Shown: positions 1 through 61,590 of the stretch, in pieces | How positions within the stretch are numbered: position 1 is the first letter of the stretch | How the letters are laid out: each line of letters starts with the position of its first letter | Virus record (IMG/VR): IMGVR_UViG_3300032053_000072 | Location: 1 to 61,590 of that record | DNA from: a virus | Length of the DNA stretch: 61,590 nucleotides | Direction: 5' to 3' (one strand) | Translations under genes and position numbers: made by a program | Notes under the pieces: generated by a model | What the model saw: only the letters and a program-made list of their open reading frames with translations | The model's database searches: none | What the model was told of the DNA's origin: nothing

Positions 1-127
1 GGTTGGCCCCGGTGGTGAGCCGGGGTCTGAGTGCGTGGGGAGCGGTTGGGCTAGGGAGTCACCCCCGCCTTCCGGCATAGGCGCCGATACTCGTCTTTTA
101 CTGTCTGGGGTAGGCCACCTTGCCTCT
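1..127. repeat. Terminal direct repeat, left copy (circular contig overlap)
   Basis: Identical, base for base, to 61464-61590. A repeat of exactly 127 bases at both ends is what short-read assemblers leave when a circular or circularly permuted molecule is closed at k = 127. It is therefore most likely an assembly overlap, not a biological terminal repeat, and genes should be read across the junction. Confidence 0.9.
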
Positions 128-494
128 GCATCTGGTCCGCCATCTCGGCCCCGCTCTCTCTGTAGCCAGTGTTGGCAATTGCCTGCTCTCGGCATTGCCA
201 GCGGGTCTGCTCATCGGGGTTCTCGCCAGTGCCATGGCATTCGGGGCATTTTCCCCACGTGTACCAGTCACCACTTCCCTGACATAGGCGACACAATTGC
301 TCCTTGACTTTTGGCGGGTCGTACGTGGTGCTCATTGTAGCCCCCCTCTCGGCTAATGCCCGCGCGTCGAGTTCGCGCAGGGCTAGGCGGATTGTGTCAG
401 TTGTGGTGCGTAGGCCGAGGCCCTCGCGCAGTCTGGCGATGACTGCCCTGTCCTCGGCCGTGAGGCGGATCGACGTTTTTGGATATTTGGTCAT
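51..494 (-). CDS. Ribbon-helix-helix / zinc-finger accessory protein
   Basis: 147 aa. Residues about 5-48 look like a ribbon-helix-helix DNA-binding domain (TSIRLTAEDRAVIARL, then an amphipathic helix ending RLALRELDARA). Residues about 68-91 hold a DnaJ-like pair of cysteine knuckles (CRLCQGSG and CPECHGTG) that should bind zinc. The start lies two bases after the stop of the preceding gene. An internal ATG at residue 54 follows a GAGAGGGGGG ribosome site, so a shorter zinc-finger-only product is possible. It is a paralogue of the gene at 60752-61072. A DNA-binding regulator, perhaps autoregulatory, is inferred. Bases 51-127 are repeated at 61514-61590 only because of the contig overlap. Confidence 0.75.
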   Translation of the reverse strand: MTKYPKTSIRLTAEDRAVIARLREGLGLRTTTDTIRLALRELDARALAERGATMSTTYDPPKVKEQLCRLCQGSGDWYTWGKCPECHGTGENPDEQTRWQCREQAIANTGYRESGAEMADQMQRQGGLPQTVKDEYRRLCRKAGVTP

Positions 495-495
495 G

Positions 496-1209
496 CTATG
501 ACTCCCGATTGCGGCGCGTTTCCAGCAGCGCCAGCAGCCTAACAGCGACCGGCGCGTCCTTGGCTACCCGGTAGCCGATGCCGATCACGGCATTGCTCCG
601 GCTCCAATCGTCACCATCCGCGCCGTTGGCCTGGATGAACCAAACGTCATCGGCGCCGATGATGAACGTGCTGCCGCCGCCATAGACGTCGAATGTATCT
701 AGGAGCCGTTGGCCCTCTGGGGCCAACACGCAATGCGGCATCTCGCCAGCCGAACGGAACTCCGCGATAATGCTCTCTAGCTCTTGGGCGCGAGCCCTGG
801 CGGCCTGCCGTTCCTCTAGCGCCGCCATAGCAGGCGCGGCTTCCTCCGGTGTGGCCTGCCGACAGTCGGCCCAGTACACCCGGCCCGATTCATCGCCAAC
901 CCCAAAACTCATGCCCTCCTCGCGGTAGTACTGGGAGCCGGCGCTGAGCACGTACAACCACTCTGGATAGCCGCGTGCCAGAAGGCGCTCGTTTGAGTGG
1001 ACGATCTGTGCCTGTGTCCATCCGGTGTAGCCGTAGCCCTCCCCACCACTCAGGCGCCAGGTGAGCTCACTGCTCACCGGCTTTGGCTTGGCTATAGGGC
1101 ACTGGACGTGCGAGGCATCCCGGCCTCGCTCCCAGTTGATTGAGGCTCCCGGTGTGATCTTGCCGCCGCATTTGCCGCATTTACCTGCGTATCGCGCCGT
1201 GATGACCAT
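496..1209 (-). CDS. Hypothetical protein with N-terminal zinc ribbon
   Basis: 237 aa, function not recognised. The N-terminus has a treble-clef-like zinc site: CGKCGG at residues 11-16, then a histidine and cysteine in SHVQC near 33-37. The rest is a mixed alpha/beta protein with an alanine- and glutamate-rich helix around 120-150. The ATG follows AGGAGGAGGG in the 3' end of the preceding small gene, which it overlaps by 29 bases. It belongs to the accessory operon read from the promoter at 1412-1440. Confidence 0.7.
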   Translation of the reverse strand: MVITARYAGKCGKCGGKITPGASINWERGRDASHVQCPIAKPKPVSSELTWRLSGGEGYGYTGWTQAQIVHSNERLLARGYPEWLYVLSAGSQYYREEGMSFGVGDESGRVYWADCRQATPEEAAPAMAALEERQAARARAQELESIIAEFRSAGEMPHCVLAPEGQRLLDTFDVYGGGSTFIIGADDVWFIQANGADGDDWSRSNAVIGIGYRVAKDAPVAVRLLALLETRRNRES

Positions 1210-1384
1210 TGCTGACTCCCTCCTCCTCTGTGAGTTTCTTCGTGGCTACCCATCTCCGACCCCACTTGTCGGCCCTCGCGGCTGCGCGTCGCGCCAGGGA
1301 CAGCCGGCCCTGGTCGAGGTATCGCTGCATGAGGTCTACATTGCGGCCATACTGCTCATGGGCCTGTGCCAGGTTGTTGTCCAC
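1181..1384 (-). CDS. Small basic helical protein, first gene of accessory operon
   Basis: 67 aa from a GTG start preceded by GAGGAG at good spacing. Rich in arginine, alanine and glutamine and probably all helical; no family recognised. It is the promoter-proximal gene of the operon driven by the consensus promoter just upstream and its 3' end overlaps the next gene. Confidence 0.6.
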   Translation of the reverse strand: MDNNLAQAHEQYGRNVDLMQRYLDQGRLSLARRAAARADKWGRRWVATKKLTEEEGVSNGHHGAIRR

Positions 1385-1411
1385 GTTCGTCTCCTCTATC
1401 TGTCTAGGTAC

Positions 1412-1440
1412 ATTATAGGCCGCCGCGCCCTACCTGTCAA
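1412..1440 (-). promoter_or_regulatory. Perfect sigma-70 consensus promoter, leftward
   Basis: Read on the minus strand: TTGACA (1435-1440), exactly 17 bases, TATAAT (1412-1417). The predicted start near 1405 is about 20 bases upstream of the GTG of the first accessory gene. Both hexamers match the consensus fully, which is uncommon in phage genomes and suggests strong expression without an activator. Confidence 0.85.
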
Positions 1441-1532
1441 GAGACAAACGGGGGCCAAATGGGCGTATGGGCCGAAACACACCCACCAATTGTGAAACGC
1501 GCGGATCACTGGAGATGAACTGCAATGGGAAA

Positions 1533-1555
1533 GGGGCCGGTGACAAGCCGGCCCC
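1533..1555 (-). terminator. Hairpin terminator at end of late operon / small RNA
   Basis: GGGGCCGG, loop of 7, CCGGCCCC; on the minus strand it is followed by a short CTTTCCC tract. The eight-pair GC stem is strong but the U-tract is weak, so termination may be partial. It lies between the endolysin gene and the next leftward promoter. Confidence 0.6.
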
Positions 1556-1695
1556 CGCGAAGAGGAGGAAGGGATGATGACAGCGCTGTACGGAGCCTGA
1601 TGCGCCAATCAGGGGGGATGCCCTTCTCACTCGCCCTGGCGTCGCACTACGTCTGTGCGGGACTGGCATTACTACACGCCGCTCCGTATCAGGAC
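1533..1695 (-). ncRNA. Candidate structured small RNA (or structured 3' UTR of the late mRNA)
   Basis: A 325-base gap with no credible gene (1385-1709) holds a leftward promoter at 1702-1730 and the hairpin at 1533-1555, which would delimit a transcript of about 160 nt. Between them an 8-bp complementarity (1589-1596 with 1681-1688) could close a long stem. A 6-bp hairpin (1596-1601 with 1608-1613) lies just inside it. A 79-codon open frame across the area (1430-1669) has no ribosome site. No known RNA family was recognised; a structured 3' UTR of the late mRNA is the alternative. Confidence 0.4.
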
Positions 1696-1701
1696 GTGAC
1701 C

Positions 1702-1730
1702 ATTATAACCTAGATCATACGCCGTTCCAA
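1702..1730 (-). promoter_or_regulatory. Candidate sigma-70 promoter, leftward
   Basis: TTGGAA (1725-1730), 17 bases, TATAAT (1702-1707) on the minus strand. The -10 is perfect, the -35 matches 4 of 6. It overlaps the last codons of the endolysin gene and reads into the gene-free stretch. Confidence 0.5.
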
Positions 1731-3203
1731 CTCGTAAGCTGGCCCGACGATGTGATCCAGCAGCCGGCGCCTCGTATCCTCCAGTTCGATGCGCATCCGC
1801 TCTATCTCGCGCACGCTCTCCTCGGCATTCCAGCGCAGAGCCGTCGCGTCAAGCGTGACAGGGACAGGCACCGGATTTGGGGTCGGTTGTGGGGTCGGCG
1901 TGGGGCCAACGCTCTCTCCTTTCAGTAGCGGCATCGGGTCAGTCCACCCATTCATCCCGGCCGGGAAGATGCCCAATCGCCGGACGCCGAAGTGCAGGTG
2001 CGGCCCGGTCGAGTTACCGCTGTTGCCGGAGCGCATGATCACATCGCCGGCCCGCACCGTCTGCCCGTTCCGCGCCAGCGTCTCCAAGGCGTGGCCGTAG
2101 AGCGACCAGCCCCAGATGTGCGACAGCCATACCGCGTTGCCATAGCCGCTGCCGGACTGCTGCACCTTCACCACCTTGCCGGCATCGCAGGCGCGGATGG
2201 GCGTGCCCGTCACGACCGAGAAGTCCAGGCCGTTGTGCCCCTCGACGCCGAACTGGCGGTAGTAGCCGGGGTTCTCGCCGAACTTCTGTGTCATGCGATA
2301 GGGCTCCGGCACCGGGCACGTTAGTTTCGGCACCACCACCAGCGACGCCACCGGCGCGCTCAGGCGGTCGAGGAGATCAGGCCGCTTGAGCAACTCCACC
2401 AGGTCGAAACTTTCCCACTGGTTGTTTTCATAGTCCAGGACAAAGAGGCAATACCCCCGTACCTTCGGCGAAAGGAGCGCCGTCGCCATGCGCAGCATCT
2501 CGACGTATTGCTCGAGCGTGACCGCGCCGCGCCAGCCGCGGTTGCCCTGGCCGTCCTCCACGTGGCGATCCATGCCGAACTCGCCCATGATCACCTTGCA
2601 GTCATACGGGATCTGCCAATGCCGGCCCACCAAGTAGGGGTGCGAATCCTTGCCGGCCAGCGGCCCGTAGGGGCCAAAGTACTCGTGCGCTGACCAGTAG
2701 TCGTTTGGCCCCAGCAGCGGGAAGATGGGCGCCATGTAGTCGAACCAGTTCACGTCGTCCGTGCCAATCGAGCGCGGCCAGCCGGTGTTCGTGTTGCCCA
2801 CCATTTGGCCGTAGACGCCCCGCTGTTTGCCGAGGCGCAGACCCTCACAGGTGTAGTCCACCCAGCGCTTAATGAAGTCGGTGCCGATCCAGAGGTGCGG
2901 CTCGTTCTTCCGCATGAAGACGCACTGGCACCAACCGGCATCCTGCCAGCGCAGGAACGCCTCGATCTCCTCCCGCGCTAGCGCCTTTGGGTCTTGCGTC
3001 TCGAGCGCGGCATGGTTGTCCACCAGTGCCCCGTCCACGGCGACGATGATGGTGCCCGGCGAGGAAGCGTGCCAGGCGGCGATCTGTGTTGCTGATGAGC
3101 AGCCGACCCTGACCTTCATCACCGGCGGCTTGTGCGTCGCCACGTACTCGTCTATCAGCGCCGGGAAGTGGCGCGGTAAGGTGTACCAACCGGGAACCAT
3201 CAT
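1710..3203 (-). CDS. Endolysin: glycosidase-like barrel plus M23 endopeptidase
   Basis: 497 aa. Residues about 1-280 look like a TIM-barrel glycoside-hydrolase-type region (YWSAHEYFGPYG, VIMGEFGMDRH). An M23 zinc metallopeptidase domain follows, with metal-site residues H323 and D327 in GHNGLDF and H402/H404 in GPHLHFG. Next come a proline/threonine linker (about 432-448) and a C-terminal coiled coil of about 45 residues. M23 enzymes cut peptidoglycan cross-links. No signal peptide is seen, so export needs a holin or the protein is virion-bound. It is the last gene of the late operon; its ATG overlaps the previous stop (ATGA) after AGAGGAGGA. The barrel assignment is from general resemblance only. 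Confidence 0.8.
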   Translation of the reverse strand: MMVPGWYTLPRHFPALIDEYVATHKPPVMKVRVGCSSATQIAAWHASSPGTIIVAVDGALVDNHAALETQDPKALAREEIEAFLRWQDAGWCQCVFMRKNEPHLWIGTDFIKRWVDYTCEGLRLGKQRGVYGQMVGNTNTGWPRSIGTDDVNWFDYMAPIFPLLGPNDYWSAHEYFGPYGPLAGKDSHPYLVGRHWQIPYDCKVIMGEFGMDRHVEDGQGNRGWRGAVTLEQYVEMLRMATALLSPKVRGYCLFVLDYENNQWESFDLVELLKRPDLLDRLSAPVASLVVVPKLTCPVPEPYRMTQKFGENPGYYRQFGVEGHNGLDFSVVTGTPIRACDAGKVVKVQQSGSGYGNAVWLSHIWGWSLYGHALETLARNGQTVRAGDVIMRSGNSGNSTGPHLHFGVRRLGIFPAGMNGWTDPMPLLKGESVGPTPTPQPTPNPVPVPVTLDATALRWNAEESVREIERMRIELEDTRRRLLDHIVGPAYELERRMI

Positions 3204-3400
3204 TCCTCCTCTTGCCGCTCGCTAGCGGCTACCGGCACCCGCATTGCCAGCACCTGCTGCTTCGTCGCCTCTAGCGCGGCCAGGACCTCGCCCACGCTTG
3301 TCCCTGGCTCGGAGTCAGACTCGACGTGCCAGCGGGCGATCTGCTCGGCGGGCCTGGCCGGGTTGGGTTCCACGGTTATGACTACACGCCATGTCCTCAT
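3200..3400 (-). CDS. Hypothetical small late protein
   Basis: 66 aa with a beta-strand-like start (RTWRVVITVEP) and a helical, glutamate-ending C-terminus. No family recognised. It overlaps the fibre gene before it and the endolysin gene after it by four bases each, so it is translated with them and is probably a tail-tip or lysis accessory. Confidence 0.6.
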   Translation of the reverse strand: MRTWRVVITVEPNPARPAEQIARWHVESDSEPGTSVGEVLAALEATKQQVLAMRVPVAASERQEEE

Positions 3401-4596
3401 CCCGTCTCCAGTAGTTGCTCTTCAAGGAGCGCCAGCCGAGCACCTTGTTGCCTTACCGCGCCCACTAGCAGCATGGAGAGGCGCGTGAAATTTACCATGG
3501 CTCGCGGTCCATCATCGTAGAAGTTCACCACGCGCTCACTCTGTAGCGCTCGCGCATGTTCACCCATCCACTCCCCGAACCCATCGCGTATAGGGTCGCG
3601 GCGCCGCGCGAACTCGGTTTCTAGTGCTCCCAGGAGGGCAACATCGTCGTGCTCGTCGAAAGGTACCCACTCCACATCCGCGTGTGCTGAGCCCTCGACG
3701 TCGAACAGGAACCTCATGAGGCCGTTCGCACCCTCGCCGATAGCGACCAGGTTGGCGTTGGCGCCAGGCGTGGTTATTGATGTGCCCGATTTCTTGGCCG
3801 AGTATAGCTCTATGTAGGCACGCGCGGAGGTGGTTTTTGCAGAGTCGTCAATGACGCCGGCGCCAAACAAAACAAGCGCCTCTGTCGCTTCGCTAAACCC
3901 GGACACTTGTAATCCGCCCGTGGTGGCGGCGGCTTTCCTAAAAGTGGCGAAGCTGTCCACTTCGGTGAACGTCGTCATGCCGTGGTCAACGTCGCTGGAT
4001 TTGAGGGTCAGTATCTCATCGTCAGCCGTGCCCTGGTCGAGCGTCAGTCCGTCCGTCATCTTGGTATTGTGGGTGGCCGTGCCGATGCGCATCTTAGCGC
4101 CGGTGAGTGAGAGTTGATTGTCGGTATCGTCGAACGTGAGCAATGGCCCCGCTGCCTGGCCTATCGTGCCTCCGTCTACCATTGTGATGCGGTTCGCGGC
4201 CCCAGCAGCAACGCCGATGCCTAGCCCTGCCAGTTGCAGGTAGCCGCTGGCATCCGTCTTCAGTATCGCCGCTGCCGCGCCAGGGTTGCTGCTCGGCGTC
4301 AGCTTGGCGATGGTATTGGCCGCGCTCAGCCCGAACACATCCAGAGCAGCGCCGCCCGTGTAGGCATGCTTAGTCAGAATGTTATGGGCGGCAAGGTCAG
4401 CTTCTACGTCCGCCCGGAACGTCGGATCGGCAGCGGCGCCCGAGACAGGGCCGCGTAAGGCGGTGTTGGCGGCCTGGCTGTCGAGCGTCAGCGCCTGGGT
4501 GGAGAGGTCGAGCACCGCCTGGATCGCGGCATCGCCGAGAGTGAGGGCATCGTGGAGTTCTGTTGAAAACACCAACCGCTTCCAAGTGGCTGCCAT
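3397..4596 (-). CDS. Tail fibre / receptor-binding protein
   Basis: 399 aa. The N-terminus (MAATWKRLVF) matches that of the fibre gene at 4832-5536 (MAAVWKKLAY), suggesting a shared attachment segment. Residues about 20-280 are Ala/Gly/Thr-rich and beta-prone, as in trimeric fibres (repeated TLGD, LSLTGAKMRIG-type strands). The last 90 residues are helical and charged, as in trimerisation or chaperone ends. Its position after the tail-tip genes and before the endolysin supports a host-recognition role. Stop and start overlap as TAATG with the preceding gene. Confidence 0.65.
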   Translation of the reverse strand: MAATWKRLVFSTELHDALTLGDAAIQAVLDLSTQALTLDSQAANTALRGPVSGAAADPTFRADVEADLAAHNILTKHAYTGGAALDVFGLSAANTIAKLTPSSNPGAAAAILKTDASGYLQLAGLGIGVAAGAANRITMVDGGTIGQAAGPLLTFDDTDNQLSLTGAKMRIGTATHNTKMTDGLTLDQGTADDEILTLKSSDVDHGMTTFTEVDSFATFRKAAATTGGLQVSGFSEATEALVLFGAGVIDDSAKTTSARAYIELYSAKKSGTSITTPGANANLVAIGEGANGLMRFLFDVEGSAHADVEWVPFDEHDDVALLGALETEFARRRDPIRDGFGEWMGEHARALQSERVVNFYDDGPRAMVNFTRLSMLLVGAVRQQGARLALLEEQLLETG

Positions 4597-4835
4597 TAGG
4601 CACCGCCTAGATATCGGGCTTTGGCTTGTGCTATCGTCTCGCTCACCAGTATCTCTAGGACAAGCAACACTTGGGGCAATGGCAAACGAGAGACCGAGAT
4701 GAACGTAACGAACTGATTGTGCAGTTGTCCCATCTGTTCATCCAGTGACTCTTTGTACGCTTCGCCTAAGTGCTGTAGCAACTCAGTCTGTCGCTGCACT
4801 GCCAACGCTGCATCTCGCTCGGTAGCTTCTGTCAT
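4596..4835 (-). CDS. Small helical tail-fibre accessory protein
   Basis: 79 aa, starting at the ATG that overlaps the previous stop (ATGA). The N-terminal half is a heptad-like helix rich in Gln and Glu, the C-terminal half hydrophobic. Lying between two fibre genes, it may be a fibre-assembly chaperone, by position only. Confidence 0.5.
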   Translation of the reverse strand: MTEATERDAALAVQRQTELLQHLGEAYKESLDEQMGQLHNQFVTFISVSRLPLPQVLLVLEILVSETIAQAKARYLGGA

Positions 4836-5536
4836 GCAACCGCCGTGCAAAGATAGGCCGCGAGCTCAGCGGTTGACCAGAGAATCTTGCCGAGCACTGG
4901 CGTGGCGTAGGCATTGACCGCGGCAACATTCGCCACTGTCTGAATGACCTGATCTGTAAACCAATAACCGCCAAGAGCGGGATTAGCCACGGCAACTGAA
5001 TGCCCGCTCAAAGCGTGGGCAGTAGCAGGATAGGTTGCCGGGGTTCCGTGCGCATGGTCTCGGCGGGCGGCAACTACAGCAGTGCCGGCTGCGGCCGCAT
5101 CGCTCGGTGCAATGGTGCCGGGGACGGTGGCGTCAAACAAAGCCTTCCAAGAGGGCGTGGTTTCGCCGTTGGCTACTGCAAGATGGTTTATCAACCCTGC
5201 TGCCGGAACAGTGATTGCCAGCGATGCCCACTTGGGAGTATCGTTGCCAAAGACAACATCGCCAGCGGTTACACTGTCAGCGAGAGTGTCATTATGGATC
5301 GTGCCCAGTAGGGCATGTGCAGCAGCGGCGGCAGGGGCAGCACTCGTCCAATCTGTTGCATCCGATACCAGAACATTCCCCGCGGTGCCAGGGACGACGC
5401 TCGGCACGTTATGTGAGGCTAGAAGAGCCGCGGCAGTCGCGAACTTGGTATCGTTCGTGCCGGTATCCAGTTCCGCCCCACTCGCTTTGACAGGAATCTC
5501 GTCGAAGTACGCCAGTTTCTTCCAGACGGCAGCCAT
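4832..5536 (-). CDS. Tail fibre protein, paralogue of 3397-4596
   Basis: 234 aa, Ala/Thr-rich and beta-prone, sharing the MAAxWKxL opening with the next fibre gene. Motifs such as GNVLVSDATDWTSA and ARRDHAHGT resemble the strand-turn and histidine-rich repeats of phage fibres. AGGAGG lies 8 bases before the ATG. Function inferred from composition and position. Confidence 0.6.
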   Translation of the reverse strand: MAAVWKKLAYFDEIPVKASGAELDTGTNDTKFATAAALLASHNVPSVVPGTAGNVLVSDATDWTSAAPAAAAAHALLGTIHNDTLADSVTAGDVVFGNDTPKWASLAITVPAAGLINHLAVANGETTPSWKALFDATVPGTIAPSDAAAAGTAVVAARRDHAHGTPATYPATAHALSGHSVAVANPALGGYWFTDQVIQTVANVAAVNAYATPVLGKILWSTAELAAYLCTAVA

Positions 5537-5548
5537 TTCATCGTCCTC

Positions 5549-5881
5549 CTAGATATCCGTGCAGACCATCACAACTTTGCTTGCTGAGTTGTAGTAGATC
5601 GCCCCCTCCGCATCAATCAACGACGCCAGTGCCGGCGTCAACACAAGCCCACGCAAAAGTATTGGCTCAGCAGTTGCTTCCCATCTAGCGCTAACCGCAT
5701 TGTAGCGAATGAAGTCACCAGTAGTTGTACCGGTATAGAGGATGCCTCCATGGGAACTGTCGCTGTGATTATGCACCGTCACGGCGGCACCGCTGCCCGA
5801 TGGCTTTGCCGCCTGCACGGCGACGAGAGGGGCCACTTCCTCTTGGTAGTCCTGCGAATGCGTCAGATCGCGTTTCGGCAT
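5549..5881 (-). CDS. Small tail-tip / fibre protein
   Basis: 110 aa with HNHSDSSHGG around residues 37-46, a pattern common in phage fibre and tip proteins. The C-terminal EGAIYYNSASKVVMVC resembles the short beta-hairpin ending of many fibre-associated proteins. It directly follows the tail-tip gene. Precise role unknown. Confidence 0.55.
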   Translation of the reverse strand: MPKRDLTHSQDYQEEVAPLVAVQAAKPSGSGAAVTVHNHSDSSHGGILYTGTTTGDFIRYNAVSARWEATAEPILLRGLVLTPALASLIDAEGAIYYNSASKVVMVCTDI

Positions 5882-5884
5882 TGT

Positions 5885-7348
5885 CTATGCCTCGAAGTCC
5901 TCATACGCGGTCAGCAACGTGTCGGCCCCATCATCTGCCACGCTGTAGGCGTCGCCATGGGCCAGCCAGTTGAGCGCTTTCAGCTCGAAGACCTGCGGCC
6001 CGCCCGCCGGGTCGGTATCGGCCAGGGTGCAGGAGTAGAGCGGCGCCCCATCGTCTCCGAGCGCGAGCGAGGCGATCCGTCCCGCCCCCCGCCAGCGCAG
6101 ATAGGGGTAGATATGTGTGATCACCCAGCGGCGACCGAGCAGCTCGGCCAATCCGACCCCATCCCGAGCGCCTTGATCGTGCCCGTGATACGTTGCGAAC
6201 TCGTGCTCGTACCAGCATGGGGATGCCTTGAGTACCGCCGGCTTCATCGCCTCCAGGTCGTCAGCGATCTCATCTATCGAGCCGTCTCCCGTGGCCGGCG
6301 TCTGATCGCCATACACGAACTCGCCTAGCGCGGTTGTGCGCGTCACACCCGCCAGATCGTTGAGATAGATGCGTGCCACGTCGGCAACCGGTTTCGTGCT
6401 CGGTCCATTCAAGCGCCCGATCTCGATGCAGTAACGCGTGCCGACCGTGTAGGCAGAGAGATCGGCGTCTAGCACCTGGGCTGCGTTGGTGACATACCTG
6501 GCCAATTCTGCCAGGCGCGCCCCGGGCGCCTTGTGTGGGTATTGCTCGTCATCAAGGTAGACAATAATGTTGCTGTCGGCGTCGCAGAGAGAGGTCGTCA
6601 TCTCCAGGTGTAGGTTCTGTGCCCCTCCTAGCCGGAACGTCCAGCGGAAAAGGCATTGCTCGTCATCATTACCCGGTTGGCCATGGCTTCCGATTCCGCT
6701 CTCACTGCCCAGCCACGGCCGCTCGTTGCACTCCTTGAGATACATTGCCGCCGTGCGGAGCATATTGAACTCGGCAGCCGTATGCGGCGTTGCCGTCGTC
6801 CAGGCGGGCCACGTCGGCCAAGTGAGGAACCCCGTCGTCCCCGTGAGCAGGGCGCGATAGATAAAGGCGCTGGTCACACCGCTGACGCCGTCACCATTGG
6901 TGATCAGTCGCGCCCGCACGACGTCGCCAGTGGCGTAGTTGTAGGGTCCGCCGCTGATCGAGAAACTGATTACGCCTGCTGTGTCTTCGACATCGTCAAA
7001 CCAGTGTGCGCCGGCACTGGTGTCCGTCTTGTTGCCGCCAACGTCATTCCAAGCACCCGCGTAGTAGAGTTGGAGTTTCGCATAGGCAGCGAGAGCAGGA
7101 TTGGGCAAGTCCACCCAGGCACTAAACTCGAAGGTCGGGTGCGCCGTCTGGTAGACCGTCTCCCCTTCCCAGCAGGTCTTCACCCCCTGGCCTGGAGGCG
7201 CGTACCACGACTGCGACTGCAGGCCGAGTAGCCCATGAGACATTCCGTAGGCTCCATCCGCATCGCGGGCGATGGCGTTCAACCACGAGCGCCCGCCGAG
7301 CATCATCCCCGTGGCTAACTCGACTACGGGCTGCCAACTTTCGTGCAT
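5885..7348 (-). CDS. Minor tail (tail-tip) protein
   Basis: 487 aa. I start it at the ATG overlapping the previous stop (TGATG) and not at an upstream in-frame codon that would overlap the large tail gene by 118 bases. Beta-rich and tryptophan-rich in the middle (WPTWPAWTTATPHTAAEFNML, near 185-205). The C-terminal part is acidic. No named family recognised; position after the hub gene and before fibres suggests a tip component. Confidence 0.6.
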   Translation of the reverse strand: MHESWQPVVELATGMMLGGRSWLNAIARDADGAYGMSHGLLGLQSQSWYAPPGQGVKTCWEGETVYQTAHPTFEFSAWVDLPNPALAAYAKLQLYYAGAWNDVGGNKTDTSAGAHWFDDVEDTAGVISFSISGGPYNYATGDVVRARLITNGDGVSGVTSAFIYRALLTGTTGFLTWPTWPAWTTATPHTAAEFNMLRTAAMYLKECNERPWLGSESGIGSHGQPGNDDEQCLFRWTFRLGGAQNLHLEMTTSLCDADSNIIVYLDDEQYPHKAPGARLAELARYVTNAAQVLDADLSAYTVGTRYCIEIGRLNGPSTKPVADVARIYLNDLAGVTRTTALGEFVYGDQTPATGDGSIDEIADDLEAMKPAVLKASPCWYEHEFATYHGHDQGARDGVGLAELLGRRWVITHIYPYLRWRGAGRIASLALGDDGAPLYSCTLADTDPAGGPQVFELKALNWLAHGDAYSVADDGADTLLTAYEDFEA

Positions 7349-10300
7349 CAGAAACCTAGTCTCCCGTAACTGAGTCTGCTCGTCCCCACCTTGAATGCCC
7401 CCGCCGTTGTGCCCGTGCTCACCGTGGCATACTGGTACAACTCGTCTTGCGGTATCGCCAGCCACGTCTCCTCATAGCGTAAGGCGTAACTGCCCTGGCG
7501 GTGCAGCAGGATCACCAGTTTGTTGATCTGCGAGATGCCGGCCGCGATGTTGACCGTGATCGCACTGCCCACATTCAGCTCCGGATTGCCGGGCAGGGGC
7601 CCCACTGTCAGCAGGACGGGTGGGTCTTGCAGGCGGTAGGCTTTCAGTTCCGCGACCAGCGCCGCCTGCGCCTCGTGCTGCAGGCAGGCGCGCGCCTTCA
7701 CCTCGTTGGGCTTAACGTCGGTGCGCCGGTGCACGACCAGATAGTTTTTGTCCGCCTTATACTCGCGGTTGGGCAGTCCCTCGATAGGCCGCCCCAGCAC
7801 GTCAAATTTGCGGATCACCATGCCATGATTCGCGCTGGCATTGGCGAACTTCACCCGGCTGCTCACCGCACCTTCCGGCACCCAGGGCGTGCTGTCGTCG
7901 GCATTGCTGACCGTCAACTCCACACCCTCAGTGAAGCCGACGCCGCCGCTCGTGGTGGCCACCACCTCATAACTGTCGTACTCGGCTATCGGGTAGTGGA
8001 AGCGGATCGTCAGCGTCTTGGTGCAGAGCGGTGCTATGAGAATCGGAGTACCCAGTTGGTGCAGGTTCATCAGCCGCCCGGTGCGCCGTGGCTGGTAGGT
8101 GACGTTCACGACATCAAACGCCTGCCGGTAATCATGCCGCGGTCTGACGTTCTCTAGGAGAGTGCGGGTGTATGTGGCCTCACTCGCTGCCCCGATCCAC
8201 TTGGCCCAGGCCCAGAACTCCAGGTTGCCCGTCTTAGGATTGACCCAGACGATACCCGCCTCGCTCTCGGCGATCTCGCGCATCTCCGCCAGCCCATCGT
8301 CGGCGTCAGCATAGTGATAGGGTACCACCGTGTAGCCGCGATCGAGCGATGTCCCCGTGAAAGCAATGTCCGTCGCCACATCCGCGATCAACTCGTCCGT
8401 GCGATGGTCGGTCTGTGTCAGCGTCTCCGGGCGCTGCTGCTGAATGTCGAAGTCGTACCCCTGGCAACTCAGCGTCGCCGTGGCGCTGGCCTCGTCCTCC
8501 TGCACGTCCTGCACTCGTCCAAGAAACACGACCGCCCGCTGTGGCGTGCCGCCGGAATCGTAATAGCCGGGCGAGAAGCGGATCGGCGTCTGGAAGATTC
8601 CGTTCACTTGCGCTTGGCTGCCCGTGCGGTCCACCGAGAATCGCCCGTCGCTGTTGTCCATGCGCAGACTCATCTGCGCCACCGGCCCCTCGCCTAACTG
8701 GCTGAGACTGCCGCCCGGCGAGATGATGCCGTAGGAGTAGTTGACGCCCAGAAAAGCATTGCTCGTTTCTTCCGTCCAGGTGCCGTTGCGCGGCCAGTCC
8801 ATCTCGATGATGGCTGTCTGCAGTGCGAATGGCTCCTGACTTAGTTGACTGAGTGTCCGTGAATCCGAATACGCAAAGATGTTGTCGATGTCAAAGAACA
8901 CGACATTGGTTTCATTGATCGTATAGTCGCTGGGGCTCGACCAGGTAATGCTCAACTGGCCCCAGTCAAGCCAGTACCACTGCCACGACATGTACTCGTA
9001 ATAGACGGGGTCGCTGTGATAGTAGTCGGAGATGAAGTCGTGCGGTCTTGCTATCGTGTGTGAGCCGATGGTCGCCCCGTCCAAGTAGTACTCGAGAGTG
9101 TCGTTTACTATGTCCGCAACCACCTTGAACGTTCGCCATGCGCCGGTGCGCGCGAATGAAATAGCCGCGCCAGTGCTCAAGCAAGGCAACCCCTCGTCCA
9201 CGTAGAATGAATCAGAGGTACCATCATAGGCCAGACGGAATAGGTATGTGGCTGGACTGTAGGAGTTGCCGTTGCCGTCTATCTCGGCGTCTATGTAGTA
9301 AGAAGGGCAACCCTCCAAGTAGCATTTTGCGATGGCCTGATCGTCACCTGGATCACCTGCTGACTCAACACGGAAATCGAACGAAAAGGTTTCTATGGCA
9401 CCCGTCTGCAATGACTTATCAACATACGCTGGAATCGGCCCCTCAAAGTAAATGTTATGTCCGTTGATGTCCGTGAAGTTCATGTAGTGATTGTCGCCTT
9501 CTGTGAGCAGAGGCGAAGGCCAACAACCGTCCCACAAATTGTCGCCTACACACCAACAGAACTTACGAGGATACCTCCAGGAAGAAGTGGAATCCTCCAA
9601 GTCCTCCTGGAACGCCCACCCCTTTTCATAGGTGAACTCCAAATCGTCTATGTCATAGACGATTGACATCTCCCACAGCATCACCTCCCACTCGTAGTAC
9701 GGCGTCAGAGGGAAGTAAAAGCTGAAGTGCCCCAGATAAACCTGCTCACCGCCAACCCAAACCTCTCTCATGCCAGTCCGAGCATCGAACTTGAACTCAA
9801 ACTTAGTCCAATCGTCCGGACGTGGTACATAAATAGTGACCCAATCGTCCTCATGCTCAGGGTCAGCCGAATCACGCTCGTCGAACTCGAACTCAACCAT
9901 GTCAGGGTAGTCAGGATCATCCGCGCCAGTGAGGTAGACAGCCTCACTTACGACGTACTCATCCCACATGAAGCTGTCCCACCCAGTAGCAAGTGGCTCT
10001 GGAATGCGCAGGTAGAAGGACAAAGACCACACCATCGGGTAGAACGGTATCATTAACTCCATGTCGGCATTGCCGGTGATCGGGAACTGGACATACCAGT
10101 CCCCACTATGCGCCGTGGGGTCATTCACGAATTGAATGTCGTGCTCGAAGTATTGCTGAACCCAACCATCTTCCCAGGCCGTGCCTTGACTCCACTGCGC
10201 GTGAATCGCATCTATCCCGCCCTCGAAGTCCGTGCTGAGGTTGATATCCTCGAGTACACCCGGCGTGAAGTACTCCGAGCCGTCCGGCACAAGCCACACG

Positions 10301-10923
10301 CAGACGCCGCAGTTGTCATCGGATGCAGACATTGTCAACGTCAATGGTGTCTGCGCACCGGTCGTTCCTTGGGCAGATTCATAAGCGGCCGTAATGCAGA
10401 CATCATTCGCGCCCGTGTTGGTGCCGCGGTCGTACATGTGAAACCGATAACCTGGTGGCAGGAATGTATTGTTGCCATTACCTGCACCAAACAGAACATA
10501 CGAAGTGTGTCTGATGGTGCGTGTTCCGGCTGGGGCTGTAACATAGACCGAATGGCCACCACCACTCTGAGCTGTATGGATGTGGATCGGAGTTGCCTGA
10601 TCAGCACCCTGCATGACAACGATTGCACCAGCGACCGGCCTTGCCGTGCTCAGTGTCCACGTATAAGTCACGCTGCCGGAAATGTCTGCACTCGTGGCAA
10701 TCCGATACGAAACGTTCATGCCGACATTCAACACGGCTGGCACTTCGTCGTGAACCAGAGTCCAGCCACTTGGCAATGTGACTGTGTCGCCGGTCTGACG
10801 CTGAGCTGATATCGACGCCAGCAGCAAGTCGCCCGCACGACAGACAGGCACTGTCAATGCATGGGTTGCGGACGACGCTCCTACGTAGCTAAGCCAGTTT
10901 CTGGCGCCCGCGGCCACCGCCAC
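7348..10923 (-). CDS. Large tail-tip / hub protein with carbohydrate-binding-like inserts
   Basis: 1191 aa, modular. Residues 1-220 form a beta-sandwich type often seen in large surface proteins (WTLVHDEVPAV, MQGADQATP). Residues about 220-700 look like two or three concanavalin-like jelly rolls rich in Trp, Tyr and Asp. Residues about 740-1190 resemble the tail-hub region of siphoviruses (RMDNSDGRFSV, FLGRVQDVQEDEASATATLSCQG). It follows the tape-measure block, as hub proteins do. The start is a GTG overlapping the preceding gene and is uncertain. Host-surface glycan binding is inferred for the jelly rolls. Confidence 0.7.
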   Translation of the reverse strand: MAVAAGARNWLSYVGASSATHALTVPVCRAGDLLLASISAQRQTGDTVTLPSGWTLVHDEVPAVLNVGMNVSYRIATSADISGSVTYTWTLSTARPVAGAIVVMQGADQATPIHIHTAQSGGGHSVYVTAPAGTRTIRHTSYVLFGAGNGNNTFLPPGYRFHMYDRGTNTGANDVCITAAYESAQGTTGAQTPLTLTMSASDDNCGVCVWLVPDGSEYFTPGVLEDINLSTDFEGGIDAIHAQWSQGTAWEDGWVQQYFEHDIQFVNDPTAHSGDWYVQFPITGNADMELMIPFYPMVWSLSFYLRIPEPLATGWDSFMWDEYVVSEAVYLTGADDPDYPDMVEFEFDERDSADPEHEDDWVTIYVPRPDDWTKFEFKFDARTGMREVWVGGEQVYLGHFSFYFPLTPYYEWEVMLWEMSIVYDIDDLEFTYEKGWAFQEDLEDSTSSWRYPRKFCWCVGDNLWDGCWPSPLLTEGDNHYMNFTDINGHNIYFEGPIPAYVDKSLQTGAIETFSFDFRVESAGDPGDDQAIAKCYLEGCPSYYIDAEIDGNGNSYSPATYLFRLAYDGTSDSFYVDEGLPCLSTGAAISFARTGAWRTFKVVADIVNDTLEYYLDGATIGSHTIARPHDFISDYYHSDPVYYEYMSWQWYWLDWGQLSITWSSPSDYTINETNVVFFDIDNIFAYSDSRTLSQLSQEPFALQTAIIEMDWPRNGTWTEETSNAFLGVNYSYGIISPGGSLSQLGEGPVAQMSLRMDNSDGRFSVDRTGSQAQVNGIFQTPIRFSPGYYDSGGTPQRAVVFLGRVQDVQEDEASATATLSCQGYDFDIQQQRPETLTQTDHRTDELIADVATDIAFTGTSLDRGYTVVPYHYADADDGLAEMREIAESEAGIVWVNPKTGNLEFWAWAKWIGAASEATYTRTLLENVRPRHDYRQAFDVVNVTYQPRRTGRLMNLHQLGTPILIAPLCTKTLTIRFHYPIAEYDSYEVVATTSGGVGFTEGVELTVSNADDSTPWVPEGAVSSRVKFANASANHGMVIRKFDVLGRPIEGLPNREYKADKNYLVVHRRTDVKPNEVKARACLQHEAQAALVAELKAYRLQDPPVLLTVGPLPGNPELNVGSAITVNIAAGISQINKLVILLHRQGSYALRYEETWLAIPQDELYQYATVSTGTTAGAFKVGTSRLSYGRLGF

Positions 10924-11224
10924 CTCTACCCGTATTGGGCCTGAGTTTCACTATTGCCAACTCGGCAATCCTCGGCGAGTTAGTTAGGCCACGCTCCTTC
11001 GGAAGGTTGTCTAGTGCAAGGAGTTCCTTCAGCGCTTCATCGTCTCGCAATATCTGTCCTGCTAGGCGTTTGGGGTGCTCCACGCCGCGCTCGACTAGTA
11101 GAGTGAACAGGGCTGCTAGCGTAGTAGGATTTGGGCGTCTGCCCTCGGCCAATGCCTTCAGCGCCCGCCGTTTGTGGTCGCCACTCAATTCCCTGGGTAC
11201 CTTGCTCCTTACGATAATTGCCAT
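10889..11224 (-). CDS. Hypothetical tail-region protein
   Basis: 111 aa, basic and helical, ending in a Gly/Arg-rich tail (GRGGGGRGRQ). Unknown family. It lies between tape measure and hub genes; the Arg/Gly tail might bind nucleic acid. The tail-encoding part overlaps the start of the hub gene. Confidence 0.5.
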   Translation of the reverse strand: MAIIVRSKVPRELSGDHKRRALKALAEGRRPNPTTLAALFTLLVERGVEHPKRLAGQILRDDEALKELLALDNLPKERGLTNSPRIAELAIVKLRPNTGRGGGGRGRQKLA

Positions 11225-11225
11225 G

Positions 11226-11567
11226 CTATGCCGTCGTCTCCTCGAGCGTGGCGGTCACCCGGAATGTCGCATCGTCTATGAGGACGCCCTTGCTCCAGGC
11301 CGTTACCATCATCGTCTCCGTGTTGCCGAGGTGGTCGATCACGGTCTTGGCCACATAGTAAGCAGCCCGCAGCGCCAGTATCAGATTGGTATGGTTAGCA
11401 CCGGAGCAGTCCCAGGCGTAGTCACCGCCCAGCCCCTCTCCCAGCCGGTGGGCGCCCTTCGAGCCGTCGAGGAACTGCCACTTCTCGCCAACCACCAGGC
11501 CCTTGATGCTGTAGCCACCCTCTACTGGGTCGGGAAGGCCCGAATAGGCACCTATCGTCATGCTCAT
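11226..11567 (-). CDS. Distal tail-type small protein
   Basis: 113 aa, beta-rich (YSIKGLVVGEKWQFLDGS, CSGANHTNLILALRAAYY). The start overlaps the tape-measure stop (ATGA). Its place directly after the tape measure is that of distal-tail proteins, but no family signature is visible. Confidence 0.55.
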   Translation of the reverse strand: MSMTIGAYSGLPDPVEGGYSIKGLVVGEKWQFLDGSKGAHRLGEGLGGDYAWDCSGANHTNLILALRAAYYVAKTVIDHLGNTETMMVTAWSKGVLIDDATFRVTATLEETTA

Positions 11568-13813
11568 GGCGATGCTCCCGGCATCGGGATGCCGAAGTAC
11601 CCGTGCACTACACTAATGATCACATCCCGCACCGTGTTGTTGAATGTCGTGCCGGGGGTCTTTAGCGCTGTGCCGAACCCGGTAACGAGTACCGCGCCGG
11701 CGTCTTTGCCGGCCTTGCCCCAGTCCTGGTCTAGTAACGTCTCCCGGAATGTGCCCGCGAAGTCGATGGCGCCCATAGTGCCTGCCCCCGCGAAGTCGAA
11801 GGCGGCCATGACCTCCGGGTTCTCCGGCCCCAGGCCCGCTGCCGCCAACTGCTCAGCACCTATGCCCATGATGCCCTGCCAGTTGAGTTTGCTGGTCATC
11901 TGCTCGTCAAAGGCGGTGACAAAGGCATCCCAATCTATCGCCTCGGGTCGCATACCCATCCCGAACTCGCGCATGAAGTTCAAGCCGAAACCTTGCGCCT
12001 GCTCGACACTTAGTCCCGGCGGCATCCCCGTTTCTGCCATGAACTCAGGGAACCACGGCTGGCGCATCGTGTTGGCCGTGTCGCGCGCCAGTGCCTCGGC
12101 CCGATCATAGTTCTCCTTCCACGTGTCCCGGTGCATCCCCATCTGGTCTTCGAGCGCGGTCAGGTCGGCACCGGGTGGCTGGAGGATGCCAGAGATGGCC
12201 GACTGGTAGTCGGACATGTAGCCTTCCATGTCCTTCAGGGCGTCTTTGTAGGCGCTAGCGCCACCACTCGCGGCCCGCTGCGCCTCACTGATCTGCCAGT
12301 CGGCCAGCCGTTTGCTGTAGTCATACAGAGTCTCATTGACGCGCCTCACCGGTTCCGATGAGCCGGCCACGATCTCGGCTATCTGGTAGGCCGTGTCCCT
12401 CTGAAGATCAACTATCTTGCGTTGCTCCAACAGTTCGTATTGATACTGGGTGTACACGCCAGGTGCGGGCATCTGGAGCTTGGCCAATGCACTTGCAGCC
12501 GGCCCGTGGTAGCCTGGCGCGGCGGGGCCACCCAGCATCTCTATCTGCTGTTGGATGTGCAGGCGCAGGTAGACGTCCTTATCGCTGAGGCCGGCGAGTC
12601 GGACTTGCAGCGCGGCTATCTCCGCGGCTGCCCTCTCTGCCGCGGAGCCTACTCCCTGCTCCATACCCATGAGCCGCTGGCTGGTAGTAATCATGGCCTG
12701 CTGTTCTTGTACTGTATCTTGTGTCTCCATCCACAGTTTCCGCAGGGCAAGGGCCGCTGGCAGTGACACTTGTTCCAACCGTCTTGCCGCCTGGTTCATC
12801 TGATCCATACTCATAGTCGCTAGCGGCAAGTAACGGCCCAAGTCCTCAATGTCTGCTGTCCATATCTCGAAGCCAGGGCCACCTGGCACTATCATCTGCC
12901 GCAATGATTCGGCCAAGAGACCAAACCCGGCGGATAACTTGGTGTACGGAGCGCCAGTCGCCATGTCTTCCATCATCCGGCCAATACCGAATAAGCGGTC
13001 TTCGTACTGTCTCATGCCTGGGATGTTCATAACGATCATATTGGCCAGTGAATTGGCTACCTTGTCTAGGGTTGGCGCCGCCGCTATCTGTAGATATTCT
13101 GTCAGGTCTTCCATGACCACCCGTAGCCGCATGATGCCGCCACCGGCCATGTCCGTCCCCGATTCCCAGTCGCCGAATCTCTTGGTAGCTTGATCTTGCA
13201 CTGCTATCCAGATGGCCATCGAACGCTCACCTTGAGTCAACTCATTGGCCACCTTGCCGATACTAACAGCGTACGACTCCATCGCCGCCGTCTGGTCTAT
13301 GACGATCCCGACCTGCATAAGCGAGCGGGCGTAGCCACGGGCTACACCTGTGCTGATCGCCGTCGTCAGGCTTTCAATGTCCCCCATGCCCCTGGCGGAG
13401 GCAGCTACGGCGATCTGGATCATCTTCGGATACTCGGCGGCTAACTCCGCACCGGCCATCACCAGCGTCTTGTTGAACTGCCGCGTCATGTTGTCCAGGT
13501 CGGCCATGCCCTGGGTCGCCTCAGCCATCTGCTGCTTTATCGTATCGCCTGACAGGCCAGCTTGCTGAGTCAGTAGTTGGAAGCCGTTCTCGATGCGGAT
13601 GAGCTCGGCGCCGGCCGCGCCAAAGTCGAACACCTTGTCTATGGCAACGCCGATGCCGGCTATCGCCCCAACGACACCGGCGACGCCAAACAAGCTCGTA
13701 ACGTTGCTGGTGAAGCCACGAATCTGCCCTTCAGCGTCCTTGAGGCCGGACTGTAGGCCGCGCACATCGGCGCCGACGGTGCACAGGAGTTGGGCTACCT
13801 CACCCGCGGCCAC
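11564..13813 (-). CDS. Tail tape-measure protein
   Basis: 749 aa, long and mostly helical. It opens with the usual start of tape measures (GADVRGLQSGLKDAEGQIRG). A glycine/alanine-rich hydrophobic segment follows at about 40-70, and another helical stretch with MGDIESLTTAISTGVARG typical of phage tape measures. Using the common rule of 1.5 A per residue it would set a tail of about 110 nm. It follows the tail-assembly chaperone pair, overlapping its extension by 14 bases, and precedes tail-tip genes. Confidence 0.85.
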   Translation of the reverse strand: MAAGEVAQLLCTVGADVRGLQSGLKDAEGQIRGFTSNVTSLFGVAGVVGAIAGIGVAIDKVFDFGAAGAELIRIENGFQLLTQQAGLSGDTIKQQMAEATQGMADLDNMTRQFNKTLVMAGAELAAEYPKMIQIAVAASARGMGDIESLTTAISTGVARGYARSLMQVGIVIDQTAAMESYAVSIGKVANELTQGERSMAIWIAVQDQATKRFGDWESGTDMAGGGIMRLRVVMEDLTEYLQIAAAPTLDKVANSLANMIVMNIPGMRQYEDRLFGIGRMMEDMATGAPYTKLSAGFGLLAESLRQMIVPGGPGFEIWTADIEDLGRYLPLATMSMDQMNQAARRLEQVSLPAALALRKLWMETQDTVQEQQAMITTSQRLMGMEQGVGSAAERAAAEIAALQVRLAGLSDKDVYLRLHIQQQIEMLGGPAAPGYHGPAASALAKLQMPAPGVYTQYQYELLEQRKIVDLQRDTAYQIAEIVAGSSEPVRRVNETLYDYSKRLADWQISEAQRAASGGASAYKDALKDMEGYMSDYQSAISGILQPPGADLTALEDQMGMHRDTWKENYDRAEALARDTANTMRQPWFPEFMAETGMPPGLSVEQAQGFGLNFMREFGMGMRPEAIDWDAFVTAFDEQMTSKLNWQGIMGIGAEQLAAAGLGPENPEVMAAFDFAGAGTMGAIDFAGTFRETLLDQDWGKAGKDAGAVLVTGFGTALKTPGTTFNNTVRDVIISVVHGYFGIPMPGASP

Positions 13814-14027
13814 GCCTGCCTCCTGATTTGACTTGACTCATTGCCTTCCTCTTAGCACCTTCCTGCCTTTGCCTGCCTTCCCGATAGCGCAGGAAGCCGT
13901 GCCAGCTCACGAACTCCGGCATGGGCATCTCCGCTTCCAGGCGGGCGACTGTCGTATGCAGGTTCTCCGCTAGCTGGTACAAGTTATACAGCGCGGGGTC
14001 ACTTGCGAAACCGCTTCTCCGCGTCGT
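13800..14027 (-). CDS. Frameshifted extension of tail assembly chaperone (GT-like)
   Basis: An open frame without a good start of its own begins just after a TAG at 14028-14030 and overlaps the end of the first chaperone gene. It encodes about 65 aa after the shift (SDPALYNLYQLAENL ... MPEFVSWHGFLRYREG), which has the look of the second chaperone domain. It is reached by a +1 (or -2) shift: the zero-frame codons CGG TTT CGC AAG TGA include TTTC, where Phe-tRNA can slip from TTT to TTC. A TTG at 13982 could also start it independently. In siphoviruses such fusion products bind the tape measure. Confidence 0.55.
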   Translation of the reverse strand, partial: TTRRSGFASDPALYNLYQLAENLHTTVARLEAEMPMPEFVSWHGFLRYREGRQRQEGAKRKAMSQVKSGGRRGRG

Positions 14028-14406
14028 CTACTGCCACCTGTGTTATCTGCCCGAACCGGTTCATCCCGGACAACATCCAGATGCGGTTCAGGAGCACTTG
14101 CACCGCCCCCCAGGTCTTCTGGCGAAGCTGCTCAGCTTGGTCAAGAGTGATAATCGGCTCTGCCAGGCCATATACCAGGGCAAGCCGTTCCATCGCCTCG
14201 TCGTCGATGTCACCTCCTGGATCGAGTGTGCCATCGGCCTTTTTGTCAGGCGGCCTGGTGGCCTCCCTGAGCATCCTGGAGTGCGTCGCCTTGCTAAAAG
14301 CTTTGATCCGCACCTGCCCGATGCCAGGGAGGTCCAACAACTCCGTGATCTGGTCCGCGTCCGGCACAGCCAGCAGTTCTTCTATGCTGAGTATGCGCTT
14401 CTCCAT
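13999..14406 (-). CDS. Tail assembly chaperone (G-like)
   Basis: 135 aa, started at the ATG three bases after the previous stop triplet region (TAATCGTATG); an upstream in-frame codon would overlap that gene. Helical and acidic, with LSIEELLAVPDADQ near the N-terminus and KADGTLDPGGDIDDEAMERL in the middle. Position between tail tube and tape measure, plus the overlapping second frame, supports the G/GT-type assignment. Confidence 0.7.
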   Translation of the reverse strand: MEKRILSIEELLAVPDADQITELLDLPGIGQVRIKAFSKATHSRMLREATRPPDKKADGTLDPGGDIDDEAMERLALVYGLAEPIITLDQAEQLRQKTWGAVQVLLNRIWMLSGMNRFGQITQVAVDDAEKRFRK

Positions 14407-14410
14407 ACGA

Positions 14411-14788
14411 TTACACCCTCGACAGAGTGCCGGCACCGCTCAAGGCGACGGTGAACGTCACCTTGTCGCCGGAGGTAGCCGCAATTGAGTAACTCTCAAT
14501 CCAGCAGTTCACCGTGAATGCCGTCGTGGCTTGTGGCTTGAAGATTACGGCCGTTGGTGCCGAACTGGTCAGGGCTGCCCACAGTAGACCGTCGGCGGTC
14601 TGGTCGTAGTCGCCATCGCTGGTGAACTTGCAGTCCTGTAGGCCCGCGACACGCGCGATAGCCGTTGACGTCAGCACCTTGATCTCGGCGAGCTCGCGCG
14701 ACAGATCCATGCTCGCCGATTCGATGTAGCCACCAAATGCGGAGCCGATTGACAGCGTTGCCGCAATTCCATGTCCGAATGTTGCCAT
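14411..14788 (-). CDS. Major tail tube protein, short paralogue
   Basis: 125 aa, aligned along its whole length with the first 120 residues of the next upstream gene (GHGIAATL / RHGISARV; RELAEIKVL / RALAEIRVL; ARVAGLQD / QRVAGLRD). Beta-rich with a central helix, as expected of a tail-tube fold. Located immediately before the chaperones, where tube genes sit. Confidence 0.65.
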   Translation of the reverse strand: MATFGHGIAATLSIGSAFGGYIESASMDLSRELAEIKVLTSTAIARVAGLQDCKFTSDGDYDQTADGLLWAALTSSAPTAVIFKPQATTAFTVNCWIESYSIAATSGDKVTFTVALSGAGTLSRV

Positions 14789-14804
14789 TACAGCCTCCTA
14801 TGCG

Positions 14805-15524
14805 TTAGTTGCGCATCCAGCCGACGAAGAAGGTCGCCGCCTTGCCCGGCGTAATCGTCCAGGTGACTCTGATATACTGACCAACGTCGCCAGTCGCCGA
14901 CTTTTTCTCGCTGGTTGGACCTGTAACATGCGTGACATTCGTAAATGCTACTAACTGCACCCAGGTTGCGTTATCATCGCAATGCTCGATCTTACAAGTC
15001 AGCGTCGCTGCAGCAGCGGATATAGCGGTGCACTCAAGATAGGCTTGGTAGCCAGAGTGGCTGTCCGCACTATTGTTAACAGAAGCTGTGCTGCTGTCGG
15101 TCGTGCGCTCCGTCAGCGGGTGGAGAACGATGCCCCTGTCCGTGTCCGTGCTGGACATGGCCTGCACCGGCATCTTTACAGCGTCGTCGCCGGCATCGGC
15201 GCCCTCACTCGCCAGCATCACTTTGCCCAGGTAGGCGGTATTGCCGGCAGTATCACCGTCCGGCAAGAAGGCGAAACAGCCGTCGATGATAGCCGCTGGG
15301 CTGATCATGTTCCAGACTTTACCCTCTGCATCCGTGTCGTACACACCTGCCAGGGTCAGGCTCACGTCGCGCAGTCCGGCCACGCGCTGCACAGCGGTGG
15401 CTTCCAGCACCCTGATCTCCGCCAACGCCCGACTCGCCTCGAACGTCGCCTCCTCCACATACGGGCTCATGTTCTGATTGTGGACGTACACCCTTGCACT
15501 AATGCCGTGCCGGAAAGCCATCAT
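14805..15524 (-). CDS. Major tail tube protein, long paralogue with extra domain
   Basis: 239 aa. Residues 1-125 are paralogous to the 125-aa tube gene that follows. Residues about 135-239 form an added beta-sandwich (YLECTAISAAAATLTCKIEH, YIRVTWTITPGKAATFFVGW) that also resembles the 140-aa protein at 17140-17562. Such add-on domains often decorate tail tubes. The start overlaps the previous stop (ATGATG). Confidence 0.65.
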   Translation of the reverse strand: MMAFRHGISARVYVHNQNMSPYVEEATFEASRALAEIRVLEATAVQRVAGLRDVSLTLAGVYDTDAEGKVWNMISPAAIIDGCFAFLPDGDTAGNTAYLGKVMLASEGADAGDDAVKMPVQAMSSTDTDRGIVLHPLTERTTDSSTASVNNSADSHSGYQAYLECTAISAAAATLTCKIEHCDDNATWVQLVAFTNVTHVTGPTSEKKSATGDVGQYIRVTWTITPGKAATFFVGWMRN

Positions 15525-15937
15525 GCCACCTCAATCTTGAAGTCACTGCTCACGTGCTGATAGAAGACACCGGCGTTCTCCTCAACAAAGGCCATTCCGC
15601 TAACCCGCTCGCACACCCAAAAGGTGTAACCGGTCACGGCCAACGTCACTCTGTTCAGAAGAGTGTCTATGCGGCTCATGGCTGATATTGCCACCGTGTT
15701 GTCGAGCCCCTTGCCAACACACTTAATCTGGTAGCGGTACCTGGTCCTGATACGTTGGGTGAGTGTGTATACATCGTCGCTATCAACCAGATTGAGCACG
15801 ACGAATGGATATGTCGCGGCGTATGGAGCAACCGTGTTGTACACGCCACTGACTATCGTCATCAGTTTGCCGGCGGCGGTGTCTGCCGTGAGCGTGGAGT
15901 ACAGGATCGCCTCAATCGCGTTCTGCGCTGAACTCAC
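15521..15937 (-). CDS. Tail terminator / completion protein (DUF3168-like)
   Basis: 138 aa alpha/beta protein with the order seen in tail terminators: N-terminal helix, strands (YPFVVLNLVDSDD, RYRYQIKCVG), helix, C-terminal strands. It lies between the HK97 gp10-like gene and tail-tube genes. Family named from resemblance and gene order. Confidence 0.65.
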   Translation of the reverse strand: MSSAQNAIEAILYSTLTADTAAGKLMTIVSGVYNTVAPYAATYPFVVLNLVDSDDVYTLTQRIRTRYRYQIKCVGKGLDNTVAISAMSRIDTLLNRVTLAVTGYTFWVCERVSGMAFVEENAGVFYQHVSSDFKIEVA

Positions 15938-16341
15938 AGCTTGACGATCTCCTCCAGGTCGGCTATCAACTTGTCGCGGTTCTTATCAACGGCAGGGCGC
16001 ACAAATGGACGCGGCAGGAGGGTTGTCGTGCCAAACTCCAGCCAGAACCCGTACAGGATGCCCCAAATCTCCCTGGTGAGTTTCGCCACTCGCTTGACAA
16101 CGAGGCTGTTGGCCAGCGTTCCAATGTCTGTGGCGGGAGCCTCACCTGGCGCTGATGCCTGGTGCTCGACATTACCGCGCCTGTAAAGGCGTCCTGTCTT
16201 TGGCCCACTCTCGATGGCATCCTTCATGTCCGTGACCATTGTCTGAGCGCCTTGCTCGATGATCTTGGCCGCACGAGGCTCGACTTGCTTTTCTAGCAAG
16301 GTAAACTTGCTCCACACCACCCTGATCTCCCCCTGCACCAT
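15934..16341 (-). CDS. HK97 gp10-like head-tail joining protein
   Basis: 135 aa from the ATG in TAATG (16341). Typical gp10 features: KIIEQGAQTMVTDMKDAI helix, GRLYRRG, APGEAPATDIGTLANSL, then GFWLEFGTTTLLPRPFVRPA near the C-terminus. These proteins act at the neck between head completion and tail terminator. Confidence 0.85.
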   Translation of the reverse strand: MVQGEIRVVWSKFTLLEKQVEPRAAKIIEQGAQTMVTDMKDAIESGPKTGRLYRRGNVEHQASAPGEAPATDIGTLANSLVVKRVAKLTREIWGILYGFWLEFGTTTLLPRPFVRPAVDKNRDKLIADLEEIVKL

Positions 16342-16703
16342 TACTTCACCTCCGTGCAGAGGCAGCGCCGCACCACTTCCCAAGTGCGCGCTACTATGTC
16401 GTGGACCTCAAAAGTCCGGCCAAGTGTTACCACCCTGTCCGTAGGCCGTACGTCCGTTCCTACCTGAAAGGTAATCGTCCAGGCGGACGTGACGCCTAGC
16501 CGCTCTGCCAGCAGCCGCTCGTTTGGCCCGCCGCCTTGCTGTACCCGGCATTCGGTCGCCGTGGTGACCACCGCCCATGCCTCTGTGTATCCGCCAGCAT
16601 TGTTGCTGGTCAGCGTCGGCCTGGAGACGTTGCAGGTGCCGGGCAGAGCGTCCTTGCCTTCGCGCTTCATGTCCGTGATGTCAGTGGTCGTGAACATCAC
16701 CAT
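16341..16703 (-). CDS. Head closure / head-tail adaptor protein
   Basis: 120 aa, beta-rich (TECRVQQGGGPNERLLAERLG, DVRPTDRVVTLGRTFEVHDI). The order adaptor, closure protein, gp10, tail terminator matches siphovirus necks. TAATG overlap with the following gene. Confidence 0.65.
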   Translation of the reverse strand: MVMFTTTDITDMKREGKDALPGTCNVSRPTLTSNNAGGYTEAWAVVTTATECRVQQGGGPNERLLAERLGVTSAWTITFQVGTDVRPTDRVVTLGRTFEVHDIVARTWEVVRRCLCTEVK

Positions 16704-16712
16704 CGGTTGTCT

Positions 16713-17135
16713 CTATTCCTCATCGTCTGCCGCGGCCGTAACTGGGTTGTCATACATGCCCTTCTTGAATGATGGCTGAATCAGGTCGGTGTCTTCCTCG
16801 TAAGTTTCCCACTCGGCCTCGCTCAGACCAGCCGCCCATGGTGCGACGGCAGCAGATGCCTGAGCTCGCAGGGCAATGGCCCGTTTGCGGTAGTTCTCCG
16901 CCTGTTGGCTGAAGGACACTGAAAGCCCGTCTATGCTCTTGTCCACCCGCCGGGCCAACTTGGCAGCGATGGCCTCGCAGGCCGCCGCCGCTGCACTGAT
17001 TATGCCAGCTTCTATTGTCTGCAGGTACGTGAGCTCGCCGTCTTGGAGCAACTGGTCATTCGTGTCCGTGTCACCAGAGAGGAAGCGAATCTTGTCCCTC
17101 GCAAGGGTAAAGTCGGCGCTGTAGGTCCAAACCAT
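16713..17135 (-). CDS. Head-tail connector (gp6-like adaptor)
   Basis: 140 aa, helical. The opening TYSADFTLARDKIRFLSGDT and a middle helix of alternating Ala and Lys resemble the DNA-packaging adaptor family. The ATG at 17135 lies 5 bases after the previous stop. It begins the neck block. Confidence 0.7.
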   Translation of the reverse strand: MVWTYSADFTLARDKIRFLSGDTDTNDQLLQDGELTYLQTIEAGIISAAAAACEAIAAKLARRVDKSIDGLSVSFSQQAENYRKRAIALRAQASAAVAPWAAGLSEAEWETYEEDTDLIQPSFKKGMYDNPVTAAADDEE

Positions 17136-17139
17136 CAGA

Positions 17140-17562
17140 TCATCCCGTTGCCTGCATCCCCACGCTGAAGGTGAATGTCTGTCCATGTGCGCCGCCATCG
17201 GTAATCAGCCACTTCACGCGCACATCCGGCCCATGCGGCCCCTGGATAACGCCCGCGGCCATCGTCGCGTCTGTGGGCGCACCCTGTGATGTGGTAGGAG
17301 CAGCACTCCTGACCCAGTGAGCCAAGTACTTCTTCACCGGCAAGCTGCCCAGCACCTGAGTAAACCTGCACAGGTCGTTCCAAGTGCTTCCCACATCCAC
17401 TGACGACTGCACGAAAACGTCCAGTAGATCGCCAGCCACAGCCCCGCCAGTTGTCACGTTCAGCATGAAGATGGCCGAATCCGCCCTGGCGAACTCCGGC
17501 AGGTCTAATGCAGCAGTAGCGCTACTTGCCGTTCTCAGTCCTGATGCCAGTATCGTTCTCAT
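17140..17562 (-). CDS. Beta-sandwich virion protein of unknown role
   Basis: 140 aa. Strand pattern and motifs (SSVDVGSTWNDLCRF, VRVKWLITDGG, FTFSVGMQATG) parallel the C-terminal domain of the long tail-tube protein at 14805-15524, suggesting the same decoration fold as a free-standing protein. Lies between the glycosyltransferases and the neck genes. Confidence 0.55.
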   Translation of the reverse strand: MRTILASGLRTASSATAALDLPEFARADSAIFMLNVTTGGAVAGDLLDVFVQSSVDVGSTWNDLCRFTQVLGSLPVKKYLAHWVRSAAPTTSQGAPTDATMAAGVIQGPHGPDVRVKWLITDGGAHGQTFTFSVGMQATG

Positions 17563-17571
17563 CGAGTCCTC

Positions 17572-18318
17572 CTAGAAGCTCCGCAACCGTTCCTCAAAAA
17601 TCATCCCACCAGCGGAAATGCTGACCGGCTTTTCTTTCGCCATGTCCGCCTTCGCCTTTTCGTATGTCGCCCTGGTGATCTTCTGTTCTCCGCAGTGCGG
17701 AGACTCCAGGCCGAAATCGCAGAAATGCGGGATGCCGCTCCTGTAGCACGAAAGGCCAAAGTAGATGTCTTCGCCCGGCTGCGTGTCGAAGGCTGGGTTG
17801 TAGACCAGCCGGAACCAGGGCCAGACGAGCTTACTCTCCTGCAACTTGGTGAACACCCATCGTTGAATCGCAATCGCCCCAGTCCCAACCATAGTGCACT
17901 GCACCAGGCCAGCGGACGCGGGCAGGCTGCTAATGTCCATATTGGTGAAGCCGTCCTCTACCTTGACGAAGACGCAGGGATCGTATGGGTGGCTGCGGCG
18001 GAAACACAGAGCCCCAACCACGCCAACGTTGTGCACTACCAGCCGCTCGATGATGTCACATGGGTGATCGTGGTCGGCATCAAGCATTACCAGCGTGTCC
18101 TTCGGGTTGCGACTGTATTCCATGAACAGGCGGCTGATCTTGTTCCTGGCGTCGTCAGTTCGTGTCGGATCTATCGACAGGTGCCGGTAGTCGCGGATGC
18201 CCGAACGGATGGCCACCGATAGGAAGTTATTGAACGCGGAGCCGCTGCCAGCGCCAGTACGCTCCGGTAAAGCGGCCCACCAGACTGTCTTACCGGCATC
18301 ACCGACGACGGCATTCAT
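17572..18318 (-). CDS. Glycosyltransferase (GT-A type)
   Basis: 248 aa. The ATG at 18318 overlaps the stop of the fused enzyme upstream (ATGA). DTLVMLDADHDHP near residue 80 is a DxD metal/nucleotide-sugar motif, preceded by an N-terminal Rossmann-like part, with GEDIYFGLSCYRSG further on, like the acceptor-side ED motif of GT-A enzymes. It should transfer a sugar from a nucleotide donor in the cytoplasm. Lodged in the structural operon next to another sugar-modifying enzyme, it probably decorates virion proteins, or host surface glycans in a lysogen. Confidence 0.7.
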   Translation of the reverse strand: MNAVVGDAGKTVWWAALPERTGAGSGSAFNNFLSVAIRSGIRDYRHLSIDPTRTDDARNKISRLFMEYSRNPKDTLVMLDADHDHPCDIIERLVVHNVGVVGALCFRRSHPYDPCVFVKVEDGFTNMDISSLPASAGLVQCTMVGTGAIAIQRWVFTKLQESKLVWPWFRLVYNPAFDTQPGEDIYFGLSCYRSGIPHFCDFGLESPHCGEQKITRATYEKAKADMAKEKPVSISAGGMIFEERLRSF

Positions 18319-20300
18319 GCGGCCGTACACAGCGGCAGGTGTATCCGCTCGTCGTTCCTGGCCAACTTCAGACTGTAAGCGTCGGTAAGCGACCCATCGG
18401 TAGAGATGCCCCACTTCTGACTAAACAACTGCCAGTTCTTCTCCATGCTGGCTTTGAAGTCAATGCCCAACCGCTCGAATGTGGCTTGGCCGACGTGGTG
18501 AATGAAGACGTCCTGGGCCACGGCACAGTGCCAGCCAGCCGCGGCGGCACGGATACAGTAGTCGTCATCGTCATAGTTCCCCAGACCGTACCTGGTATCC
18601 AGGGCCCCGACCGCATCTAGCACCTGCCGTCGCATCAAGAGGCAAAACCCGACCAGGCGCGGATAGGCTGTCACCTGGCCGGCGTGATCGGCAGCCCAGG
18701 CGTCCGCGAAGGCATCGAAGGATGCAGCATCCTTATAGGCGGCGGCCGTTTGCTGAGGACCACTAACGTTGTTGCTCATTGGCCCGACCAGGCCGACTTT
18801 CCCATGGCGACGCAACACGCTTATCATCCGCCCTAACCAGCCGCGCGATACAACTGTATCGTCATTGAGGATGCAGACGTATTTGCCGCTCGTGTTCCTG
18901 AGTCCCAGGTTCGTACCAACGGCAAACCCCCAATTTTCCGGGCAAGACAAGTGCACGATCTTCCCGTCCTCGGCCAACTTGCCGAGCCAGGCCGTCATCA
19001 ATTCGCCGCTACCGTTGTTCACCACATACACCTGGTGTCGCTCAGGTGTGTTGTTTGCAATGCTGTGCAGGCATGACTCGAGTTGCTCGCGGCCGTCCTT
19101 TGTGAGAATGACGATATCAGTCAGCGGCTCCTCACACTGCCGCAGCAGCCTGGCCGGCACACCCACCACCGTGGCACATCGAGGCACGTCGTGTGTTACG
19201 ACGGACCCAGCCCCGATTATGGCGTCGTCGCCGATCTTCACGCCTGGCAGGATGACGACGCCCTCGCCAATGAATACGTGATTGCCGATCTCCACCGAAC
19301 GGACAGTCAGCGCTTGCCCATGCAACTCACGCATTACGTCATACCCATGCTGGTGATCGGCAATCGTCACGTGCCCGGCGATGATGCAGTCCCTGCCAAT
19401 GCTGACCCTTTGGGCACAGCCAATGTGCAGGAACAACTCGGCGGATGTGCGCTCGCCGATAGTCAGCAGCGGTTCGTACTTCACTCCAGCGTACTCTGTG
19501 ATGCACTCAATCCGAGCCCCAAAGCCAATCACAGACTGCGCCCCAAGCTCGAAGCACTGCGGATTCGTCAGCATCAAAGGCTGGATGATCCTACACCCCT
19601 GACCCATGCGCTTGAGTTTCGGGCCGCTCGCGCTGGCCCTTTTTTCCTCATCGGCGGTATTGCCCAAGAAGGTCTTGATCCGGGTCAAGATCATCTTCCT
19701 GTGGTCGTCGGTCGCATACTTGAAAGCGAAAAAGGCGTGGAAGCCCTCATAGTGAAAATTCTGCAAGACCATCGTGTCGTAACCCAGCGCCTTGAACTCA
19801 TCCGGCGTCCAACGACTGCGGTGGTCGTGCAGCTCGCGCTGCCCATGCGGGTGAAGCGCCAAACCTTGCTCGCGGAAAATCTTGAACTTCTCCGTCGCAA
19901 TAAGGTCGTCCGTTTCCCAGGGCACCAACAGGATGATCTCGCGGTCGGCTATCTTCTCGACTTCTTGCAGCAGCCTCAGTGAGTCCTCTTTCGGAAGGTG
20001 CTCAATCACGTCGAAGATCGTCACTGTATCCCAAGTACGGTTCCCTGCTGCCGCCTCTGGCACGAACTCGCGGAGATCCCGCTCGTGTACCTCGGCGAAA
20101 CCCTGCTCCCGCAACTTCACCACCGACGGAGCGAACAACTCGACGCAGGTAATCCTCTCATGGGGGAAACCTCTCAGCGTCCGCCCGTCGTTGCTCCCCA
20201 AGTCGAGATGCTTCCCGCTGTCCAACGCATAGAACAACGCTTGCAAGCTCAGCGGATTCTGTGCTTGCTCAAGGGCTGCCTTGCGTTCGTTCCAGAACAT
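18315..20300 (-). CDS. Triple fusion: methyltransferase, hexapeptide acyltransferase, GT2 glycosyltransferase
   Basis: 661 aa. (1) Residues about 25-215: SAM methyltransferase with motif I HLDLGSNDGRTL and DVIEHLPKE. (2) About 235-392: left-handed beta-helix O-acyltransferase with isoleucine-glycine hexapeptide turns (VSIGRDCIIAGHVTIADH, VEIGNHVFIGEG, GAGSVVTHDVP, VVGVPARLL). (3) About 397-650: GT2 glycosyltransferase (DIVILTKDGREQLESCL, CILNDDTVVSRGWL with the donor-binding NDD). All three steps modify sugars. The gene is in frame throughout and starts at the ATG that overlaps the upstream stop. An unusual fusion for a phage head operon; virion glycan synthesis is inferred. Confidence 0.8.
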   Translation of the reverse strand: MFWNERKAALEQAQNPLSLQALFYALDSGKHLDLGSNDGRTLRGFPHERITCVELFAPSVVKLREQGFAEVHERDLREFVPEAAAGNRTWDTVTIFDVIEHLPKEDSLRLLQEVEKIADREIILLVPWETDDLIATEKFKIFREQGLALHPHGQRELHDHRSRWTPDEFKALGYDTMVLQNFHYEGFHAFFAFKYATDDHRKMILTRIKTFLGNTADEEKRASASGPKLKRMGQGCRIIQPLMLTNPQCFELGAQSVIGFGARIECITEYAGVKYEPLLTIGERTSAELFLHIGCAQRVSIGRDCIIAGHVTIADHQHGYDVMRELHGQALTVRSVEIGNHVFIGEGVVILPGVKIGDDAIIGAGSVVTHDVPRCATVVGVPARLLRQCEEPLTDIVILTKDGREQLESCLHSIANNTPERHQVYVVNNGSGELMTAWLGKLAEDGKIVHLSCPENWGFAVGTNLGLRNTSGKYVCILNDDTVVSRGWLGRMISVLRRHGKVGLVGPMSNNVSGPQQTAAAYKDAASFDAFADAWAADHAGQVTAYPRLVGFCLLMRRQVLDAVGALDTRYGLGNYDDDDYCIRAAAAGWHCAVAQDVFIHHVGQATFERLGIDFKASMEKNWQLFSQKWGISTDGSLTDAYSLKLARNDERIHLPLCTAA

Positions 20301-21022
20301 CAGGAGACCTCTGGCAGTGCCGGCGGCACTGGTGTGCAGATGGCGGACAGCGGTCGCACTTCTTCAACATCCTCGGCACACACCAGCCGGAGGTATATGG
20401 TTGTCGCTTCCTGTGAATGCTCGATGGCAGGTGCTTGGGTGAACTCTTGGTCGCTGTGACCGGAAAGGCCAGTGATACCAGGCGAGAGCTCTGGGGTAGC
20501 CGAGCGGGCTACAGCGGAACTACAAGTCACGGACATGTCACAGGCGGCTGGTGCCACTGTGGTGGGAGCACTGTTTGTGTAGATCCAGGATGGTTGGTGC
20601 CAGGGTAGACAAGGCATTGGTGAGGACCGTACCGGCCACGGCTCCCATGGCCACCAGTCGTAATGGAAATGGTGAACGTGCTGAGTCACGACTATCGGCC
20701 TGAGCCCCGGTTTGAACGTGACCGCGATGAGCCCTGACTGGGAACCCTTGCTGCCACCGGCCTTGCTCGCCTCAGCGCTGCCCAACTTGTAGAACGTGAA
20801 GTGGCCATCATCATTGGCGGGTCGCTCTACCTCAATGGACGAATGCGGCTCGACGCGCCACGTGCCCACGTGCGTTCCATCCACCTCCACCCGCGCATCA
20901 CAGCACACGCTCTGATCATTGCGGAGGCGGATGGAGTAGGTCTGGGCATGGCGCATACGCACGTACCCGCCGGCCACCTCCAATCCGCCTACAACTCTTA
21001 CTGAGAACTGATTCACGTACAT
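20300..21022 (-). CDS. Hypothetical virion-associated protein
   Basis: 240 aa. Residues 1-110 are beta-rich with FTFYKLGSAEASKAGG and SGLIAVTFKPG. A His/Trp/Pro-rich stretch follows (HHFHYDWWPWEPWPV, about 116-130), then a Ser/Thr/Ala-rich, probably disordered C-terminus. The low-complexity Ser/Thr tail would be a natural glycosylation target of the neighbouring enzymes (inference). Family not recognised. Confidence 0.55.
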   Translation of the reverse strand: MYVNQFSVRVVGGLEVAGGYVRMRHAQTYSIRLRNDQSVCCDARVEVDGTHVGTWRVEPHSSIEVERPANDDGHFTFYKLGSAEASKAGGSKGSQSGLIAVTFKPGLRPIVVTQHVHHFHYDWWPWEPWPVRSSPMPCLPWHQPSWIYTNSAPTTVAPAACDMSVTCSSAVARSATPELSPGITGLSGHSDQEFTQAPAIEHSQEATTIYLRLVCAEDVEEVRPLSAICTPVPPALPEVS

Positions 21023-21067
21023 GCAAGTCTCCTTGTGGTTGGAGTCTGTAAACTCATCGGATAGCCG

Positions 21068-23113
21068 CTACGATAGGGCTGCCCCCGCCTCTAGCGGCGC
21101 GTAATGCAAAGTCCACTTGATCTGGCCCGTCTCGGTTTGGTTGGCAACCAACATCTGGAACGCACCAGGCGGTAGGATGAACGGAGCGCCGGCGGCAGTC
21201 GCCGTAGCGACAACGCCAGCCGCGGAGATCACACCGGGGTTGGCGAATGTGCCAGTAATGGTAAACGTGCTGTTGACGGCCGCCGAAGCGATATCCACAT
21301 TGGCACAGACGTCCACCGTGCCCCCTGTGGTGGCGATATGCTGGAGCTTGGCATTGCAGACAGCGTTAGATGAGGCAACTGTCCACTCGCCAAACAAGTC
21401 CTTCACCAAGACGTGCCCACCGGCTACGGTGGCGATTGCCAGGGCTCCAGTACTCGGTATTACCTGCGCGGCCTTGAGGAAGGCGATACCTCGATCAACG
21501 CGAGTGACTGCGGTCGCGTCGAAGGTTGCAGCATCAAAAGCGGCGTCGGCAATCTTGGCGGCTGTGATTGCATCAGTGTTGATATTGAGGGCACTGAGCG
21601 CATAGTCGCCGATCTTCGCCGAGGTAATGGCCGCCGTGTCGATCTTGACTGCGGTGAGTGCATAGGTGGCAATGACGGCAGCGCCAATGGCGTAATCGGC
21701 GAATGCCCCGAGATCAATGGCGTCGTCACCTATAGCTGCCGCATCGATGGCTCCAGCAGCGAACGTAGCAGAAGTAATAGCCCCTGTGTCTATCGCAGCA
21801 GCATTGATCGCATCGGCTGCAAAGGTTGCGGCGTCAATAGCACTGTTGGCGATGGCGGCCGCATCAATTGCACCTGCCGCGAACGTAGCAGAAGTGATAG
21901 CCCCAGTATCTATCGCGGCGGCGGCGATGGCGTCAGCGGCAAACTTGGCGGCTGTGAGAGCCCCAGTAGCGATAGTGACCGCGCCAATGGCATAGTCGGC
22001 GAACGCACCTAGGTCGATGGCATCATCGGCGATTGCAGCAGCGTCAATGGCGCCGGCAGCGAAGGTCGCCGAGGTGATAGCACCCGTGTCGATGGCAGCA
22101 GCGTCGATGGCATCTGCTGAGAAGGTTGTCGCTGAGATGGAGCCGGCGGGGAACGGGCCAGCGGCGGTGCGCGGTGAATCCACGCCCGCCTGGTCAATAG
22201 CATCGGTCTCCTTGTTGTTGTTACACTTGAGCGACCCTGGGTCAAAGATCGTGCCCAACGTGGTGCCATACATCATGTTGCCGACAGCGTTGCCCGTGCA
22301 GGCGCTGGCGATCTCGATGGCGTGATTGCCGGCGTTGACGTTGGAGACGATGTTGTCGATCAATTGCAGGTCGGTCAGAACCTTGCCCGCCGGGTTGTGG
22401 ATGCCTGCATCTGCCCAGTCGCCCTGGACGATGTTGTCACGAAGGACAACGAAGCTGGCCACCTCGCCCAACTCGATACCGGCGTTGCCGCCAGAGGCGG
22501 ACTGGAAGATTTTGCAGCCGATCACACCGCTGCGATCTACAGCGTTGGCACCGGAGCCGGTCAGATCCACACCTACGAGGAACTGCTTGGCGCTGCCCTC
22601 GCGCAACTCGCATCCGATTAGGAGATCATCCGCGGCATTGATGTCCACGACGATCTTCTGGTTGTCAATGTTGTTGGCAAGGAGCACGTTGTAGACGCGG
22701 CAGCTAGCCGCGCTGAAGTTGTACTCCGCATCCACGTGTGTGAAGGTGAACGTAGGCCGGCTGGCACCCACGCCCAACCCGATTACAGTCACGCCAGCCA
22801 CGTCCATGTCGGGCGATAGTGCCGCTGACGAGATCGTCTCGGCGTGCCCTTCGGCCAGGACCACCACATCACCGTTGCCGGCAGTGGTCTTCGCCATAGC
22901 CGCATTGATGGTGGCCATAGGGCGGTCGGGACTCTTGCCGGTGTTGTTGTCGCTGGTATTCGTATGGCCATTGTCTACGTGGTAGACCTGGCCCTTCACC
23001 CACCACCACGGGTCGCCGGCACCAAGCACCGGCATCCCCATCGAATACAATCCGCCGCGCGCATCAATCGCGCCCCGGCCAACGAACTTCCGTCTTGCTA
23101 CGTCAGTACCCAT
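21068..23113 (-). CDS. Beta-helix protein with long Ala/Ile repeat, head-fibre candidate
   Basis: 681 aa. Residues about 45-310 look like a right-handed parallel beta-helix (repeated short strands such as VTVIGLGVG, RVYNVLLANNID, VIGCKIFQSASGG, FVVLRDNIVQGD). Residues about 315-530 consist of some 30 imperfect 5-10-residue repeats of the type AIDTGAITSATFAAG and AIDAAAIADDAIDLG. A beta-rich C-terminal domain follows. Both repeat types form long thin fibres. It lies between the capsid gene block and the connector genes, not with the tail fibres, so it may project from the head. Confidence 0.65.
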   Translation of the reverse strand: MGTDVARRKFVGRGAIDARGGLYSMGMPVLGAGDPWWWVKGQVYHVDNGHTNTSDNNTGKSPDRPMATINAAMAKTTAGNGDVVVLAEGHAETISSAALSPDMDVAGVTVIGLGVGASRPTFTFTHVDAEYNFSAASCRVYNVLLANNIDNQKIVVDINAADDLLIGCELREGSAKQFLVGVDLTGSGANAVDRSGVIGCKIFQSASGGNAGIELGEVASFVVLRDNIVQGDWADAGIHNPAGKVLTDLQLIDNIVSNVNAGNHAIEIASACTGNAVGNMMYGTTLGTIFDPGSLKCNNNKETDAIDQAGVDSPRTAAGPFPAGSISATTFSADAIDAAAIDTGAITSATFAAGAIDAAAIADDAIDLGAFADYAIGAVTIATGALTAAKFAADAIAAAAIDTGAITSATFAAGAIDAAAIANSAIDAATFAADAINAAAIDTGAITSATFAAGAIDAAAIGDDAIDLGAFADYAIGAAVIATYALTAVKIDTAAITSAKIGDYALSALNINTDAITAAKIADAAFDAATFDATAVTRVDRGIAFLKAAQVIPSTGALAIATVAGGHVLVKDLFGEWTVASSNAVCNAKLQHIATTGGTVDVCANVDIASAAVNSTFTITGTFANPGVISAAGVVATATAAGAPFILPPGAFQMLVANQTETGQIKWTLHYAPLEAGAALS
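21600..22140. repeat. Internal DNA repeats encoding the Ala/Ile repeat tract
   Basis: The coding tract holds repeated blocks of about 90-120 bp, for example gcaccggcagcgaacgtagc-like units recurring around 21750, 21865 and 22050, with variants of gcatcgatggc and gtgatagccccagt between them. Such repeats allow length change by recombination. Copy number may also be mis-assembled from short reads. Confidence 0.6.
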
Positions 23114-23178
23114 GCTAGTTTCCTGTGCCGTTACCGACCACGGTCATCGGGTCGTCTCTGTACTCACCCAGTCTGGTG

Positions 23179-23493
23179 TCACCCCAACGGGGCGATTTGC
23201 TCTAGCATGTGTTCCTCGCGGTCCATCGCCTGGTCTTCTTGCAGGGCGTTCTTGGCCCTGGTTGGATGCCGCTTCTCGAAGTGAAACTGCCGCTCGGCCA
23301 TGCCGACAAACTGCGCCCCACACTTGGGGCACTGGTGCAGCTCGGCCTTCGCCTCTACTTCACCGAAGTAGCCCAGCCGCACCAGTTTGTCATCGTTGAC
23401 AGCCCCGGCCAGAGTCACCACTTGGCCCCGGTCGAGAGCCTGCCCCGCGTAGCCAAAGGGCCGCTTGGCCCAATGCTGGATAATCCGCGCCAT
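23179..23493 (-). CDS. Small head protein with C2H2 zinc finger
   Basis: 104 aa. Residues 1-50 form a small beta-barrel-like start (KRPFGYAGQALDRGQVV, NDDKLVRLGYFGEVE). Then comes a textbook C2H2 finger: CPKCGAQF, a 12-residue spacing between the second Cys and first His, and HFEKRH. A charged helix ends it. It directly follows the major capsid gene. A head-completion or decoration role is inferred from position; the eukaryotic-style finger is odd in that setting. Confidence 0.65.
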   Translation of the reverse strand: MARIIQHWAKRPFGYAGQALDRGQVVTLAGAVNDDKLVRLGYFGEVEAKAELHQCPKCGAQFVGMAERQFHFEKRHPTRAKNALQEDQAMDREEHMLEQIAPLG

Positions 23494-23527
23494 TGTTAGC
23501 CTCCGTTACAAGGGTGTCGCATGGCTG

Positions 23528-24484
23528 CTAGGCGACAGCGCCCGATACGAACAGGCCGGCGCTGGCGCTGACGGCTTTCATGTCGAAGTAGCTGTTCGAC
23601 TCGATAATATCCACCTCTCGCTCTTCGTCTCTCATCCGCTTGATCCACTGCAACGCACCCGCAACCCGGCGCCAGACGAAACAGTAGCCGGCCGCGGGCG
23701 TGAGCAGACTAGGACGGGCGGGCACGGCCAGCATCAGCCCGTGCTTGCCCCAGATGCGGCTGTAGCTCACGGAGGCCTCAGCGGTCCCCTCAGCCGTCGT
23801 GGTCACGAGCGACCTGCCAATGAGCACCTTCTCGAACTCCGCGAGAGAAGCGAACAGGTCAGCGCTCATCACCCCCTTTTGCGTGTACTTGATGGTGTCG
23901 ATCAGGTCGGGGTGCCACTTCAACTGCAACCAGACCTGCTTGCCCAAGACCAAGACGTTCGGCTCCACGCCGATCAGGGCCTCGACCGTATCGCGGTAGG
24001 TGGTCAGATCGACAAGCGGCGTCGAGCCGGCGTAGTCGGACCAGACTGTGAAGTCGGTGCCGCCGGTCTTGGTCGTCGTCCAAGGGGTCGTGATGAAGAA
24101 GTCGGTCGCGAACGCGCGTTCGCGTCGCATCAGGAGCTTGTCGGTCACGAACTCGGTGGCATCGCGGTCGAGGTTGAACGGAGCATCGGCGTTGCCACGC
24201 TCCTCGTCGGATACTTCCTTGCGATAGGAATAGCGATCGCAGAAGTATTTCATCGTTACGTCCACGGTCCAGCCGCCACCCTGGGACTTGGTGCCCGGGG
24301 CGCGCAAGCGGGCCTCATCGCGGAACCAGTGGCTTTGATCGTACTGCGGGATGATGTCAGACTGGCGCATCACCTCGACAATCGGGAACACCTGGTCAGC
24401 GATGTAGGCCGGGTTCTTGTACGCGATAGACAGGTTGGTCAACAGCGAATCTACGTGGAGATCACTTGCCGTAGGGGTAGGCAT
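23528..24484 (-). CDS. Major capsid protein
   Basis: 318 aa. Placement after scaffold and decoration genes, length, and pattern fit an HK97-fold major capsid protein. Features include an N-terminal arm with YKNPAYIADQVFPIVEV, then a spine-helix region rich in Arg/Glu (DKLLMRRERAFATDFF). A mid-protein segment (NVLVLGKQVWLQLKWHPDLI) resembles phage coat proteins, and IWGKHGLMLAVP follows. A GGAGGAAT ribosome site precedes the ATG. Confidence 0.8.
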   Translation of the reverse strand: MPTPTASDLHVDSLLTNLSIAYKNPAYIADQVFPIVEVMRQSDIIPQYDQSHWFRDEARLRAPGTKSQGGGWTVDVTMKYFCDRYSYRKEVSDEERGNADAPFNLDRDATEFVTDKLLMRRERAFATDFFITTPWTTTKTGGTDFTVWSDYAGSTPLVDLTTYRDTVEALIGVEPNVLVLGKQVWLQLKWHPDLIDTIKYTQKGVMSADLFASLAEFEKVLIGRSLVTTTAEGTAEASVSYSRIWGKHGLMLAVPARPSLLTPAAGYCFVWRRVAGALQWIKRMRDEEREVDIIESNSYFDMKAVSASAGLFVSGAVA

Positions 24485-24532
24485 GCCTTATTCCTCCTAA
24501 ATTACCAAGAGCGTGGCCATTGCAGGCCATCG

Positions 24533-24937
24533 TTACGCGTCTAACGCGGTGCGCCATGGCACACACGCCGGGTACAGCAGGACGCGGATGATAGTGCCGT
24601 CCGCACTGGAGGCATCCATTGCCATGCCCTTGACCGTGTAGTCAGCCGTTGCCTTGGCGATGCATTTGCCGGTAGCACTGGTTCCCACTAGCGAGCCAGC
24701 ACTGATGCCGCCCGCCGCCGTGCCATCGGATACCCATTTCGTCATGCCCATGATACGCACCTGGGCAGCGTGGCTGGTCGTCGGATCATTCTGGAGCACG
24801 CCGATTACCTTGTCCGCAATGCCATCGCAGGCGTCTACCTGGTCGGCTGCCGACAACTCCACGGCGTAGTATTGCTTGCTCGACAGATCGTTCTCCGCCT
24901 TGAAAGACTCATCCCAGAAGTAACTTTCGGTCGCCAT
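24533..24937 (-). CDS. Capsid decoration protein (DUF2190-like)
   Basis: 134 aa beta-rich protein (AADQVDACDGIADKVIGVLQ, AAQVRIMGMTKWVSDGTAAG, ISAGSLVGTSATGKCI). This pattern of a small barrel with IxxGxLVG is typical of head decoration proteins placed next to the capsid gene. An AAGGAG ribosome site lies just after an mRNA hairpin. Confidence 0.7.
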   Translation of the reverse strand: MATESYFWDESFKAENDLSSKQYYAVELSAADQVDACDGIADKVIGVLQNDPTTSHAAQVRIMGMTKWVSDGTAAGGISAGSLVGTSATGKCIAKATADYTVKGMAMDASSADGTIIRVLLYPACVPWRTALDA

Positions 24938-24952
24938 GTCAAATCTTCTCCT

Positions 24953-24987
24953 TGAAAGTCACAACCCGTTCAGGGGTTAGACTTTCA
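24953..24987 (-). promoter_or_regulatory. mRNA hairpin between scaffold and capsid genes
   Basis: TGAAAGTC and GACTTTCA (8 bp, 24953-24960 with 24980-24987) enclose a second stem AACCC/GGGTT with a 6-base loop. It spans the scaffold stop codon and ends next to the decoration-gene ribosome site. No U-tract follows on the minus strand, so mRNA stabilisation or control of initiation is more likely than termination. Confidence 0.5.
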
Positions 24988-25843
24988 CCGACACTTCCTG
25001 CTGATATTCCCTGTAGAGTCCGGGATTCTCATCCATCACCCTGCTGAGAGCGTCAGACATGCTCAACCCGGATTCCTTCTGAACGAGTGACTTCGCCATC
25101 TGCTCTAGCTTTTCCATCGCTGAGCCAGCAGACTGGGCGCCACTCTTGCCTTTTTCCTTGAACAGGTCGCCGGCGGTTATTGCCGCATCCGCCGCCTTCA
25201 GGACCTCTTCGATTCTCTTCAGCTCGTCAGGAGCCTTCTCCTCAAGGGCCTTCAGGATCGGCCCAAGATCATCGGGCTTGATCGCCAACGAGTTGTACTC
25301 GGCGGTAGCCTTGGCGATCCACTCCTTGGTCAGGCGCTGGTCGCGCTCCGCCTTCAGGATTGCCTCCATCTTGGCCACCTTAGCGACAGCTTCCCCGTGC
25401 TCTTTCCACAGGGCCTGGATAGCCGGACGCACTGCCTCTGGCACCTGGGCGAGATCCAACTCGCCCGCCTTCTTCGTTTCGCTCACAGGAACCTTCTCCT
25501 CTAGCTTCTTCTTCTCCTCATCGGTGAGCTCCGCCTCATCCCAGGGGAACCCGCCGGCCTTGGCGAGGGTCTTGAGGATGTCCTCTGGGAGTTCCTCTCT
25601 GTACGCTTGAAGGAGGCGGACGGCTCCCTTCACCGCCTCCTGCGCCTTCTGCGACAACTGCTTCTGCTTCAGTATCTCATCCACTTCGACCTCGTTCTCC
25701 AACGGGGCCTCCAGAACGGCCTTCAGGATTGCACTACTCATGGGCTCGCCTCCTGATTTCAGCACTAGGAACTTTTTTCCCGTGGCCGCTTTGGCCACGA
25801 GACTTATTTCGACTGCTTCCAGATCTGTGAGTTGTTTTGGCAT
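24977..25843 (-). CDS. Scaffold-like head protein
   Basis: 288 aa, highly charged and helical (Lys, Glu, Ala) with coiled-coil segments, as scaffolding proteins are. The first residues (DLEAVEISLVAKAATGKKFLVLKS, split here as DLEAVEISLVAKAA and GKKFLVLKS) resemble the tail piece of XkdF-type protease-scaffold proteins. This suggests protease and scaffold parts have been separated into two genes. TGATG overlap with the protease gene upstream. Confidence 0.65.
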   Translation of the reverse strand: MPKQLTDLEAVEISLVAKAATGKKFLVLKSGGEPMSSAILKAVLEAPLENEVEVDEILKQKQLSQKAQEAVKGAVRLLQAYREELPEDILKTLAKAGGFPWDEAELTDEEKKKLEEKVPVSETKKAGELDLAQVPEAVRPAIQALWKEHGEAVAKVAKMEAILKAERDQRLTKEWIAKATAEYNSLAIKPDDLGPILKALEEKAPDELKRIEEVLKAADAAITAGDLFKEKGKSGAQSAGSAMEKLEQMAKSLVQKESGLSMSDALSRVMDENPGLYREYQQEVSVKV

Positions 25844-27291
25844 CACGCACTCTCCCTGTTAGCCCAGCCACCGACCGAGAACCCGGAATACTCACCCTGC
25901 TTGACGGACTTCCAGAGCTTGGCGTCGGACACGTGCACGCCGATCACCCATGAGCCGCTCTTCACGGTCTGCTCGCCCACGGTCATGTTGGCTGGCGCTG
26001 TATAACTCTCGATCACCTCGACCGGTGCCAATGTCTTGTGCCCGTCCCCAACGACCCGAGACTTGACCAGAAAGTTGTGCGCCGCCTTGGCGATCTCGTC
26101 AGCGGAGATCGTATCGTTTTGCTCATCTACGGTGTCCGGCTCGAGTACCACGCCGTATATCTCTTGCTTCTCGTCATCAGCTTTGAGAATCGTGCTCGTG
26201 TACTCTTTGCTCACGCGACTGCCAGGTCGCTCACTGTCATCGAGCGGCTGAGTCGCGTTCAGGGCCTTCCTGATTTGCTTCAATTTGCGTGCTACCTCGC
26301 CTGAGTCACCCATCAGGCGCACCGCCGTAGGATGAGGGAGCGTAAAATCCGCCCTGCCGGCCAACGCCCCGCGTGCGACCTGGCCCAGGGCGACCACTAC
26401 CATGGGTGAGCCGCTGTCAATCTCAGCGTGCAGGCTCTTTTGGCAGCCTTCAATCTCGTCTTCGTCCGGCTCCCTGACCTTGCCCTTCTCGTCAAGCAAC
26501 AAGTGATCAACCACAAACAGGAGACGAGTATCCTCGCGCGTCAAGCCAAGAGGCTCCAGGTAAAGACTCTTGAACACCTTGCCGCTAGGCCCGACCATGG
26601 CTTCCTGCCGAGCCGCTTCCAGGTGGCCGGGAGATGCGGCAACGAAGGTGATCCGTGGTTGCGCCTTGGCGACTGAACCCTGTTTCTCCCCGGGCCACGT
26701 ACCCACTACGATCTTGTGCGCCATCGCACACAGACCCTCAGCATCTGTCACCCAACTCCAACCGCTCACCAGATCCCTGCAGGCCGTAAAGAAACCCGGA
26801 TCATTGCCGATCTTGTCAGCGATGCGCTGGGCTGCATTCTCCATCCCGTCGGCCTTAGTGATTTCTTCCGGCACGTTTGCTCCTTCAGCGCTTTCGCCCG
26901 TGGCCTGTAGCTCGGAGTTGTCTTCCAAGTTGGCCTCATCCCCCAGATCAGCCCAGGTAGCGCGGAGCGCGGCAGGCACGTCTTCCATTGCCCTCCTCAC
27001 CCGCTCTGGCAATGCCTTGTCCGCCAGCAGGGCAGTCAGGTCTATGAGCATCCGCCTGGCGCGGTTCTTGATCGTGGCGGCCTTGCTTACGTTCCCTGAG
27101 TCTGGACTGCCTTTGCCAACGCCAGACTTGCTCGCGTTCTCACTCGCCCATATCGCCCCTATCTGCGCCTGCGCCTTCTCGCGAGACTCGTGGCAGCCGA
27201 GGGTATCACCGAAAGGCTCATTATCCTGACCTTTCCTGTAAACACAGAACCGCTTGTCGCCAGAGCCAGTTTCAGCAACGGTATAGGGCAT
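25843..27291 (-). CDS. Uracil-DNA-glycosylase-like domain fused to XkdF-type prohead protease
   Basis: 482 aa. Residues 1-50: small domain ending in LGCHESREKAQAQIGAIWAS, common at phage head-protein ends. Residues about 212-345: uracil-DNA glycosylase superfamily pattern, with FVAASPGHLE as motif 1, MVVVALGQVARGAL as the central strand and LPHPTAV as the HP motif. Residues about 376-480: XkdF-like protease domain (YGVVLEPDTVDEQNDTISADEI, written here in part; VGDGHKT; SGSWVIGVHVSD; GEYSGFSVGG). It lies between MuF and scaffold, the normal protease position. Whether the glycosylase part is catalytic is unknown: a canonical family 4/5 motif 1 is closer to GEAPG. Confidence 0.7.
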   Translation of the reverse strand: MPYTVAETGSGDKRFCVYRKGQDNEPFGDTLGCHESREKAQAQIGAIWASENASKSGVGKGSPDSGNVSKAATIKNRARRMLIDLTALLADKALPERVRRAMEDVPAALRATWADLGDEANLEDNSELQATGESAEGANVPEEITKADGMENAAQRIADKIGNDPGFFTACRDLVSGWSWVTDAEGLCAMAHKIVVGTWPGEKQGSVAKAQPRITFVAASPGHLEAARQEAMVGPSGKVFKSLYLEPLGLTREDTRLLFVVDHLLLDEKGKVREPDEDEIEGCQKSLHAEIDSGSPMVVVALGQVARGALAGRADFTLPHPTAVRLMGDSGEVARKLKQIRKALNATQPLDDSERPGSRVSKEYTSTILKADDEKQEIYGVVLEPDTVDEQNDTISADEIAKAAHNFLVKSRVVGDGHKTLAPVEVIESYTAPANMTVGEQTVKSGSWVIGVHVSDAKLWKSVKQGEYSGFSVGGWANRESA

Positions 27292-28169
27292 TACGCCTCC
27301 ACCATCTCCCCAGGTGCCTCAACGACAACCTCCTCGCCGCTGGGGAAGACGAGACCGGTATCGCACCTGCAACTACAGTGCAGTGGTGGCATCATGATCT
27401 GCTCGCCGTTTCCGCCCGGCTCGGTGAACGGCTCCATGATCCCCACTTCCTGTCCGTCCATGGCGTTACAGCGGTCGCAAGTTCTCTCGTCCTCGGCAAC
27501 GATCCATTTCCGCTTCGTCCCTATGTCCAGGTACCCTAGACGCAGCCCTTCCTCGTAGCCCTCCTGATTGCCGCGGCTCATGGCGGTATGCATCTCCGTG
27601 CGGGCAATGTTGTCCGCACGCAAACGCAACGCCTGTGCATCGTACCGCTCCACCATCCGCTCGAGCCGTTCTCCTGCCATTCCATCGGCTTCCAACCGAC
27701 GGCGGTAATTATCAGAGGCGATGGCCTGCCGCTCGGTCAGACCTACCATCGCCCGTATCTGGCGGCTTGCCCAGTAGGGATGACGGCCTTCCTCAATGGC
27801 TCGCATGGCCACCCCACGAATGGCTTGCTTCGTCTCGTCACTCACCCTCGTAACCATGGTGGCCATGTACTGGCTGGCCCATTCTTGGGTTCGTGGCAGT
27901 AGGTGCTGACCACCGAATCCCAGCATGACAGCGGTATTCGTGGAGGCGAGACCAGTTGCCTCAGAAATGATTGCCTTGAGGGGCTGGAAGTGGCCTAGTA
28001 GCAACTCCCAGGGCACAGCACGCACCACGCCATCCACGTCGTTGCGGGCAAGGGCACGTTCAATGTCCGTGATCGCCGTCGCCTTACCAAGGCGCCGTAG
28101 CGCACGGATTATCGCCGCCACTGCCTGCTTGACGGTTGCTGGAGCCTGCTTCGTCACAGGAACGATCAC
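27291..28169 (-). CDS. MuF-type minor head protein (SPP1 gp7-like)
   Basis: 292 aa from a GTG start. The MuF signature is in the C-terminal half: RADNIARTEMHTAMSRGNQE, then KRKWIVAEDERTCDRCNAMDGQ, and PPLHCSCRCD near residue 268. The N-terminal half is helical. MuF proteins sit inside the head near the portal and help DNA exit. Followed by the protease gene (TAATG overlap). Confidence 0.9.
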   Translation of the reverse strand: MIVPVTKQAPATVKQAVAAIIRALRRLGKATAITDIERALARNDVDGVVRAVPWELLLGHFQPLKAIISEATGLASTNTAVMLGFGGQHLLPRTQEWASQYMATMVTRVSDETKQAIRGVAMRAIEEGRHPYWASRQIRAMVGLTERQAIASDNYRRRLEADGMAGERLERMVERYDAQALRLRADNIARTEMHTAMSRGNQEGYEEGLRLGYLDIGTKRKWIVAEDERTCDRCNAMDGQEVGIMEPFTEPGGNGEQIMMPPLHCSCRCDTGLVFPSGEEVVVEAPGEMVEA

Positions 28170-28201
28170 GCGATTACTTCCACCATCTGGGAACGAAAAG
28201 A

Positions 28202-28217
28202 GCGCCGGGATCGGCGC
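28202..28217 (-). terminator. Rho-independent terminator/attenuator inside head operon
   Basis: GCGCCG, loop GGAT, CGGCGC; on the minus strand followed by TCTTTTC. It stands in the 112-bp gap between the small zinc-finger genes and MuF, so it may reduce readthrough into the head genes unless an antiterminator acts. Confidence 0.6.
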
Positions 28218-28281
28218 ACTTTTGGCGCTATCTCGACGCTCAAGGCGTACTTATTCGGTTGGGTCGCTATATCAGGCTAGC

Positions 28282-28542
28282 CTAGCTCGTAGACCCCGAA
28301 TGGCTGGCTTCATACACGGCATTATCCGAGCGTTCTGTCTGCTCCGATTCCGGTTTCTCCCCGCACCGCTCATCATAGTGCTGCATCAGCGCGGTGCGCT
28401 CAACATTGGCGGCCCACTTTGCAAGGCACGCAAAACCGCAGAAGTCGAATTCCAGCCTAGACGATACAGTCAGCCAGAGTCGGTCTGTCGTCTCTTCGGG
28501 ACATTCCCGACCGCACTGGTCGCAGCGTAGTATCCGGCTCAT
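28282..28542 (-). CDS. Small TRASH/MYM-like zinc-finger protein
   Basis: 86 aa. CDQCGREC at the N-terminus and FDFCGFACLAKWAAN near residue 35-48 make a four-cysteine treble-clef-like finger. The C-terminal part is acidic and polar. One of a group of four tiny genes between portal and MuF. Function unknown. Confidence 0.6.
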   Translation of the reverse strand: MSRILRCDQCGRECPEETTDRLWLTVSSRLEFDFCGFACLAKWAANVERTALMQHYDERCGEKPESEQTERSDNAVYEASHSGSTS

Positions 28543-28543
28543 C

Positions 28544-28708
28544 TCAGGCGCACTCCTTCTGGCGCTCTTTCAGGGCCAAGATTTCGGCCCGCAATTCCTC
28601 ATAGTCGAGCGTCTCAACATCATCCACGGCTGTATCACGATCTAGCAGCAGGCATACCAACCCGCGCCAGATAAACGGATTCTGGTACTCATTGCTCCGG
28701 CTGGTCAT
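28544..28708 (-). CDS. Small acidic helical protein
   Basis: 54 aa (MTSRSNEYQNPFIWRG to ALKERQKECA). The start overlaps the previous stop as TGATG and the stop is one base before the next gene. Its C-terminal end (ERxxKECA) matches that of the gene at 28708-28896, and the DNA of both 3' ends is similar, a sign of local duplication. Confidence 0.5.
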   Translation of the reverse strand: MTSRSNEYQNPFIWRGLVCLLLDRDTAVDDVETLDYEELRAEILALKERQKECA

Positions 28709-28896
28709 CAGGCGCACTCCTTTGCGTGCTGGCGCTCTCGCTCTTGCAGCAATTGTACCACATCCTCAAGCCGAATCGAATTCGTATGCTTCACCCCGCC
28801 GTGGCGACTCTCGATCACGAACACCCCATCATGCACGCGGGCGTATGGCTGATGGCAGTCGCCGCAGCGGATGTAGCCGCGCTCGTCAACGGTCAT
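28708..28896 (-). CDS. Com-like small zinc-ribbon protein
   Basis: 62 aa. IRCGDCHQPYARV, then FVIESRHGGVKHTNSI, resembles the Com family (zinc-ribbon translational activators of phage Mu mom), except that the second CxxC of Com is replaced by residues including His. Ends ERQHAKECA like its neighbour. Role unknown; the family link is tentative. Confidence 0.5.
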   Translation of the reverse strand: MTVDERGYIRCGDCHQPYARVHDGVFVIESRHGGVKHTNSIRLEDVVQLLQERERQHAKECA

Positions 28897-28961
28897 ACGA
28901 CCTGCTGAGGCGTTTGCTCAGACGGCTGAGCCTGCGGTTGCAACACCAACAGATCAGGCAT
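28893..28961 (-). CDS. Tiny coupled reading frame after portal
   Basis: 22 codons (MPDLLVLQPQAQPSEQ...). Its ATG overlaps the portal stop (TAATG) and its stop overlaps the next start (ATGA). Proline- and glutamine-rich. The coupling at both ends is the only evidence that it is translated; it may serve merely to pass ribosomes on. Confidence 0.35.
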   Translation of the reverse strand: MPDLLVLQPQAQPSEQTPQQVV

Positions 28962-30868
28962 TATCGCTTGTGCGATTGGGTCCACCGGGCATGCTGACCG
29001 CCAATACGTCGCCCCAGGTATGAGTTGAAACTGTCATGAATAGTCTGAGCACTACTGAAATCCCATTTACCAATCTGGGCACTAATGGCAGGCACTGAAA
29101 CTGCCCGTGAGAGGCGATCCAGAACCAGACGCTGGCGGGCATGGTCAGCAACTAGTTCTGTCGTCGGATTACGATGGCCCATCAGTTCCAGGACACTACG
29201 CGAACGCTCTGTGTCCAGTGGCACAGCGCTAGCATCATTCAGCACTTGGTTCACCACATCAGCCGTGTTGTATTTGCGTCCAGCAATCGTACGATTCTCA
29301 CCGCCTGTAGCGTTGCCCTCAGGCACTCCATTACCTGTGCTACTACCACTACTGCCCCCGCCATCGGGCGCACTCCCCCCCATTTCCCCTGGCCTGCCGG
29401 CGTGTCCCCAATTGCCGCTGCCGGGGCCGCCTTTCGCAACAGCATTGGTCTCTCCAGACGCTTGCCGCTCTGCAGGCAGCACGCTAGCCTGCGTCTGCGT
29501 TTGCTCCTGGGCGGCCTGTTGCGCTGCCGCCTCAGCCGCGGCCGTCCGTTCGTCCTCAGTGGCCTGTTGCTCCGCCTCCTGCATCGCCCTTGCTTCCTCC
29601 GACTTCTCGGGCAGCTTGGCCGCCTGGCGAATGTACGCCTCCAGCGCCTCGTCGGGGAACAACGGCATGCCAACCCCCGCCATCTTGTTCAAGAACTCTG
29701 ACAGTACCACCAGGTCTGGCGTGTCTATCTCACTGACCTCCAGCGTCGGGTTCAACTCCTCCGGAAAGCCATTCAATGCCGTAAGACGCGGAATCGCGTA
29801 GCGATTGAACACGGCGGCAATGTCGTTTGCCCAGGCTTGCAGGGCCATGCTAAACAGCCGTGTCTTGCTAGTACTGAGTGCAAACGACCCAACAGCCTCG
29901 TGGCCTAACAGGATGAAGTCAGCGAGCACGGTCATAGCAATGCGCTGGTCGTAACGCGCGATCACCTTGTCCGTGTCAAACTGGCGCGACCCTCCCGTAG
30001 AGAGCAGCGTCAGGTCATAGACCTTGTGGCCTGCCTCGTCGTAGGCCACCGGGAAGATCACACCCTCCTGCGCATCGCGCCGGATGTTGGCGACGATCTG
30101 TTTGAGCGCCGTGAGCACCGCCTTGTCCGCGGCCGGCGCGTTGGAATCCAGAATGCGAGGCGGCACCCAGGCTACCGGCAAGCCTGCCAGGTCGCGCTCG
30201 ATGCCCACCGCCTCGATCTCCTGGATACGCTTCTTGAAATAATAGGGCTGATAGCAGGAACGCAAGACCGAGCGGCCTTCGGGATTGCCCTTCTGCGCCT
30301 GCGTCCTGAATAGCAAGGCTTTCTCGATCGGGATCGTGATAATCTGGTAGTCAGGGGGAGAGGATTGGATCATGGCCTGGACGCCGCCAGTCTCGTCGAA
30401 TACCCATTCCTGCAGCGTATCCTGAGCGCGAATCGGTATCTTACGCCAGCCTATCTTGCCATCGCTGTACTTAGATCGCTTCGTCGCGTCAGCGTTAGGC
30501 CCCTGCCGAAGCTTGTAACAGATCTCTGTATAGGCCCACCCGTAGACAAGCAGGGAGAGGATGCCGGAGATCATCTCCTCCCAGGTCATACTCATGTCGC
30601 CGCGGCAGGACTCCACGAACTCCGCCACTTCCTTGGCCTTGGGAGTCGTATCTGCTGGTTCCACACGCCAAGTGGCCTGCCGAATAAGCATGTCCACGGC
30701 AAAGAGGACAGCAGCAATGACGGGATCGTTCGCGGACATCTCCTTGTAGACTTTTGTGGCCCGGTTGCCGCGCAACTCAAGCAGGAACTCCTCGTAGACG
30801 TAGCCCCCTGTCCGAACGAGCCCCGTTTTCCCTAATTCTGCGAGATCTACAGCAGGTTTAGCCACCAC
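28961..30868 (-). CDS. Portal protein
   Basis: 635 aa from a GTG (30868) eight bases after GGAG; a TTG at 30874 is the alternative. Residues about 1-430 are a portal domain of the DUF935-like type (VYEEFLLELRGNRATKVYKEM, split; FRTQAQKGNPEGRSVLRSCY, written in part; VGSFALSTSKTRLFSMALQA). About 440-500 is an Ala/Gln-rich helix. Then comes GGPGSGNWGHAGRPG, a linker motif seen in many phage head proteins, and a separate helical C-terminal domain of about 110 residues. The dodecameric portal is the DNA gate and packaging-motor seat. Confidence 0.85.
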   Translation of the reverse strand: MVAKPAVDLAELGKTGLVRTGGYVYEEFLLELRGNRATKVYKEMSANDPVIAAVLFAVDMLIRQATWRVEPADTTPKAKEVAEFVESCRGDMSMTWEEMISGILSLLVYGWAYTEICYKLRQGPNADATKRSKYSDGKIGWRKIPIRAQDTLQEWVFDETGGVQAMIQSSPPDYQIITIPIEKALLFRTQAQKGNPEGRSVLRSCYQPYYFKKRIQEIEAVGIERDLAGLPVAWVPPRILDSNAPAADKAVLTALKQIVANIRRDAQEGVIFPVAYDEAGHKVYDLTLLSTGGSRQFDTDKVIARYDQRIAMTVLADFILLGHEAVGSFALSTSKTRLFSMALQAWANDIAAVFNRYAIPRLTALNGFPEELNPTLEVSEIDTPDLVVLSEFLNKMAGVGMPLFPDEALEAYIRQAAKLPEKSEEARAMQEAEQQATEDERTAAAEAAAQQAAQEQTQTQASVLPAERQASGETNAVAKGGPGSGNWGHAGRPGEMGGSAPDGGGSSGSSTGNGVPEGNATGGENRTIAGRKYNTADVVNQVLNDASAVPLDTERSRSVLELMGHRNPTTELVADHARQRLVLDRLSRAVSVPAISAQIGKWDFSSAQTIHDSFNSYLGRRIGGQHARWTQSHKR

Positions 30869-32282
30869 TCTCAAATCTCCAGGGGTTCACTTGCTCAATG
30901 CTGATAGGGACAGGAATGGAAATGGCATCCGGCTGCTCGCAGGCTGCCCAGGCAAGGGCCAATGCCATCACGGTGTCATCGTGGTTCGTACCCGCCGCAG
31001 CCAAGCGCCACAGCCCCCCAGCCGTCTGGCTGGCCACAAAGTTTGCCAACTCGTGCTCCAGCACCGGACAAGGCTGTAATTGCAACCCTTTCTCGTGCAG
31101 CCCTTCATGCAGGGTTGCCATGATGTCTGCCTTGCTGGCATTGGTGGTCTCGAAGGGTCGCACTACCAGCCCCAGCTTCTGTAACTCCTCGATATTGACC
31201 CCACCAATGCTATTGTCCTCGGCAAGCAGAAATGACAGATGCCAGCGGCCATAGCATTCGGCAATGCGCCGGCGAATCTCCCCCCACGGTAGATGGCGCA
31301 CGTGCAGCAACTCTACGTGTCGCCTTGCCGTCTTGTCCACCACCACCAGTGCCGTGTAGTCATTCGCCTGTCCAAAGTCCAGGCCGGCGCGGTATTCATG
31401 CCCCTTCTGGTGCTGAGTTGGTACAGGTGCCACGAAACAGTCCGCGACGTTGCCGAAGTAGCTGTCGCCGCTGGTCAGGAAGCAATTGTACGGGTCTTCC
31501 GGGTATTCTTGAATGAAAAACCCTTTGAGTTCGGCCTGCTTGCCGCGACGCCATTTGATCTGCTCTGAGGAGAGGCCATGCCGCTCAGCCATCCCCTTCT
31601 CCTCTGGCGTGTAGGCCAGCGTCTCGCCAGGTTCTAGCGCTATCCGATAGTCGTCATCCCACCACCACGGGTAGAAGTGCAGCTTCCAACCACCTTGCCC
31701 GAGAAGCGCCTCCATGCACTTGTCGTAAAACCAACCTTGTGCGCCGTTAGGCGTGCTCTCCAGCACCGTGTCAGGTGAGCCGCCTTGCATAGCGCCGGCC
31801 ATGATCCGCTCGGCATCCGGCCAAAAGGCGACCTCGCTGCCGTGGCAATCTGAGTAGGTGTCGCCGCGACCGATCTCGACGCTGCCAGCGGTAGCGATGA
31901 TGGAGGTGCTGTCGAACTCTGGATAGGTGGCCAGGCTGGCGTTGCTGTATCGACGCGCCGGCTGCGCGTTGCCAAAGCGGCAATGCTCCCAGAAGCGGTC
32001 AGCCATGCGCCGGAGTTTCTGGGTGCTCTCATAGTCGTGAGCCATCGTCATCGTCGTGCGCGTGGTCGTCACCGTCCGCCGAAACAACTCGCCCTGTATC
32101 ACGGTGCTGAACCCCAGTTGCCGCGCCTTGAGCACCAGGTCACGGCCGGTGCGATTGGCCATGAAGTCGCGTTGGGCACGATTGAAGCGAAACCGCACCA
32201 ACTCTTTGTCCTTGTCCAATATCCACAAGAAGTGACGGGCAAAGAGGGCGGGATCATTCAGGACTTGGGATGGCGTGACCAT
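30858..32282 (-). CDS. terL: Terminase large subunit
   Basis: 474 aa. ATPase half: Walker-A-like KARQLGFS at 52-59, EVAFWPDAERI and ESTPNGAQGWFY (coupling region). Nuclease half (RNase H fold): LDFGQANDYTALVVVD near 305, LLAEDNSIGGVNIEEL, and NHDDTVMALALAWAA near the end supply the acidic metal ligands. It pumps DNA into the prohead and cuts it. Overlaps the small subunit gene upstream and the portal downstream. Confidence 0.92.
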   Translation of the reverse strand: MVTPSQVLNDPALFARHFLWILDKDKELVRFRFNRAQRDFMANRTGRDLVLKARQLGFSTVIQGELFRRTVTTTRTTMTMAHDYESTQKLRRMADRFWEHCRFGNAQPARRYSNASLATYPEFDSTSIIATAGSVEIGRGDTYSDCHGSEVAFWPDAERIMAGAMQGGSPDTVLESTPNGAQGWFYDKCMEALLGQGGWKLHFYPWWWDDDYRIALEPGETLAYTPEEKGMAERHGLSSEQIKWRRGKQAELKGFFIQEYPEDPYNCFLTSGDSYFGNVADCFVAPVPTQHQKGHEYRAGLDFGQANDYTALVVVDKTARRHVELLHVRHLPWGEIRRRIAECYGRWHLSFLLAEDNSIGGVNIEELQKLGLVVRPFETTNASKADIMATLHEGLHEKGLQLQPCPVLEHELANFVASQTAGGLWRLAAAGTNHDDTVMALALAWAACEQPDAISIPVPISIEQVNPWRFESGG

Positions 32283-32682
32283 CACTCTCCACTTTCCGCA
32301 CGAAGTCTGCCCAACTCAGAGCCACGCCTACTTGTCCGCTATGCTCTTGCTGTATGCGAGTCGTCTCACGGTATATCTCCGGGCGATGTGCCTTGAGCAA
32401 AAAGATCAGCAAGAGGTCACTGGAGGACCGTGCCCGCTGCCAAGCTTCCGCCGCCAGCACGTCGCAAGCGTCCTCTAGCGCCTCGTCCCAGTGCCGAGCG
32501 AAGCCCTTGTATTGATGGCGGTTCCGGTAGGCCGTACGGCGGTCGATGCCGGCTGCCTGGCAAGCAGCGCGCACATTGCCACTATTGCGCAGCGCGGCTA
32601 GGAAACGCGGCCACCACTCCCGCCCTTTTTCTGGTGTGGCATTCTCGGCTATCGTGGCGATGTTGAGGCGTTCGGCGTTCAT
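32254..32682 (-). CDS. terS: Terminase small subunit
   Basis: 142 aa from the ATG at 32682 (a TTG at 32697 is possible). An N-terminal helix-turn-helix (GNVRAACQAAGIDRRTAYRN) is followed by helices (WDEALEDACDVLAAEAW, DLLLIFLLKAHRPEIY) typical of small terminase subunits. It binds the pac/cos site and hands DNA to the large subunit. Confidence 0.85.
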   Translation of the reverse strand: MNAERLNIATIAENATPEKGREWWPRFLAALRNSGNVRAACQAAGIDRRTAYRNRHQYKGFARHWDEALEDACDVLAAEAWQRARSSSDLLLIFLLKAHRPEIYRETTRIQQEHSGQVGVALSWADFVRKVESDGHAIPSPE

Positions 32683-32702
32683 GCGGCGTCGGCGCAAGCA
32701 AA

Positions 32703-32735
32703 AGCGCCCGACCAGACAGGCAGAGGTCGGGCGCT
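32703..32735 (-). terminator. Rho-independent terminator before terminase genes
   Basis: An 11-bp perfect stem (AGCGCCCGACC with GGTCGGGCGCT, loop of 11) followed on the minus strand by TTTTGC. It ends the radical SAM transcript about 20 bases before terS, so terminase expression needs readthrough, antitermination or a promoter not seen here. Confidence 0.75.
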
Positions 32736-32754
32736 CAGCAGGAGTGGATAAACG

Positions 32755-33552
32755 CTAGGGCAGATAGGCGCGTAGATCCTCTTTGAGGTAGTAGCGACAG
32801 CCGAGCGATTCCAGCAGGTCGCGCACTTGCCAGGCAAAGAGCGGCCAATCTGTTTGGCGAGCGCGCTCGTGGTAATTGAGCGTCCCGACCTTGTACTCAT
32901 CCACGAACGTGTGAGTCTCGCGGACGATCTGCATGGTGATATCGGGGTCAATGACAGGTTCGAGGCTGACCCACGTCGGTATCCCGCGCTGGTGGAAGTA
33001 GCGCAGCGTGTCGATACGATCCTCAGGCGCAGCGGCTCCCGGTTCCCACTCTGAACTATTGCCCTTGTCCAGGAATGTGAGCGTAGAAGCGAAGGCATCC
33101 TGAGGCGTGAAGAGATCCGCGTCGCGGATCGCGCGGCTGCCGCCCTTGGTAAGGACACTGAATGGGACGTTGTAGTGCCGGCAGAGTTGGAGCGCCTGGC
33201 GAGTGAGTTGCTCACGAATATCGAGGCGCTGGTAAGGGTCACTGGTGAAACTGAAGAGCACCTGGCGCTGGTCGCCGGATTCGGCGTAGGTGCGGCATTC
33301 CGCCTCCAACTTAGCAATGATGCCAGGGCGCGGCTCGGGCTTTCCGAACGCTTCCCGCGGCGAATGGATAGCGCCCGGAGCGTAGCAGTAGACGCAGCGA
33401 TGGTCGCAGCCGCGGTAGAGGTTGCAGGCGAGTTCCCGATACTCACGCGCCCGACCTTTGGCCTCATAGATGATCTGTCCGTTGCGGAATGGGGTGGAGA
33501 CACGCCACCCTGGCCTCTGAGACTCAAACATTCCGAGTTGCGCTGGATGCAT
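32755..33552 (-). CDS. Radical SAM protein, SplB-like (COG1533 type)
   Basis: 265 aa. CDHRCVYCYAP at about residues 49-59 is the CxxxCxxC [4Fe-4S] site; SFTSDPYQRLD and SLEPVIDP are typical of the SPL/Rv2578c-like group, which includes phage members with unknown substrates. True spore-photoproduct lyases repair UV lesions, but the present group is broader. AGGAGG precedes the ATG, with its own promoter just upstream and a terminator just downstream, so it is a single-gene unit between early and late genes. Confidence 0.8.
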   Translation of the reverse strand: MHPAQLGMFESQRPGWRVSTPFRNGQIIYEAKGRAREYRELACNLYRGCDHRCVYCYAPGAIHSPREAFGKPEPRPGIIAKLEAECRTYAESGDQRQVLFSFTSDPYQRLDIREQLTRQALQLCRHYNVPFSVLTKGGSRAIRDADLFTPQDAFASTLTFLDKGNSSEWEPGAAAPEDRIDTLRYFHQRGIPTWVSLEPVIDPDITMQIVRETHTFVDEYKVGTLNYHERARQTDWPLFAWQVRDLLESLGCRYYLKEDLRAYLP

Positions 33553-33597
33553 CGGATGCCTCCTATGCTGGCAAACTGCTTAGCTTTGTATACTATC

Positions 33598-33627
33598 ATT
33601 ATACTATACTTCTTGGCAGTTTGTCTA
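33598..33627 (-). promoter_or_regulatory. Promoter of radical SAM gene
   Basis: TAGACA (33622-33627), 18 bases, TATAAT (33598-33603) on the minus strand, inside the last codons of the preceding gene and about 45 bases before the radical SAM ATG. The surrounding DNA is markedly AT-rich compared with its neighbours. Confidence 0.6.
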
Positions 33628-34231
33628 GTAGGAGGCCGCCGTAGAACATGGTATTTTGCCTCACTCTTTTGGCCACCACACCCGAAACGAGCTTGATGCC
33701 CGCGATCTCAGTGAGCGAACGCACCATCAGGTGGACAATAAGATCCGCATAGCGCGTCAGCAAGCGATAGTCCGAAAGCCCCCTGGCGCCGATGCTGACG
33801 CGTACAATCTCATTGCTCTGATCCTTCATACCCCGCTCTTCGCCACAAGTGAAAGCGAGCCCAAAACGTCCATCTGCCCGCCTGTGAAGAATACGCCGCG
33901 CCACCAGCCAGGGGCTGACATAGCAATCCAGATCGTATACGTTGTACTCGTCTATGGCCAAGCTCTGCACCGCTCGCTCCGCTGACATGCGCAGTGTGGT
34001 GGCGTGGTTGTGTGGCTGCTCTTTGTCCACGCCCAGGTAAGCCTCAGCATCACGCCATACTTCCTGCCACATCCGCCCCGAAGCGCCGCAATAGAGGTCT
34101 AAGACTCGCGGGCTGGGCAACGTATCCATGAGCCAGCGACGCACGGCCACTTTCTGCCAAAGTCCCGTATTATCATACTGTGGGTTCGTTGCTGACTTCA
34201 ATGCGCACCCCAAGCGCCCTGAGCTGCTCAA
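33599..34231 (-). CDS. SAM-dependent methyltransferase-like protein
   Basis: 210 aa with uncertain start (TTG at 34231; later GTG codons are possible). RVLDLYCGASGRMW is a class I methyltransferase motif I, followed by YLGVDKE (motif II acid). No DPPY-type motif, so a DNA-adenine target is unlikely; RNA or protein is possible. Follows the ParB-like gene with an overlap. Confidence 0.55.
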   Translation of the reverse strand: MSSSGRLGCALKSATNPQYDNTGLWQKVAVRRWLMDTLPSPRVLDLYCGASGRMWQEVWRDAEAYLGVDKEQPHNHATTLRMSAERAVQSLAIDEYNVYDLDCYVSPWLVARRILHRRADGRFGLAFTCGEERGMKDQSNEIVRVSIGARGLSDYRLLTRYADLIVHLMVRSLTEIAGIKLVSGVVAKRVRQNTMFYGGLLLDKLPRSIV

Positions 34232-34835
34232 GGATTGGCATCACATCCGGCAATAACTCATAACCGAAGGTGGCCAAGCACCAGACCGGTCTCTCCGGCA
34301 AGGTCTCAGCATCTATCTCTTCCAGCGTCCTATCGTCCATGTCACCATCGGCTCTCAGCCCCGCATCGTCAGCAAGGTCGCTCAGCATCGCGGTGATCGC
34401 CGCGCTGTCCGTCGTGACCTCGTGGAGCAGCGCGTCTAGTTGTTGCTTGTCCGCGATGGCGAGGGCGCTGAGCGGGTCGTAGGTCGCAAGAATGAGCGCC
34501 TCTTCCTGCTCAGTTAACTCCACATACGTAACGGGCACGGTCGGCTGATGCTCTCGCATGGCCAGGGTAACGCGAAGGTGGCCATCGACTACAGTGCCGC
34601 TAGTCCTGTTGACGATGATATTCTGGACGATACCAACCTGGTGTAGTACAGCGGAGAGTGCTTCCTGTTGAGGTCGAGGATGGACCCTCCAATTACGGCT
34701 GCTAGCTAGGAGTTGGTCTGTGGCTTCTTCACCATAGCCAACAATCCTATTAGCCCAGGGGTTTGACATGCTGGCACGCTCTGCCTTTGACTTGGACCAT
34801 TTTGTAGATGTAGCAATTGCGTTACGCTTCGCCAC
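34173..34835 (-). CDS. ParB-like nuclease/partition-domain protein
   Basis: 220 aa. The ParB/Srx-like domain lies at about 25-130: RNWRVHPRPQQEAL, VGIVQNIIVNRTSGTVVDGH, RVTLAMREHQPTVPVTYVEL. Such phage proteins often accompany DNA modification or packaging genes. The GTG start follows GGGGGG and overlaps the preceding gene by 14 bases. The acidic C-terminal half is of unknown function. Confidence 0.7.
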   Translation of the reverse strand: MAKRNAIATSTKWSKSKAERASMSNPWANRIVGYGEEATDQLLASSRNWRVHPRPQQEALSAVLHQVGIVQNIIVNRTSGTVVDGHLRVTLAMREHQPTVPVTYVELTEQEEALILATYDPLSALAIADKQQLDALLHEVTTDSAAITAMLSDLADDAGLRADGDMDDRTLEEIDAETLPERPVWCLATFGYELLPDVMPILEQLRALGVRIEVSNEPTV

Positions 34836-35073
34836 CTACGCCCCCCGCCAGCCGGATAAGCCCCTCGATCCAGTCCTCGGCACCGCGCAACGCCAACTCC
34901 CACTGCTGTACCGCCATCTCGTCCGGCGGCGCCACGTCCTCGCTTGCTGCCGGTGCACCGAGCACCTCGCGGCCAACGCCCAGCAACCGCAGCGCCGCCC
35001 TGAGCGCACTCGCAAGGCTGTGTGCCTGCAGGGGAGCGAGAGCGGGCAAGCCGATGAGACCGAGCTCACTCAT
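34822..35073 (-). CDS. Hypothetical Ala/Leu-rich protein
   Basis: 83 aa, helical, with short hydrophobic stretches (LIGLPALAPL, LASALRAALRLLG) but no clear membrane segment. Coupled by ATGA to the membrane protein upstream. Unknown; may be part of the lysis cassette. Confidence 0.5.
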   Translation of the reverse strand: MSELGLIGLPALAPLQAHSLASALRAALRLLGVGREVLGAPAASEDVAPPDEMAVQQWELALRGAEDWIEGLIRLAGGVGGEA

Positions 35074-35369
35074 GGCTCGCCATTCTCCTCATCATCTTCG
35101 TGCCATGCCGGTACGTGGCCCATATCAATGATCTGGCCGCAGAGAAGTCTCACTCCCCGGCGAAATGACGCGATGCGCCTGCGCAACGTCGCCACCTCGC
35201 ATTCCAGCGCCGTAATCCTTTCGTTGAGTGGCTTGAGCAACAGAAGCACCGCTTCGGTCGTGGCCTTGTTAGCATCGGCATTGCTCCTGCGCCTGGCGGA
35301 GAGGGCGACGATCAGGCCGGCCAGGGCGGTGATGATGGCGACGATGAAGCCGGTATCCATGCCCACCAT
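35070..35369 (-). CDS. Membrane-anchored coiled-coil protein (lysis cassette)
   Basis: 99 aa. One N-terminal membrane span (GFIVAIITALAGLIVALSA, residues 6-24), a coiled coil (LLKPLNERITALECEVATLR) and a charged tail. This layout is common beside phage holins, acting as a second holin or anchor. It follows the holin by three bases. Confidence 0.65.
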   Translation of the reverse strand: MVGMDTGFIVAIITALAGLIVALSARRRSNADANKATTEAVLLLLKPLNERITALECEVATLRRRIASFRRGVRLLCGQIIDMGHVPAWHEDDEENGEP

Positions 35370-35372
35370 GCT

Positions 35373-35621
35373 CTATTCTCGCAGGGCCTTCTGGCCAGAA
35401 TAGAGGCCGGCCGCGGAGAGACCAGCGATGATGCCCGCCAACACCACTAGCGGCCAGGCGTCAGTGAGAACGTCGCCCGCTTTGAAACCGATAGCAGCGA
35501 CGATGCCTAGCACCACCGAGAGGAGGGAGGCATACCGGCCAGTCATACCGCTTTCCTTGGCAACCTGCACGAGACCGACGATCACGCCAGCGGCAAGCAC
35601 CTCGAATACTGCCAGACTCAT
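35373..35621 (-). CDS. Holin
   Basis: 82 aa with two or three predicted membrane spans (AVFEVLAAGVIVGLVQV; LLSVVLGIVAAIGF; VVLAGIIAGLSAAGLY) and a short charged C-terminus, as in small phage holins that permeabilise the membrane at lysis. I start it at the ATG after GAGGTGA; a GTG two codons earlier is possible. First gene after the strong terminator at 35639-35664. Confidence 0.7.
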   Translation of the reverse strand: MSLAVFEVLAAGVIVGLVQVAKESGMTGRYASLLSVVLGIVAAIGFKAGDVLTDAWPLVVLAGIIAGLSAAGLYSGQKALRE

Positions 35622-35638
35622 ATTCACCTCAGACGTGC

Positions 35639-35664
35639 AAAAACCGGGGCATCTACTACCCCGG
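35639..35664 (-). terminator. Strong Rho-independent terminator between early and late regions
   Basis: CCGGGG, 9-base loop, CCCCGG followed on the minus strand by five T residues. It stands at the end of the roughly 20-kb early gene series and about 20 bases before the holin start, a natural early/late switch point. Confidence 0.85.
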
Positions 35665-35717
35665 CTATCATCATACGATATCAGATACCCGATTCCATGA
35701 GTTTGAGGGAAAACCCA

Positions 35718-35957
35718 TTACACCAATTCGCGCGCGGCGATCACCTGCCACTTCCCAGCCGCGTCCTGGTAGATAGGAATGACACGTGAGATAGAGCAGA
35801 GCATCTCATAGGCACCATGCGGAGTGAATCCTGTCAGCAAACCCGCCTGGTGGTTACTAACGGCATCGCCATGTGCCAACGCCCATACAACTTTTGCAGT
35901 TGCTTCCCTCGTGGTTAGTCGCTCCTCTCCCATACACTTCTCCCTTGCCTCTGCCAT
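35718..35957 (-). CDS. Small winged-helix-like protein
   Basis: 79 aa from an ATG preceded by GGGAGACGGG. EERLTTREATAKVVWALA and GLLTGFTPHGAYEMLCSIS suggest a compact helix-turn-helix, followed by a beta hairpin (IPIYQDAAGKWQVI). Last gene before the early terminator. A late-switch regulator is possible but unproven. Confidence 0.5.
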   Translation of the reverse strand: MAEAREKCMGEERLTTREATAKVVWALAHGDAVSNHQAGLLTGFTPHGAYEMLCSISRVIPIYQDAAGKWQVIAARELV

Positions 35958-35968
35958 TCCCGTCTCCC

Positions 35969-36130
35969 TCAATTGCACACCGGCCAGCACAGCAGCAGTC
36001 CCTCGCATTCCCGACTCACTTCGCGCTGCCGTCGCGCCCAGGTCGACCAGGCAATGTAGCGGCCCAGGAGTGGGACAGTGTACAACCAGGCAGCCAGGAC
36101 GCGTGCCATCCACAGACCGTCAGGCGTCAT
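35969..36130 (-). CDS. Small aromatic/hydrophobic protein
   Basis: 53 aa with a hydrophobic Trp-rich segment (RVLAAWLYTVPLLGRYIAW) that could be a membrane span, followed by a charged and Cys-containing tail. ATGA overlap with the gene upstream, GGAGGAAAC ribosome site. Unknown. Confidence 0.5.
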   Translation of the reverse strand: MTPDGLWMARVLAAWLYTVPLLGRYIAWSTWARRQREVSRECEGLLLCWPVCN

Positions 36131-36693
36131 GTTTCCTCCGTTGCCAATATCGCGCCCATGACGCATCCAGGCGCGTGGGTGTTGCTTCCTCCACAGTGAG
36201 GGCATGGCACTCTGGCATAGGCTCTAATACGCCGTATGATCTCGTGCAGCGCTGCCAACCGCTCCTCCGGGGTAGTCCACCAACGCACCTCTTGTGTCAT
36301 GGGCCTTCGATTACCTTGGTAGAACGTCCGGTAGTCATGCCAAGGGCAACCGAGGAAATGCACTGATGGTGCCTTACAATATGGGCACTCATAGCGCCCA
36401 TAGTGCTCATAATACCCATAGCGCCGAATTCCAGCCTCCTCGATAAGTTCGGATACTAACTTTGGCCCTGGAGGCGGGTCGGCGGATACCCGTTCCAAGT
36501 CGATCACGAATGCTTCTAGGATTTGCTCCAATTCTGCGATCTCTGCGACAAAGCTTTCCTCCATTGGCCTAACGATCTGGCCCATTCCCCGGAACTGCCA
36601 ACAATCGCAACCATCCACCGCGCAGGAGACATACGCACCATCGCCCAGAATGTGCTCCTGATTTAGATGCCCACAGAGGCAACGTACCAGCAT
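36127..36693 (-). CDS. Multi-zinc-site hypothetical protein
   Basis: 188 aa. Three Cys/His clusters: RCLCGHLNQEH with CAVDGCDCWQF, CPYCKAPSVHFLGCPWHD, and CPHCGGSNTHAPGC near the end. The middle is an acidic helix. No family name recognised; likely a structural zinc protein of the early region. Confidence 0.6.
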   Translation of the reverse strand: MLVRCLCGHLNQEHILGDGAYVSCAVDGCDCWQFRGMGQIVRPMEESFVAEIAELEQILEAFVIDLERVSADPPPGPKLVSELIEEAGIRRYGYYEHYGRYECPYCKAPSVHFLGCPWHDYRTFYQGNRRPMTQEVRWWTTPEERLAALHEIIRRIRAYARVPCPHCGGSNTHAPGCVMGAILATEET

Positions 36694-36712
36694 CGTCACT
36701 CCTCCTCAATGC

Positions 36713-37147
36713 TCATGTTCCACTATCACCAGCCCCAACCAAACCCCGCAGGTGCCGACCGCAGTAGGGACAGAATGTCGCTTCCGGGATTAGGTGGAAT
36801 GCTGTGTTGCGTCCTATCTCGAGGCGTCGGGCAGCCAAACCGTTTGCCATGCCTTCAGCATAGAGTCTGGCATACGTCTGAAACCCAGGACTGTTGGTAT
36901 CAGGAATTTGCCTGTTCCTGTAATCAATGGCATCGGCGGCATGGCCACCACGGGCAACCCAGGCATCGTGAACTAAGTTGCCAGTATTACCATCGGCATC
37001 ATTCGGTTCTCCATACCTAAACCGACCGTCTTGATAGCCATCGGAATACGGTGTGCCAAGCATAATGAGCGGCGGTTCCGGGTTAGACGCCACCTGAGCG
37101 ACGGACGGACAGAGTAGTTCGCGAAACTTGGCAGCCAATCCCATCAT
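36713..37147 (-). CDS. Hypothetical protein with C-terminal CxxC
   Basis: 144 aa. The start (ATG ATG after GGAGGGGG) was chosen because upstream in-frame sequence overlaps the previous gene. SDGYQDGRFRYGEP in the middle and FCPYCGRHLRG near the end, a half zinc knuckle. Unknown role. Confidence 0.55.
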   Translation of the reverse strand: MMGLAAKFRELLCPSVAQVASNPEPPLIMLGTPYSDGYQDGRFRYGEPNDADGNTGNLVHDAWVARGGHAADAIDYRNRQIPDTNSPGFQTYARLYAEGMANGLAARRLEIGRNTAFHLIPEATFCPYCGRHLRGLVGAGDSGT

Positions 37148-37157
37148 TCCCCCTCCA

Positions 37158-37367
37158 TCACCGTAGAGGCACCACGTGTTGCCTGATCTGCTGCAGGTCC
37201 CGCTTGATCTGCTGGAGCTCGAGTAGGATCCGCTCCAAAATGTCGTTCGGATGCGGCTGCTTCGCACAAGTGTGGGTAGACTCAGATACCCATGCTCCAC
37301 AATTTAGACAGCACCAACCAGATATAGCCTTTCCGGTATAATCGCTCGCGGGTCCGTTCTCAGTCAT
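37158..37367 (-). CDS. Small zinc-ribbon / coiled-coil protein
   Basis: 69 aa after GAGGGAGGG. CCLNCGAW and CAKQPHP form a zinc site; the C-terminal 30 residues are a coiled coil (LERILLELQQIKRDLQQI). Might be an oligomeric adapter. Unknown family. Confidence 0.55.
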   Translation of the reverse strand: MTENGPASDYTGKAISGWCCLNCGAWVSESTHTCAKQPHPNDILERILLELQQIKRDLQQIRQHVVPLR

Positions 37368-37378
37368 TGTTCCCTCCC

Positions 37379-37687
37379 TCAGCGTGCCAATGTGGCAACG
37401 ACGCTTTCCCAGTCGGATGGTCGCCACAAACGCACCTCACATTGCCCTGTTGCTAATAGTGCGTCCAACCATGCCGCCTGGTGCGGGGATACCCTGCCCC
37501 GTTCGCTCTTGAGTTCGGCCCAGACAATGCGACGCCCACGCACCATCGTCAGATCAGGATACCCAGCAGGGCTATGATCAGAACGCCAGGTATGGTAAGT
37601 GCGCCATCCCATCCAGGCAGCCAATTCGAGAACCGTCGCCTGGAACTCACGCTCTGAAATCGCCAAGGTCGGCGCGAGGATTCTCAT
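37379..37687 (-). CDS. VRR-NUC domain nuclease
   Basis: 102 aa, the whole length being a VRR-NUC fold: SEREFQATVLELAAWMGW (N-terminal helix with E), then GYPDLTMVRGRRIVWAELKS giving the PD-(D/E)XK triad (D, E, K), and HQAAWLDALLATGQCEVRLWR. Stand-alone phage VRR-NUC proteins are Mg-dependent structure-specific endonucleases, candidates for Holliday-junction or flap cleavage during replication. Confidence 0.85.
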   Translation of the reverse strand: MRILAPTLAISEREFQATVLELAAWMGWRTYHTWRSDHSPAGYPDLTMVRGRRIVWAELKSERGRVSPHQAAWLDALLATGQCEVRLWRPSDWESVVATLAR

Positions 37688-37710
37688 CCAAAGTCCGCAG
37701 TCGACGGACG

Positions 37711-37869
37711 TTATGCGGCTTGGACCATTCGCATCAGCGCATCAATGGCGTTGCGCCGTGCTTCCGCCATCACACCATAGTCAATCTCGCCTCGCACATT
37801 CGCCCTGACAGCGCTTTCGACGCGCGCCACTTGGACGATGACAGCATGTCGCAATTGCTGGTCGGTCAC
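37711..37869 (-). CDS. Small helical protein
   Basis: 52 aa from a GTG that overlaps the previous stop (GTGA) after GGAG. Single helix pattern (AVIVQVARVESAVRANVRG, RRNAIDALMRMVQ). Unknown. Confidence 0.5.
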   Translation of the reverse strand: MTDQQLRHAVIVQVARVESAVRANVRGEIDYGVMAEARRNAIDALMRMVQAA

Positions 37870-38156
37870 TTCGCTTTCTCCTCCTGGCGCACGTCGAGCG
37901 CCTTGAGAGCGGCGCGTAGATCGCAGCGATACGACGTCTCGCAGAGACGACCACAGTAGTTCAGACATCGCTTGGCGGCATCTACTGCCACTTGCATCGC
38001 CACCACCTCCGCCTCGGCTTGGGCGGCGATATGACCAAGAAAGGCGCGAATCGTGCCGAAGTCTAGGCTCATATAGTTGCTGTCGGGTGCTTCCACATAG
38101 TCGCTTTGCCACCGATGCCAACGTTCCAGTTGGTGCTCACTCAGCATTTTGCTCAT
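37866..38156 (-). CDS. Coiled-coil early protein, paralogue 1
   Basis: 96 aa. The opening MSKMLSEHQLERW matches the 135-aa gene at 39042-39449 (MSKMLSERELTNW). A coiled coil (HIAAQAEAEVVAMQVAVDAA) and two Cys pairs follow. One of three related genes in 2 kb; function unknown. Confidence 0.6.
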   Translation of the reverse strand: MSKMLSEHQLERWHRWQSDYVEAPDSNYMSLDFGTIRAFLGHIAAQAEAEVVAMQVAVDAAKRCLNYCGRLCETSYRCDLRAALKALDVRQEEKAK

Positions 38157-38427
38157 CGTTCACCTTCTTCGCCGCGACTGGCAGTCCCGGCAACCAGCGC
38201 CAGTGAGTGATGAGAGACTCCCATCCACCACGGGCATCAAGATGCCACCGCATATCGGTAGTGATCCAAGCCAGTCCGTATCGCTCACCGTCAGTGACCA
38301 GTACGGGCTTGCTGTAGTGACGGTCCCTCTCAATGCACGGCAGGGTATTTGCCACCGATACCCATAGGCCCTGATTGTCAGGACAATCCCAGCATCCACT
38401 GACCTCACGAACCATCGTCTGACTCAT
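38137..38427 (-). CDS. Hypothetical beta-rich protein with Cys pair
   Basis: 96 aa from the ATG after GGAGGAGAGCA. CWDCPDNQGLWVSVANTLPC near the start, then strands (PVLVTDGERYGLAWITTD) and a C-terminal helix. Overlaps both neighbours. Unknown. Confidence 0.5.
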   Translation of the reverse strand: MSQTMVREVSGCWDCPDNQGLWVSVANTLPCIERDRHYSKPVLVTDGERYGLAWITTDMRWHLDARGGWESLITHWRWLPGLPVAAKKVNDEQNAE

Positions 38428-39055
38428 TGCTCTCCTCCTTCGCACCCAGTGCAGCCAGGGCCTCTCGCGTTGCAATGCCCTTGTCCAGGAGTTGCTTGTA
38501 GGCGAGGTGAGTGGCGGCCAGGGCCTCCGCGGAATGATCAGCACTCGCCTCCGCGACGCGGACATTGACCCAGGCAGCCAGGGCCTTATCGCATCCCATA
38601 GCCGTCTCTGCCACCGCCTGCAGCCGCACCAACTCATCGAGCATGGCCTGGCCGGCAGTGCCGGAGAGAGCGTCTTTGCCCATCTGCAATGCCTCGTGTG
38701 GCCCGTAGCATCTCTCTTCCCATGCGAAGCTATGCGAGTGATCGTCATAGTCCAGAACGGCACCCAAGCTACGCTGCACGTGCCCTAGCGCCTCCCGCAT
38801 TGACGCCGCCTCAGCCTGCGTAGCCGCCAGCGCCTCGGCCTGGCCCTCTATGGCTCTGGTCTGACAGTCTGAGATGTTGTCGGCGAGCGTCAGCGCGGCT
38901 TTACAATCCGCTAGAGCCTCATCCTGGGCATTGATGTGCAATAGCAAAGAGCGAATATCCTGTTCCGCTTTTGCCAGCACAACTCCGGGATTGATGCATG
39001 ACTCCTCAACCCAGTCCTCATACAGCAGATATAACTCCCCTTTACTGAGTACCAT
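38405..39055 (-). CDS. Coiled-coil early protein, paralogue 2 (long)
   Basis: 216 aa, opening VLSKGELYLLYEDW like its paralogues, then long Ala/Glu/Gln coiled coil. The segment ALSGTAGQAMLDELVRLQA near residue 130 is almost the same as ALSGTAGKAMLDEVARLQA in the next gene, also at DNA level. Function unknown; perhaps oligomeric. Confidence 0.6.
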   Translation of the reverse strand: MVLSKGELYLLYEDWVEESCINPGVVLAKAEQDIRSLLLHINAQDEALADCKAALTLADNISDCQTRAIEGQAEALAATQAEAASMREALGHVQRSLGAVLDYDDHSHSFAWEERCYGPHEALQMGKDALSGTAGQAMLDELVRLQAVAETAMGCDKALAAWVNVRVAEASADHSAEALAATHLAYKQLLDKGIATREALAALGAKEESNESDDGS

Positions 39056-39449
39056 CGCTCACCTCCCTCGTGAGTCTGAAACTCGCGCCAATCTGATCGA
39101 AAGCCGCTTGGAGCCGCGCCACCTCATCGAGCATGGCCTTGCCAGCGGTGCCGGAGAGAGCGACACGTATCGATTTGCAGGTCAAACAGTCCTGCCACCG
39201 TACAATCTGACCCGGATCGTCAACCCGAATCCCTACACATTGCCGGCCTTCGCCTTTACAATTGGGGCAGCGACGCAATGCTGCCTCCAACTCACTCCGC
39301 ATCGCCGCGGCCTCTGCCTGTGCCATCGTCAGCTCCTCGGCCTGGGCGGCGACGTGACCATATGCCCGCCGAACGAAATCATCTGCATCCAGATGCTCCG
39401 CTGTCTCTCGCCAGTTAGTCAGTTCCCGCTCACTCAGCATCTTGCTCAT
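39042..39449 (-). CDS. Coiled-coil / zinc-knuckle early protein, paralogue 3
   Basis: 135 aa. MSKMLSERELTNWRETAEHL, then Ala/Glu helix, CPNCKGEG and CLTCKSIR forming a zinc site, and the ALSGTAGKAML segment. Same layout recurs in the two genes that follow, suggesting gene duplication by recombination in this stretch. Confidence 0.6.
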   Translation of the reverse strand: MSKMLSERELTNWRETAEHLDADDFVRRAYGHVAAQAEELTMAQAEAAAMRSELEAALRRCPNCKGEGRQCVGIRVDDPGQIVRWQDCLTCKSIRVALSGTAGKAMLDEVARLQAAFDQIGASFRLTREVSDGTQ

Positions 39450-39642
39450 CGCTCGCCTCCTCCATGCACTCTACCGAGCAATAAGTCTGCGCGTCATCAA
39501 TCTCTCGCTCGCAAACAGGGCAGTGTTTGCAGGTTAGGCCAGCGTAGCGGCTATTTACCGCGTTATGTTGCGAGGGCAGGAGAGGACGCCGGTAGCCCTC
39601 ATCACATTCCTGCTTGATTTTGTCTATCCAATCATCCTTCAT
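39430..39642 (-). CDS. Small zinc-finger protein
   Basis: 70 aa from the ATG after GGAGGCGAGCG. CKHCPVCEREIDDAQTYCSVEC is a treble-clef-like zinc site (four or more Cys). Acidic end. Unknown. Confidence 0.55.
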   Translation of the reverse strand: MKDDWIDKIKQECDEGYRRPLLPSQHNAVNSRYAGLTCKHCPVCEREIDDAQTYCSVECMEEASDEQDAE

Positions 39643-40000
39643 CGCTCGCCTCCTGTGCTCTGCGACACCCGGCACATACATCGGCTGTCCCCAGCCGTTG
39701 GCAATCGGCACAGTCGCTCTGATCATCCGACGATAGAGGCGGCACACACCTCTGCTCCGCCTCCTCCTGTGGCAGGGGGAACAGGCCTTGGAACCAATGC
39801 GTCACCGCCGCCTCTCCCTCAAGGGCCTCGGTCGTCTCTGAGTCGAACCATTGAGAGAGGCCATCCCAGTTGGTATACCAGGCCTTGCGCCACTCGGTGC
39901 CCGTTATCACCGGCAGATCCTCAGAGCAGTAATCCTGCTCAGGATCGGTTGTGGGCAATCTCTCGCTCGCGGCCACCCAGCGGGTCTCAATCTTCGCCAT
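39632..40000 (-). CDS. DUF551-like protein, copy 1
   Basis: 122 aa. WVAASERLPTTDPE and VTHWFQGLFPLPQEE match the DUF551 pattern (W..V.ERLP ... THW..LP.PP). A CADC/CAGC zinc pair ends it. Found in many phage early regions with unknown function. A second copy follows upstream on the same strand. Confidence 0.6.
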   Translation of the reverse strand: MAKIETRWVAASERLPTTDPEQDYCSEDLPVITGTEWRKAWYTNWDGLSQWFDSETTEALEGEAAVTHWFQGLFPLPQEEAEQRCVPPLSSDDQSDCADCQRLGTADVCAGCRRAQEASDEG

Positions 40001-40391
40001 CGTCACCCTCCTCAGCCATAGGCAACGGCGGCATACCTCGCAGCCAGTGAGTCACAGTCCCGCAGACGTGCGCCCACATTGTTGTTCCAGAATGCCATCG
40101 TCCTGTCTCCATTCCAGGTATACCGAGTATCAGACTGATGACCGGAACCTCGTCACCGAGACCATTCTTATTGACGGTCGGCAACTCGCCGCTGCTCACG
40201 GCCACCCAGCGCGTGGCATCGGGGAGCGAACAATCTGGCGAGAGCCAGCACTTGTCGCCTACCGATATAGCGGGTAATTCCACTTCCTGTGCCTTACAAT
40301 AGGGCGCACCGCCCTCTGCTTCCGGCTCCCGGTAGTGATCACAGTCGCGACAGTCGGTGATATACATAATCTTGGCTGGTAGATTTATCAT
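39987..40391 (-). CDS. DUF551-like protein, copy 2
   Basis: 134 aa. N-terminal Cys cluster (CRDCDHYREPEAEG ... YCKAQEV ... CWLSPDC), then the same RWVAVSSGELPTV and VTHWLRGMPPLP pattern as copy 1. The two genes overlap and look like a tandem duplication with different zinc parts. Confidence 0.6.
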   Translation of the reverse strand: MINLPAKIMYITDCRDCDHYREPEAEGGAPYCKAQEVELPAISVGDKCWLSPDCSLPDATRWVAVSSGELPTVNKNGLGDEVPVISLILGIPGMETGRWHSGTTMWAHVCGTVTHWLRGMPPLPMAEEGDDGED

Positions 40392-40471
40392 TGCCTCACC
40401 CTCCTTTAGCGCCTAGCGCAGCAATGGCAGCATCAGCGGCATCGTCATTCCCTTCTCGTCGCCTCTCGCGC

Positions 40472-40972
40472 CTAACCCGGCTTTGTCGTCACCATGTGGA
40501 ACTCGTGCTCTTCCTCGCAATTACAGTCCGTGCGATATGCGGGCTCACACTCAGTCTCGTCGTGGTCACGCCAGCCTACACAGGTCATCAGGTCATCGAG
40601 AACACAGCCACATTCGCCATAGGGCTCAAGTAGGCCATCATATCCGTTCGCCACCAGGTATGCCGTCACGATGTCACGGACGGTCGCCATTTGTGTTTGC
40701 CTCCCCCTCGTCCTCATCATCCCTCCCCCCATCAGCGGCCGCACGCCCCCGCCACCGCGCTCGCTTTCCCGCTCGTCCGGTTGCACGAACCCACAAGTGA
40801 TGAGCGCCAGACGGAGATCATAGCCGTCACACTGCTCCGCTGGCGTGTAACCGCTGCATACCTCGTCCTTGCACTGCTCGCAGTACATGTTCAGCACGGC
40901 AACCGAGAGTGCCGCAGTTTTGGCAAAGGCTATTGCCTCGTCCTGGGTGTACCTCATCCGTTTCTGCGTCAC
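40472..40972 (-). CDS. Hypothetical Cys-rich protein, possibly two joined units
   Basis: 166 aa from a GTG in GTGA overlap. Unit 1: RYTQDEAIAFAKTAAL, CEQCKDEVC, CDGYDLRLALITCG. Unit 2 begins at an in-frame ATG (40690) preceded by GGGGGAGG: VRDIVTAYLVANGYDGL, then GECGCVLDDLMTC and CNCEEEHEFH. The internal start suggests that unit 2 can be made alone or that two small genes have fused. Confidence 0.55.
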   Translation of the reverse strand: MTQKRMRYTQDEAIAFAKTAALSVAVLNMYCEQCKDEVCSGYTPAEQCDGYDLRLALITCGFVQPDERESERGGGGVRPLMGGGMMRTRGRQTQMATVRDIVTAYLVANGYDGLLEPYGECGCVLDDLMTCVGWRDHDETECEPAYRTDCNCEEEHEFHMVTTKPG

Positions 40973-41256
40973 CGTCCCTCCCTCATCAGCAGCCTTCGCC
41001 ACTCACCACCCCCCGGTGCCCCTCGTGTCGCCCGTTCCATCTTTCGCAGACATCTGGGGCAAAACGGCCTCCCGGCTGACCATTCCGTTGCCCAATGATC
41101 CCAAAACACGCGCGAGCCACAGATGGCTGGGTGATCGTGCCAACCCAACCATAAGTGCAGGACACGACCGCCCCAACATCTACCAATAGTGAACCTTTGT
41201 GGCCGAATATGTGCCCTGTACCCCGCTAAGAGTTGCCACTCTCTCTCGGTTATCAT
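40969..41256 (-). CDS. Small zinc-binding protein
   Basis: 95 aa, Trp- and His-rich (RCWGGRVLHLWLGWHDHP), with FCPRCLRKMER near the end. ATGA coupling on the 5' side and GTGA coupling on the 3' side. Unknown family. Confidence 0.5.
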   Translation of the reverse strand: MITEREWQLLAGYRAHIRPQRFTIGRCWGGRVLHLWLGWHDHPAICGSRVFWDHWATEWSAGRPFCPRCLRKMERATRGAPGGGEWRRLLMREGR

Positions 41257-41324
41257 CTCTCTCCCATCACCGGCCGCGCGTCGCCGCCACCCGGGCCTCC
41301 ACGGGTTATTTCGGTTATACTCAT
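41253..41324 (-). CDS. Tiny coupled reading frame
   Basis: 23 codons, Gly/Arg-rich (MSITEITRGGPGGGDARP). Its ATG overlaps the stop of the 30-aa gene and its stop overlaps the ATG of the 95-aa gene, both as ATGA. The tight coupling suggests translation. Confidence 0.4.
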   Translation of the reverse strand: MSITEITRGGPGGGDARPVMGER

Positions 41325-41413
41325 CCCAATGTCTCCCTGATGATCGGTGCTACGACGTTGCGGTCAAAGTCCACATGTACAGCCACGATCTTGCCGGGGC
41401 CTTGGCGGTTCAC
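41321..41413 (-). CDS. Small 30-aa protein
   Basis: GTG start six bases after a perfect AGGAGG. Protein GKIVAVHVDFDRNVVAP resembles a beta strand plus helix. Too short for family assignment, but the ribosome site is among the best in the region. Confidence 0.5.
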   Translation of the reverse strand: MNRQGPGKIVAVHVDFDRNVVAPIIRETLG

Positions 41414-41426
41414 CGGATACCTCCTG

Positions 41427-41741
41427 TTATTCCCAGCCCCAGCAACCGCAATAGAAGCGGTCGTACCGTTCTTTCGGCTTGTGCTCGAAGAAGGCCAGGT
41501 CCGGGCTGCTATCTTTCTGACACAGGCACGGTTCGCCGCGCCTGCAGCCGTAGTTGGATTCATGGTTACGGCCCTTAGGGGTGGAGCCATAGTGAGCGCA
41601 GCGAGCTCGTCGTCCCGCGAGGTCGGGTGGCTCCACCGGGACGTTGTAGCCGGTGTCGATGCCGAAACAGATCACACACACTGGCAAGCCGGTGTGATCG
41701 CGTCCCTGAGCGGCGTGGCCGCACTTCATCATTTGGGCCAT
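41427..41741 (-). CDS. Cys-rich zinc-binding protein
   Basis: 104 aa with about ten Cys and His: CGHAAQGRDHTGLPVCVIC, CAHYGSTPKGRNHESNYGC, CLCQKDS, FYCGCWG. The first part (H.GLPVCVICFGI) resembles phage zinc-ribbon proteins. AGGAGG ribosome site. Unknown role. Confidence 0.55.
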   Translation of the reverse strand: MAQMMKCGHAAQGRDHTGLPVCVICFGIDTGYNVPVEPPDLAGRRARCAHYGSTPKGRNHESNYGCRRGEPCLCQKDSSPDLAFFEHKPKERYDRFYCGCWGWE

Positions 41742-41953
41742 GGTGAAGCCTCCTGTGTCTGGCCCCAGTGGTTCTCGGCCATAGTGGCCGGATGGCGAGC
41801 TTCGCGTGTTGCGTTGGTGAGCCGCAATCGGATGATCCGCTCCTCGAGGGCCATGATGCGTAGGACGTCGTCGTGGTGGGCCACGACGTAGACGACCCGG
41901 GCGAGAAGCGCGCTGACGAAAGCGCCGGCGAGGAATGCGGCGAGATAGGTCAT
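41729..41953 (-). CDS. Small membrane protein with coiled coil
   Basis: 74 aa. An N-terminal span (YLAAFLAGAFVSALLARVVYVV) and a short coiled coil (DDVLRIMALEERIIRLRLT). AGGAGG precedes the ATG. Unknown; similar layout to other one-span phage early proteins. Confidence 0.6.
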   Translation of the reverse strand: MTYLAAFLAGAFVSALLARVVYVVAHHDDVLRIMALEERIIRLRLTNATREARHPATMAENHWGQTQEASPWPK

Positions 41954-42099
41954 GGTGAGTCCTCCTTTGTTCCGGGCCACGTGGCCGATAGGTGCAACTC
42001 GAGGCCGGCGGGGCCGATGATGACCTTGTCTCCCTGGCGCCAACCTTCGCTGCCCACGTGCCTCCGCCTGAGCGCTGCCACGATCTCCTCGCTGGTCAT
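41950..42099 (-). CDS. Small hypothetical protein
   Basis: 49 aa (MTSEEIVAALRRRHVGSEGW...). ATGA overlaps at both ends, with GGAGGAG before the start. Could be a small winged-helix piece. Unknown. Confidence 0.5.
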   Translation of the reverse strand: MTSEEIVAALRRRHVGSEGWRQGDKVIIGPAGLELHLSATWPGTKEDSP

Positions 42100-42998
42100 T
42101 TCTCCTCCAGCGACTTGAGCCAGTTACCGCGATCCAGGCTCGGGCGCGCGTCGGCGTCGCCCATGTCCGCCACCAGGAACCGGCCGTCCAGCAGTCGGCT
42201 GATGATCGGAGCCTCGTAGCGGGAGTTGGGCAGGATGTGATAGGTCCGCGTCACCTGCCCCGCGTGGTTGCGATCGCAGAGGCGGTTGTTACTCGCCAGC
42301 ACGGTGAGACACTGGCCGGCGCGGCGATAGCGGTCGTCCAGGAGTTGGTAGAGCTTCTCATCCGCCCATTCGGTCATCGAGATCTTGTCGAGCTCATCTA
42401 TCGCCAGGACCTGGACGGCGAGCATGCGGTCATAGCGTGCCGTGTAGCTCATGAGCGCCTTCGGGTCGAAGGCAGCCTTGAGGTAGTCCAGGAAACCGGC
42501 CAGGGTGGTGTAGTGGACCTCCTTGCCGGCCTTGCGGCACTCGGAGCAAATGCCGGCCAGCAGGTGGGTCTTGCCGGTGCCGAGGCCGCCATGCAGGGTG
42601 AGGAAGCCCACCGGCCGGCGCACCACTTCCCAGGCGGCCTTGAGCCCGGCCTCGGAGTGCGTCCCGTGCTTGCGCCGGAAGTTGCCCAGGCGCCAGGTCT
42701 TGATGTCGCCCGTGATGCCCGTGTTCTGCTCCGCTTCGCTGGTGGCCTTGGCCGCGCTACAACTGGGGCACCAGATCGTCCGGTAGGTGTGGGGTGAGAC
42801 TTGGACGCAGACGTATTGGAGACCGAGGCAATGCTCGCAGCGGTAGGATGGTGGCGGTTCCAGCTCGGGTGCCTCCGGGCTGACCATCGGCGGCTTGTTG
42901 CGCCATCCGCGCGATCTGCCAGCTTTGGCAGCGGTCGCCTCGGCCATAAGCTGCACTTGTTCAGCCAGGGGTCTCATGTGAAAGGGCGTCGTCATCCT
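42096..42998 (-). CDS. DnaC-like helicase loader
   Basis: About 300 aa (ATG at 42998; 42980 also possible). A zinc site (CEHCLGLQYVCVQ and CPSCSAAK) precedes the AAA+ ATPase: Walker A GGLGTGKTHL, Walker B VQVLAIDELDKI, sensor-1 TVLASNN and an arginine-finger region ISRLLDGR. It loads the replicative helicase of the host at the phage origin. Directly follows the initiator gene, as lambda P follows O. Confidence 0.85.
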   Translation of the reverse strand, partial: RMTTPFHMRPLAEQVQLMAEATAAKAGRSRGWRNKPPMVSPEAPELEPPPSYRCEHCLGLQYVCVQVSPHTYRTIWCPSCSAAKATSEAEQNTGITGDIKTWRLGNFRRKHGTHSEAGLKAAWEVVRRPVGFLTLHGGLGTGKTHLLAGICSECRKAGKEVHYTTLAGFLDYLKAAFDPKALMSYTARYDRMLAVQVLAIDELDKISMTEWADEKLYQLLDDRYRRAGQCLTVLASNNRLCDRNHAGQVTRTYHILPNSRYEAPIISRLLDGRFLVADMGDADARPSLDRGNWLKSLEEK

Positions 42999-43785
42999 CG
43001 TCGTTAGCCTCCTGCAGCCATCCTTTGGGGAAGTCCGCGATGGTGCGCTCGAGCGGAATGGGTTCGCGGGTGTTGCCGCGACGCGGTTCCAGTCCACCCT
43101 TCTCGAAGCATTCCAGTAGGCCCGTAATGTTGCGCGGGTTGTAGCCGCGGCCAATCCAGTCGGTGCACACACGTTCCCACAAGGCCAACTTAGTATCGAG
43201 ACCGCCAACTCGCGCCTCGATCTCGCCATACAGCGTCTTTGGCGGGTAGCGTTGCGTCGCCTTCCTGTAAGTCGCCACCGCGGGTGGGACGGGTTTGGGC
43301 TCGCCGCGCTTGCGCGGCGTTACGTCTCTTCTACTCTCCTCTACTCTACTCTCCTCTACTCTACTCTCCTCTACTCTATTGTCGTTACACCCGTTACACG
43401 TTTCAGTAACGACGTTATGTGTCGTTACATTAGCTAGTTTCTTCTTAGCTCGATACTTCCGAACCCTTGCCGCGACGGCTTCAGGCTCTGCGCTTGGCGT
43501 TGTTGGCTGGCGCTTGACGAAATGGACTAGGCGCCATTGCTCGTCCTGACAATCGGCGATGTTGAGGCCCCGTAGGGCTTCGAGGTCGATACTGAGTTGC
43601 TCGGCATCAATACGCAGTTGAAAGGCCATGTCGTCTATGGGCATAAGGCTGCCATCGTCGTCCACGATTCCGGCTAGGGCGAAGAGGTTGATGCAGACAC
43701 GAAACTGTCTGTCGCTGAGCTCGTGCATTTTGCGGTCATGAAGCATCTCGGTCCACAACTTGACCCATTGCTTCACGGTTTGCAC
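42961..43785 (-). CDS. Replication initiator / organizer protein
   Basis: 274 aa from a GTG. The N-terminal winged helix (WVKLWTEMLHDRKMHELSDR, QFRVCINLFALAGI, split) is typical of phage replication organizers. A low-complexity hinge with RVEES repeated three times follows (about 136-151). The C-terminal helical domain ends DFPKGWLQEAN. The hinge-coding DNA holds an origin-like repeat cluster. It should bind the origin and recruit the loader encoded next. Confidence 0.75.
   Translation of the reverse strand: MQTVKQWVKLWTEMLHDRKMHELSDRQFRVCINLFALAGIVDDDGSLMPIDDMAFQLRIDAEQLSIDLEALRGLNIADCQDEQWRLVHFVKRQPTTPSAEPEAVAARVRKYRAKKKLANVTTHNVVTETCNGCNDNRVEESRVEESRVEESRRDVTPRKRGEPKPVPPAVATYRKATQRYPPKTLYGEIEARVGGLDTKLALWERVCTDWIGRGYNPRNITGLLECFEKGGLEPRRGNTREPIPLERTIADFPKGWLQEANDEDDDALSHETPG
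43331..43430. repeat. Candidate replication origin: tandem repeats and iterons inside initiator gene
   Basis: Three exact tandem copies of a 15-base unit, ctactctcctctact (43331-43375), are followed by GTCGTTACA at 43381 and 43421, a degenerate CCGTTACA at about 43391 and the inverted GTAACGAC at about 43406. An AT-richer stretch follows (43428-43455). Repeats plus AT-rich DNA inside an initiator gene is the layout of the lambda origin in gene O. Confidence 0.5.
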
Positions 43786-43813
43786 TTAGCGCGTAGACGC
43801 GGACAACTCCGTC

Positions 43814-44167
43814 TCATGGCGCCTCCTGTGACAGATGCAGCGCCAACTCACCGCGCCGCAGCACGACGTCCCCCACCTCCCAGCCCATGCGCCGCACGTC
43901 AGCATCGCTATAGACGTAGAGCCACCGGCCGGCCGGCAGGTGCCCCGTCACGAGTGCCCACGCTAGAGCCTGACTCTCCGCGGTCGCCAGCGCATCGGCG
44001 TAGTACCCATCGGCAAGGACCTCAGTTAGGGTTGCGCCAAAGCGACCATCCTGGACTCTCGCCTGCATCGTTGTCGCCACCAGGAGTGCGGCATCAGGGC
44101 CGAGTACGCCCACCTCGCCGGCGAGGACTCGGGCGATGAGCTGAGCGGCAAGCAGGAGCGCGATCAC
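43814..44167 (-). CDS. SleB/CwlJ-like cell-wall hydrolase (Hydrolase_2)
   Basis: 117 aa from a GTG overlapping the dcm stop. Residues 8-80 fit the Hydrolase_2 pattern: LIARVLAGEVGV with the presumed catalytic Glu at 18, LLVATTMQARVQDGRFGATL, then EVLADGYYADAL. The hydrophobic N-terminus may be a signal sequence. These enzymes cleave peptidoglycan glycan strands. Its place in the replication region, far from holin and endolysin, is unusual. Confidence 0.6.
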   Translation of the reverse strand: MIALLLAAQLIARVLAGEVGVLGPDAALLVATTMQARVQDGRFGATLTEVLADGYYADALATAESQALAWALVTGHLPAGRWLYVYSDADVRRMGWEVGDVVLRRGELALHLSQEAP

Positions 44168-45033
44168 GTCTGCCCCTTGCTGGCCAGAATTGCCCGTCCG
44201 ATCACCTCGACGAGTTGCGGAACGACTGCATTGCCGAGCATTCGCAGTCGGTCCATCCTGCTGAGTGCCAGCCTTTTAGGGCGTTTCTCCGACCCAACTC
44301 GCTCAGGCAAGGCTCGGGCGTCATTCAATCCACCTCCGTCCATTTCGTTGGAAAACCCATCATGTCTTCCACGAACTCCGGATTGAGTTTGCCGCCGTAG
44401 AGGCCCAGCAACGTCGGAGTTGGTCGCGGTGCTGTGGAATTGGTTCGCGTCCAGCGCGAGGCGTTCGGGGTTGGCAGGAGGCGGCTGGCATAAGCTGAGA
44501 GATGCAGCGTCCCCCGCCCATCCCGCGAGTTGGGGCCACCGTGCTGCCCGTCGCTCGCTCTCGGTGTGGGCCACAACCCAGACCCTATCTCTCCTGTGCG
44601 GCGCACCGACGGCACAAGCCGGAAGTACAACCGCCCATGCGGTGTAGACCGCGGCTTCCAGGTCAGATAGGCAGCCGTCGAGGCCCATGCTGATGAGCCC
44701 AGGAGTGTTCTCAAAACAGCACCAACTCGGTCTGAGCTCGGTAACAACGCGAAACATCTCCGGCCAGAGCCAACGGTCATCTGCCTCGCCTCTGCGCTTC
44801 CCGGCAAGGCTGACCGGCTGACAGGGGAATCCGCCGCAGATAAGATCAACTGGCTCAAGGTTGTGACTTCCGACATTGCGCACGTCCTCATACCGTTTCA
44901 CATCCGGCCAGTGCTTGGCGAGTACTTGCCGACATTGGGGATCGAGCTCGACTTGCCACCGACATGTCATGCCGACACGCTCCAGGCCAAGATCAAAACC
45001 GCCCACTCCTGAAAAGAGACTCCCGAATGTCAC
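44164..45033 (-). CDS. DNA (cytosine-5) methyltransferase
   Basis: 289 aa from a GTG after GAGGGG. Motif I FSGVGGFDLGLE (7-18), motif IV GGFPCQPVSLAG with catalytic Cys71, motif VI as ENTPGL in place of the usual ENV, motif VIII HRRDRVWVV, a target-recognition region about 165-255, and motif X RMLGNAVVPQ. All core motifs are present in frame, so it should be active. Protection of phage DNA against host restriction is the usual role; no cognate nuclease is next to it. Confidence 0.9.
   Translation of the reverse strand: MTFGSLFSGVGGFDLGLERVGMTCRWQVELDPQCRQVLAKHWPDVKRYEDVRNVGSHNLEPVDLICGGFPCQPVSLAGKRRGEADDRWLWPEMFRVVTELRPSWCCFENTPGLISMGLDGCLSDLEAAVYTAWAVVLPACAVGAPHRRDRVWVVAHTESERRAARWPQLAGWAGDAASLSLCQPPPANPERLALDANQFHSTATNSDVAGPLRRQTQSGVRGRHDGFSNEMDGGGLNDARALPERVGSEKRPKRLALSRMDRLRMLGNAVVPQLVEVIGRAILASKGQT
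44325..44876 (-). CDS. Out-of-frame reading frame inside the cytosine methyltransferase gene
   Basis: 183 codons in another frame of the same strand, with ATG at 44876 and GAGGACG upstream. The translation has motifs I recall from a family of phage proteins found with such methyltransferases: LTWKPRSTPHGRLYFRLVPS, SGLWPTPRASDG and NPEFVEDMMGFPTKWTE. It may be an overprinted real gene, or a conserved-looking shadow of the methyltransferase. I list it as doubtful. Confidence 0.3.
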   Translation of the reverse strand: MSEVTTLSQLILSAADSPVSRSALPGSAEARQMTVGSGRRCFALLPSSDRVGAVLRTLLGSSAWASTAAYLTWKPRSTPHGRLYFRLVPSVRRTGEIGSGLWPTPRASDGQHGGPNSRDGRGTLHLSAYASRLLPTPNASRWTRTNSTAPRPTPTLLGLYGGKLNPEFVEDMMGFPTKWTEVD

Positions 45034-45064
45034 GTGTGCCCCTCACTCTCCGGTAGAAGTGCGA

Positions 45065-46060
45065 TCATGTTTCCGTCACACCAAATCGCAACAGATAGCG
45101 TGGATCACTGATCGTCATCTTCATCGGACTGGCACAGTACCGACAGTTATAGGACGGCTCTCCACATAGCATCCTCCTCATCGCTTGTATCTTTTCTCCA
45201 TTCCAAATCTCCGCCATCGTCTCCCGACGGAGATCGCCCAGGATAACGCTGTCTACAAAGTCCATGCAGCAGGCACCAACGCGGCCATCGGCATAGACGT
45301 AGAGGTGGTTGAATGGATAGGTGCAGTAAGGGGACTTGACTGTAGGAACCAAAGGTCGGGAGAAGAGCCCAGGGGACATGAAAAGGATGCCTTTCTCTTG
45401 GCAGAATTGCGCCGCCCTCTTGAACATCTGATCCGACAGTTCCTGGTGATAGTAAAGACTCTCTTGGCGATCTGCCTCGCGGTAGATGATGTTGTGATAG
45501 GCAATCACAGATGAGATGTGGTAATGGTCAGCCAAACGCATCACGTCAGGTAACTCGGTGATATTCCTCACCGAGGCACCAAAGTTCAGGCAAAGCAACG
45601 GCAAGGTGGAGTTGTGCCATGCCTTGGCTCCCGTTAGGAATTGCAGGGCACTCTCCAGCGTTTCTAGGGTACCGCCGCGCCGAATAACGCTGTAACCATC
45701 AGTGGCATCGCAGGAAAACGAGAGCGAGTGTAGACCACCTTCAACCATCGCCTCGGCTAGGTCTGGAGTCATCAATTGCAGGTTGGTTGTGGTATGGGCT
45801 TTCGCCCCAGCGATAACAACGTCGCGCATGAAGGTTAGGAAATGTGGACTCATGAGAGGCTCGCCGATACCCACGAGGTAGACGTTTTCAAGTTGACCGA
45901 GGTAGGGTTTGATTTTGGCATTCCACAAGTCTGGCACCATTATGGCGCTGATGTGACCGGGCAATTTGTTGAAGCACTGTGCACAACTGAGATTGCAGAT
46001 GCTAGAAACCTCAACTTGCAGACTGTGCAACTTGTGGAACGGGAGCATTTGGTCGGTCAT
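45065..46060 (-). CDS. Radical SAM protein with SPASM-like C-terminus
   Basis: 331 aa. CNLSCAQCFN near residues 22-31 is the CxxxCxxC [4Fe-4S] site, followed by VYLVGIGEPLMSP (SAM-binding GGE-like strand). The C-terminal region YCTYPFNHLYVYADGRVGACC, written in part, with ILGDL and NCRYCAS gives the extra cysteines of a SPASM/twitch auxiliary cluster. Such enzymes modify peptides, sugars or nucleotides. Substrate unknown; adjacency to the cytosine methyltransferase makes DNA or RNA worth testing. Start chosen after a weak GAGCC site. Confidence 0.75.
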   Translation of the reverse strand: MTDQMLPFHKLHSLQVEVSSICNLSCAQCFNKLPGHISAIMVPDLWNAKIKPYLGQLENVYLVGIGEPLMSPHFLTFMRDVVIAGAKAHTTTNLQLMTPDLAEAMVEGGLHSLSFSCDATDGYSVIRRGGTLETLESALQFLTGAKAWHNSTLPLLCLNFGASVRNITELPDVMRLADHYHISSVIAYHNIIYREADRQESLYYHQELSDQMFKRAAQFCQEKGILFMSPGLFSRPLVPTVKSPYCTYPFNHLYVYADGRVGACCMDFVDSVILGDLRRETMAEIWNGEKIQAMRRMLCGEPSYNCRYCASPMKMTISDPRYLLRFGVTET

Positions 46061-46106
46061 GTGGCTCACGTCCGCGCCTCGCGCTCCGGCTGCCTCGACG
46101 TGGTGT

Positions 46107-46346
46107 TCATTCTGGCGTCGGCTGGGCCGGCGGAGAGATTTGCTCGAATGTGAATCCCGTACTTCTGCAAGCGACGCATTCCACATCGCTAGTCTCGTTG
46201 TAGGGATACCCCCATTGCTGCCGCCGATATCGGAAGTGGCCGGTTCCTCCACAGCGATCACAGAGTACCGGTTTCAATGCTTCGTTTTTCATGTTGGCTA
46301 GAAACTCGCGCTCCATCACACCTAATCTCGTCTTAGTTTCATCCAT
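46107..46346 (-). CDS. Small DnaJ-type zinc-finger protein
   Basis: 79 aa after AAAGGAG. CDRCGGTGHFRYRR and CVACRSTGFTFE form the CxxCxGxG pairs of DnaJ-like zinc fingers. Immediately upstream of the radical SAM gene. Unknown partner. Confidence 0.6.
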   Translation of the reverse strand: MDETKTRLGVMEREFLANMKNEALKPVLCDRCGGTGHFRYRRQQWGYPYNETSDVECVACRSTGFTFEQISPPAQPTPE

Positions 46347-46671
46347 TGAAGTCTCCTTTCGCCTGCCCCTCACTCTCCGGCTGCCACACTCCCGTCTTCT
46401 CCCATTGCGGATGCTTCCCGCGGGGCTCTGTCTCCTGGACGGCCTTGTGCGCCGCGACGTGGGCGAAGTACGCCTGCCGTGCTCGCTCGTATGCCGGCCA
46501 GGCATCGCCATCCCAGATGCGACCGCGAGTGCCGGCACGCATGCTCGCCCCCTGCATCGTCACCCAGAGTACCTGCGCCTCCGGGCAGCGCGGGGTGTAG
46601 CCGCTACCGGTATCGCCCGTGCAGCCACACGTCAGCGGGACGCGAGTGTGGCCGCGCAAGTCCTCTCTCAT
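46339..46671 (-). CDS. Hypothetical protein
   Basis: 110 aa, started at the second of two ATGs after GAGGAGG. CGCTGDTGSGYTPRCPEAQ near the N-terminus could bind metal; the C-terminal part is helical with WPAYERARQAYFAHVAAHKA. Unknown. Confidence 0.5.
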   Translation of the reverse strand: MREDLRGHTRVPLTCGCTGDTGSGYTPRCPEAQVLWVTMQGASMRAGTRGRIWDGDAWPAYERARQAYFAHVAAHKAVQETEPRGKHPQWEKTGVWQPESEGQAKGDFNG

Positions 46672-46685
46672 CATCTCCTCCTCGG

Positions 46686-47426
46686 TTAGAGACGACACAT
46701 ACATGGGACGTAGTAGTCCAGGCCGGAAAACAGCGTGCCCTGTTGTGCGAACTGGCGCAGGGACATTTTCCCGCCTGGATCGAAGAAGCTGTTGCCGCCC
46801 TTGCCTGCTGCCCGCCGCTCTGTGCTGGCCTCCTCAAGCCTAGCTGCTCGCTCGAATAGATCAGGGTGCCGCTCCAGTAGGTCACGCCACTGGCGTGGCG
46901 ACTGGAAGGGACACAGCCAGCACGAGCTTTTGCGTGGCACCTCTAGCCCCGCCGCCTGGATAATGCGCGCGCAGGCGTTGCGATCTAGGCCACGGTCTAC
47001 CAGCGGCCGTACCTTGTCCGGCTGGCGACGTGACTCCTCAGCGCTGATGCCTATGAGTAGGGTGGCAGGATCGTGGTCATTCGCCGTGCACCAGGCGTGT
47101 ATTGGCGCGATCTTCCACATGCTGGTACACCACCTGGCGCCGGCGAATGGCGTTACGCGGTAGTGCTCGCAGTAGTCGATGAGAGCCATCCGCTTCTTCC
47201 CTCGTCGCCATTCCGGCCCCAGCATCGTTACCGCCAGGTCGCGGTCAGCGAGCCAGAGCTTGAATGTGTCCACGTAAGCGTCAGTCTCCGGCCACTCACA
47301 GCCCGTCGCCGCCATGACAATCGGACCGTGCCAGCCTTCGCCCACGAGCAGCACCACGAGAGCGATACTGTTGACGCCGGCACCTAGCGATAAAGGGATG
47401 CCGTCGTACTCATGCGTCGCCATCAC
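46686..47426 (-). CDS. PAPS-reductase-like PP-loop ATPase
   Basis: 246 aa. LSLGAGVNSIALVVLL near residue 12 is a PP-loop (SxGxxS-like). ATGCEWPETDAYVDTF and GISAEESRRQPDKVRPLVDR are typical of phage phosphoadenosine-phosphosulfate-reductase-like proteins. SSCWLCPFQSP near 167 could bind an Fe-S cluster or zinc. Related PP-loop enzymes thiolate or adenylate nucleic acids; true sulfate assimilation is unlikely in a phage. Lies in the DNA-modification block. Confidence 0.75.
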   Translation of the reverse strand: MMATHEYDGIPLSLGAGVNSIALVVLLVGEGWHGPIVMAATGCEWPETDAYVDTFKLWLADRDLAVTMLGPEWRRGKKRMALIDYCEHYRVTPFAGARWCTSMWKIAPIHAWCTANDHDPATLLIGISAEESRRQPDKVRPLVDRGLDRNACARIIQAAGLEVPRKSSCWLCPFQSPRQWRDLLERHPDLFERAARLEEASTERRAAGKGGNSFFDPGGKMSLRQFAQQGTLFSGLDYYVPCMCRL

Positions 47427-47456
47427 GCCGCACCTCCTGCACCCGATCCGCCGCCA

Positions 47457-47735
47457 TCACACGCGCTTCCATCCGCCCTTGCCCGTTTTGCTGTAGTAAC
47501 AACGCATCCAAGGATTGGTGCGACCTTTGGGGTCCGGCGGGTACTTGATGCGGATGACTTCGATGATGGCTGCCGCGCGCTCCTCGTCGCATTCCAGGAG
47601 GACGGCGGTGCCGGCAATGTCTCTAGGAGTGGCGTCTACAAATATGCGGTTGGGGGTGACTGGAGCGACCAGGCAGGGCAGCGTTATCGGGTCGCGTCTA
47701 ACTACCAAGTCGCTGACATTTACGGCGTAGGGCAT
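47457..47735 (-). CDS. Hypothetical small beta-rich protein
   Basis: 92 aa. A beta start (MPYAVNVSDLVVRRDP, NRIFVDATPRDI), a helix (DEERAAAIIEVIRIKYPP) and a basic end. Unknown. Between the split methyltransferase and the PP-loop gene, with a 13-base gap. Confidence 0.5.
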   Translation of the reverse strand: MPYAVNVSDLVVRRDPITLPCLVAPVTPNRIFVDATPRDIAGTAVLLECDEERAAAIIEVIRIKYPPDPKGRTNPWMRCYYSKTGKGGWKRV

Positions 47736-47748
47736 CCTGGCACCTCGC

Positions 47749-48426
47749 TCACTCTGGCATCTCCATCGGCAGCCGCAGTTGGGCCATCGCCGCCTCAATC
47801 CTTGCCCGTGCAATCTTGAAGTAGTGCTCGTCTATCTCGATGCCCACCATGCCAAACCCTTCCTGTGTCGCAGCCTTCCCGGTGCTTCCGCTGCCCAGGA
47901 AGGGATCGAGCACTACGCCACCAGGCGGCGTCACCAGGCGGCAGAGGTAGCGCATCAGGGCAGTGGGCTTCACGGTGGGATGGAGGTTGCGGCGTGGTAA
48001 GTACGCATTGCTGATGCAAGTCGCTTCCTCACCCCGCAGTTGTGAGGCACGGGCAAGTGCATTGGAGGCGACTACCTCTTCTAGCCCATCGCACCCCTCG
48101 TCCCTGTCCGCCTTGCTCGCTTTCGCACAATACACCAGCCGACTAGCCCGCTCGTCCGCGTCTAGCGGGCAAGCCTTGAAGAAGCGGGCAGCGGAACCGA
48201 AGTCGCCCATCGCGTGGGCCGACGTGCCCGTAGTCGAGGACTGTCCCTTGCCGCTACCATAGATCGCCTGCAAGTCCGTGCGAGCAATGCGTTTATGCGG
48301 GAAGTGGCCGCCATCGCGCTCCGTGAATAGGCCAACCACTTCATCGCTAGCGGGATTAGGCAACTTGGTAAAGAGGCGCTGTAACTGCTCTGGCATCCGC
48401 TTGTACGTGGCCTCGTCAATCTTCAT
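47749..48426 (-). CDS. DNA methyltransferase, C-terminal half (split gene)
   Basis: 225 aa. Carries RLVYCAKASKADRDEG, NLHPTVKPTALMRYL and motif I as DPFLGSGSTGKAA (about residues 180-192), then GIEIDEHYFKIARARI. In N4/N6 methyltransferases of this type these follow the DPPY half, which is missing here but present in the gene at 48999-50102, on the other side of an HNH gene. The two halves together have the motif order of one enzyme. Its ATG overlaps the HNH gene by 11 bases. Confidence 0.75.
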   Translation of the reverse strand: MKIDEATYKRMPEQLQRLFTKLPNPASDEVVGLFTERDGGHFPHKRIARTDLQAIYGSGKGQSSTTGTSAHAMGDFGSAARFFKACPLDADERASRLVYCAKASKADRDEGCDGLEEVVASNALARASQLRGEEATCISNAYLPRRNLHPTVKPTALMRYLCRLVTPPGGVVLDPFLGSGSTGKAATQEGFGMVGIEIDEHYFKIARARIEAAMAQLRLPMEMPE

Positions 48427-49012
48427 AGCGTCTGCCGTGTACCGCGTAGTGATGCCTGGCACAGAGCGTTTGCCCATTCGACAAATCCCAGAGCGCCTGG
48501 CAGTCGCGGGCTTGGTCGCGGCTCACTATCTCGTACTCTTCCATCAGGACCGCCAGCGGGATCAGATGATGCGCCTCCACGTTTTCCTGGCTACCGCAAA
48601 CAAGGCACTTCCCATCACGCGCCTTTACGGCGTCCATCCATTTGCGGTTTTCGTTGAGAGTGCGGACGGAGGCATTGAGCCTGGAACTACCACCATGCCA
48701 GCGATAGTGATTGGCGCCGCGAGTCTTCTCAGCCCTAGCCCTCACCTTTTCCGGGTTCGTCGCGCACCATGCCTTGTGCGATTCCGATGTTTTGCGCTTC
48801 GAGTCGTCGCGGTGATGGTAGCCCGTCCGGTGATTCGTACCTGCAACTCGCCCCAGCAAAAGGCCAGCCATCTGCGCTTCAGTAATGCCTGCAAGCCTCT
48901 GCGCCTCGGCTCGGTGTTCCATGCAGGCAACATGACGCACCGTCGTTAGTTCGCCAGGGCGCCGGTAGAGCGCCTTATGGCAGATGACGCATTCGCTGTT
49001 AGGCGTTCGCAT
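48416..49012 (-). CDS. HNH endonuclease inserted in methyltransferase gene
   Basis: 198 aa. An N-terminal CVICHKALYRRPGEL knuckle and a basic middle (GANHYRWHGGSSR) lead to the HNH core CLVCGSQENVEAHHLIPL ... LCARHHYAVHG. It overlaps the methyltransferase halves by 14 and 11 bases, leaving no intron-like non-coding flank. A homing endonuclease that has split the host gene is the simplest reading; a group I intron is less likely. Confidence 0.8.
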   Translation of the reverse strand: MRTPNSECVICHKALYRRPGELTTVRHVACMEHRAEAQRLAGITEAQMAGLLLGRVAGTNHRTGYHHRDDSKRKTSESHKAWCATNPEKVRARAEKTRGANHYRWHGGSSRLNASVRTLNENRKWMDAVKARDGKCLVCGSQENVEAHHLIPLAVLMEEYEIVSRDQARDCQALWDLSNGQTLCARHHYAVHGRRYED

Positions 49013-50102
49013 CCATCCACCCCGCTAGCTCCCGCAACTGGCCTGACGTCACGTCGTCACGTAACTGGTACTGGTCTTCGGGATATGAAAGGATCAGGTT
49101 GGCGGGCCAGCGGCCGGCGGCATTCTCAGGCTGCCGCCTATGTTCCTGTGCGGCAAAGGGCATCGAACCGCCCTCCGCTATCGAGCCATCCGAGCGGCGC
49201 CATGTTGACCAATTACCCTCTACTCGGCACGCATCCACATTGATTGCGCCTGTCCCCCAGCGCAGCACATTGGCCGCGACCGTGCCCTCCAGCGACTTGC
49301 GGGCGACGATGATGGGCTCCCAGGCGGGCTTCAGTGCAGTGCCCCAGCCCTGCCATTCGCGGGCGGCGTCGGTGGCGGGGGCGGTGATAAGTGCCGCACT
49401 TAGCCGTGTCTCCGGGGTGCTATTCCCGAAACCTGCACCAAAGTCGCTACCACCGACATGCCCATGTAGGTGATAACCTGGTCGGCTCAGCTTATCCCCC
49501 ACAACTTCCCGTTCCGCTCTCGCCGCCTTGTCTATGGCCTTGCTGACGTCTAGCGACTTCGGGAACCCGCTCCCGTAGACCCACATCACCGTGTCGCGGA
49601 TCTCCCAGCCTGCATCCTCGATAGCGCAGGCCAAACGGTGAAAGGTGCGCGTGCCTCCGAAGGCCAACAAATGCGCTCCCGGCTTGGCAACTCGTAGCAA
49701 CTCAGTTGCCCAAATTGTTGCCCAATCCTGGAATGCCCGCATGTTGGCCTGACGTAGATTCGGGAAGGCTGGGGTATCACATTTGCAGGGGTTCGATGAT
49801 ACCTTCCATTTGCCGCATGACCGGCATCGGACATTACTCCGCTTCTCAAAACTTGGTCTTGGTAAGCGCTTACTACCGTCACGCATTTCTACTGGCGCAA
49901 TGCCTTCATTCCAACGTTTCCCTACATGTGGGTCTTGTTCCCATGGCGCATCCCATTCTTTGCCCATGAACTCCAGGCCATAGGGGGGATCTGTAACAAT
50001 GCTATCCATCGAGTCAGCCGCCAGCGTGGGCAACACCTGGAGGCAGTCGCCCAGATAGAGCACGACTCTGCCGTCCGGACTGCGGTAGGTCGCCTCGATC
50101 AT
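48999..50102 (-). CDS. DNA methyltransferase, N-terminal half (split gene)
   Basis: 367 aa from the ATG in ATGA overlap. SIVTDPPYGLEFMGKEWD (about 34-51) is motif IV of N4-cytosine/N6-adenine methyltransferases. HLLAFGGTRTFHRLACAIED and VMWVYGSGFPKSLDVSKAID follow, as in phage enzymes. RWPANLILSYPEDQYQLRDD near the end is where the gene is broken. Motif I is supplied by the protein at 47749-48426. Activity requires that the halves assemble. Confidence 0.8.
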   Translation of the reverse strand: MIEATYRSPDGRVVLYLGDCLQVLPTLAADSMDSIVTDPPYGLEFMGKEWDAPWEQDPHVGKRWNEGIAPVEMRDGSKRLPRPSFEKRSNVRCRSCGKWKVSSNPCKCDTPAFPNLRQANMRAFQDWATIWATELLRVAKPGAHLLAFGGTRTFHRLACAIEDAGWEIRDTVMWVYGSGFPKSLDVSKAIDKAARAEREVVGDKLSRPGYHLHGHVGGSDFGAGFGNSTPETRLSAALITAPATDAAREWQGWGTALKPAWEPIIVARKSLEGTVAANVLRWGTGAINVDACRVEGNWSTWRRSDGSIAEGGSMPFAAQEHRRQPENAAGRWPANLILSYPEDQYQLRDDVTSGQLRELAGWMDANA

Positions 50103-50173
50103 CGAGACTCCATCGGCAGACGCGGTTGGTGCGTCCGCTCCTCCTGCTCTACCCTGTCCAAGACGGCACTCAT
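50099..50173 (-). CDS. Tiny coupled reading frame
   Basis: 24 codons (MSAVLDRVEQEERTHQ...). ATGA overlaps with the gene before and the methyltransferase after. Contains GGAGG in its coding sequence. Translation is supported only by the coupling. Confidence 0.4.
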   Translation of the reverse strand: MSAVLDRVEQEERTHQPRLPMESR

Positions 50174-50319
50174 GGCTGCCAGTGGCGGTACATGATTGGG
50201 CTCTTGTGCCGTCCGTACAGCACCGCATAGATGTGGCTGCGGGAGTTGTGGTCCCGTTGGCCAGGGTTGTTCCGGTAGTGGCGGCGGCAAGATACTCGGA
50301 ACTCCTCGAGCAGTTTCAC
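50170..50319 (-). CDS. Small Arg/His-rich protein, tandem paralogue B
   Basis: 49 aa from a GTG in GTGA overlap. MKLLEEFRVSCRRHYRNNP and SHIYAVLYGRHKSP align with the gene just upstream (KPLDEFRHDCRRHYGRR, KLYYALGRRHGNE). Basic and aromatic, perhaps nucleic-acid binding. No family recognised. Confidence 0.55.
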   Translation of the reverse strand: MKLLEEFRVSCRRHYRNNPGQRDHNSRSHIYAVLYGRHKSPIMYRHWQP

Positions 50320-50540
50320 TCTGGCACCCACATGGGCGGCAGGCCATGGAGCGCTCGCTCGCGGTTCTCGAGGGCATCCAAGATTGGCTTGATCTGGGTC
50401 ACATGCCGCACCACTCGCTCGTTCCCATGCCGTCTGCCGAGCGCGTAGTACAGTTTCTCTCTTGCATTGACGGCGTTACGGTCAGTCCGTCGGCCATAAT
50501 GACGCCGGCAATCATGACGGAACTCGTCGAGCGGTTTGAT
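50316..50540 (-). CDS. Small Arg/His-rich protein, tandem paralogue A with apparent ATC start
   Basis: 74 aa. The reading frame is open from the stop of the RecT-like gene but has no ATG, GTG or TTG in its first 35 codons after the aligned start. Comparison with paralogue B puts codon 1 at ATC (50538-50540): IKPLDEFR against MKLLEEFR. An AGGGAGGG ribosome site lies 4-5 bases upstream. So initiation at AUC is inferred; a base error in the assembly is the alternative. The C-terminal 25 residues are not shared with B. Confidence 0.55.
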   Translation of the reverse strand: MKPLDEFRHDCRRHYGRRTDRNAVNAREKLYYALGRRHGNERVVRHVTQIKPILDALENRERALHGLPPMWVPE

Positions 50541-50552
50541 TGTGCCCTCCCT

Positions 50553-50578
50553 GGGGCGCCCACGTTGGCAGGCGCCCC
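50553..50578 (-). promoter_or_regulatory. Hairpin before the ATC-start gene
   Basis: GGGGCGCC, 10-base loop, GGCGCCCC, directly after the RecT-like gene stop and just before the AGGGAGGG ribosome site. No U-tract follows, so it is more likely a translation or mRNA-stability element than a terminator. Confidence 0.5.
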
Positions 50579-50591
50579 TCCCTCGCGGCGA

Positions 50592-51467
50592 CTAGAATGG
50601 TCGCGGCTCCGGCCCAGGCAATGGAGCCTGTTGTGCCGGCTGCTCCGCCTCCGACTGGCGCTCAATGGCCGCATCAATGACCGCGACCACCTCGTCTACA
50701 CTGCCCAATTCCCAAAGATCGGCCTTGAGGGCTACTTTTGGCAGACCAAGCAGATCGGCGGCTTGCCGCTGGCCGAGGGTGCGCTTCCGCAATTCTGCCG
50801 CGTACCGGTTCTGCTCGCTGGGCGGCCAATGGTGCTTTTCCTTCTCGGCGGGCGGCTCGGTGGTCGGTGGTGCGGCTTGTGGCACAATCTCACCAGCCTC
50901 CGTCACTCTTACCTGTTGGGCCCCGGGCACCGTGCCGACCTCACTTTCGTCGAGCCAACCCAGGCCGACGATGCTGAGCGTCACGCGCCGTTTTGCCTTG
51001 GTCTCGGCTTTCATGATGGCATTGGCACGATCCTCGCCGCGTAGCGGCGTGTAAGTACCATTGCGAGCAAAGTACCGTTTGCCACTTTCCGCTGTCTTCC
51101 ACTCGCCGTTCTCGCGCTCCAATGCAACAGCGCCAACGCTTTCGTCCGTCCTCCCATCCGGCATCGTGGCCCGTGCGGTCACGATGTAGACGCCCTCGAC
51201 AAGTTCTCGCGCCGGCATCGTGATATTCACGTGGTGGTTGTCGCGCAGTTGGTCAGTGCATCCTCGCAGAGCGTAGAGCACCAACTTGCCGTTGAGCTCG
51301 ATGTACTCGAATGGTTTGGTAAGGGGATTCAATGCTAGGCTTTCGCATACAGCCCGGTAATACTGGACACGCTCTTTGGGCGTCAGTTGGGAGAGATCCC
51401 CCTTCACGATCACCGCCTCAATCACGGCGGCATCATCCTGTTTCGTTAGCGCTCGTTCCTCACTCAT
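50592..51467 (-). CDS. RecT/Bet-like single-strand annealing protein
   Basis: 291 aa. GDLSQLTPKERVQYYRAVCE and LALNPLTKPFEYIELNGKLV, split here, with YALRGCTDQLRDNHHV, match a phage family related to RecT-type annealing proteins. KAETKAKRRVTLSIVGLGWLDE near 155 is also typical. The C-terminal third is a Pro/Glu-rich linker and a helical end. It would anneal single strands in phage recombination; no adjacent exonuclease of full length is seen. Confidence 0.7.
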   Translation of the reverse strand: MSEERALTKQDDAAVIEAVIVKGDLSQLTPKERVQYYRAVCESLALNPLTKPFEYIELNGKLVLYALRGCTDQLRDNHHVNITMPARELVEGVYIVTARATMPDGRTDESVGAVALERENGEWKTAESGKRYFARNGTYTPLRGEDRANAIMKAETKAKRRVTLSIVGLGWLDESEVGTVPGAQQVRVTEAGEIVPQAAPPTTEPPAEKEKHHWPPSEQNRYAAELRKRTLGQRQAADLLGLPKVALKADLWELGSVDEVVAVIDAAIERQSEAEQPAQQAPLPGPEPRPF

Positions 51468-51468
51468 C

Positions 51469-51726
51469 TCAGTCCTCCAACTGATAGTGCCGTACTCGGA
51501 AATGCGTCGCTTTGCGTTCCAACAGCCGCCCGGTCAACCGGTCGTAGGTGCCGCCCGGTAGTGAGCGATGCAGGGCCTCCTCGATCTGCCGCGCTTGGTC
51601 GTCGAAGAACACCCCGGCGGCGTTCAAGTCTTTGTGCTGGGGCTGGGTTTCAGTGATAGCGATGATCATGTCATCCACTGGCCAATGCTCGATCCCCCAC
51701 GCTTTGCAGACGCGAATCTCGCTCAC
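51469..51726 (-). CDS. Hypothetical protein
   Basis: 85 aa, mixed helix and strand (MIIAITETQPQHKDL, AGVFFDDQARQIEEALHRSL, THFRVRHYQLED). One base before the RecT-like gene, so co-translated with it. Unknown. Confidence 0.55.
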   Translation of the reverse strand: MSEIRVCKAWGIEHWPVDDMIIAITETQPQHKDLNAAGVFFDDQARQIEEALHRSLPGGTYDRLTGRLLERKATHFRVRHYQLED

Positions 51727-51730
51727 CGTC

Positions 51731-51913
51731 CTACCTCCTCACCATGATGCTAGGGTGGCTCATCTCCTCGGGCTCGTCCGGCCTTACATATTCCGGGAAG
51801 AAGTGCTCCACGCATGTTTCGCAGATACCGTCACTCGTGCCGGTTATGCCGTAGCCGGGTTTGGTGCCGAGGTCGGCATTGCACCAGGCGCACCTAACCC
51901 GGATGATGCTCAC
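51731..51913 (-). CDS. Small zinc-ribbon protein
   Basis: 60 aa. RCAWCNADLG and GICETCVEHFFPEY make a four-Cys ribbon. Acidic C-terminus. ATGA coupling to the gene before it. Function unknown. Confidence 0.6.
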   Translation of the reverse strand: MSIIRVRCAWCNADLGTKPGYGITGTSDGICETCVEHFFPEYVRPDEPEEMSHPSIMVRR

Positions 51914-52464
51914 TCTGCCTCACAACTCGTGATGAGTTGCTCTGCCGGCTTTGATGCTAACTGTTCCTCATCCGCAATCCATCGCTCCGCCGCAGCCCGA
52001 AAGTCCGCCTCGCGTTCGGCCTGCCAACGTGCGGCGATCTCCGCTACTGCCTGGTTGAGGTCGCGGGCGATGGTCACGGTGGGGATCTTGGAGATCGTCA
52101 CGAACGGCAGTCGGAGTCCCTCGGCCACTTTCTCGAAGGCAGCTCGCTTCAGCGACAACAGGTTGCCGTGCTGGTTGGTGATCGCCCATTCGAGCGCCTT
52201 GATCTCGGGATAGGCGAGCGTCGTCAACTCCTTGACGCTCAGGCCGGGTGCCGGATGGCGATTATCGGCACTGTAGTCGGCAGCGCGAATCTCGGCCTCG
52301 ACCTTGGTGACAAAGTCTCTATTCAGGCGGATAAGATCAATCGTGAACTTGTGGGCTGCATCGAACACTGCTTGATCTTGGGCCAACTTAGCTTGCAGCC
52401 TGGCCAATTCCGCGCGATGTTCGGCCAAGTCATAGACTGCCGCGTCCAGCTCCAGTGTCTCCAT
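51910..52464 (-). CDS. Conserved phage coiled-coil protein
   Basis: 184 aa after AGGGAGGGAG. Coiled coil in the first half, then RAADYSADNRHPAPGLSVKE and LPFVTISKIPTVTIARDL, which I recall from a widespread phage early protein of unknown function found near recombination genes. Likely an accessory of recombination or a nuclease inhibitor, by context only. Confidence 0.6.
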   Translation of the reverse strand: METLELDAAVYDLAEHRAELARLQAKLAQDQAVFDAAHKFTIDLIRLNRDFVTKVEAEIRAADYSADNRHPAPGLSVKELTTLAYPEIKALEWAITNQHGNLLSLKRAAFEKVAEGLRLPFVTISKIPTVTIARDLNQAVAEIAARWQAEREADFRAAAERWIADEEQLASKPAEQLITSCEAE

Positions 52465-52474
52465 CTCTCCCTCC

Positions 52475-52693
52475 CTATGCCGCGCGCTGCGGATAGAATG
52501 CGCCGGCGCGGTCAATCTCTTCGGGCGTGGCACCGAGACTCTGCGCGGCACGGATGCTGCGTCTCGTCTCGTCCTCCCATGACGCCCACATTCCCGGATC
52601 GCACTCGTACCGCGATGTAGCCAGCCACTTCGCCTCATTCGACCGACGGCGCACCTGGCCTAGCGCGCGTGCAAGCGCTTTGTCCATCGTCAT
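52475..52693 (-). CDS. Small helical hypothetical protein
   Basis: 72 aa from the ATG after GGGAGGCAATGACG. KALARALGQVRRRSNEAKWL and WASWEDETRRSIRAAQSLG suggest three helices. Unknown. Confidence 0.5.
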   Translation of the reverse strand: MTMDKALARALGQVRRRSNEAKWLATSRYECDPGMWASWEDETRRSIRAAQSLGATPEEIDRAGAFYPQRAA

Positions 52694-52701
52694 TGCCTCC
52701 C

Positions 52702-52908
52702 TCACCAGGCGCGCCAGCAAATCCGAACGAGTGTGTCAGTCTCTTGTTCGAATTCTAGTCCCCGCATAGCAGCTCGGTCAGCAACCAGGGCAGCTTCCTC
52801 GCTGCTCGCGCAGCGGACACTGAGGCTGCTATCACTGACCGTGACCATGCGAGAGTCCGGTACGTCCTCTAGGGCTGCCAGCAATTGGTATAGGTGGCGA
52901 ATCGTCAT
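52702..52908 (-). CDS. Small alpha/beta hypothetical protein
   Basis: 68 aa. HLYQLLAALEDVPDSRMVTV, SLSVRCASSEEAALVADRAA. Start overlaps previous stop (TGATG). Unknown. Confidence 0.5.
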   Translation of the reverse strand: MTIRHLYQLLAALEDVPDSRMVTVSDSSLSVRCASSEEAALVADRAAMRGLEFEQETDTLVRICWRAW

Positions 52909-53150
52909 CACACTACCTCCCCTACCTCCCCGTCTTGTAGTTGTGTCATGACCATTTCATCCAGGGTGTCCTTGATGGCATCGATGTAGTCGCTATGAAC
53001 GTTGTAATAGAACGTCGTGTCATCCACATTCCTTACCGCCATGCTCCAGACCGGCTCTACCTTTCGGCGAGACGGACGATCTATGAGAATCCGATTCGCT
53101 CCAGCGACGTTCACGTCCTGGTATTCACCATCCGCGAGTTTGACCCACAT
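52908..53150 (-). CDS. Small beta-rich hypothetical protein
   Basis: 80 aa. WVKLADGEYQDVNVAGANRI and VWSMAVRNVDDTTFYYNVHS indicate a small sheet protein. Starts at ATG after GAGG (GGGGAGGTGTGACG). Unknown. Confidence 0.5.
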   Translation of the reverse strand: MWVKLADGEYQDVNVAGANRILIDRPSRRKVEPVWSMAVRNVDDTTFYYNVHSDYIDAIKDTLDEMVMTQLQDGEVGEVV

Positions 53151-53163
53151 CGTCACACCTCCC

Positions 53164-53289
53164 CTACTTCAGTCGTCGCCGCTCTTGCCGGCGTATCTCA
53201 TCGCGCGCATAGGCAACCATCAGGGTGCCAGCGCTACCCAGCACCGCTAGTAGGCCGTAGAAGACGAGCCAGACGCCGAGGTCGGTCAT
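53164..53289 (-). CDS. Single-span membrane microprotein 1
   Basis: 41 aa: hydrophobic span LGVWLVFYGLLAVLGSAGTL, then basic tail RRQERRRLK. ATGA overlap with the gene before. First of four membrane microproteins within 1 kb. Confidence 0.55.
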   Translation of the reverse strand: MTDLGVWLVFYGLLAVLGSAGTLMVAYARDEIRRQERRRLK

Positions 53290-53549
53290 AGCGCCGCCAG
53301 CTTTGCCCGCGCCTTGGCGAGAGCATCAGAGTCGCTCTCTGCGCAGAATGTCTTCGTCCAGTCGGCCTTGTCGCGCATGTCGCGCACGAGCCAGTAGCGG
53401 CGGGGGCGACCCGTTCGCCCGCGGCCATCGCTGCGCAGCAGGTAGTAGGCATCGTCCGGCGTGGCGGCAATGCGACGCCAGATGAGCATGGCGAATCGGC
53501 GGTCAAGGTCCTCAATTTCCCACGATGCCTGCAATGTGCCAATGGTCAT
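53286..53549 (-). CDS. Hypothetical DNA-mimic-like or RNA-binding small protein
   Basis: 87 aa from ATG after GGGGAGGCGG. SWEIEDLDRRFAMLIWRRIA, then GRPRRYWLVRDMRD and an Ala/Lys helix. No family recognised and the call is only descriptive; charges are mixed. Confidence 0.5.
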   Translation of the reverse strand: MTIGTLQASWEIEDLDRRFAMLIWRRIAATPDDAYYLLRSDGRGRTGRPRRYWLVRDMRDKADWTKTFCAESDSDALAKARAKLAAL

Positions 53550-53647
53550 CGTCCGCCTCCCCGCATCTGCCACAGGCGCAATCCGGCCCGGATGATCACC
53601 CAGAGTGAGTAGACCGCCAGGAGCGCGATGAGTCCCATGGTCAGCAT
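53546..53647 (-). CDS. Single-span membrane microprotein 2
   Basis: 33 aa: MLTMGLIALLAVYSLWVIIR plus a basic tail. Stop overlaps next start (ATGA); start overlaps the upstream gene by 7 bases. Confidence 0.5.
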   Translation of the reverse strand: MLTMGLIALLAVYSLWVIIRAGLRLWQMRGGGR

Positions 53648-53820
53648 CGGCGTGACTCCGCCCGCAGCCGTGACTCTTCGTACATGGCGTGTGTGGCAAT
53701 GTGCCGGGTGGGGTAGTCACCCATCGCGTCGAGGGCATTGAGCAGGCGGCACAATTCGGTGAGCCATGCCTGTGGCTCGGTAGCGATGGGATTCAGCGGC
53801 CGCTTCGTGGGATTCGTCAT
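53641..53820 (-). CDS. Small helical protein
   Basis: 59 aa. PQAWLTELCRLLNALDAMGD and ATHAMYEESRLRAESRR. ATGA coupling with the two-span membrane protein upstream. Unknown. Confidence 0.5.
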   Translation of the reverse strand: MTNPTKRPLNPIATEPQAWLTELCRLLNALDAMGDYPTRHIATHAMYEESRLRAESRRC

Positions 53821-54008
53821 CGCCGCCTCGTCTTTCCCGTGTGCAGGTAGGAGTAAGCCACCAGGAGCGCCGCCATTGCCGTGTAGGCGATGGCTATTGG
53901 GAGTGCTACCGTGACCGAGGCGAGACCGACAAGGTAGACAGCCAAATTGCCAAACATTAGGCCGGCCCAGATCAGGATGATGTCGTGTATGCGTATCGTC
54001 TGGCTCAT
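53817..54008 (-). CDS. Two-span small membrane protein
   Basis: 63 aa with two spans (ILIWAGLMFGNLAVYLVGLA; VALPIAIAYTAMAALLVAYS) and a basic C-terminus (TGKTRRR). ATGA coupling on both sides. Could be a holin-like or exclusion protein; position in the early region argues against lysis. Confidence 0.6.
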   Translation of the reverse strand: MSQTIRIHDIILIWAGLMFGNLAVYLVGLASVTVALPIAIAYTAMAALLVAYSYLHTGKTRRR

Positions 54009-54112
54009 CGCCCATCCCTACGTTGCCGACCGCGCTGGATCTGCCACCAACTCCCGCCGACGCCCACGATTGCCACCGCTAGCCATAGGATCACCAACAA
54101 CACCACATCCAT
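54005..54112 (-). CDS. Single-span membrane microprotein 3
   Basis: 35 aa: VVLLVILWLAVAIVGVGGSW then QIQRGRQRRDGR. GGAGGTGG ribosome site lies inside the overlapping upstream gene. Same span-plus-basic-tail form as the other microproteins. Confidence 0.55.
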   Translation of the reverse strand: MDVVLLVILWLAVAIVGVGGSWWQIQRGRQRRDGR

Positions 54113-54251
54113 GCGCCACCTCCTGCATAGACTCTCGCACCCGCCGCAGCAGTTCGTGCAGCGGCGCACATTGCAGCGCCCACTCACGCCATTCGTCGGG
54201 CGTGGGAATGTTCTCCTCGAGGAGCACATAGGGGCGGGGACAGCGCCTCAT
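54018..54251 (-). CDS. Small hypothetical protein overlapping microprotein 3
   Basis: 77 aa, starting in ATGA overlap with the nuclease gene. The N-terminal 45 residues (VLLEENIPTPDEWREWALQC, LHELLRRVRESMQE) look like a genuine helical protein. The rest overlaps the membrane microprotein out of frame and is Gly/Arg-rich, so the true 3' end or the overlap is uncertain. Confidence 0.4.
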   Translation of the reverse strand: MRRCPRPYVLLEENIPTPDEWREWALQCAPLHELLRRVRESMQEVAHGCGVVGDPMASGGNRGRRRELVADPARSAT

Positions 54252-54667
54252 GCTGGTGCCTCTGCTGTCGCAAACAGGCCAACTGGTAAGGTGCGGCCAC
54301 GAATCCGGTAGAGTAGCCTTACCCATTCCCGTTCATTGAGTCTTGTCGGCTCTTTTACGTAGAGGTGTGCAGCCAAATTCAGGGGCGTCACCCGCCACCA
54401 ACTGAAGTCGCCGGCATAACGGACGGCGAAGACAGGGATGGTTGCGCGGCTACCTAGATCGGCCAATGCTCGGTAGGAAGGATGGGATGGTCTTTGCGGC
54501 GCGGCACTCTCGTGTTTGTACTCTACGAGCGCCATGACTTGGGCATGGTCATACTCGACCAGCACGAAATCCAGATCCACAGCCGGACAGTCCAGGCCCC
54601 AGTAACCATGCCAGTCACTCAGCGCAGCGTCACGCCAACCCGTTCGTTCCGTTCTCGCGTTCCGCAT
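54248..54667 (-). CDS. PD-(D/E)XK nuclease-like protein
   Basis: 139 aa. Start overlaps the methyltransferase stop (TGATG). DLDFVLVEYD followed by VMALVEYKHE gives the D ... ExK core of PD-(D/E)XK nucleases, with a helix and strands (IPVFAVRYAGDFSWWRV) behind it. Translational coupling to a ParB-methyltransferase suggests a paired function: a restriction-type partner, or a nuclease for recombination with the RecT-like protein. No target-recognition domain is visible. Confidence 0.6.
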   Translation of the reverse strand: MRNARTERTGWRDAALSDWHGYWGLDCPAVDLDFVLVEYDHAQVMALVEYKHESAAPQRPSHPSYRALADLGSRATIPVFAVRYAGDFSWWRVTPLNLAAHLYVKEPTRLNEREWVRLLYRIRGRTLPVGLFATAEAPA

Positions 54668-55875
54668 CAAGCCATCTCCGCCAACCGTGCGCGCGTGGTT
54701 GCTATCGCTTGCGGGTCTAGGTCTATTCCTAGGAACCGCCTGCCGAGCGCGGATGCCACAACGGCAGTCGTACCACCACCCAGGAATGGATCGCAGATGA
54801 GTTCGCCTGGCTGGCTGAATCGCTCCATCAGGTCGGCAATGCCGCTCTCGCTCTGGCCCCAATCGTGGTGTTCTTTGTCGGGCCGTTGCGACTTCGTCAC
54901 GTCCCACATCCATTCGCCAGCATATTCACCATTCGTGAACCAGAGTACCGGCTTCCACCCTGTCATTACGTGCCGTTGCCATAGTTGGAGCGTCGCGCCC
55001 GGCGTCAGATAGGCGAGCGTCCAATGATAACGAAGGTGCGGCACCATCAGCGCTAAGACTTCCGGCAGGTAGGACTGGCCCACCATGACCAACGCTGAGC
55101 CACCGGGCTTGAGCCATTCGGCGGCGCGGCGCGCTAGGGTCTTGTAAAGTGGCAGGTACTCGCGGGGGTATGGTGGGTCGGTGAGAATGAGGTCTATGGT
55201 AGCCGGGTCGATTGTCACGTCGGCTATGTCCGCTGTCAGGAGCCGGTAGGAATTGGCCTCTGCGGGCGCCGGCATCCTAGCAGCGCGTTCCAGCTCTCGT
55301 CCCCGGCGTTTCATTGCCTTATAGGCGTCATGGACATTGTCGGTGGCGTCCATTTGCTCAGCGATGGCGGCATAGGCATCGGGCTCGCGCTCAGCCGCCT
55401 CTACCACGGCGCGCGCCTTGGTGTAGGTAGGCCGCGACATGCCGACGGCGGCGGCGACTTTCGCTAACGTTTCGCCTTTCTCTGGCTCCGAAAATTTTTC
55501 GGAGCCAGTCTGACGGTTGCCTTGCGTAGCAGCCATGCGACTAGCCGCCGCCTTTTCCTCCATCGGCTCCAGCGTCCGGCCGATGGCGACCGCCTCGGTC
55601 GGTGTGAAGTCCTTGCGGCACACGTTCTCCGCTCGCTCGCCACGGGCGATAGATGTCAAATCTATGATTGTGGCTGCTATCTCACTCCAACCTAGGAGGC
55701 TGCAAGCGGCCAGACGGCGCTCTCCGGCGATGAGCGTGCCATCTGGCCGCACGACGATAGGATGCAGCAACCCCACCTCAGTGATGCTTTTCGCAAGGCC
55801 GGCCACATCGCCGAGGTCTGTACGGTGCCGATCACTGATGCGAACGTCAGCCAGTCTGAGTATTGTGGCCGTCAC
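54667..55875 (-). CDS. ParB-domain / DNA methyltransferase fusion
   Basis: 402 aa from GTG in GTGA overlap after GGAGG. Residues about 5-95: ParB-like domain (DVAGLAKSITEVGLLHPIVV, DGTLIAGERRLAACSLLGW). About 95-200: helix-turn-helix region (LAKVAAAVGMSRPTYTKARA). About 215-402: N4/N6 methyltransferase with DLILTDPPYPREY and DPFLGGGTTAVVASALGRRF. This fusion is well known in phages. It may methylate phage DNA to avoid restriction. First large gene of the early operon. Confidence 0.88.
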   Translation of the reverse strand: MTATILRLADVRISDRHRTDLGDVAGLAKSITEVGLLHPIVVRPDGTLIAGERRLAACSLLGWSEIAATIIDLTSIARGERAENVCRKDFTPTEAVAIGRTLEPMEEKAAASRMAATQGNRQTGSEKFSEPEKGETLAKVAAAVGMSRPTYTKARAVVEAAEREPDAYAAIAEQMDATDNVHDAYKAMKRRGRELERAARMPAPAEANSYRLLTADIADVTIDPATIDLILTDPPYPREYLPLYKTLARRAAEWLKPGGSALVMVGQSYLPEVLALMVPHLRYHWTLAYLTPGATLQLWQRHVMTGWKPVLWFTNGEYAGEWMWDVTKSQRPDKEHHDWGQSESGIADLMERFSQPGELICDPFLGGGTTAVVASALGRRFLGIDLDPQAIATTRARLAEMA

Positions 55876-56219
55876 GCCAGCGCCTCCTTTATGGGCACGC
55901 AAGGCATACATGCCTTTGCGCCGGCGTCGCGTGCGTCTGGTGGCTCGCCAGGGGCATTAGGGAGCATGGCGGCGTCACGCGCCTGGGACGTTCTGGCCTT
56001 CTTCTGGGACACGCAAGGCACAAACATGCCATTGAGCTCGTCACCCAACATGTCGGCCAGCCGGAAGGTAAGCAGTGCGACAGCCGCCTCGGTCACTGGG
56101 TAGTCGCCATCGCGCAGGCGCCGCAAGTGACGGACGGAGTAGCCCGTAAGCATGGCAAGATTGTCGAGGCCGAGTTGCCTTTTCTTGGCCCACTCAAACA
56201 ACTGGGTTTGGTATCTCAT
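55872..56219 (-). CDS. Cro-like helix-turn-helix protein
   Basis: 115 aa. An N-terminal HTH (QLGLDNLAMLTGYSVRHLRR, LRDGDYPVTEAAVALL) is followed by a low-complexity linker and a Cys-containing tail (CVSQKK, CMPCVP). First gene of the leftward early operon, opposite the repressor, as cro is opposite cI. GAGCGATG gives a weak ribosome site. Confidence 0.65.
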   Translation of the reverse strand: MRYQTQLFEWAKKRQLGLDNLAMLTGYSVRHLRRLRDGDYPVTEAAVALLTFRLADMLGDELNGMFVPCVSQKKARTSQARDAAMLPNAPGEPPDARDAGAKACMPCVPIKEALA

Positions 56220-56251
56220 CGCTCCCTTTCTGGCTCACATCTGGGTGAGTG

Positions 56252-56289
56252 TGTCTCAAGTCTGGGACAAGTATAGCCGAGGTGGGACA
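56252..56289. promoter_or_regulatory. Operator repeats in immunity switch
   Basis: TGTCTCAAGTCTGGGACA (56252-56269) is a near-palindrome, and TGGGACA recurs at 56283-56289, 20 bp (two helical turns) from its first copy. The sites overlap the -10 and the spacer of the leftward promoter, where a repressor would block it. Confidence 0.55.
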
Positions 56290-56298
56290 CAATGTCAA
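56270..56298 (-). promoter_or_regulatory. Leftward early promoter (PR-like)
   Basis: TTGACA (56293-56298), 17 bases, TATACT (56270-56275) on the minus strand, about 45 bases before the Cro-like gene start. One mismatch from consensus in total. Confidence 0.8.
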
Positions 56299-56305
56299 TA
56301 GGTTG

Positions 56306-56314
56306 TGATAAGAT
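56306..56314 (+). promoter_or_regulatory. Extended -10 promoter for the repressor
   Basis: TGATAAGAT is an extended -10 (TG, one base, TAAGAT) without a clear -35. It would start transcription near 56321, about 20 bases before the repressor ATG, as expected for an autoregulated repressor promoter. Confidence 0.45.
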
Positions 56315-56341
56315 GTCCGCAGATGAGTTTTGGAGTTGACT

Positions 56342-56683
56342 ATGGCAAAAGCGCAAGAGGAATACGCAGGCACGCCGCTGGCGCAATGGCTCGTCGGCCA
56401 ACTAGCGAAGCGGCACATGACAGCACGCGAGGTAGCATTGAAGGCGGGGCTTGGCCATGGGACGATCTACCGTTATCTCGCAGGTGGTCAGGCTGCGCCG
56501 CCGAAATGTAAACAATTGGCGGCATTCTTCGGCGTACCGGATGAGCAGGTCCTATACCTGGCGGGGCATATTGACCCGCCCCCCGATCACGACCTCTTTA
56601 CGAGGCAGGTGGGGACCCTGGCAAGAGATTGGCCACCAGATCGGAAACGTCGCTTTCTGAAGCTGGCGGAGAGCTTTGAATGA
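56342..56683 (+). CDS. XRE-family HTH repressor (CI-like)
   Basis: 113 aa from the ATG after GGAG; a TTG at 56330 is in frame. HTH at about 18-50 (LAKRHMTAREVALKAGLGHG, TIYRYLAGG). The C-terminal 50 residues are acidic and helical with no LexA-type peptidase, so induction would not be by self-cleavage. Divergent from the Cro-like gene and upstream of the integrase, it is the likely immunity repressor. Confidence 0.75.
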   Translation: MAKAQEEYAGTPLAQWLVGQLAKRHMTAREVALKAGLGHGTIYRYLAGGQAAPPKCKQLAAFFGVPDEQVLYLAGHIDPPPDHDLFTRQVGTLARDWPPDRKRRFLKLAESFE

Positions 56684-56786
56684 CCGAGCTCATGGCATCA
56701 AGCATCCGGGATGGCAGTGCCAGATTGCGGGCACGGAGTTGCCAGTAGAGAGTCTCAGCGAAGTCATCACCAAATGAGGGCAGCAT
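56598..56786 (-). CDS. Doubtful antisense reading frame over repressor end
   Basis: 62 codons (LPSFGDDFAETLYWQLRARN, LALPSRMLDAMSSVIQ). The N-terminal 40 residues lie outside the repressor gene and have protein-like composition. GGGAGGGG lies 8 bases upstream. Could be a small gene, a remnant, or chance. Otherwise 56684-56960 holds no gene. Confidence 0.25.
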   Translation of the reverse strand: MLPSFGDDFAETLYWQLRARNLALPSRMLDAMSSVIQSSPPASESDVSDLVANLLPGSPPAS

Positions 56787-56919
56787 GACTCATTCCCCTC
56801 CCGGAGGGATCGAACGTTTGTGCTAGTAGTATACACCCATTCTGGCCGCATTGCTACGGTTTCGCGCATTTGGTTGGCCTACGAGATGCAGTTGACATAG
56901 CAACCGTGACGCTCTCATG

Positions 56920-56960
56920 AGGCGCCGTCAATGGCGCGTTGGTACTGGGGAGGTGGAGGA
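56920..56960 (+). repeat. Upstream repeat shared by the two membrane genes, copy 1
   Basis: About 40 bases (tgaggcgccgtcaatggcgc, then gttggtactggggaggtgg) recur at 57728-57768 with few changes, ending in the ribosome site. An in-frame ATG inside it could extend both proteins by MARxYWGGG, but the better-placed starts lie after the Shine-Dalgarno. Probably the remains of a gene duplication. Confidence 0.6.
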
Positions 56961-57680
56961 ATGACTGAGCCCGACGCAACCAAGATATGTGTATTCTGTG
57001 CCGAGGCGATCAAAGCCGCAGCAGTCGTTTGCCCTCACTGCGGCCGTTGGGTTGGGCTGCCGATGCACTCACGCGAGTCTCTCTTCCGCAAATTGATCAT
57101 TCCAGGCATTGCCCTGCTGATTGTCGTCACGGTGGGTGGTGGGCTCGGCTTCACAGTATTGCATGCCAGACAGCAACGCGATCTTCAGCCCCTACAGAGT
57201 AGAGAGACAACCGTCTCGCCTGATGCCGCAGTCCTAGCAGACAGACCGCTGCCGCCAACGGCCACCATGACATCAAAGACCATGGACTTCGCGGACCCGT
57301 CAGACGCGGCTCTCGCTTACTTTAGGCGTCTACAGCCCTACCTGGATAACTTCAGAAAAGCTTTCGTGCAGTTATCGGCTCTATCTGAGCGCCCACAGCC
57401 TGCCTCAAGCGAGTGGAAGGCTGACCTTATGACTGTGGTGCTCACAATACGTCGTAATCACGAAGCACTGCTGCAAATGCAGGATGTGCCACTGGAAGTG
57501 ATGTACATCCACGAGTTGCTGCTCGCCGCAACCGCTGACTACAACGAAGCAGCCTATTACATTGAAAGCGGAGTGGCAATGAACTCTGCACCGGATCTCG
57601 TGCGGGCAACTGAGTTGATAACAAGTGGCACAACAAAGATAACCCACATCACAGAATTGCTCCCTGCCTTAGAGCCCTGA
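56961..57680 (+). CDS. Zinc-ribbon single-span membrane protein, paralogue 1
   Basis: 239 aa from the ATG after GGAGGTGGAGG. Residues 9-27 are a zinc ribbon (CVFCAEAIKAAAVVCPHCGR). A membrane span at about 42-62 (IIPGIALLIVVTVGGGLGF) follows, with the ribbon probably cytoplasmic and the helical C-terminal 160 residues outside. Its layout, and its upstream DNA, match the next gene. Between repressor and integrase, the place of lysogenic-conversion and exclusion genes. Confidence 0.7.
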   Translation: MTEPDATKICVFCAEAIKAAAVVCPHCGRWVGLPMHSRESLFRKLIIPGIALLIVVTVGGGLGFTVLHARQQRDLQPLQSRETTVSPDAAVLADRPLPPTATMTSKTMDFADPSDAALAYFRRLQPYLDNFRKAFVQLSALSERPQPASSEWKADLMTVVLTIRRNHEALLQMQDVPLEVMYIHELLLAATADYNEAAYYIESGVAMNSAPDLVRATELITSGTTKITHITELLPALEP

Positions 57681-57727
57681 TTGCCTACACTAAGGAAAGT
57701 GGCTTTAGGAAGCGTGAGAGGGCAGTG

Positions 57728-57768
57728 AGGTGCCCGCAATGGCGCGATCGTACTGGGGAGGTGGGGAA
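57728..57768 (+). repeat. Upstream repeat shared by the two membrane genes, copy 2
   Basis: Counterpart of 56920-56960 (tgaggtgcccgcaatggcgc, then gatcgtactggggaggtgg). It keeps the ribosome site better than the surrounding sequence, so it may have regulatory value. Confidence 0.6.
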
Positions 57769-58398
57769 GTGGCGGAGTTGGAAGCGAAACCTCATTGCGA
57801 GCATTGCCATGCAGAGTTGCCCCCGGCAGGGCTTGTATGTCCTCAGTGCGGTCGTCCTCAGTATGCGCAGCCAACCAAGCGCGTAACCAAGTATCTCTCA
57901 GACCGCACGATCATATCGCTGCTCATACCCATCTCCATTGTCGGTTTCATCCTGGTGGCGCTACTGAGCAAGAGCAACCCGCCAGTCCAGTCCGCCTCGA
58001 GTGGCGGAAGCGGCAAAAGTTCCTATGCCCAAGAGATGCGGACGCCGATGGGTAACTTAGGATTGTGGATTCCACATTTGCGGTCTTTTCTGGAGGAGTC
58101 CGCTAAGGGCAACCCCATAGTCTACTGGTGCAATACGAAGGGGTATGCCCAGGTCTCTTCCGAGGGAAGCCAGATCGTCCGCCAATTGGGCCAGATTACC
58201 CCACCTTCAGACCTGGCTACTGCTCATGGCGGGCTTCAAGCGAGTATCCGCTCTGTTCTTGGCTCCATGGCCGCGGCTGAGGTGGACCTTTGCATCAATG
58301 GCGATATCCCCGCAGCGACAACCCGCATGGATGAAATCACCGTTGGTGTGCGCGGCATGACCAGTTGGCTGCAAGTCATGACCGAGAAGATGCAGTAG
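57769..58398 (+). CDS. Zinc-ribbon single-span membrane protein, paralogue 2
   Basis: 209 aa from a GTG after GGAGGTGGGG. Zinc ribbon CEHCHAELPPAGLVCPQCGR (7-26), span at about 45-65 (IISLLIPISIVGFILVALLS), then a Ser/Gly linker and a helical outer domain with two Cys (YWCNTKGYAQ, DLCINGD) that might form a disulfide. Same design as paralogue 1 with weak similarity in the outer domain. Followed by the integrase. Confidence 0.7.
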   Translation: MAELEAKPHCEHCHAELPPAGLVCPQCGRPQYAQPTKRVTKYLSDRTIISLLIPISIVGFILVALLSKSNPPVQSASSGGSGKSSYAQEMRTPMGNLGLWIPHLRSFLEESAKGNPIVYWCNTKGYAQVSSEGSQIVRQLGQITPPSDLATAHGGLQASIRSVLGSMAAAEVDLCINGDIPAATTRMDEITVGVRGMTSWLQVMTEKMQ

Positions 58399-58412
58399 GA
58401 GCCGTCTACCCC

Positions 58413-59891
58413 ATGCCGCGCCGCCGCAACTCCCGCTCCGCTCGCGCGACCGTCCGGCCCCTGCAGGCCGGTGACGAGGTGTGGGCATACCTGCGCGTCT
58501 CGACTGGCAAGCAGGCGGAGGCCGGTTTGCCCATTAACGGTCAGCGCGAGGCCATCGAGGCATACTGCCAGGCGCGTGCCTATCGTCTGACGCGCACCTA
58601 CTCTGACGAGGGTATCTCCGGCACGACCGATCACCGTGCCCAGTTCCAGACGATGGTCGATGAGGCACAAGCGTTGCGCCCGCGCGCCATCATCCTCTGG
58701 TCGTGGTCGCGTTTCAGCCGGGACCAGAACGACGCTGCATTCTACAAGGCGCTCTTGCGCCGGCATGGTGTGGATCTGCTCACGGTGGAGGATGAGGTGC
58801 CCAACGTCGAGGGGTTCGGCAACATCCTGGAGGCTCTGATCCACTGGCGAGACGAGCGGGAGAACGTGGCACGTGGCCAGGCCACCAAACGCGGCCATCA
58901 TGCCCTGGCGCATCTGGGCTACCACCCCGCCGGCAATGGCAACTGCCCCGTCGGCTACCGGGCCGCCACGGTGCTGGTGACGATAGCCGGCAGAGAGGGT
59001 GAGCGCCGGCGCATTGAACTCGACCCCGCCCTGGCCCCGATGGTGCGCCGCGCCTATGAGATGCGCTTGGCCGGCGGCAACTTCGAGGCGATCAACGAGG
59101 CCTGCCAACTCTTTGCCCACCCCAACGACCTCGGTGCCATGTTCCGCAACCCGACCTACCATGGCCGTTACCACTGGGGGGACACCGAGGTAGCCGTGCC
59201 GGCCATCGTCACTGAAGCCGAATGGCAGCGGGTGTACGACGGGCTCTCACGGGGCCGCGGCGGCGCCTACTCGCGCACCAGGGCCAGCGACTACCTCCTC
59301 AGTGGCCTCGTCTGGTGCGGTGTCTGTGGTGCGCGGATGAAGGGCCACTCTTGCTCACCCCGGGGCCGGCGCTGGCACTACTACCGCTGTTTCACGCCTG
59401 ACTGCATCATCCGCGGCATACCACGAGCGGAGCTCGAGGCGGCGGTGACGGAGCGCCTGATCACCCGCTACCTGACGCCACGTCTGGTGGCTGATATGGA
59501 GGAACGGGCGCGCCAGCATCAGCAGGACAGCGGCCAGCAGGAGCGGATCGCGGCACTGCGAGCCGAGGTGCGGCTGCACGACAAGGCGATCACTAACCTG
59601 GTTAGTGCTCTGGAGAGAGCGCCCGATACGCGCGAGTTGACTGAGCGCCTGCGACAGCGCGGCCAGGAGCGCGGGCGCCTACTCTCCAAGATCGCGGCGC
59701 TGGAACATTCCGTTCCCACCGTGCCGAGTGTCGAGGACGTGCTGGGGTTGCGGGAGCGGCTCAAGCAGGCGCTCGTGGACGGGGAGCGGCGCCTTGCCCG
59801 CGAGTTGATCCGGCAGTGTGTCGAGCGGGTCACGGTTGAGGGGTCGCGTGAATGGCGGGTCAAGTGGCGCCTACTCGTTTGTCCACGGTAG
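58413..59891 (+). CDS. int: Large serine recombinase (integrase)
   Basis: 492 aa from the ATG after AGGAG. N-terminal resolvase domain with VWAYLRVSTGKQ (catalytic Ser30) and ILWSWSRFSRDQND. The recombinase domain spans about 180-290 (MRLAGGNFEAINEACQL, FRNPTYHGRY). The zinc ribbon CGVCGARMKGHSC ... YYRCFTPDC lies at about 312-340, and a C-terminal coiled coil follows. It catalyses attP x attB integration without host factors. Gene complete; the attP site is not identified but should be close to it. Confidence 0.92.
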   Translation: MPRRRNSRSARATVRPLQAGDEVWAYLRVSTGKQAEAGLPINGQREAIEAYCQARAYRLTRTYSDEGISGTTDHRAQFQTMVDEAQALRPRAIILWSWSRFSRDQNDAAFYKALLRRHGVDLLTVEDEVPNVEGFGNILEALIHWRDERENVARGQATKRGHHALAHLGYHPAGNGNCPVGYRAATVLVTIAGREGERRRIELDPALAPMVRRAYEMRLAGGNFEAINEACQLFAHPNDLGAMFRNPTYHGRYHWGDTEVAVPAIVTEAEWQRVYDGLSRGRGGAYSRTRASDYLLSGLVWCGVCGARMKGHSCSPRGRRWHYYRCFTPDCIIRGIPRAELEAAVTERLITRYLTPRLVADMEERARQHQQDSGQQERIAALRAEVRLHDKAITNLVSALERAPDTRELTERLRQRGQERGRLLSKIAALEHSVPTVPSVEDVLGLRERLKQALVDGERRLARELIRQCVERVTVEGSREWRVKWRLLVCPR

Positions 59892-59926
59892 GCACGGTGA
59901 ACACGGCGACGACCGTAGGCAAGCAA

Positions 59927-59955
59927 GGGGCCCCGGTGGTGAGCCGGGGCCTGGG
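59927..59955 (-). repeat. Stem-loop element, copy D (end of accessory operon)
   Basis: GGCCCCGG (59929-59936), loop TGGTGAG, CCGGGGCC (59944-59951). Same core as copies at 60296, 60707 and 1, but lacking the downstream ribosome-site part. Placed between the convergent integrase and accessory operons, it probably acts as a terminator. Confidence 0.65.
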
Positions 59956-59962
59956 TAGTAGG

Positions 59963-60277
59963 CTAGTCGGGGAAATCCTGTTGGTCCGCTCCTGGAGTGC
60001 ACTCGTAATGCCGGGGCCTGGAGTCGGCGAACGACGCGTACCAAGGTGCGTTCACGATGATTGCTCCGCAAACGGCGCAGCGAGGGACAGCGGCCGTCTC
60101 CGCCGGGTGGCCATCCACATACGTGCGAACGCACCGCTCGCCACAGAAGGGTCGAATATCATCGCGCCGTCCGTCTGGCGACCGGCGAAATAGGTAATAC
60201 ATCGGGCGGCTTCGGATGCCGCACCCGGTATCACAGACCAGGCACTTCACTGCTCCATCGGTTCTCTCGTGGTTCAC
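59963..60277 (-). CDS. Accessory protein with two zinc knuckles
   Basis: 104 aa from GTG after GAGGAGGCAGAAC. CLVCDTGCGIRSRPMYYLF, PFCGERC and RCAVCGAIIV supply eight Cys in two or three pairs, resembling tandem small fingers. Last gene of the accessory operon. Unknown function. Confidence 0.6.
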   Translation of the reverse strand: MNHERTDGAVKCLVCDTGCGIRSRPMYYLFRRSPDGRRDDIRPFCGERCVRTYVDGHPAETAAVPRCAVCGAIIVNAPWYASFADSRPRHYECTPGADQQDFPD

Positions 60278-60290
60278 GTTCTGCCTCCTC

Positions 60291-60340
60291 ATTCTGGTTG
60301 GCCCCGGTGGTGAGCCGGGGCCTGGGTGCGTGGGGTGGGA
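60291..60340 (-). repeat. Stem-loop plus start-site element, copy A
   Basis: On the minus strand: GC hairpin (60300-60307 with 60315-60322, loop of 7), then CCAGAATGAGGAGGCAGA leading to the GTG of the next gene. Nearly identical to copy B (60702-60752) and similar to copy C across the contig junction. Confidence 0.75.
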
Positions 60341-60346
60341 AACGCG

Positions 60347-60688
60347 CTACTCGCTGTCCTTCTTGTCCAGGTTGAACTCGTCTATGTTGTCGAGTACCTG
60401 CTCCCAGAGGTAATCGCTGGCTGAGTCGCGCAGGTAGCTCTCGATACTGCGCCGAAGGCCGCGGCCAGGTGGGTCGCCAAAGATGCCCTGCTCCAACGTC
60501 ATCACCACGACCTCATCCTCGGCTACCGGGGTCAGTGAGGACTGCGAGCCGAATCCATAGTGAGGTTCGTAGGTTATGATCGGCTCATTCCTCACCCGAC
60601 GGCGGTAAAGGTCGTTTGGGTGAAACTGATCGGCATACGCTTGCGCGGTAATGGCGGCGAAATCTCTGCGGTCGGGGTCACTACTCAC
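60347..60688 (-). CDS. Hypothetical accessory protein
   Basis: 113 aa from GTG after GAGGAGGCAGACT. RRDFAAITAQAYADQFHPND, EDEVVVMTLEQGIFGDPPGR, and an acidic C-terminal helix. No family recognised. Sits between two stem-loop elements. Confidence 0.6.
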   Translation of the reverse strand: MSSDPDRRDFAAITAQAYADQFHPNDLYRRRVRNEPIITYEPHYGFGSQSSLTPVAEDEVVVMTLEQGIFGDPPGRGLRRSIESYLRDSASDYLWEQVLDNIDEFNLDKKDSE

Positions 60689-60701
60689 AGTCTGCCTCCT
60701 C

Positions 60702-60752
60702 ATTCTGGTTGGCCCCGGTAGTAAGCCGGGGCCCTGGGTGCGTGGGATGGGC
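60702..60752 (-). repeat. Stem-loop plus start-site element, copy B
   Basis: GGCCCCGG (60711-60718), loop TAGTAAG, CCGGGGCC (60726-60733) and the same GAGGAGGCAGA ribosome-site part. Two loop bases differ from copy A while the stem is kept. Confidence 0.75.
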
Positions 60753-61072
60753 TAGGCGGTCGCGGCATTGATCGGAGCGCGGCCGTCGTATTCGTTCGCG
60801 CATTGCTGGCAGAGGTTGTACCCGCTCCAGTCCGGGTTGGTGCTGTGAGTCGTGGCGGGCACGCCATGCTCGCCCGTCGCGGCGCATGATTCGCACTCAA
60901 TTACATGAGTCTCCACAGTCTGCCTCCTCTCGGTGATGCCCCGCGCGTTGAGTTCGCGCAGGGCCAGGCGGATGATACTGCTGACGTGCTCCCTGCCAGT
61001 ACTGGCATGGAGCCTGGCGATGATGGCGCGGTCGTCGTCGGTTAGCCGGATGGTGGTGATCTTGGTTTTCAT
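60752..61072 (-). CDS. Ribbon-helix-helix / zinc-finger accessory protein, paralogue
   Basis: 106 aa. ITTIRLTDDDRAIIARLHAS and IIRLALRELNARG are the ribbon-helix-helix part shared with the gene at 51-494. CESCAATGEHG and CQQCANEYDG form a zinc site. An internal GTG after GAGGAGGCAGACT at residue 53 repeats the ribosome-site element of the neighbouring genes in frame, so a zinc-finger-only product may also be made. Probably a DNA-binding regulator of this operon. Confidence 0.7.
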   Translation of the reverse strand: MKTKITTIRLTDDDRAIIARLHASTGREHVSSIIRLALRELNARGITERRQTVETHVIECESCAATGEHGVPATTHSTNPDWSGYNLCQQCANEYDGRAPINAATA

Positions 61073-61169
61073 CAGGCCGCCTTCACCTGAGGTCGGCCCG
61101 AATCATGGCGGCTACCGTTGCGTGTGCGCTCCTCGTCTTCATGGTTTCTACTCCTCTAGGTCTGTTGGG

Positions 61170-61442
61170 TTAGGCTACCAACACTTCCTCGCGATCCCAC
61201 TGCCATAGTGGCCAACCGTCATCATCTGTCGTCTCGCAACGAAGATTCACGAGGCGGTATACCTGACCATTCATAGTGCCAGCGAGGCGCTTGGCGCTGG
61301 CGATTGTCGCGCAATGGCGACACATCACGTCATTTTCACTGGACTGCCACATGACGTAGTAGCGCGTGGGCTCGTGTCGGTCGTGACCGCCGTCGGCATT
61401 GTAGGGAGTCTCCATCCAGGTATCGCCTGTTGCTGTTTTCAT
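61170..61442 (-). CDS. Hypothetical accessory protein
   Basis: 90 aa from ATG after GAGGAGGCGGAAC; an upstream in-frame extension would read through the stem-loop. DGGHDRHEPTRYYVMWQSSE, MCRHCATIASAKRLAG and WPLWQWDREEV suggest a small beta protein with one CxxC. The 97-base gap to the next gene downstream has no reading frame of note. Confidence 0.6.
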   Translation of the reverse strand: MKTATGDTWMETPYNADGGHDRHEPTRYYVMWQSSENDVMCRHCATIASAKRLAGTMNGQVYRLVNLRCETTDDDGWPLWQWDREEVLVA

Positions 61443-61463
61443 CGTTCCGCCTCCTCTCATTCG

Positions 61464-61590
61464 GGTTGGCCCCGGTGGTGAGCCGGGGTCTGAGTGCGTG
61501 GGGAGCGGTTGGGCTAGGGAGTCACCCCCGCCTTCCGGCATAGGCGCCGATACTCGTCTTTTACTGTCTGGGGTAGGCCACCTTGCCTCT
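61464..61590. repeat. Terminal direct repeat, right copy; includes stem-loop copy C
   Basis: Identical to 1-127. The stem-loop GCCCCGG/CCGGGGT-type element (copy C) begins here at 61464 and equals bases 1-41. Bases 61514-61590 repeat the 3' end of the ribbon-helix-helix gene at 51-494. Confidence 0.9.

Follow-up and report, generated by a model that had tools for sequence, protein, structure and literature searches.

The window, the whole stretch of DNA analysed here, is a linear IMG/VR virus record of 61,590 nucleotides from a phage of bacteria (IMGVR_UViG_3300032053_000072), and its head and tail genes are carried on the minus strand. Two enzyme genes sit between a fibre-like gene and the genes leading to the major tail protein. 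Together with the fibre gene and two genes for proteins of 240 and 140 aa they form the module described below (Table 1). The initial annotation had placed the enzymes between a head-fibre candidate and neck genes. That position held, since the 681-aa protein gave PHROG matches to tail-fibre and virion-structural families; the term "neck" is by position.

Table 1. Coordinates of the module, its genes and the reference genes around it.
Feature	Coordinates	Strand	Basis
Whole module	17140..23113	minus	Fills a slot that has small ORFs alone in near relatives
Fibre-like virion protein, 681 aa, candidate acceptor; N-terminal part, then repeat tract	21068..23113	minus	PHROG, relatives
240-aa protein, candidate acceptor or partner	20300..21022	minus	Weak Ig-like match, S/T-rich stretch 149-208
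Fusion enzyme, 661 aa: methyltransferase ~20-200, left-handed beta-helix acyltransferase ~234-391, GT2 ~392-635	18315..20300	minus	Pfam/NCBIfam, motifs
GT-A glycosyltransferase, 248 aa, A197-like	17572..18318	minus	Family profile, predicted fold, motifs
140-aa protein	17140..17562	minus	ORF; AGGAGG before start
Major capsid protein (context)	23528..24484	minus	phrog_1005
phrog_1732 protein, presumed neck by position; kept in relatives	16713..17198	minus	PHROG
Major tail protein	14805-15524		phrog_9522

The fusion stop codon overlaps the ATG of the 248-aa glycosyltransferase (GT) gene by four bases (ATGA at 18315-18318), which confirmed the coupling noted initially, and a second overlap (TGATG), absent from that annotation, joins the stop of the 240-aa gene to the fusion ATG by one base. 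A longer form of the 248-aa GT is possible from a GTG at 18414. The 140-aa gene begins 9 bases past the GT stop. The base composition of the module resembled that of its surroundings and so gave no sign of foreign origin, although such an origin is still compatible with it. Scans for promoters and terminators yielded no more matches than in shuffled sequences.

Twelve IMG/VR contigs encode a capsid protein 75-78% identical to that of the window. The slot that the module occupies, from a Zn-type gene to the gene at 16713, was complete in 10 of the 12 and only 0.46-1.25 kb long there, compared with ~6 kb in the window. Each of the ten slots held an ORF of 82-225 aa that is fibre-like by the look of its sequence, and that is split in L088, together with an ORF of 48-60 aa. 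L089 and L090, which are identical in this region, had an extra ORF of 117 aa. In the window the slot holds all five genes of the module. Neither the fusion nor the 248-aa GT was found in the twelve near-relative records, most of them fragments; for the GT this empty result says little, as there was no positive record among them. The 140-aa protein was likewise not found in the near relatives and had no worthwhile match to the tail protein.

Domains of the fusion enzyme

The 661-aa reading frame cannot be ascribed to chance, since the longest stop-free run in 200 simulated sequences (7.5 kb each, of like composition) was 428 codons. Its initial description as a methyltransferase-acyltransferase-glycosyltransferase fusion was borne out by Pfam and NCBIfam searches. 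Methyltransf_23, a class I methyltransferase family, covered residues 21-172, Hexapep residues 336-370 (E 8e-14) and Glycos_transf_2 residues 396-513 (E 5e-19). The best NCBIfam model for the middle domain was WbbJ (residues 234-389, E 8e-28, below the model cut-off), spanning model positions 27-184 of 192; LacA was matched over 114 residues, and the nearest solved chains were LacA and maltose O-acetyltransferases. The sequence contains LDLGSNDG at 32, DHQHG at 315, NDDT at 479, GNYDDDD at 574 and HHVG at 601, which we take to be the motifs expected of the respective domains. The second histidine of DHQHG aligned with a histidine of the maltose acetyltransferase 3srt that is presumably catalytic. 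The middle domain thus shares both the Hexapep repeats and the aligned histidine with hexapeptide O-acetyltransferases of the WbbJ/LacA type; unlike those enzymes, it is flanked in the same chain by a methyltransferase and a GT2 domain.

Scans with short exact peptides, which miss distant relatives, found nothing related to the complete fusion in IMG/VR or in GTDB genomes. As far as these searches reach, the domain order is therefore without demonstrated conservation. When the fusion was compared with 30 records, 12 of which were the near relatives, the sole match was a GT2 gene of locus L010. A GT2 gene of L104 turned up later and was 32% identical to the GT2 domain of the fusion over 254 aligned columns.

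These domains also fit an enzyme set directed at the host, in which sugars and O-acetyl groups would be added late in infection to a surface glycan, blocking superinfection or re-adsorption of progeny. The left-handed beta-helix domain is closest to the lipopolysaccharide O-acetyltransferase WbbJ, NeuO, which O-acetylates the K1 capsule, is among its matches in phages, and the GT2 domain is of a type frequent in polysaccharide synthesis. That WbbJ-type acetyltransferases and GT2 enzymes serve surface polysaccharides too was counted against a role in the virion. However, no membrane segment was detected in the fusion or in the 248-aa GT (peak 19-residue hydropathy at most 1.35), and the Pfam survey of the window, which covered 62 of 83 ORFs and found 20 families, included no integrase, flippase or sugar-nucleotide family. 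(Ten of the 21 other ORFs were scanned in separate Pfam/PHROG searches; the eleven left out were small or on the plus strand.) These two results disfavour serotype conversion. The enzyme genes, moreover, overlap a gene that lies between the fibre and tail genes, and the GT family accompanies capsid genes in different groups of phages (see below). We regard remodelling of the host surface as unlikely.

A197-like glycosyltransferases and their gene neighbourhoods

The 248-aa GT on its own had no Pfam match at E 0.1. Relatives in two Manatee Spring phages carry the annotation of putative glycosyltransferase. A three-sequence alignment retrieved 136 relatives from IMG/VR; 80 loci, near-duplicates included, were retained. 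Seven residues (R58, D80, D82, P111, P167, D184 and H208) were invariant in 32 aligned members. The best PDB match of the family profile was A197 of the archaeal virus STIV, with an E value of 1.4e-9 when the profile was built from 24 sequences and 1.8e-9 from 32. Mnn9 (3e-6) and procollagen galactosyltransferase (0.03) followed.

An AlphaFold model of the 248-aa GT (pLDDT 87.8) was superimposed on A197 with a Z score of 17.2 and an rmsd of 3.1 (172 residues aligned of 191). The catalytic Asp151 of A197 aligned with D184, and the DxD motif (D80, D82) was aligned too. The GT domain of the lysyl hydroxylase LH3 scored equally well (Z 17.2), followed by mimivirus R699 (Z 14.4), Mnn9 (Z 14.3) and COLGALT1 (Z 14.0). 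Foldseek ranked the collagen galactosyltransferase COLGALT1 first (E 1e-8) with CMP-KDO synthetases mixed in, and A197 was absent from its best 50 matches. Similarity at the level of the fold was broad, as 657 of 997 chains reached Z ≥8 against the model. The profile and the predicted fold together identify the 248-aa protein as a GT-A glycosyltransferase with complete motifs; the modelled fold is a common one and is no proof of a substrate.

Among the 80 loci, which had been fetched by GT sequence alone, 42 had a capsid gene followed in turn by a small ORF, the GT and tail tubular A (iterated profile searches supplied the names from MW202711, a relative with annotation). Six showed part of this order, mostly at contig ends, and 32 had other contexts. 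Twenty-five of the latter were examined, and in 19 a different type of capsid gene (phrog_1357, identified in L071) lay 1.2-2.7 kb upstream of the GT; the other seven of the 32 were six loci of a closer subfamily and L074, which has the gene between those for terminase and portal. The A197-like family is thus a neighbour of capsid genes in several groups of phages whose capsid proteins differ.

A second scan was directed at the closer subfamily and gave 18 loci. Thirteen were distinct; L009, L011, L103, L106 and L110 were left out as apparent near-copies on the basis of match statistics and gene maps. No member of this subfamily was found in 84,980 species genomes with one 8-residue pattern. 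Nine of the 13 loci encode, next to or near the GT, members of a protein family that are 330-337 aa long where complete (L102, L109, L111, L112, L008, L010, L075 and L055, and a few genes off in L108). By position we presume these to be major tail proteins; they matched no PHROG at 0.01 and no phage record.

Eight of the 13 distinct loci had a further glycan-type enzyme (a GT of another family, a methyltransferase or a sulfotransferase) fused to the GT or no more than six genes away. L010 had a GT2, two methyltransferase ORFs and a sulfotransferase, besides a second A197-like GT. L104 encodes a GT2, an O-methyltransferase and a MUCI70-type GT; a single ORF separates these from the gene for a GP7-type capsid protein. 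Methyltransf_23 was found in L111, an MptE-like protein with a GT2 in L105, a GT4 in L113 and a GT2 in L008, and in L107 and L112 a GT2 was fused to the A197-like GT itself. Counted over the ORFs around the closer-subfamily GTs (108 scanned of 114 listed), GT2 occurred in 6 and Methyltransf_23 in 3, compared with neither in 107 control ORFs (of 145 listed) from the head operons of the 12 near relatives and of Ottawa, ValentiniPuff and RDJL2. Five of the six GT2 matches were located (L008, L104, L105, L107 and L112), and the sixth may be the A197-like GT itself. The difference suggests that these loci are richer in glycan-type enzymes, with the reservation that the controls were mostly of one lineage and centred on the capsid gene rather than on a GT.

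We also considered hypermodification of the phage DNA, in which the GTs would glycosylate a modified base that the other domains then decorate. DNA-modifying GTs have been described in phages, according to the accessible text of PMC12619734, and the window encodes several DNA methyltransferases. In addition, the GT2 of L010 weakly matched the TET-associated GT family (E 0.003), and a protein of that family stood 50th in the viral fold list for the model of the 248-aa GT. Against this, the best structural matches were LH3, A197, R699, Mnn9 and COLGALT1, the GT clusters with capsid genes, and no base-hydroxylating or hydroxymethylating family was present among the Pfam families of the 62 of 83 ORFs scanned, in a record that may be incomplete. 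DNA hypermodification therefore seems very improbable.

Candidate acceptors and proposed function

The N-terminal part of the 681-aa fibre protein has relatives in other phages. In MW202647 the related protein is encoded directly 3' of the capsid gene, and in L010 and L103 it follows with one gene in between. In L010 the relative, a protein of 305 aa (34% identity over 157 residues), immediately precedes a GT of the A197-like family. A pattern scan with the first 330 residues found no IMG/VR relatives although L010 and L103 carry one, which indicates that such scans miss relatives. The fibre profile had no PDB match, and a structure model was discarded as poor (pLDDT 47.6). The protein contains one Ala/Val/Gly-rich stretch with a 19-residue hydropathy of 1.71. 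The 240-aa protein had no relatives in phages or in IMG/VR; its residues 25-75 weakly matched designed Ig-like proteins.

The initial annotation had called these two neighbours Ser/Thr-rich acceptors. Their serine plus threonine contents (13.8% for the 681-aa and 16.7% for the 240-aa protein) do not stand out from those of the capsid protein (15.7%) and the major tail protein (17.6%). A value of 30% was reached in the 240-aa protein solely at residues 149-208, and the major tail protein reaches it too.

The slot comparison points to these proteins as acceptors. In 11 of the 12 near relatives the capsid protein aligned with that of the window practically end to end (residues 1-317 or 1-318 of 318); the twelfth is cut. 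As the capsid looks alike with and without the module, we infer that the proteins arriving with the enzymes are likelier acceptors. The main acceptors could nevertheless be the capsid and the tail tube, as in mycobacteriophages, where both are reported to be modified (PMC11600133, PMC12619734 and PMC12363180, in their accessible text). Many relatives have the GT near a capsid or presumed tail-tube gene, in keeping with this alternative; the end-to-end match of the capsid to relatives that lack the module, and the arrival of the fibre and the 240-aa protein together with the enzymes, argue against it. It takes a sizeable minor share of the likelihood that we give to glycosylation of virion proteins, and on its own remains rather doubtful.

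Glycosylation of virion proteins, whichever of them accepts the sugar, is in our view the likely function of the module. It is favoured by the position of the genes, their translational coupling, the link of the A197-like family to capsid genes and the lack of a membrane segment in the enzymes, and also by the absence of integrase, flippase and sugar-nucleotide families from the 20 Pfam families. The glycan is probably carried by the module's own fibre proteins and capped with methyl and acetyl groups; activity, sugar and acceptor are deduced from sequence. A pathway for methylated and acylated virion glycans, as proposed initially, thus stands as the best-supported reading, without the Ser/Thr-rich neighbours that had been part of it.

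We propose that glycosylation of a virion protein would begin with the 248-aa GT, which would attach the initial sugar to a side chain; the likeliest target is either the 681-aa fibre or the 240-aa protein, whose gene is coupled to those of the enzymes. A further sugar would come from the GT2 domain of the fusion. This second sugar would then be capped, with O-methyl groups by the methyltransferase domain and with O-acetyl groups by the acyltransferase domain. The host would provide acetyl-CoA, S-adenosylmethionine and the sugar nucleotides; that host pools supply the donors is suggested by the lack of a sugar-nucleotide family in the 62 of 83 ORFs scanned. The sugar coat might shield or tune the exposed fibre, for example by protecting it from proteases or keeping it from adsorbing to a wrong surface.

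More tentatively, with a probability that we would put somewhat short of even, the module may be one instance of a widespread and so far unrecognised protein-glycosylation system of tailed phages. At its core would be an A197-like GT whose gene adjoins those for the capsid or the tail tube in several groups with different capsids, and it would draw on exchangeable methyl-, acetyl- and sulfotransferases and further GTs; the module of the window would be a portable unit of fibre plus enzymes that brings its own acceptor. If this is true, the link to A197 would make coat glycosylation common to bacterial and archaeal viruses, and virion glycosylation, so far described in a few mycobacteriophages, would be a trait of many uncultured phages as well. 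Such phages could then be found by a sequence marker, namely a capsid gene with an A197-like GT beside it. The module also offers, in a single chain, enzymes on which methyl and acetyl capping can be tested, and suggests that a fibre and its glycan machinery can travel as one unit.

Comparison with known virion-glycosylation systems

Glycosylation of phage virions as such is already known, and the initial view that the system resembles none in described phages did not hold. In the accessible text of PMC11600133, citing Freeman et al. 2023, cluster O mycobacteriophages have an O-methyltransferase gene followed by three GT genes in tandem, with capsid and tail tube reported as modified. Corndog reportedly has an O-methyltransferase and three GTs too. 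The gene order of phage Wildflower (portal - O-methyltransferase - GT - GT - GT - protease - small ORF - capsid) shows this arrangement, from which its membership in the cluster was deduced. The accessible text of PMC12363180, again citing Freeman et al. 2023, describes gp110 of Che8 and gp38 of Corndog as essential if the capsid is to be glycosylated, and by Pfam Che8 gp108 is a fusion of a GT2 with a TylF-type methyltransferase. Phage-encoded GTs with a methyltransferase are thus common to the mycobacteriophage clusters and the window, and Wildflower shares the position in the head operon. The enzymes themselves differ: Che8 gp108-110 had no match to those of the window at E 10 (phmmer, family profile), and neither the four Wildflower genes (by annotation) nor the three of Che8 (by Pfam) include an acyltransferase, which the fusion has. 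The layout differs as well, since the Che8 genes lie near the right genome end whereas the module follows the capsid gene and has its own fibre genes.

A197 of STIV has the same GT-A fold as the 248-aa GT, with the DxD motif and the catalytic Asp in register. A197 is essential, the STIV coat protein is glycosylated and A197 may be responsible, as described in the accessible text of PMC10551542. By the same text, A197 has no extra domain and hence no fused methyl- or acyltransferase, and its identity to the 248-aa GT is ~15%.

The closest parallel to the fusion in a virus of eukaryotes is A064R of the chlorella virus PBCV-1, in which GT and methyltransferase domains in one chain build and methylate a capsid glycan (PMC7019647, accessible text). 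By that description, A064R combines a methyltransferase with two GT domains and no acyltransferase is named, while the fusion has one domain of each of the three kinds. Gtr-type O-antigen conversion modules consist of a membrane GT and a flippase; neither enzyme of the module showed a membrane segment by hydropathy, and Pfam gave no flippase family in 62 of 83 ORFs. The accessible open-licence literature yielded no description of the A197-like family beside capsid genes or of a methyltransferase-acyltransferase-GT fusion in a phage. Within the searches made, the features that appear to be new are the set of enzymes, the inclusion of an acyltransferase domain, a unit that carries its own fibre, and how widely the A197-like family is spread.

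Glycan enzymes near A197-like glycosyltransferases

An unusually rich set of glycan enzymes was found in the related IMG/VR locus L010 (IMGVR_UViG_3300017989_000416), where the genes are interspersed among virion genes and the set is bounded by the capsid gene and the presumed tape measure gene. The composition of this set, and the coordinates of features in other loci fetched as relatives, are listed in the table. The A197-like glycosyltransferase (GT) of L105 lies downstream of a two-domain fusion of 499 aa. Members of a family of 375-395-aa proteins, for which there was no Pfam match, are encoded near the GT in L075 and L111 and are possibly additional glycan enzymes.

Features of the related loci
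Locus	Coordinates	Feature
L010	5332-13868	Two A197-like GTs, sulfotransferase, two methyltransferase ORFs, GT2 gene
L105	7769-9268	MptE-like domain fused to GT2 domain
L075	7508-9819	375-395-aa protein, two copies
L111	4814-5998	375-395-aa protein, one copy
L108	9908-12123	Papain-like cysteine protease gene flanked by two A197-like GT genes
L074	5428	GT gene
L088	4179-4824	Fibre-like gene in two overlapping frames

Gene order and neighbouring genes

The GT gene of L074 is flanked by the large terminase and portal genes rather than placed after the capsid gene, and the capsid, small ORF and tail tubular A genes of this locus keep their usual order with no GT inside. The L108 stretch lies downstream of a gene with weak similarity to the capsid gene of L010. 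The fibre-like gene split in L088 is a single ORF in L089 and L090, two other near-relative contigs.

Other enzymes of the window

Among the 62 ORFs scanned in the window were at least four DNA methyltransferase genes, together with genes for a radical SAM/SPASM protein, for one protein that resembles PAPS reductase and for another that resembles uracil-DNA glycosylase.

Follow-up and report, generated by a model that had tools for sequence, protein, structure and literature searches.

Two tandem plus-strand genes, located between a candidate repressor gene and a serine integrase gene, encode proteins of a common build, with an N-terminal zinc ribbon, one membrane span and an outer domain. The best explanation, adopted tentatively and at slightly less than an even chance, is that the pair are membrane-anchored exclusion proteins expressed in the lysogen. 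By analogy, they would act as Ltp does while standing outside the Ltp family.

The window, which is the whole stretch of DNA analysed, comprises the 61,590 bases of a virus record. Its first and last 127 bases (positions 1-127 and 61464-61590) are identical, forming a 127-bp terminal repeat, so the phage genome is probably circular and complete. The minus strand carries the structural genes, including those for the portal, terminase, protease and tail. The lysogeny module consists of a small minus-strand gene, the HTH_3 gene, gene 1, gene 2 and the serine integrase gene, the last four being on the plus strand (Table 1). The HTH_3 and phrog_95 matches of the two flanking proteins confirm the initial annotation, which had placed the pair between a repressor and an integrase. 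The divergent small protein has no match in Pfam or PHROG. A near-consensus promoter (TTGACA-17-TATACT, 11/12) is present on the minus strand at 56298-56270, upstream of the divergent gene. A sigma-70-like promoter was also looked for on the plus strand, and none was found.

Table 1. Features of the lysogeny module
Feature	Position	Strand	Content
Divergent small protein	55872..56219	-	possibly Cro-like, judged from the sequence
Repressor candidate, HTH_3 / Cro-CI type, upstream of the pair	56333..56683	+	domain match
Shared leader, copy 1	56918..56969	+	holds SD GGAGGTGG and start ATG 56961
Gene 1 (P0001), 249 aa	56931..57680	+	zinc ribbon, one span, predicted four-helix-bundle outer domain; alternative start 56961
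Shared leader, copy 2	57726..57777	+	holds SD GGAGGTGG and start GTG 57769
Gene 2 (P0002), 219 aa	57739..58398	+	zinc ribbon, one span, outer domain; alternative start 57769
Serine integrase	58413..59891	+	Resolvase, Recombinase, zinc beta ribbon; phrog_95 E=2e-75

In both P0001 and P0002, an N-terminal ribbon of the CxxC...CxxC type, with cysteines at residues 20, 23, 34 and 37, is followed by a single hydrophobic span (residues ~55-73 in gene 1 and ~58-76 in gene 2). The Pfam zinc-ribbon matches are below the curated cut-offs, the best E-values being 0.0038 and 0.0015, respectively. The two proteins are homologous over residues 1-39, with 49% identity (E=2e-10). A 219-aa ORF appeared in 7 of 300 shuffled sequences. 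Either ORF singly could arise by chance, but a homologous pair could not, and the two genes are real. The ORFs, cysteines, spans and local homology confirm the earlier description of two plus-strand genes with a common zinc ribbon and one span. In gene 2, more basic residues precede the span than follow it, and the outer part contains two cysteines, at 131 and 185, that could form a disulfide. Both features would fit a C-terminus located outside the membrane.

The genes also have upstream DNA in common, as had been noted at a length of about 40 bp; the repeat is 52 nt long and 81% identical. Its 27-nt core, with 3 free bases, is confined to these two places in the window and is absent from shuffles. 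The DNA identity between the genes is 84% in the leader, 41% in codons 11-19 and 53% in the ribbon codons. Two starts compete in each gene: ATG 56961 and ATG 56931 in gene 1, and GTG 57769 and ATG 57739 in gene 2. The downstream start is the likelier one in each case because the strong SD GGAGGTGG directly precedes both. With the downstream starts, the best-kept part of the genes is a translation leader, whereas with the upstream starts it is a peptide, MARxYWGGG, and the sequence is compatible with either. A conserved hairpin in the leader was considered and rejected, its folding energies being no better than those of shuffles (z between -1.5 and +1.0). A pattern search for the shared leader in other viruses found none.

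The similarity of the two proteins does not extend past the ribbon, where no homology is detectable above shuffles. When the outer domains are compared, 697 to 807 of 1000 shuffles score equally well. Thus the shared ancestry implied by calling these domains diverged is not established, and they may instead be unrelated domains on a common anchor, which fits the sequences at least as well as diverged copies do. The outer domains had been described as helical, and this holds for gene 1, where a single-sequence fold prediction gives a four-helix bundle with a mean pLDDT of 80 and a pTM of 0.72. It does not carry over to gene 2, for which the prediction (pLDDT 40) gave no reliable model and is uninterpretable. 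In a fold search, the predicted gene 1 domain gave nothing stronger than a viral match at E=4e-3 and a PDB match at E=0.085; with matches this weak, it is described as only a generic four-helix bundle. A sequence search of solved structures returned no match. For both outer domains, comparison with Ltp, Sie and the defence families gave no match, no PADLOC defence-protein model matches P0001 or P0002, and no DNA-binding or signalling domain was found in either protein with Pfam and PHROG. Comparison with the outer domains of the proteins discussed below gave nothing clearly above shuffles; the best score came from gene 1 and the first protein of a tandem pair in a gut phage contig (L029), and 28 of 300 shuffles scored as high.

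The initial annotation knew of no described phage system with such a form. However, the same build occupies the same slot in other phages, so the form is already known. What remains of interest is the tandem arrangement, in which leader and anchor are kept while the two outer domains belong to no known family. The closest described case is Ruminococcus phage phiRg507T2_3 (MT980837.1), in which an HTH regulator, gp22 and the integrase lie on one strand. Gp22, like the window pair, consists of a zinc ribbon, one span and an outer domain, but it is a single gene, its outer domain is made of two Ltp repeats (PF07553, E=9.6e-51), and the integrase is a tyrosine integrase. Gp22 is annotated in the record as a superinfection exclusion protein. 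This annotation was assigned by the domain IPR011434 and not by a test of the gene, and the authors explain the immunity that they measured by the repressor (PMC10072058).

There are further cases in other phages. The serine-integrase sample consisted of 16 records, hand-picked from a ranking, and provides examples and not frequencies; an artificial consensus of the ribbon and span served as a search probe for locating records only. Near-identical ribbon-span-Ltp proteins are encoded in IMG/VR contigs L053 and L054, with a serine integrase downstream. In L057, L058 and L060, among others, an Ltp protein with no detected ribbon lies between a repressor-like gene and the integrase, and Streptococcus phages Javan88 and Javan210, which have a serine integrase, carry plain Ltp proteins between the repressor and the integrase. 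Two other phages have a ribbon and span followed by DUF4352. In Dulem virus 35 such a protein is encoded between the repressor and the integrase, whereas in MT837225.1 it directly follows an HTH regulator, with a serine integrase farther on. These proteins share with the window pair the build and the place downstream of the repressor, and differ in being single copies with a DUF4352 outer domain.

Another tandem pair is in the gut phage contig MT836154.1 (L029 3986-4624 and 4575-5234). The ribbon and span of its two proteins are similar with a score of 170, which none of 500 shuffles reaches, but past this region the similarity score is reached by 65 of 500. The pattern is the same as in the window, with a common ribbon and outer parts that, by sequence, are not clearly alike. 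Nevertheless, the outer domains of the MT836154.1 pair are others, the pair has no annotation, and the 31-kb record contains no resolvase-type integrase.

The slot between repressor and integrase proves little about function when taken alone because serine-integrase phages hold many other genes there, for example those for a metalloprotease and a PH-domain protein, a PemK-domain protein, or a methyltransferase. Roseburia phage Shimadzu (L033 3861-4448) has a DUF4236 and TM2 membrane protein between its repressor and integrase.

The superinfection-exclusion lipoprotein Ltp of TP-J34 is the product of a lysogeny-module gene that the prophage transcribes; from its tether on the outer side of the membrane, it blocks the injection of DNA (PMC3952083). 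The window pair resembles it in its lysogeny-module position, between the HTH_3 protein and the serine integrase, and in having an outer domain that is presumably outside the cytoplasmic membrane. Unlike Ltp, which has a lipid anchor, the window proteins have a ribbon and a span, and the ribbon cysteines are the only ones before or in the span, leaving none for a lipobox. Furthermore, PF07553 is absent from both P0001 and P0002 at E<=1. The pair may work in the way Ltp does, but it is kept out of the Ltp family because this defining domain is absent.

If the pair serves exclusion, both genes would belong to the lysogeny module as accessory genes and be expressed from the prophage. The zinc ribbon and span would anchor each protein in the cytoplasmic membrane, and the C-terminal domain, on the outer side, would interfere with DNA entry of other phages, as Ltp does. 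The tandem copies, with a common anchor and translation leader and different outer domains, would then block different incoming phages. The position of the pair on the integrase strand between repressor and integrase argues for such a function, as does the recurrence of the build and slot in other phages, in one case (phiRg507T2_3) with an Ltp domain. The failure to match any Ltp, Sie or defence family and to find a sigma-70-like promoter on the plus strand, the existence of chromosomal ribbon-span proteins and the varied contents of the slot argue against it, as do the domain-based annotation of gp22 and the attribution of the observed immunity to the repressor. The superinfection-exclusion proposal of the initial annotation has thus gained from the other phages, above all from gp22 with its Ltp repeats, and has gained nothing from the outer domains of the pair itself, which match no family.

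No close relatives of gene 1 turned up in viral_contigs or genome_contigs by pattern-based search, and none of gene 2 in viral_contigs. No related phages were found via the integrase or the ParB-methyltransferase, and two short contigs were found via the terminase. Terminase relatives at 62% in one MAG and at 44% in an Anaerolineae MAG are too weak for naming a host. In 400 genomes from the phylum of the Anaerolineae MAG, ribbon matches alone were found, on many different bodies, some of them also with a span and an outer domain. Because chromosomal proteins of this phylum carry the ribbon, some with a span, the build is not special to phages, and the ribbon alone is uninformative on function. 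The role of cytoplasmic sensor that had been given to the ribbon can only be inferred; in other proteins it resembles a general-purpose anchor for many outer domains.

These chromosomal proteins are in line with the idea that the pair are generic ribbon-membrane accessory genes captured from a host, with an unrelated role in the lysogen or no selected one. The G+C content of the pair (0.55-0.58), which is below that of the genome (0.60) and of the integrase (0.67), and the failure to find relatives of the pair in viral contigs agree with such an origin. Capture of this kind is unlikely, however, given that both tandem ORFs are intact, that their leader and ribbon are strongly kept, and that the build recurs in the lysogeny modules of other phages. 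Rather unlikely, too, are lysogenic-conversion proteins that alter or sense the host envelope (in stress or antibiotic response, or adhesion) to the benefit of the lysogen, with the four-helix domain of gene 1 as a ligand sensor. This domain weakly resembles the four-helix ligand-binding domains of chemoreceptors (PcaY_PP, TM 0.65, E 0.3), the ribbon and span of gene 2 are faintly similar to TcaA (E 0.11), and host chromosomes also carry ribbon-span proteins with a DUF4352-like domain. Yet none of the matches is significant, the ribbon is the only possible output domain, and comparison with other phages puts an Ltp domain in this build and slot. The gene order of repressor, pair and integrase, with 14 nt from the end of gene 2 to the integrase gene, would also suit membrane-bound regulators of the lysogeny switch, in which contact of the ribbon with the repressor or integrase would pass on a signal from outside. 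Such regulators are very unlikely: this analysis found no precedent for them, the ribbon is present on many unrelated proteins, and neither P0001 nor P0002 has a DNA-binding or signalling domain.

The exclusion function, if correct, can be extended by analogy, doubtfully, to a modular phage exclusion family in which the outer domains on one ribbon-span anchor are exchangeable and include Ltp repeats, DUF4352, a four-helix bundle and others. Its members would sometimes form a tandem pair with different specificities and would lie in the lysogeny module in phages of distant hosts. The common membrane anchor would then be a platform on which phages swap different exclusion domains, and the outer domains without a family in the repressor-integrase slot would be candidates for undescribed exclusion mechanisms. 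More such genes could be sought by looking for a ribbon and span between repressor and integrase. If the pair does not act in exclusion, the two genes are ordinary prophage accessory genes.

Several other features of the genome were observed, all of them on the minus strand or beside its genes. One 414-aa protein (54667-55911) combines a ParB_N domain with an N6/N4 DNA methyltransferase. A 661-aa protein (18315-20300) has a C-terminal half that is glycosyltransferase-like according to PHROG matches, and a 398-aa protein (45065-46261) has radical SAM PHROG matches. A 23-nt inverted repeat, GGCCCCGGTGGTGAGCCGGGGCC, is present in four copies (59929-59951, 60300-60322, 60711-60733 and 61468-61490) with 0-2 mismatches, where 0 copies are expected in shuffles. 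The copies lie beside short minus-strand genes, and at two sites the repeat is accompanied by a common SD stretch. The arrangement is reminiscent of the start-associated sequences in cluster K mycobacteriophages, which contain inverted repeats.
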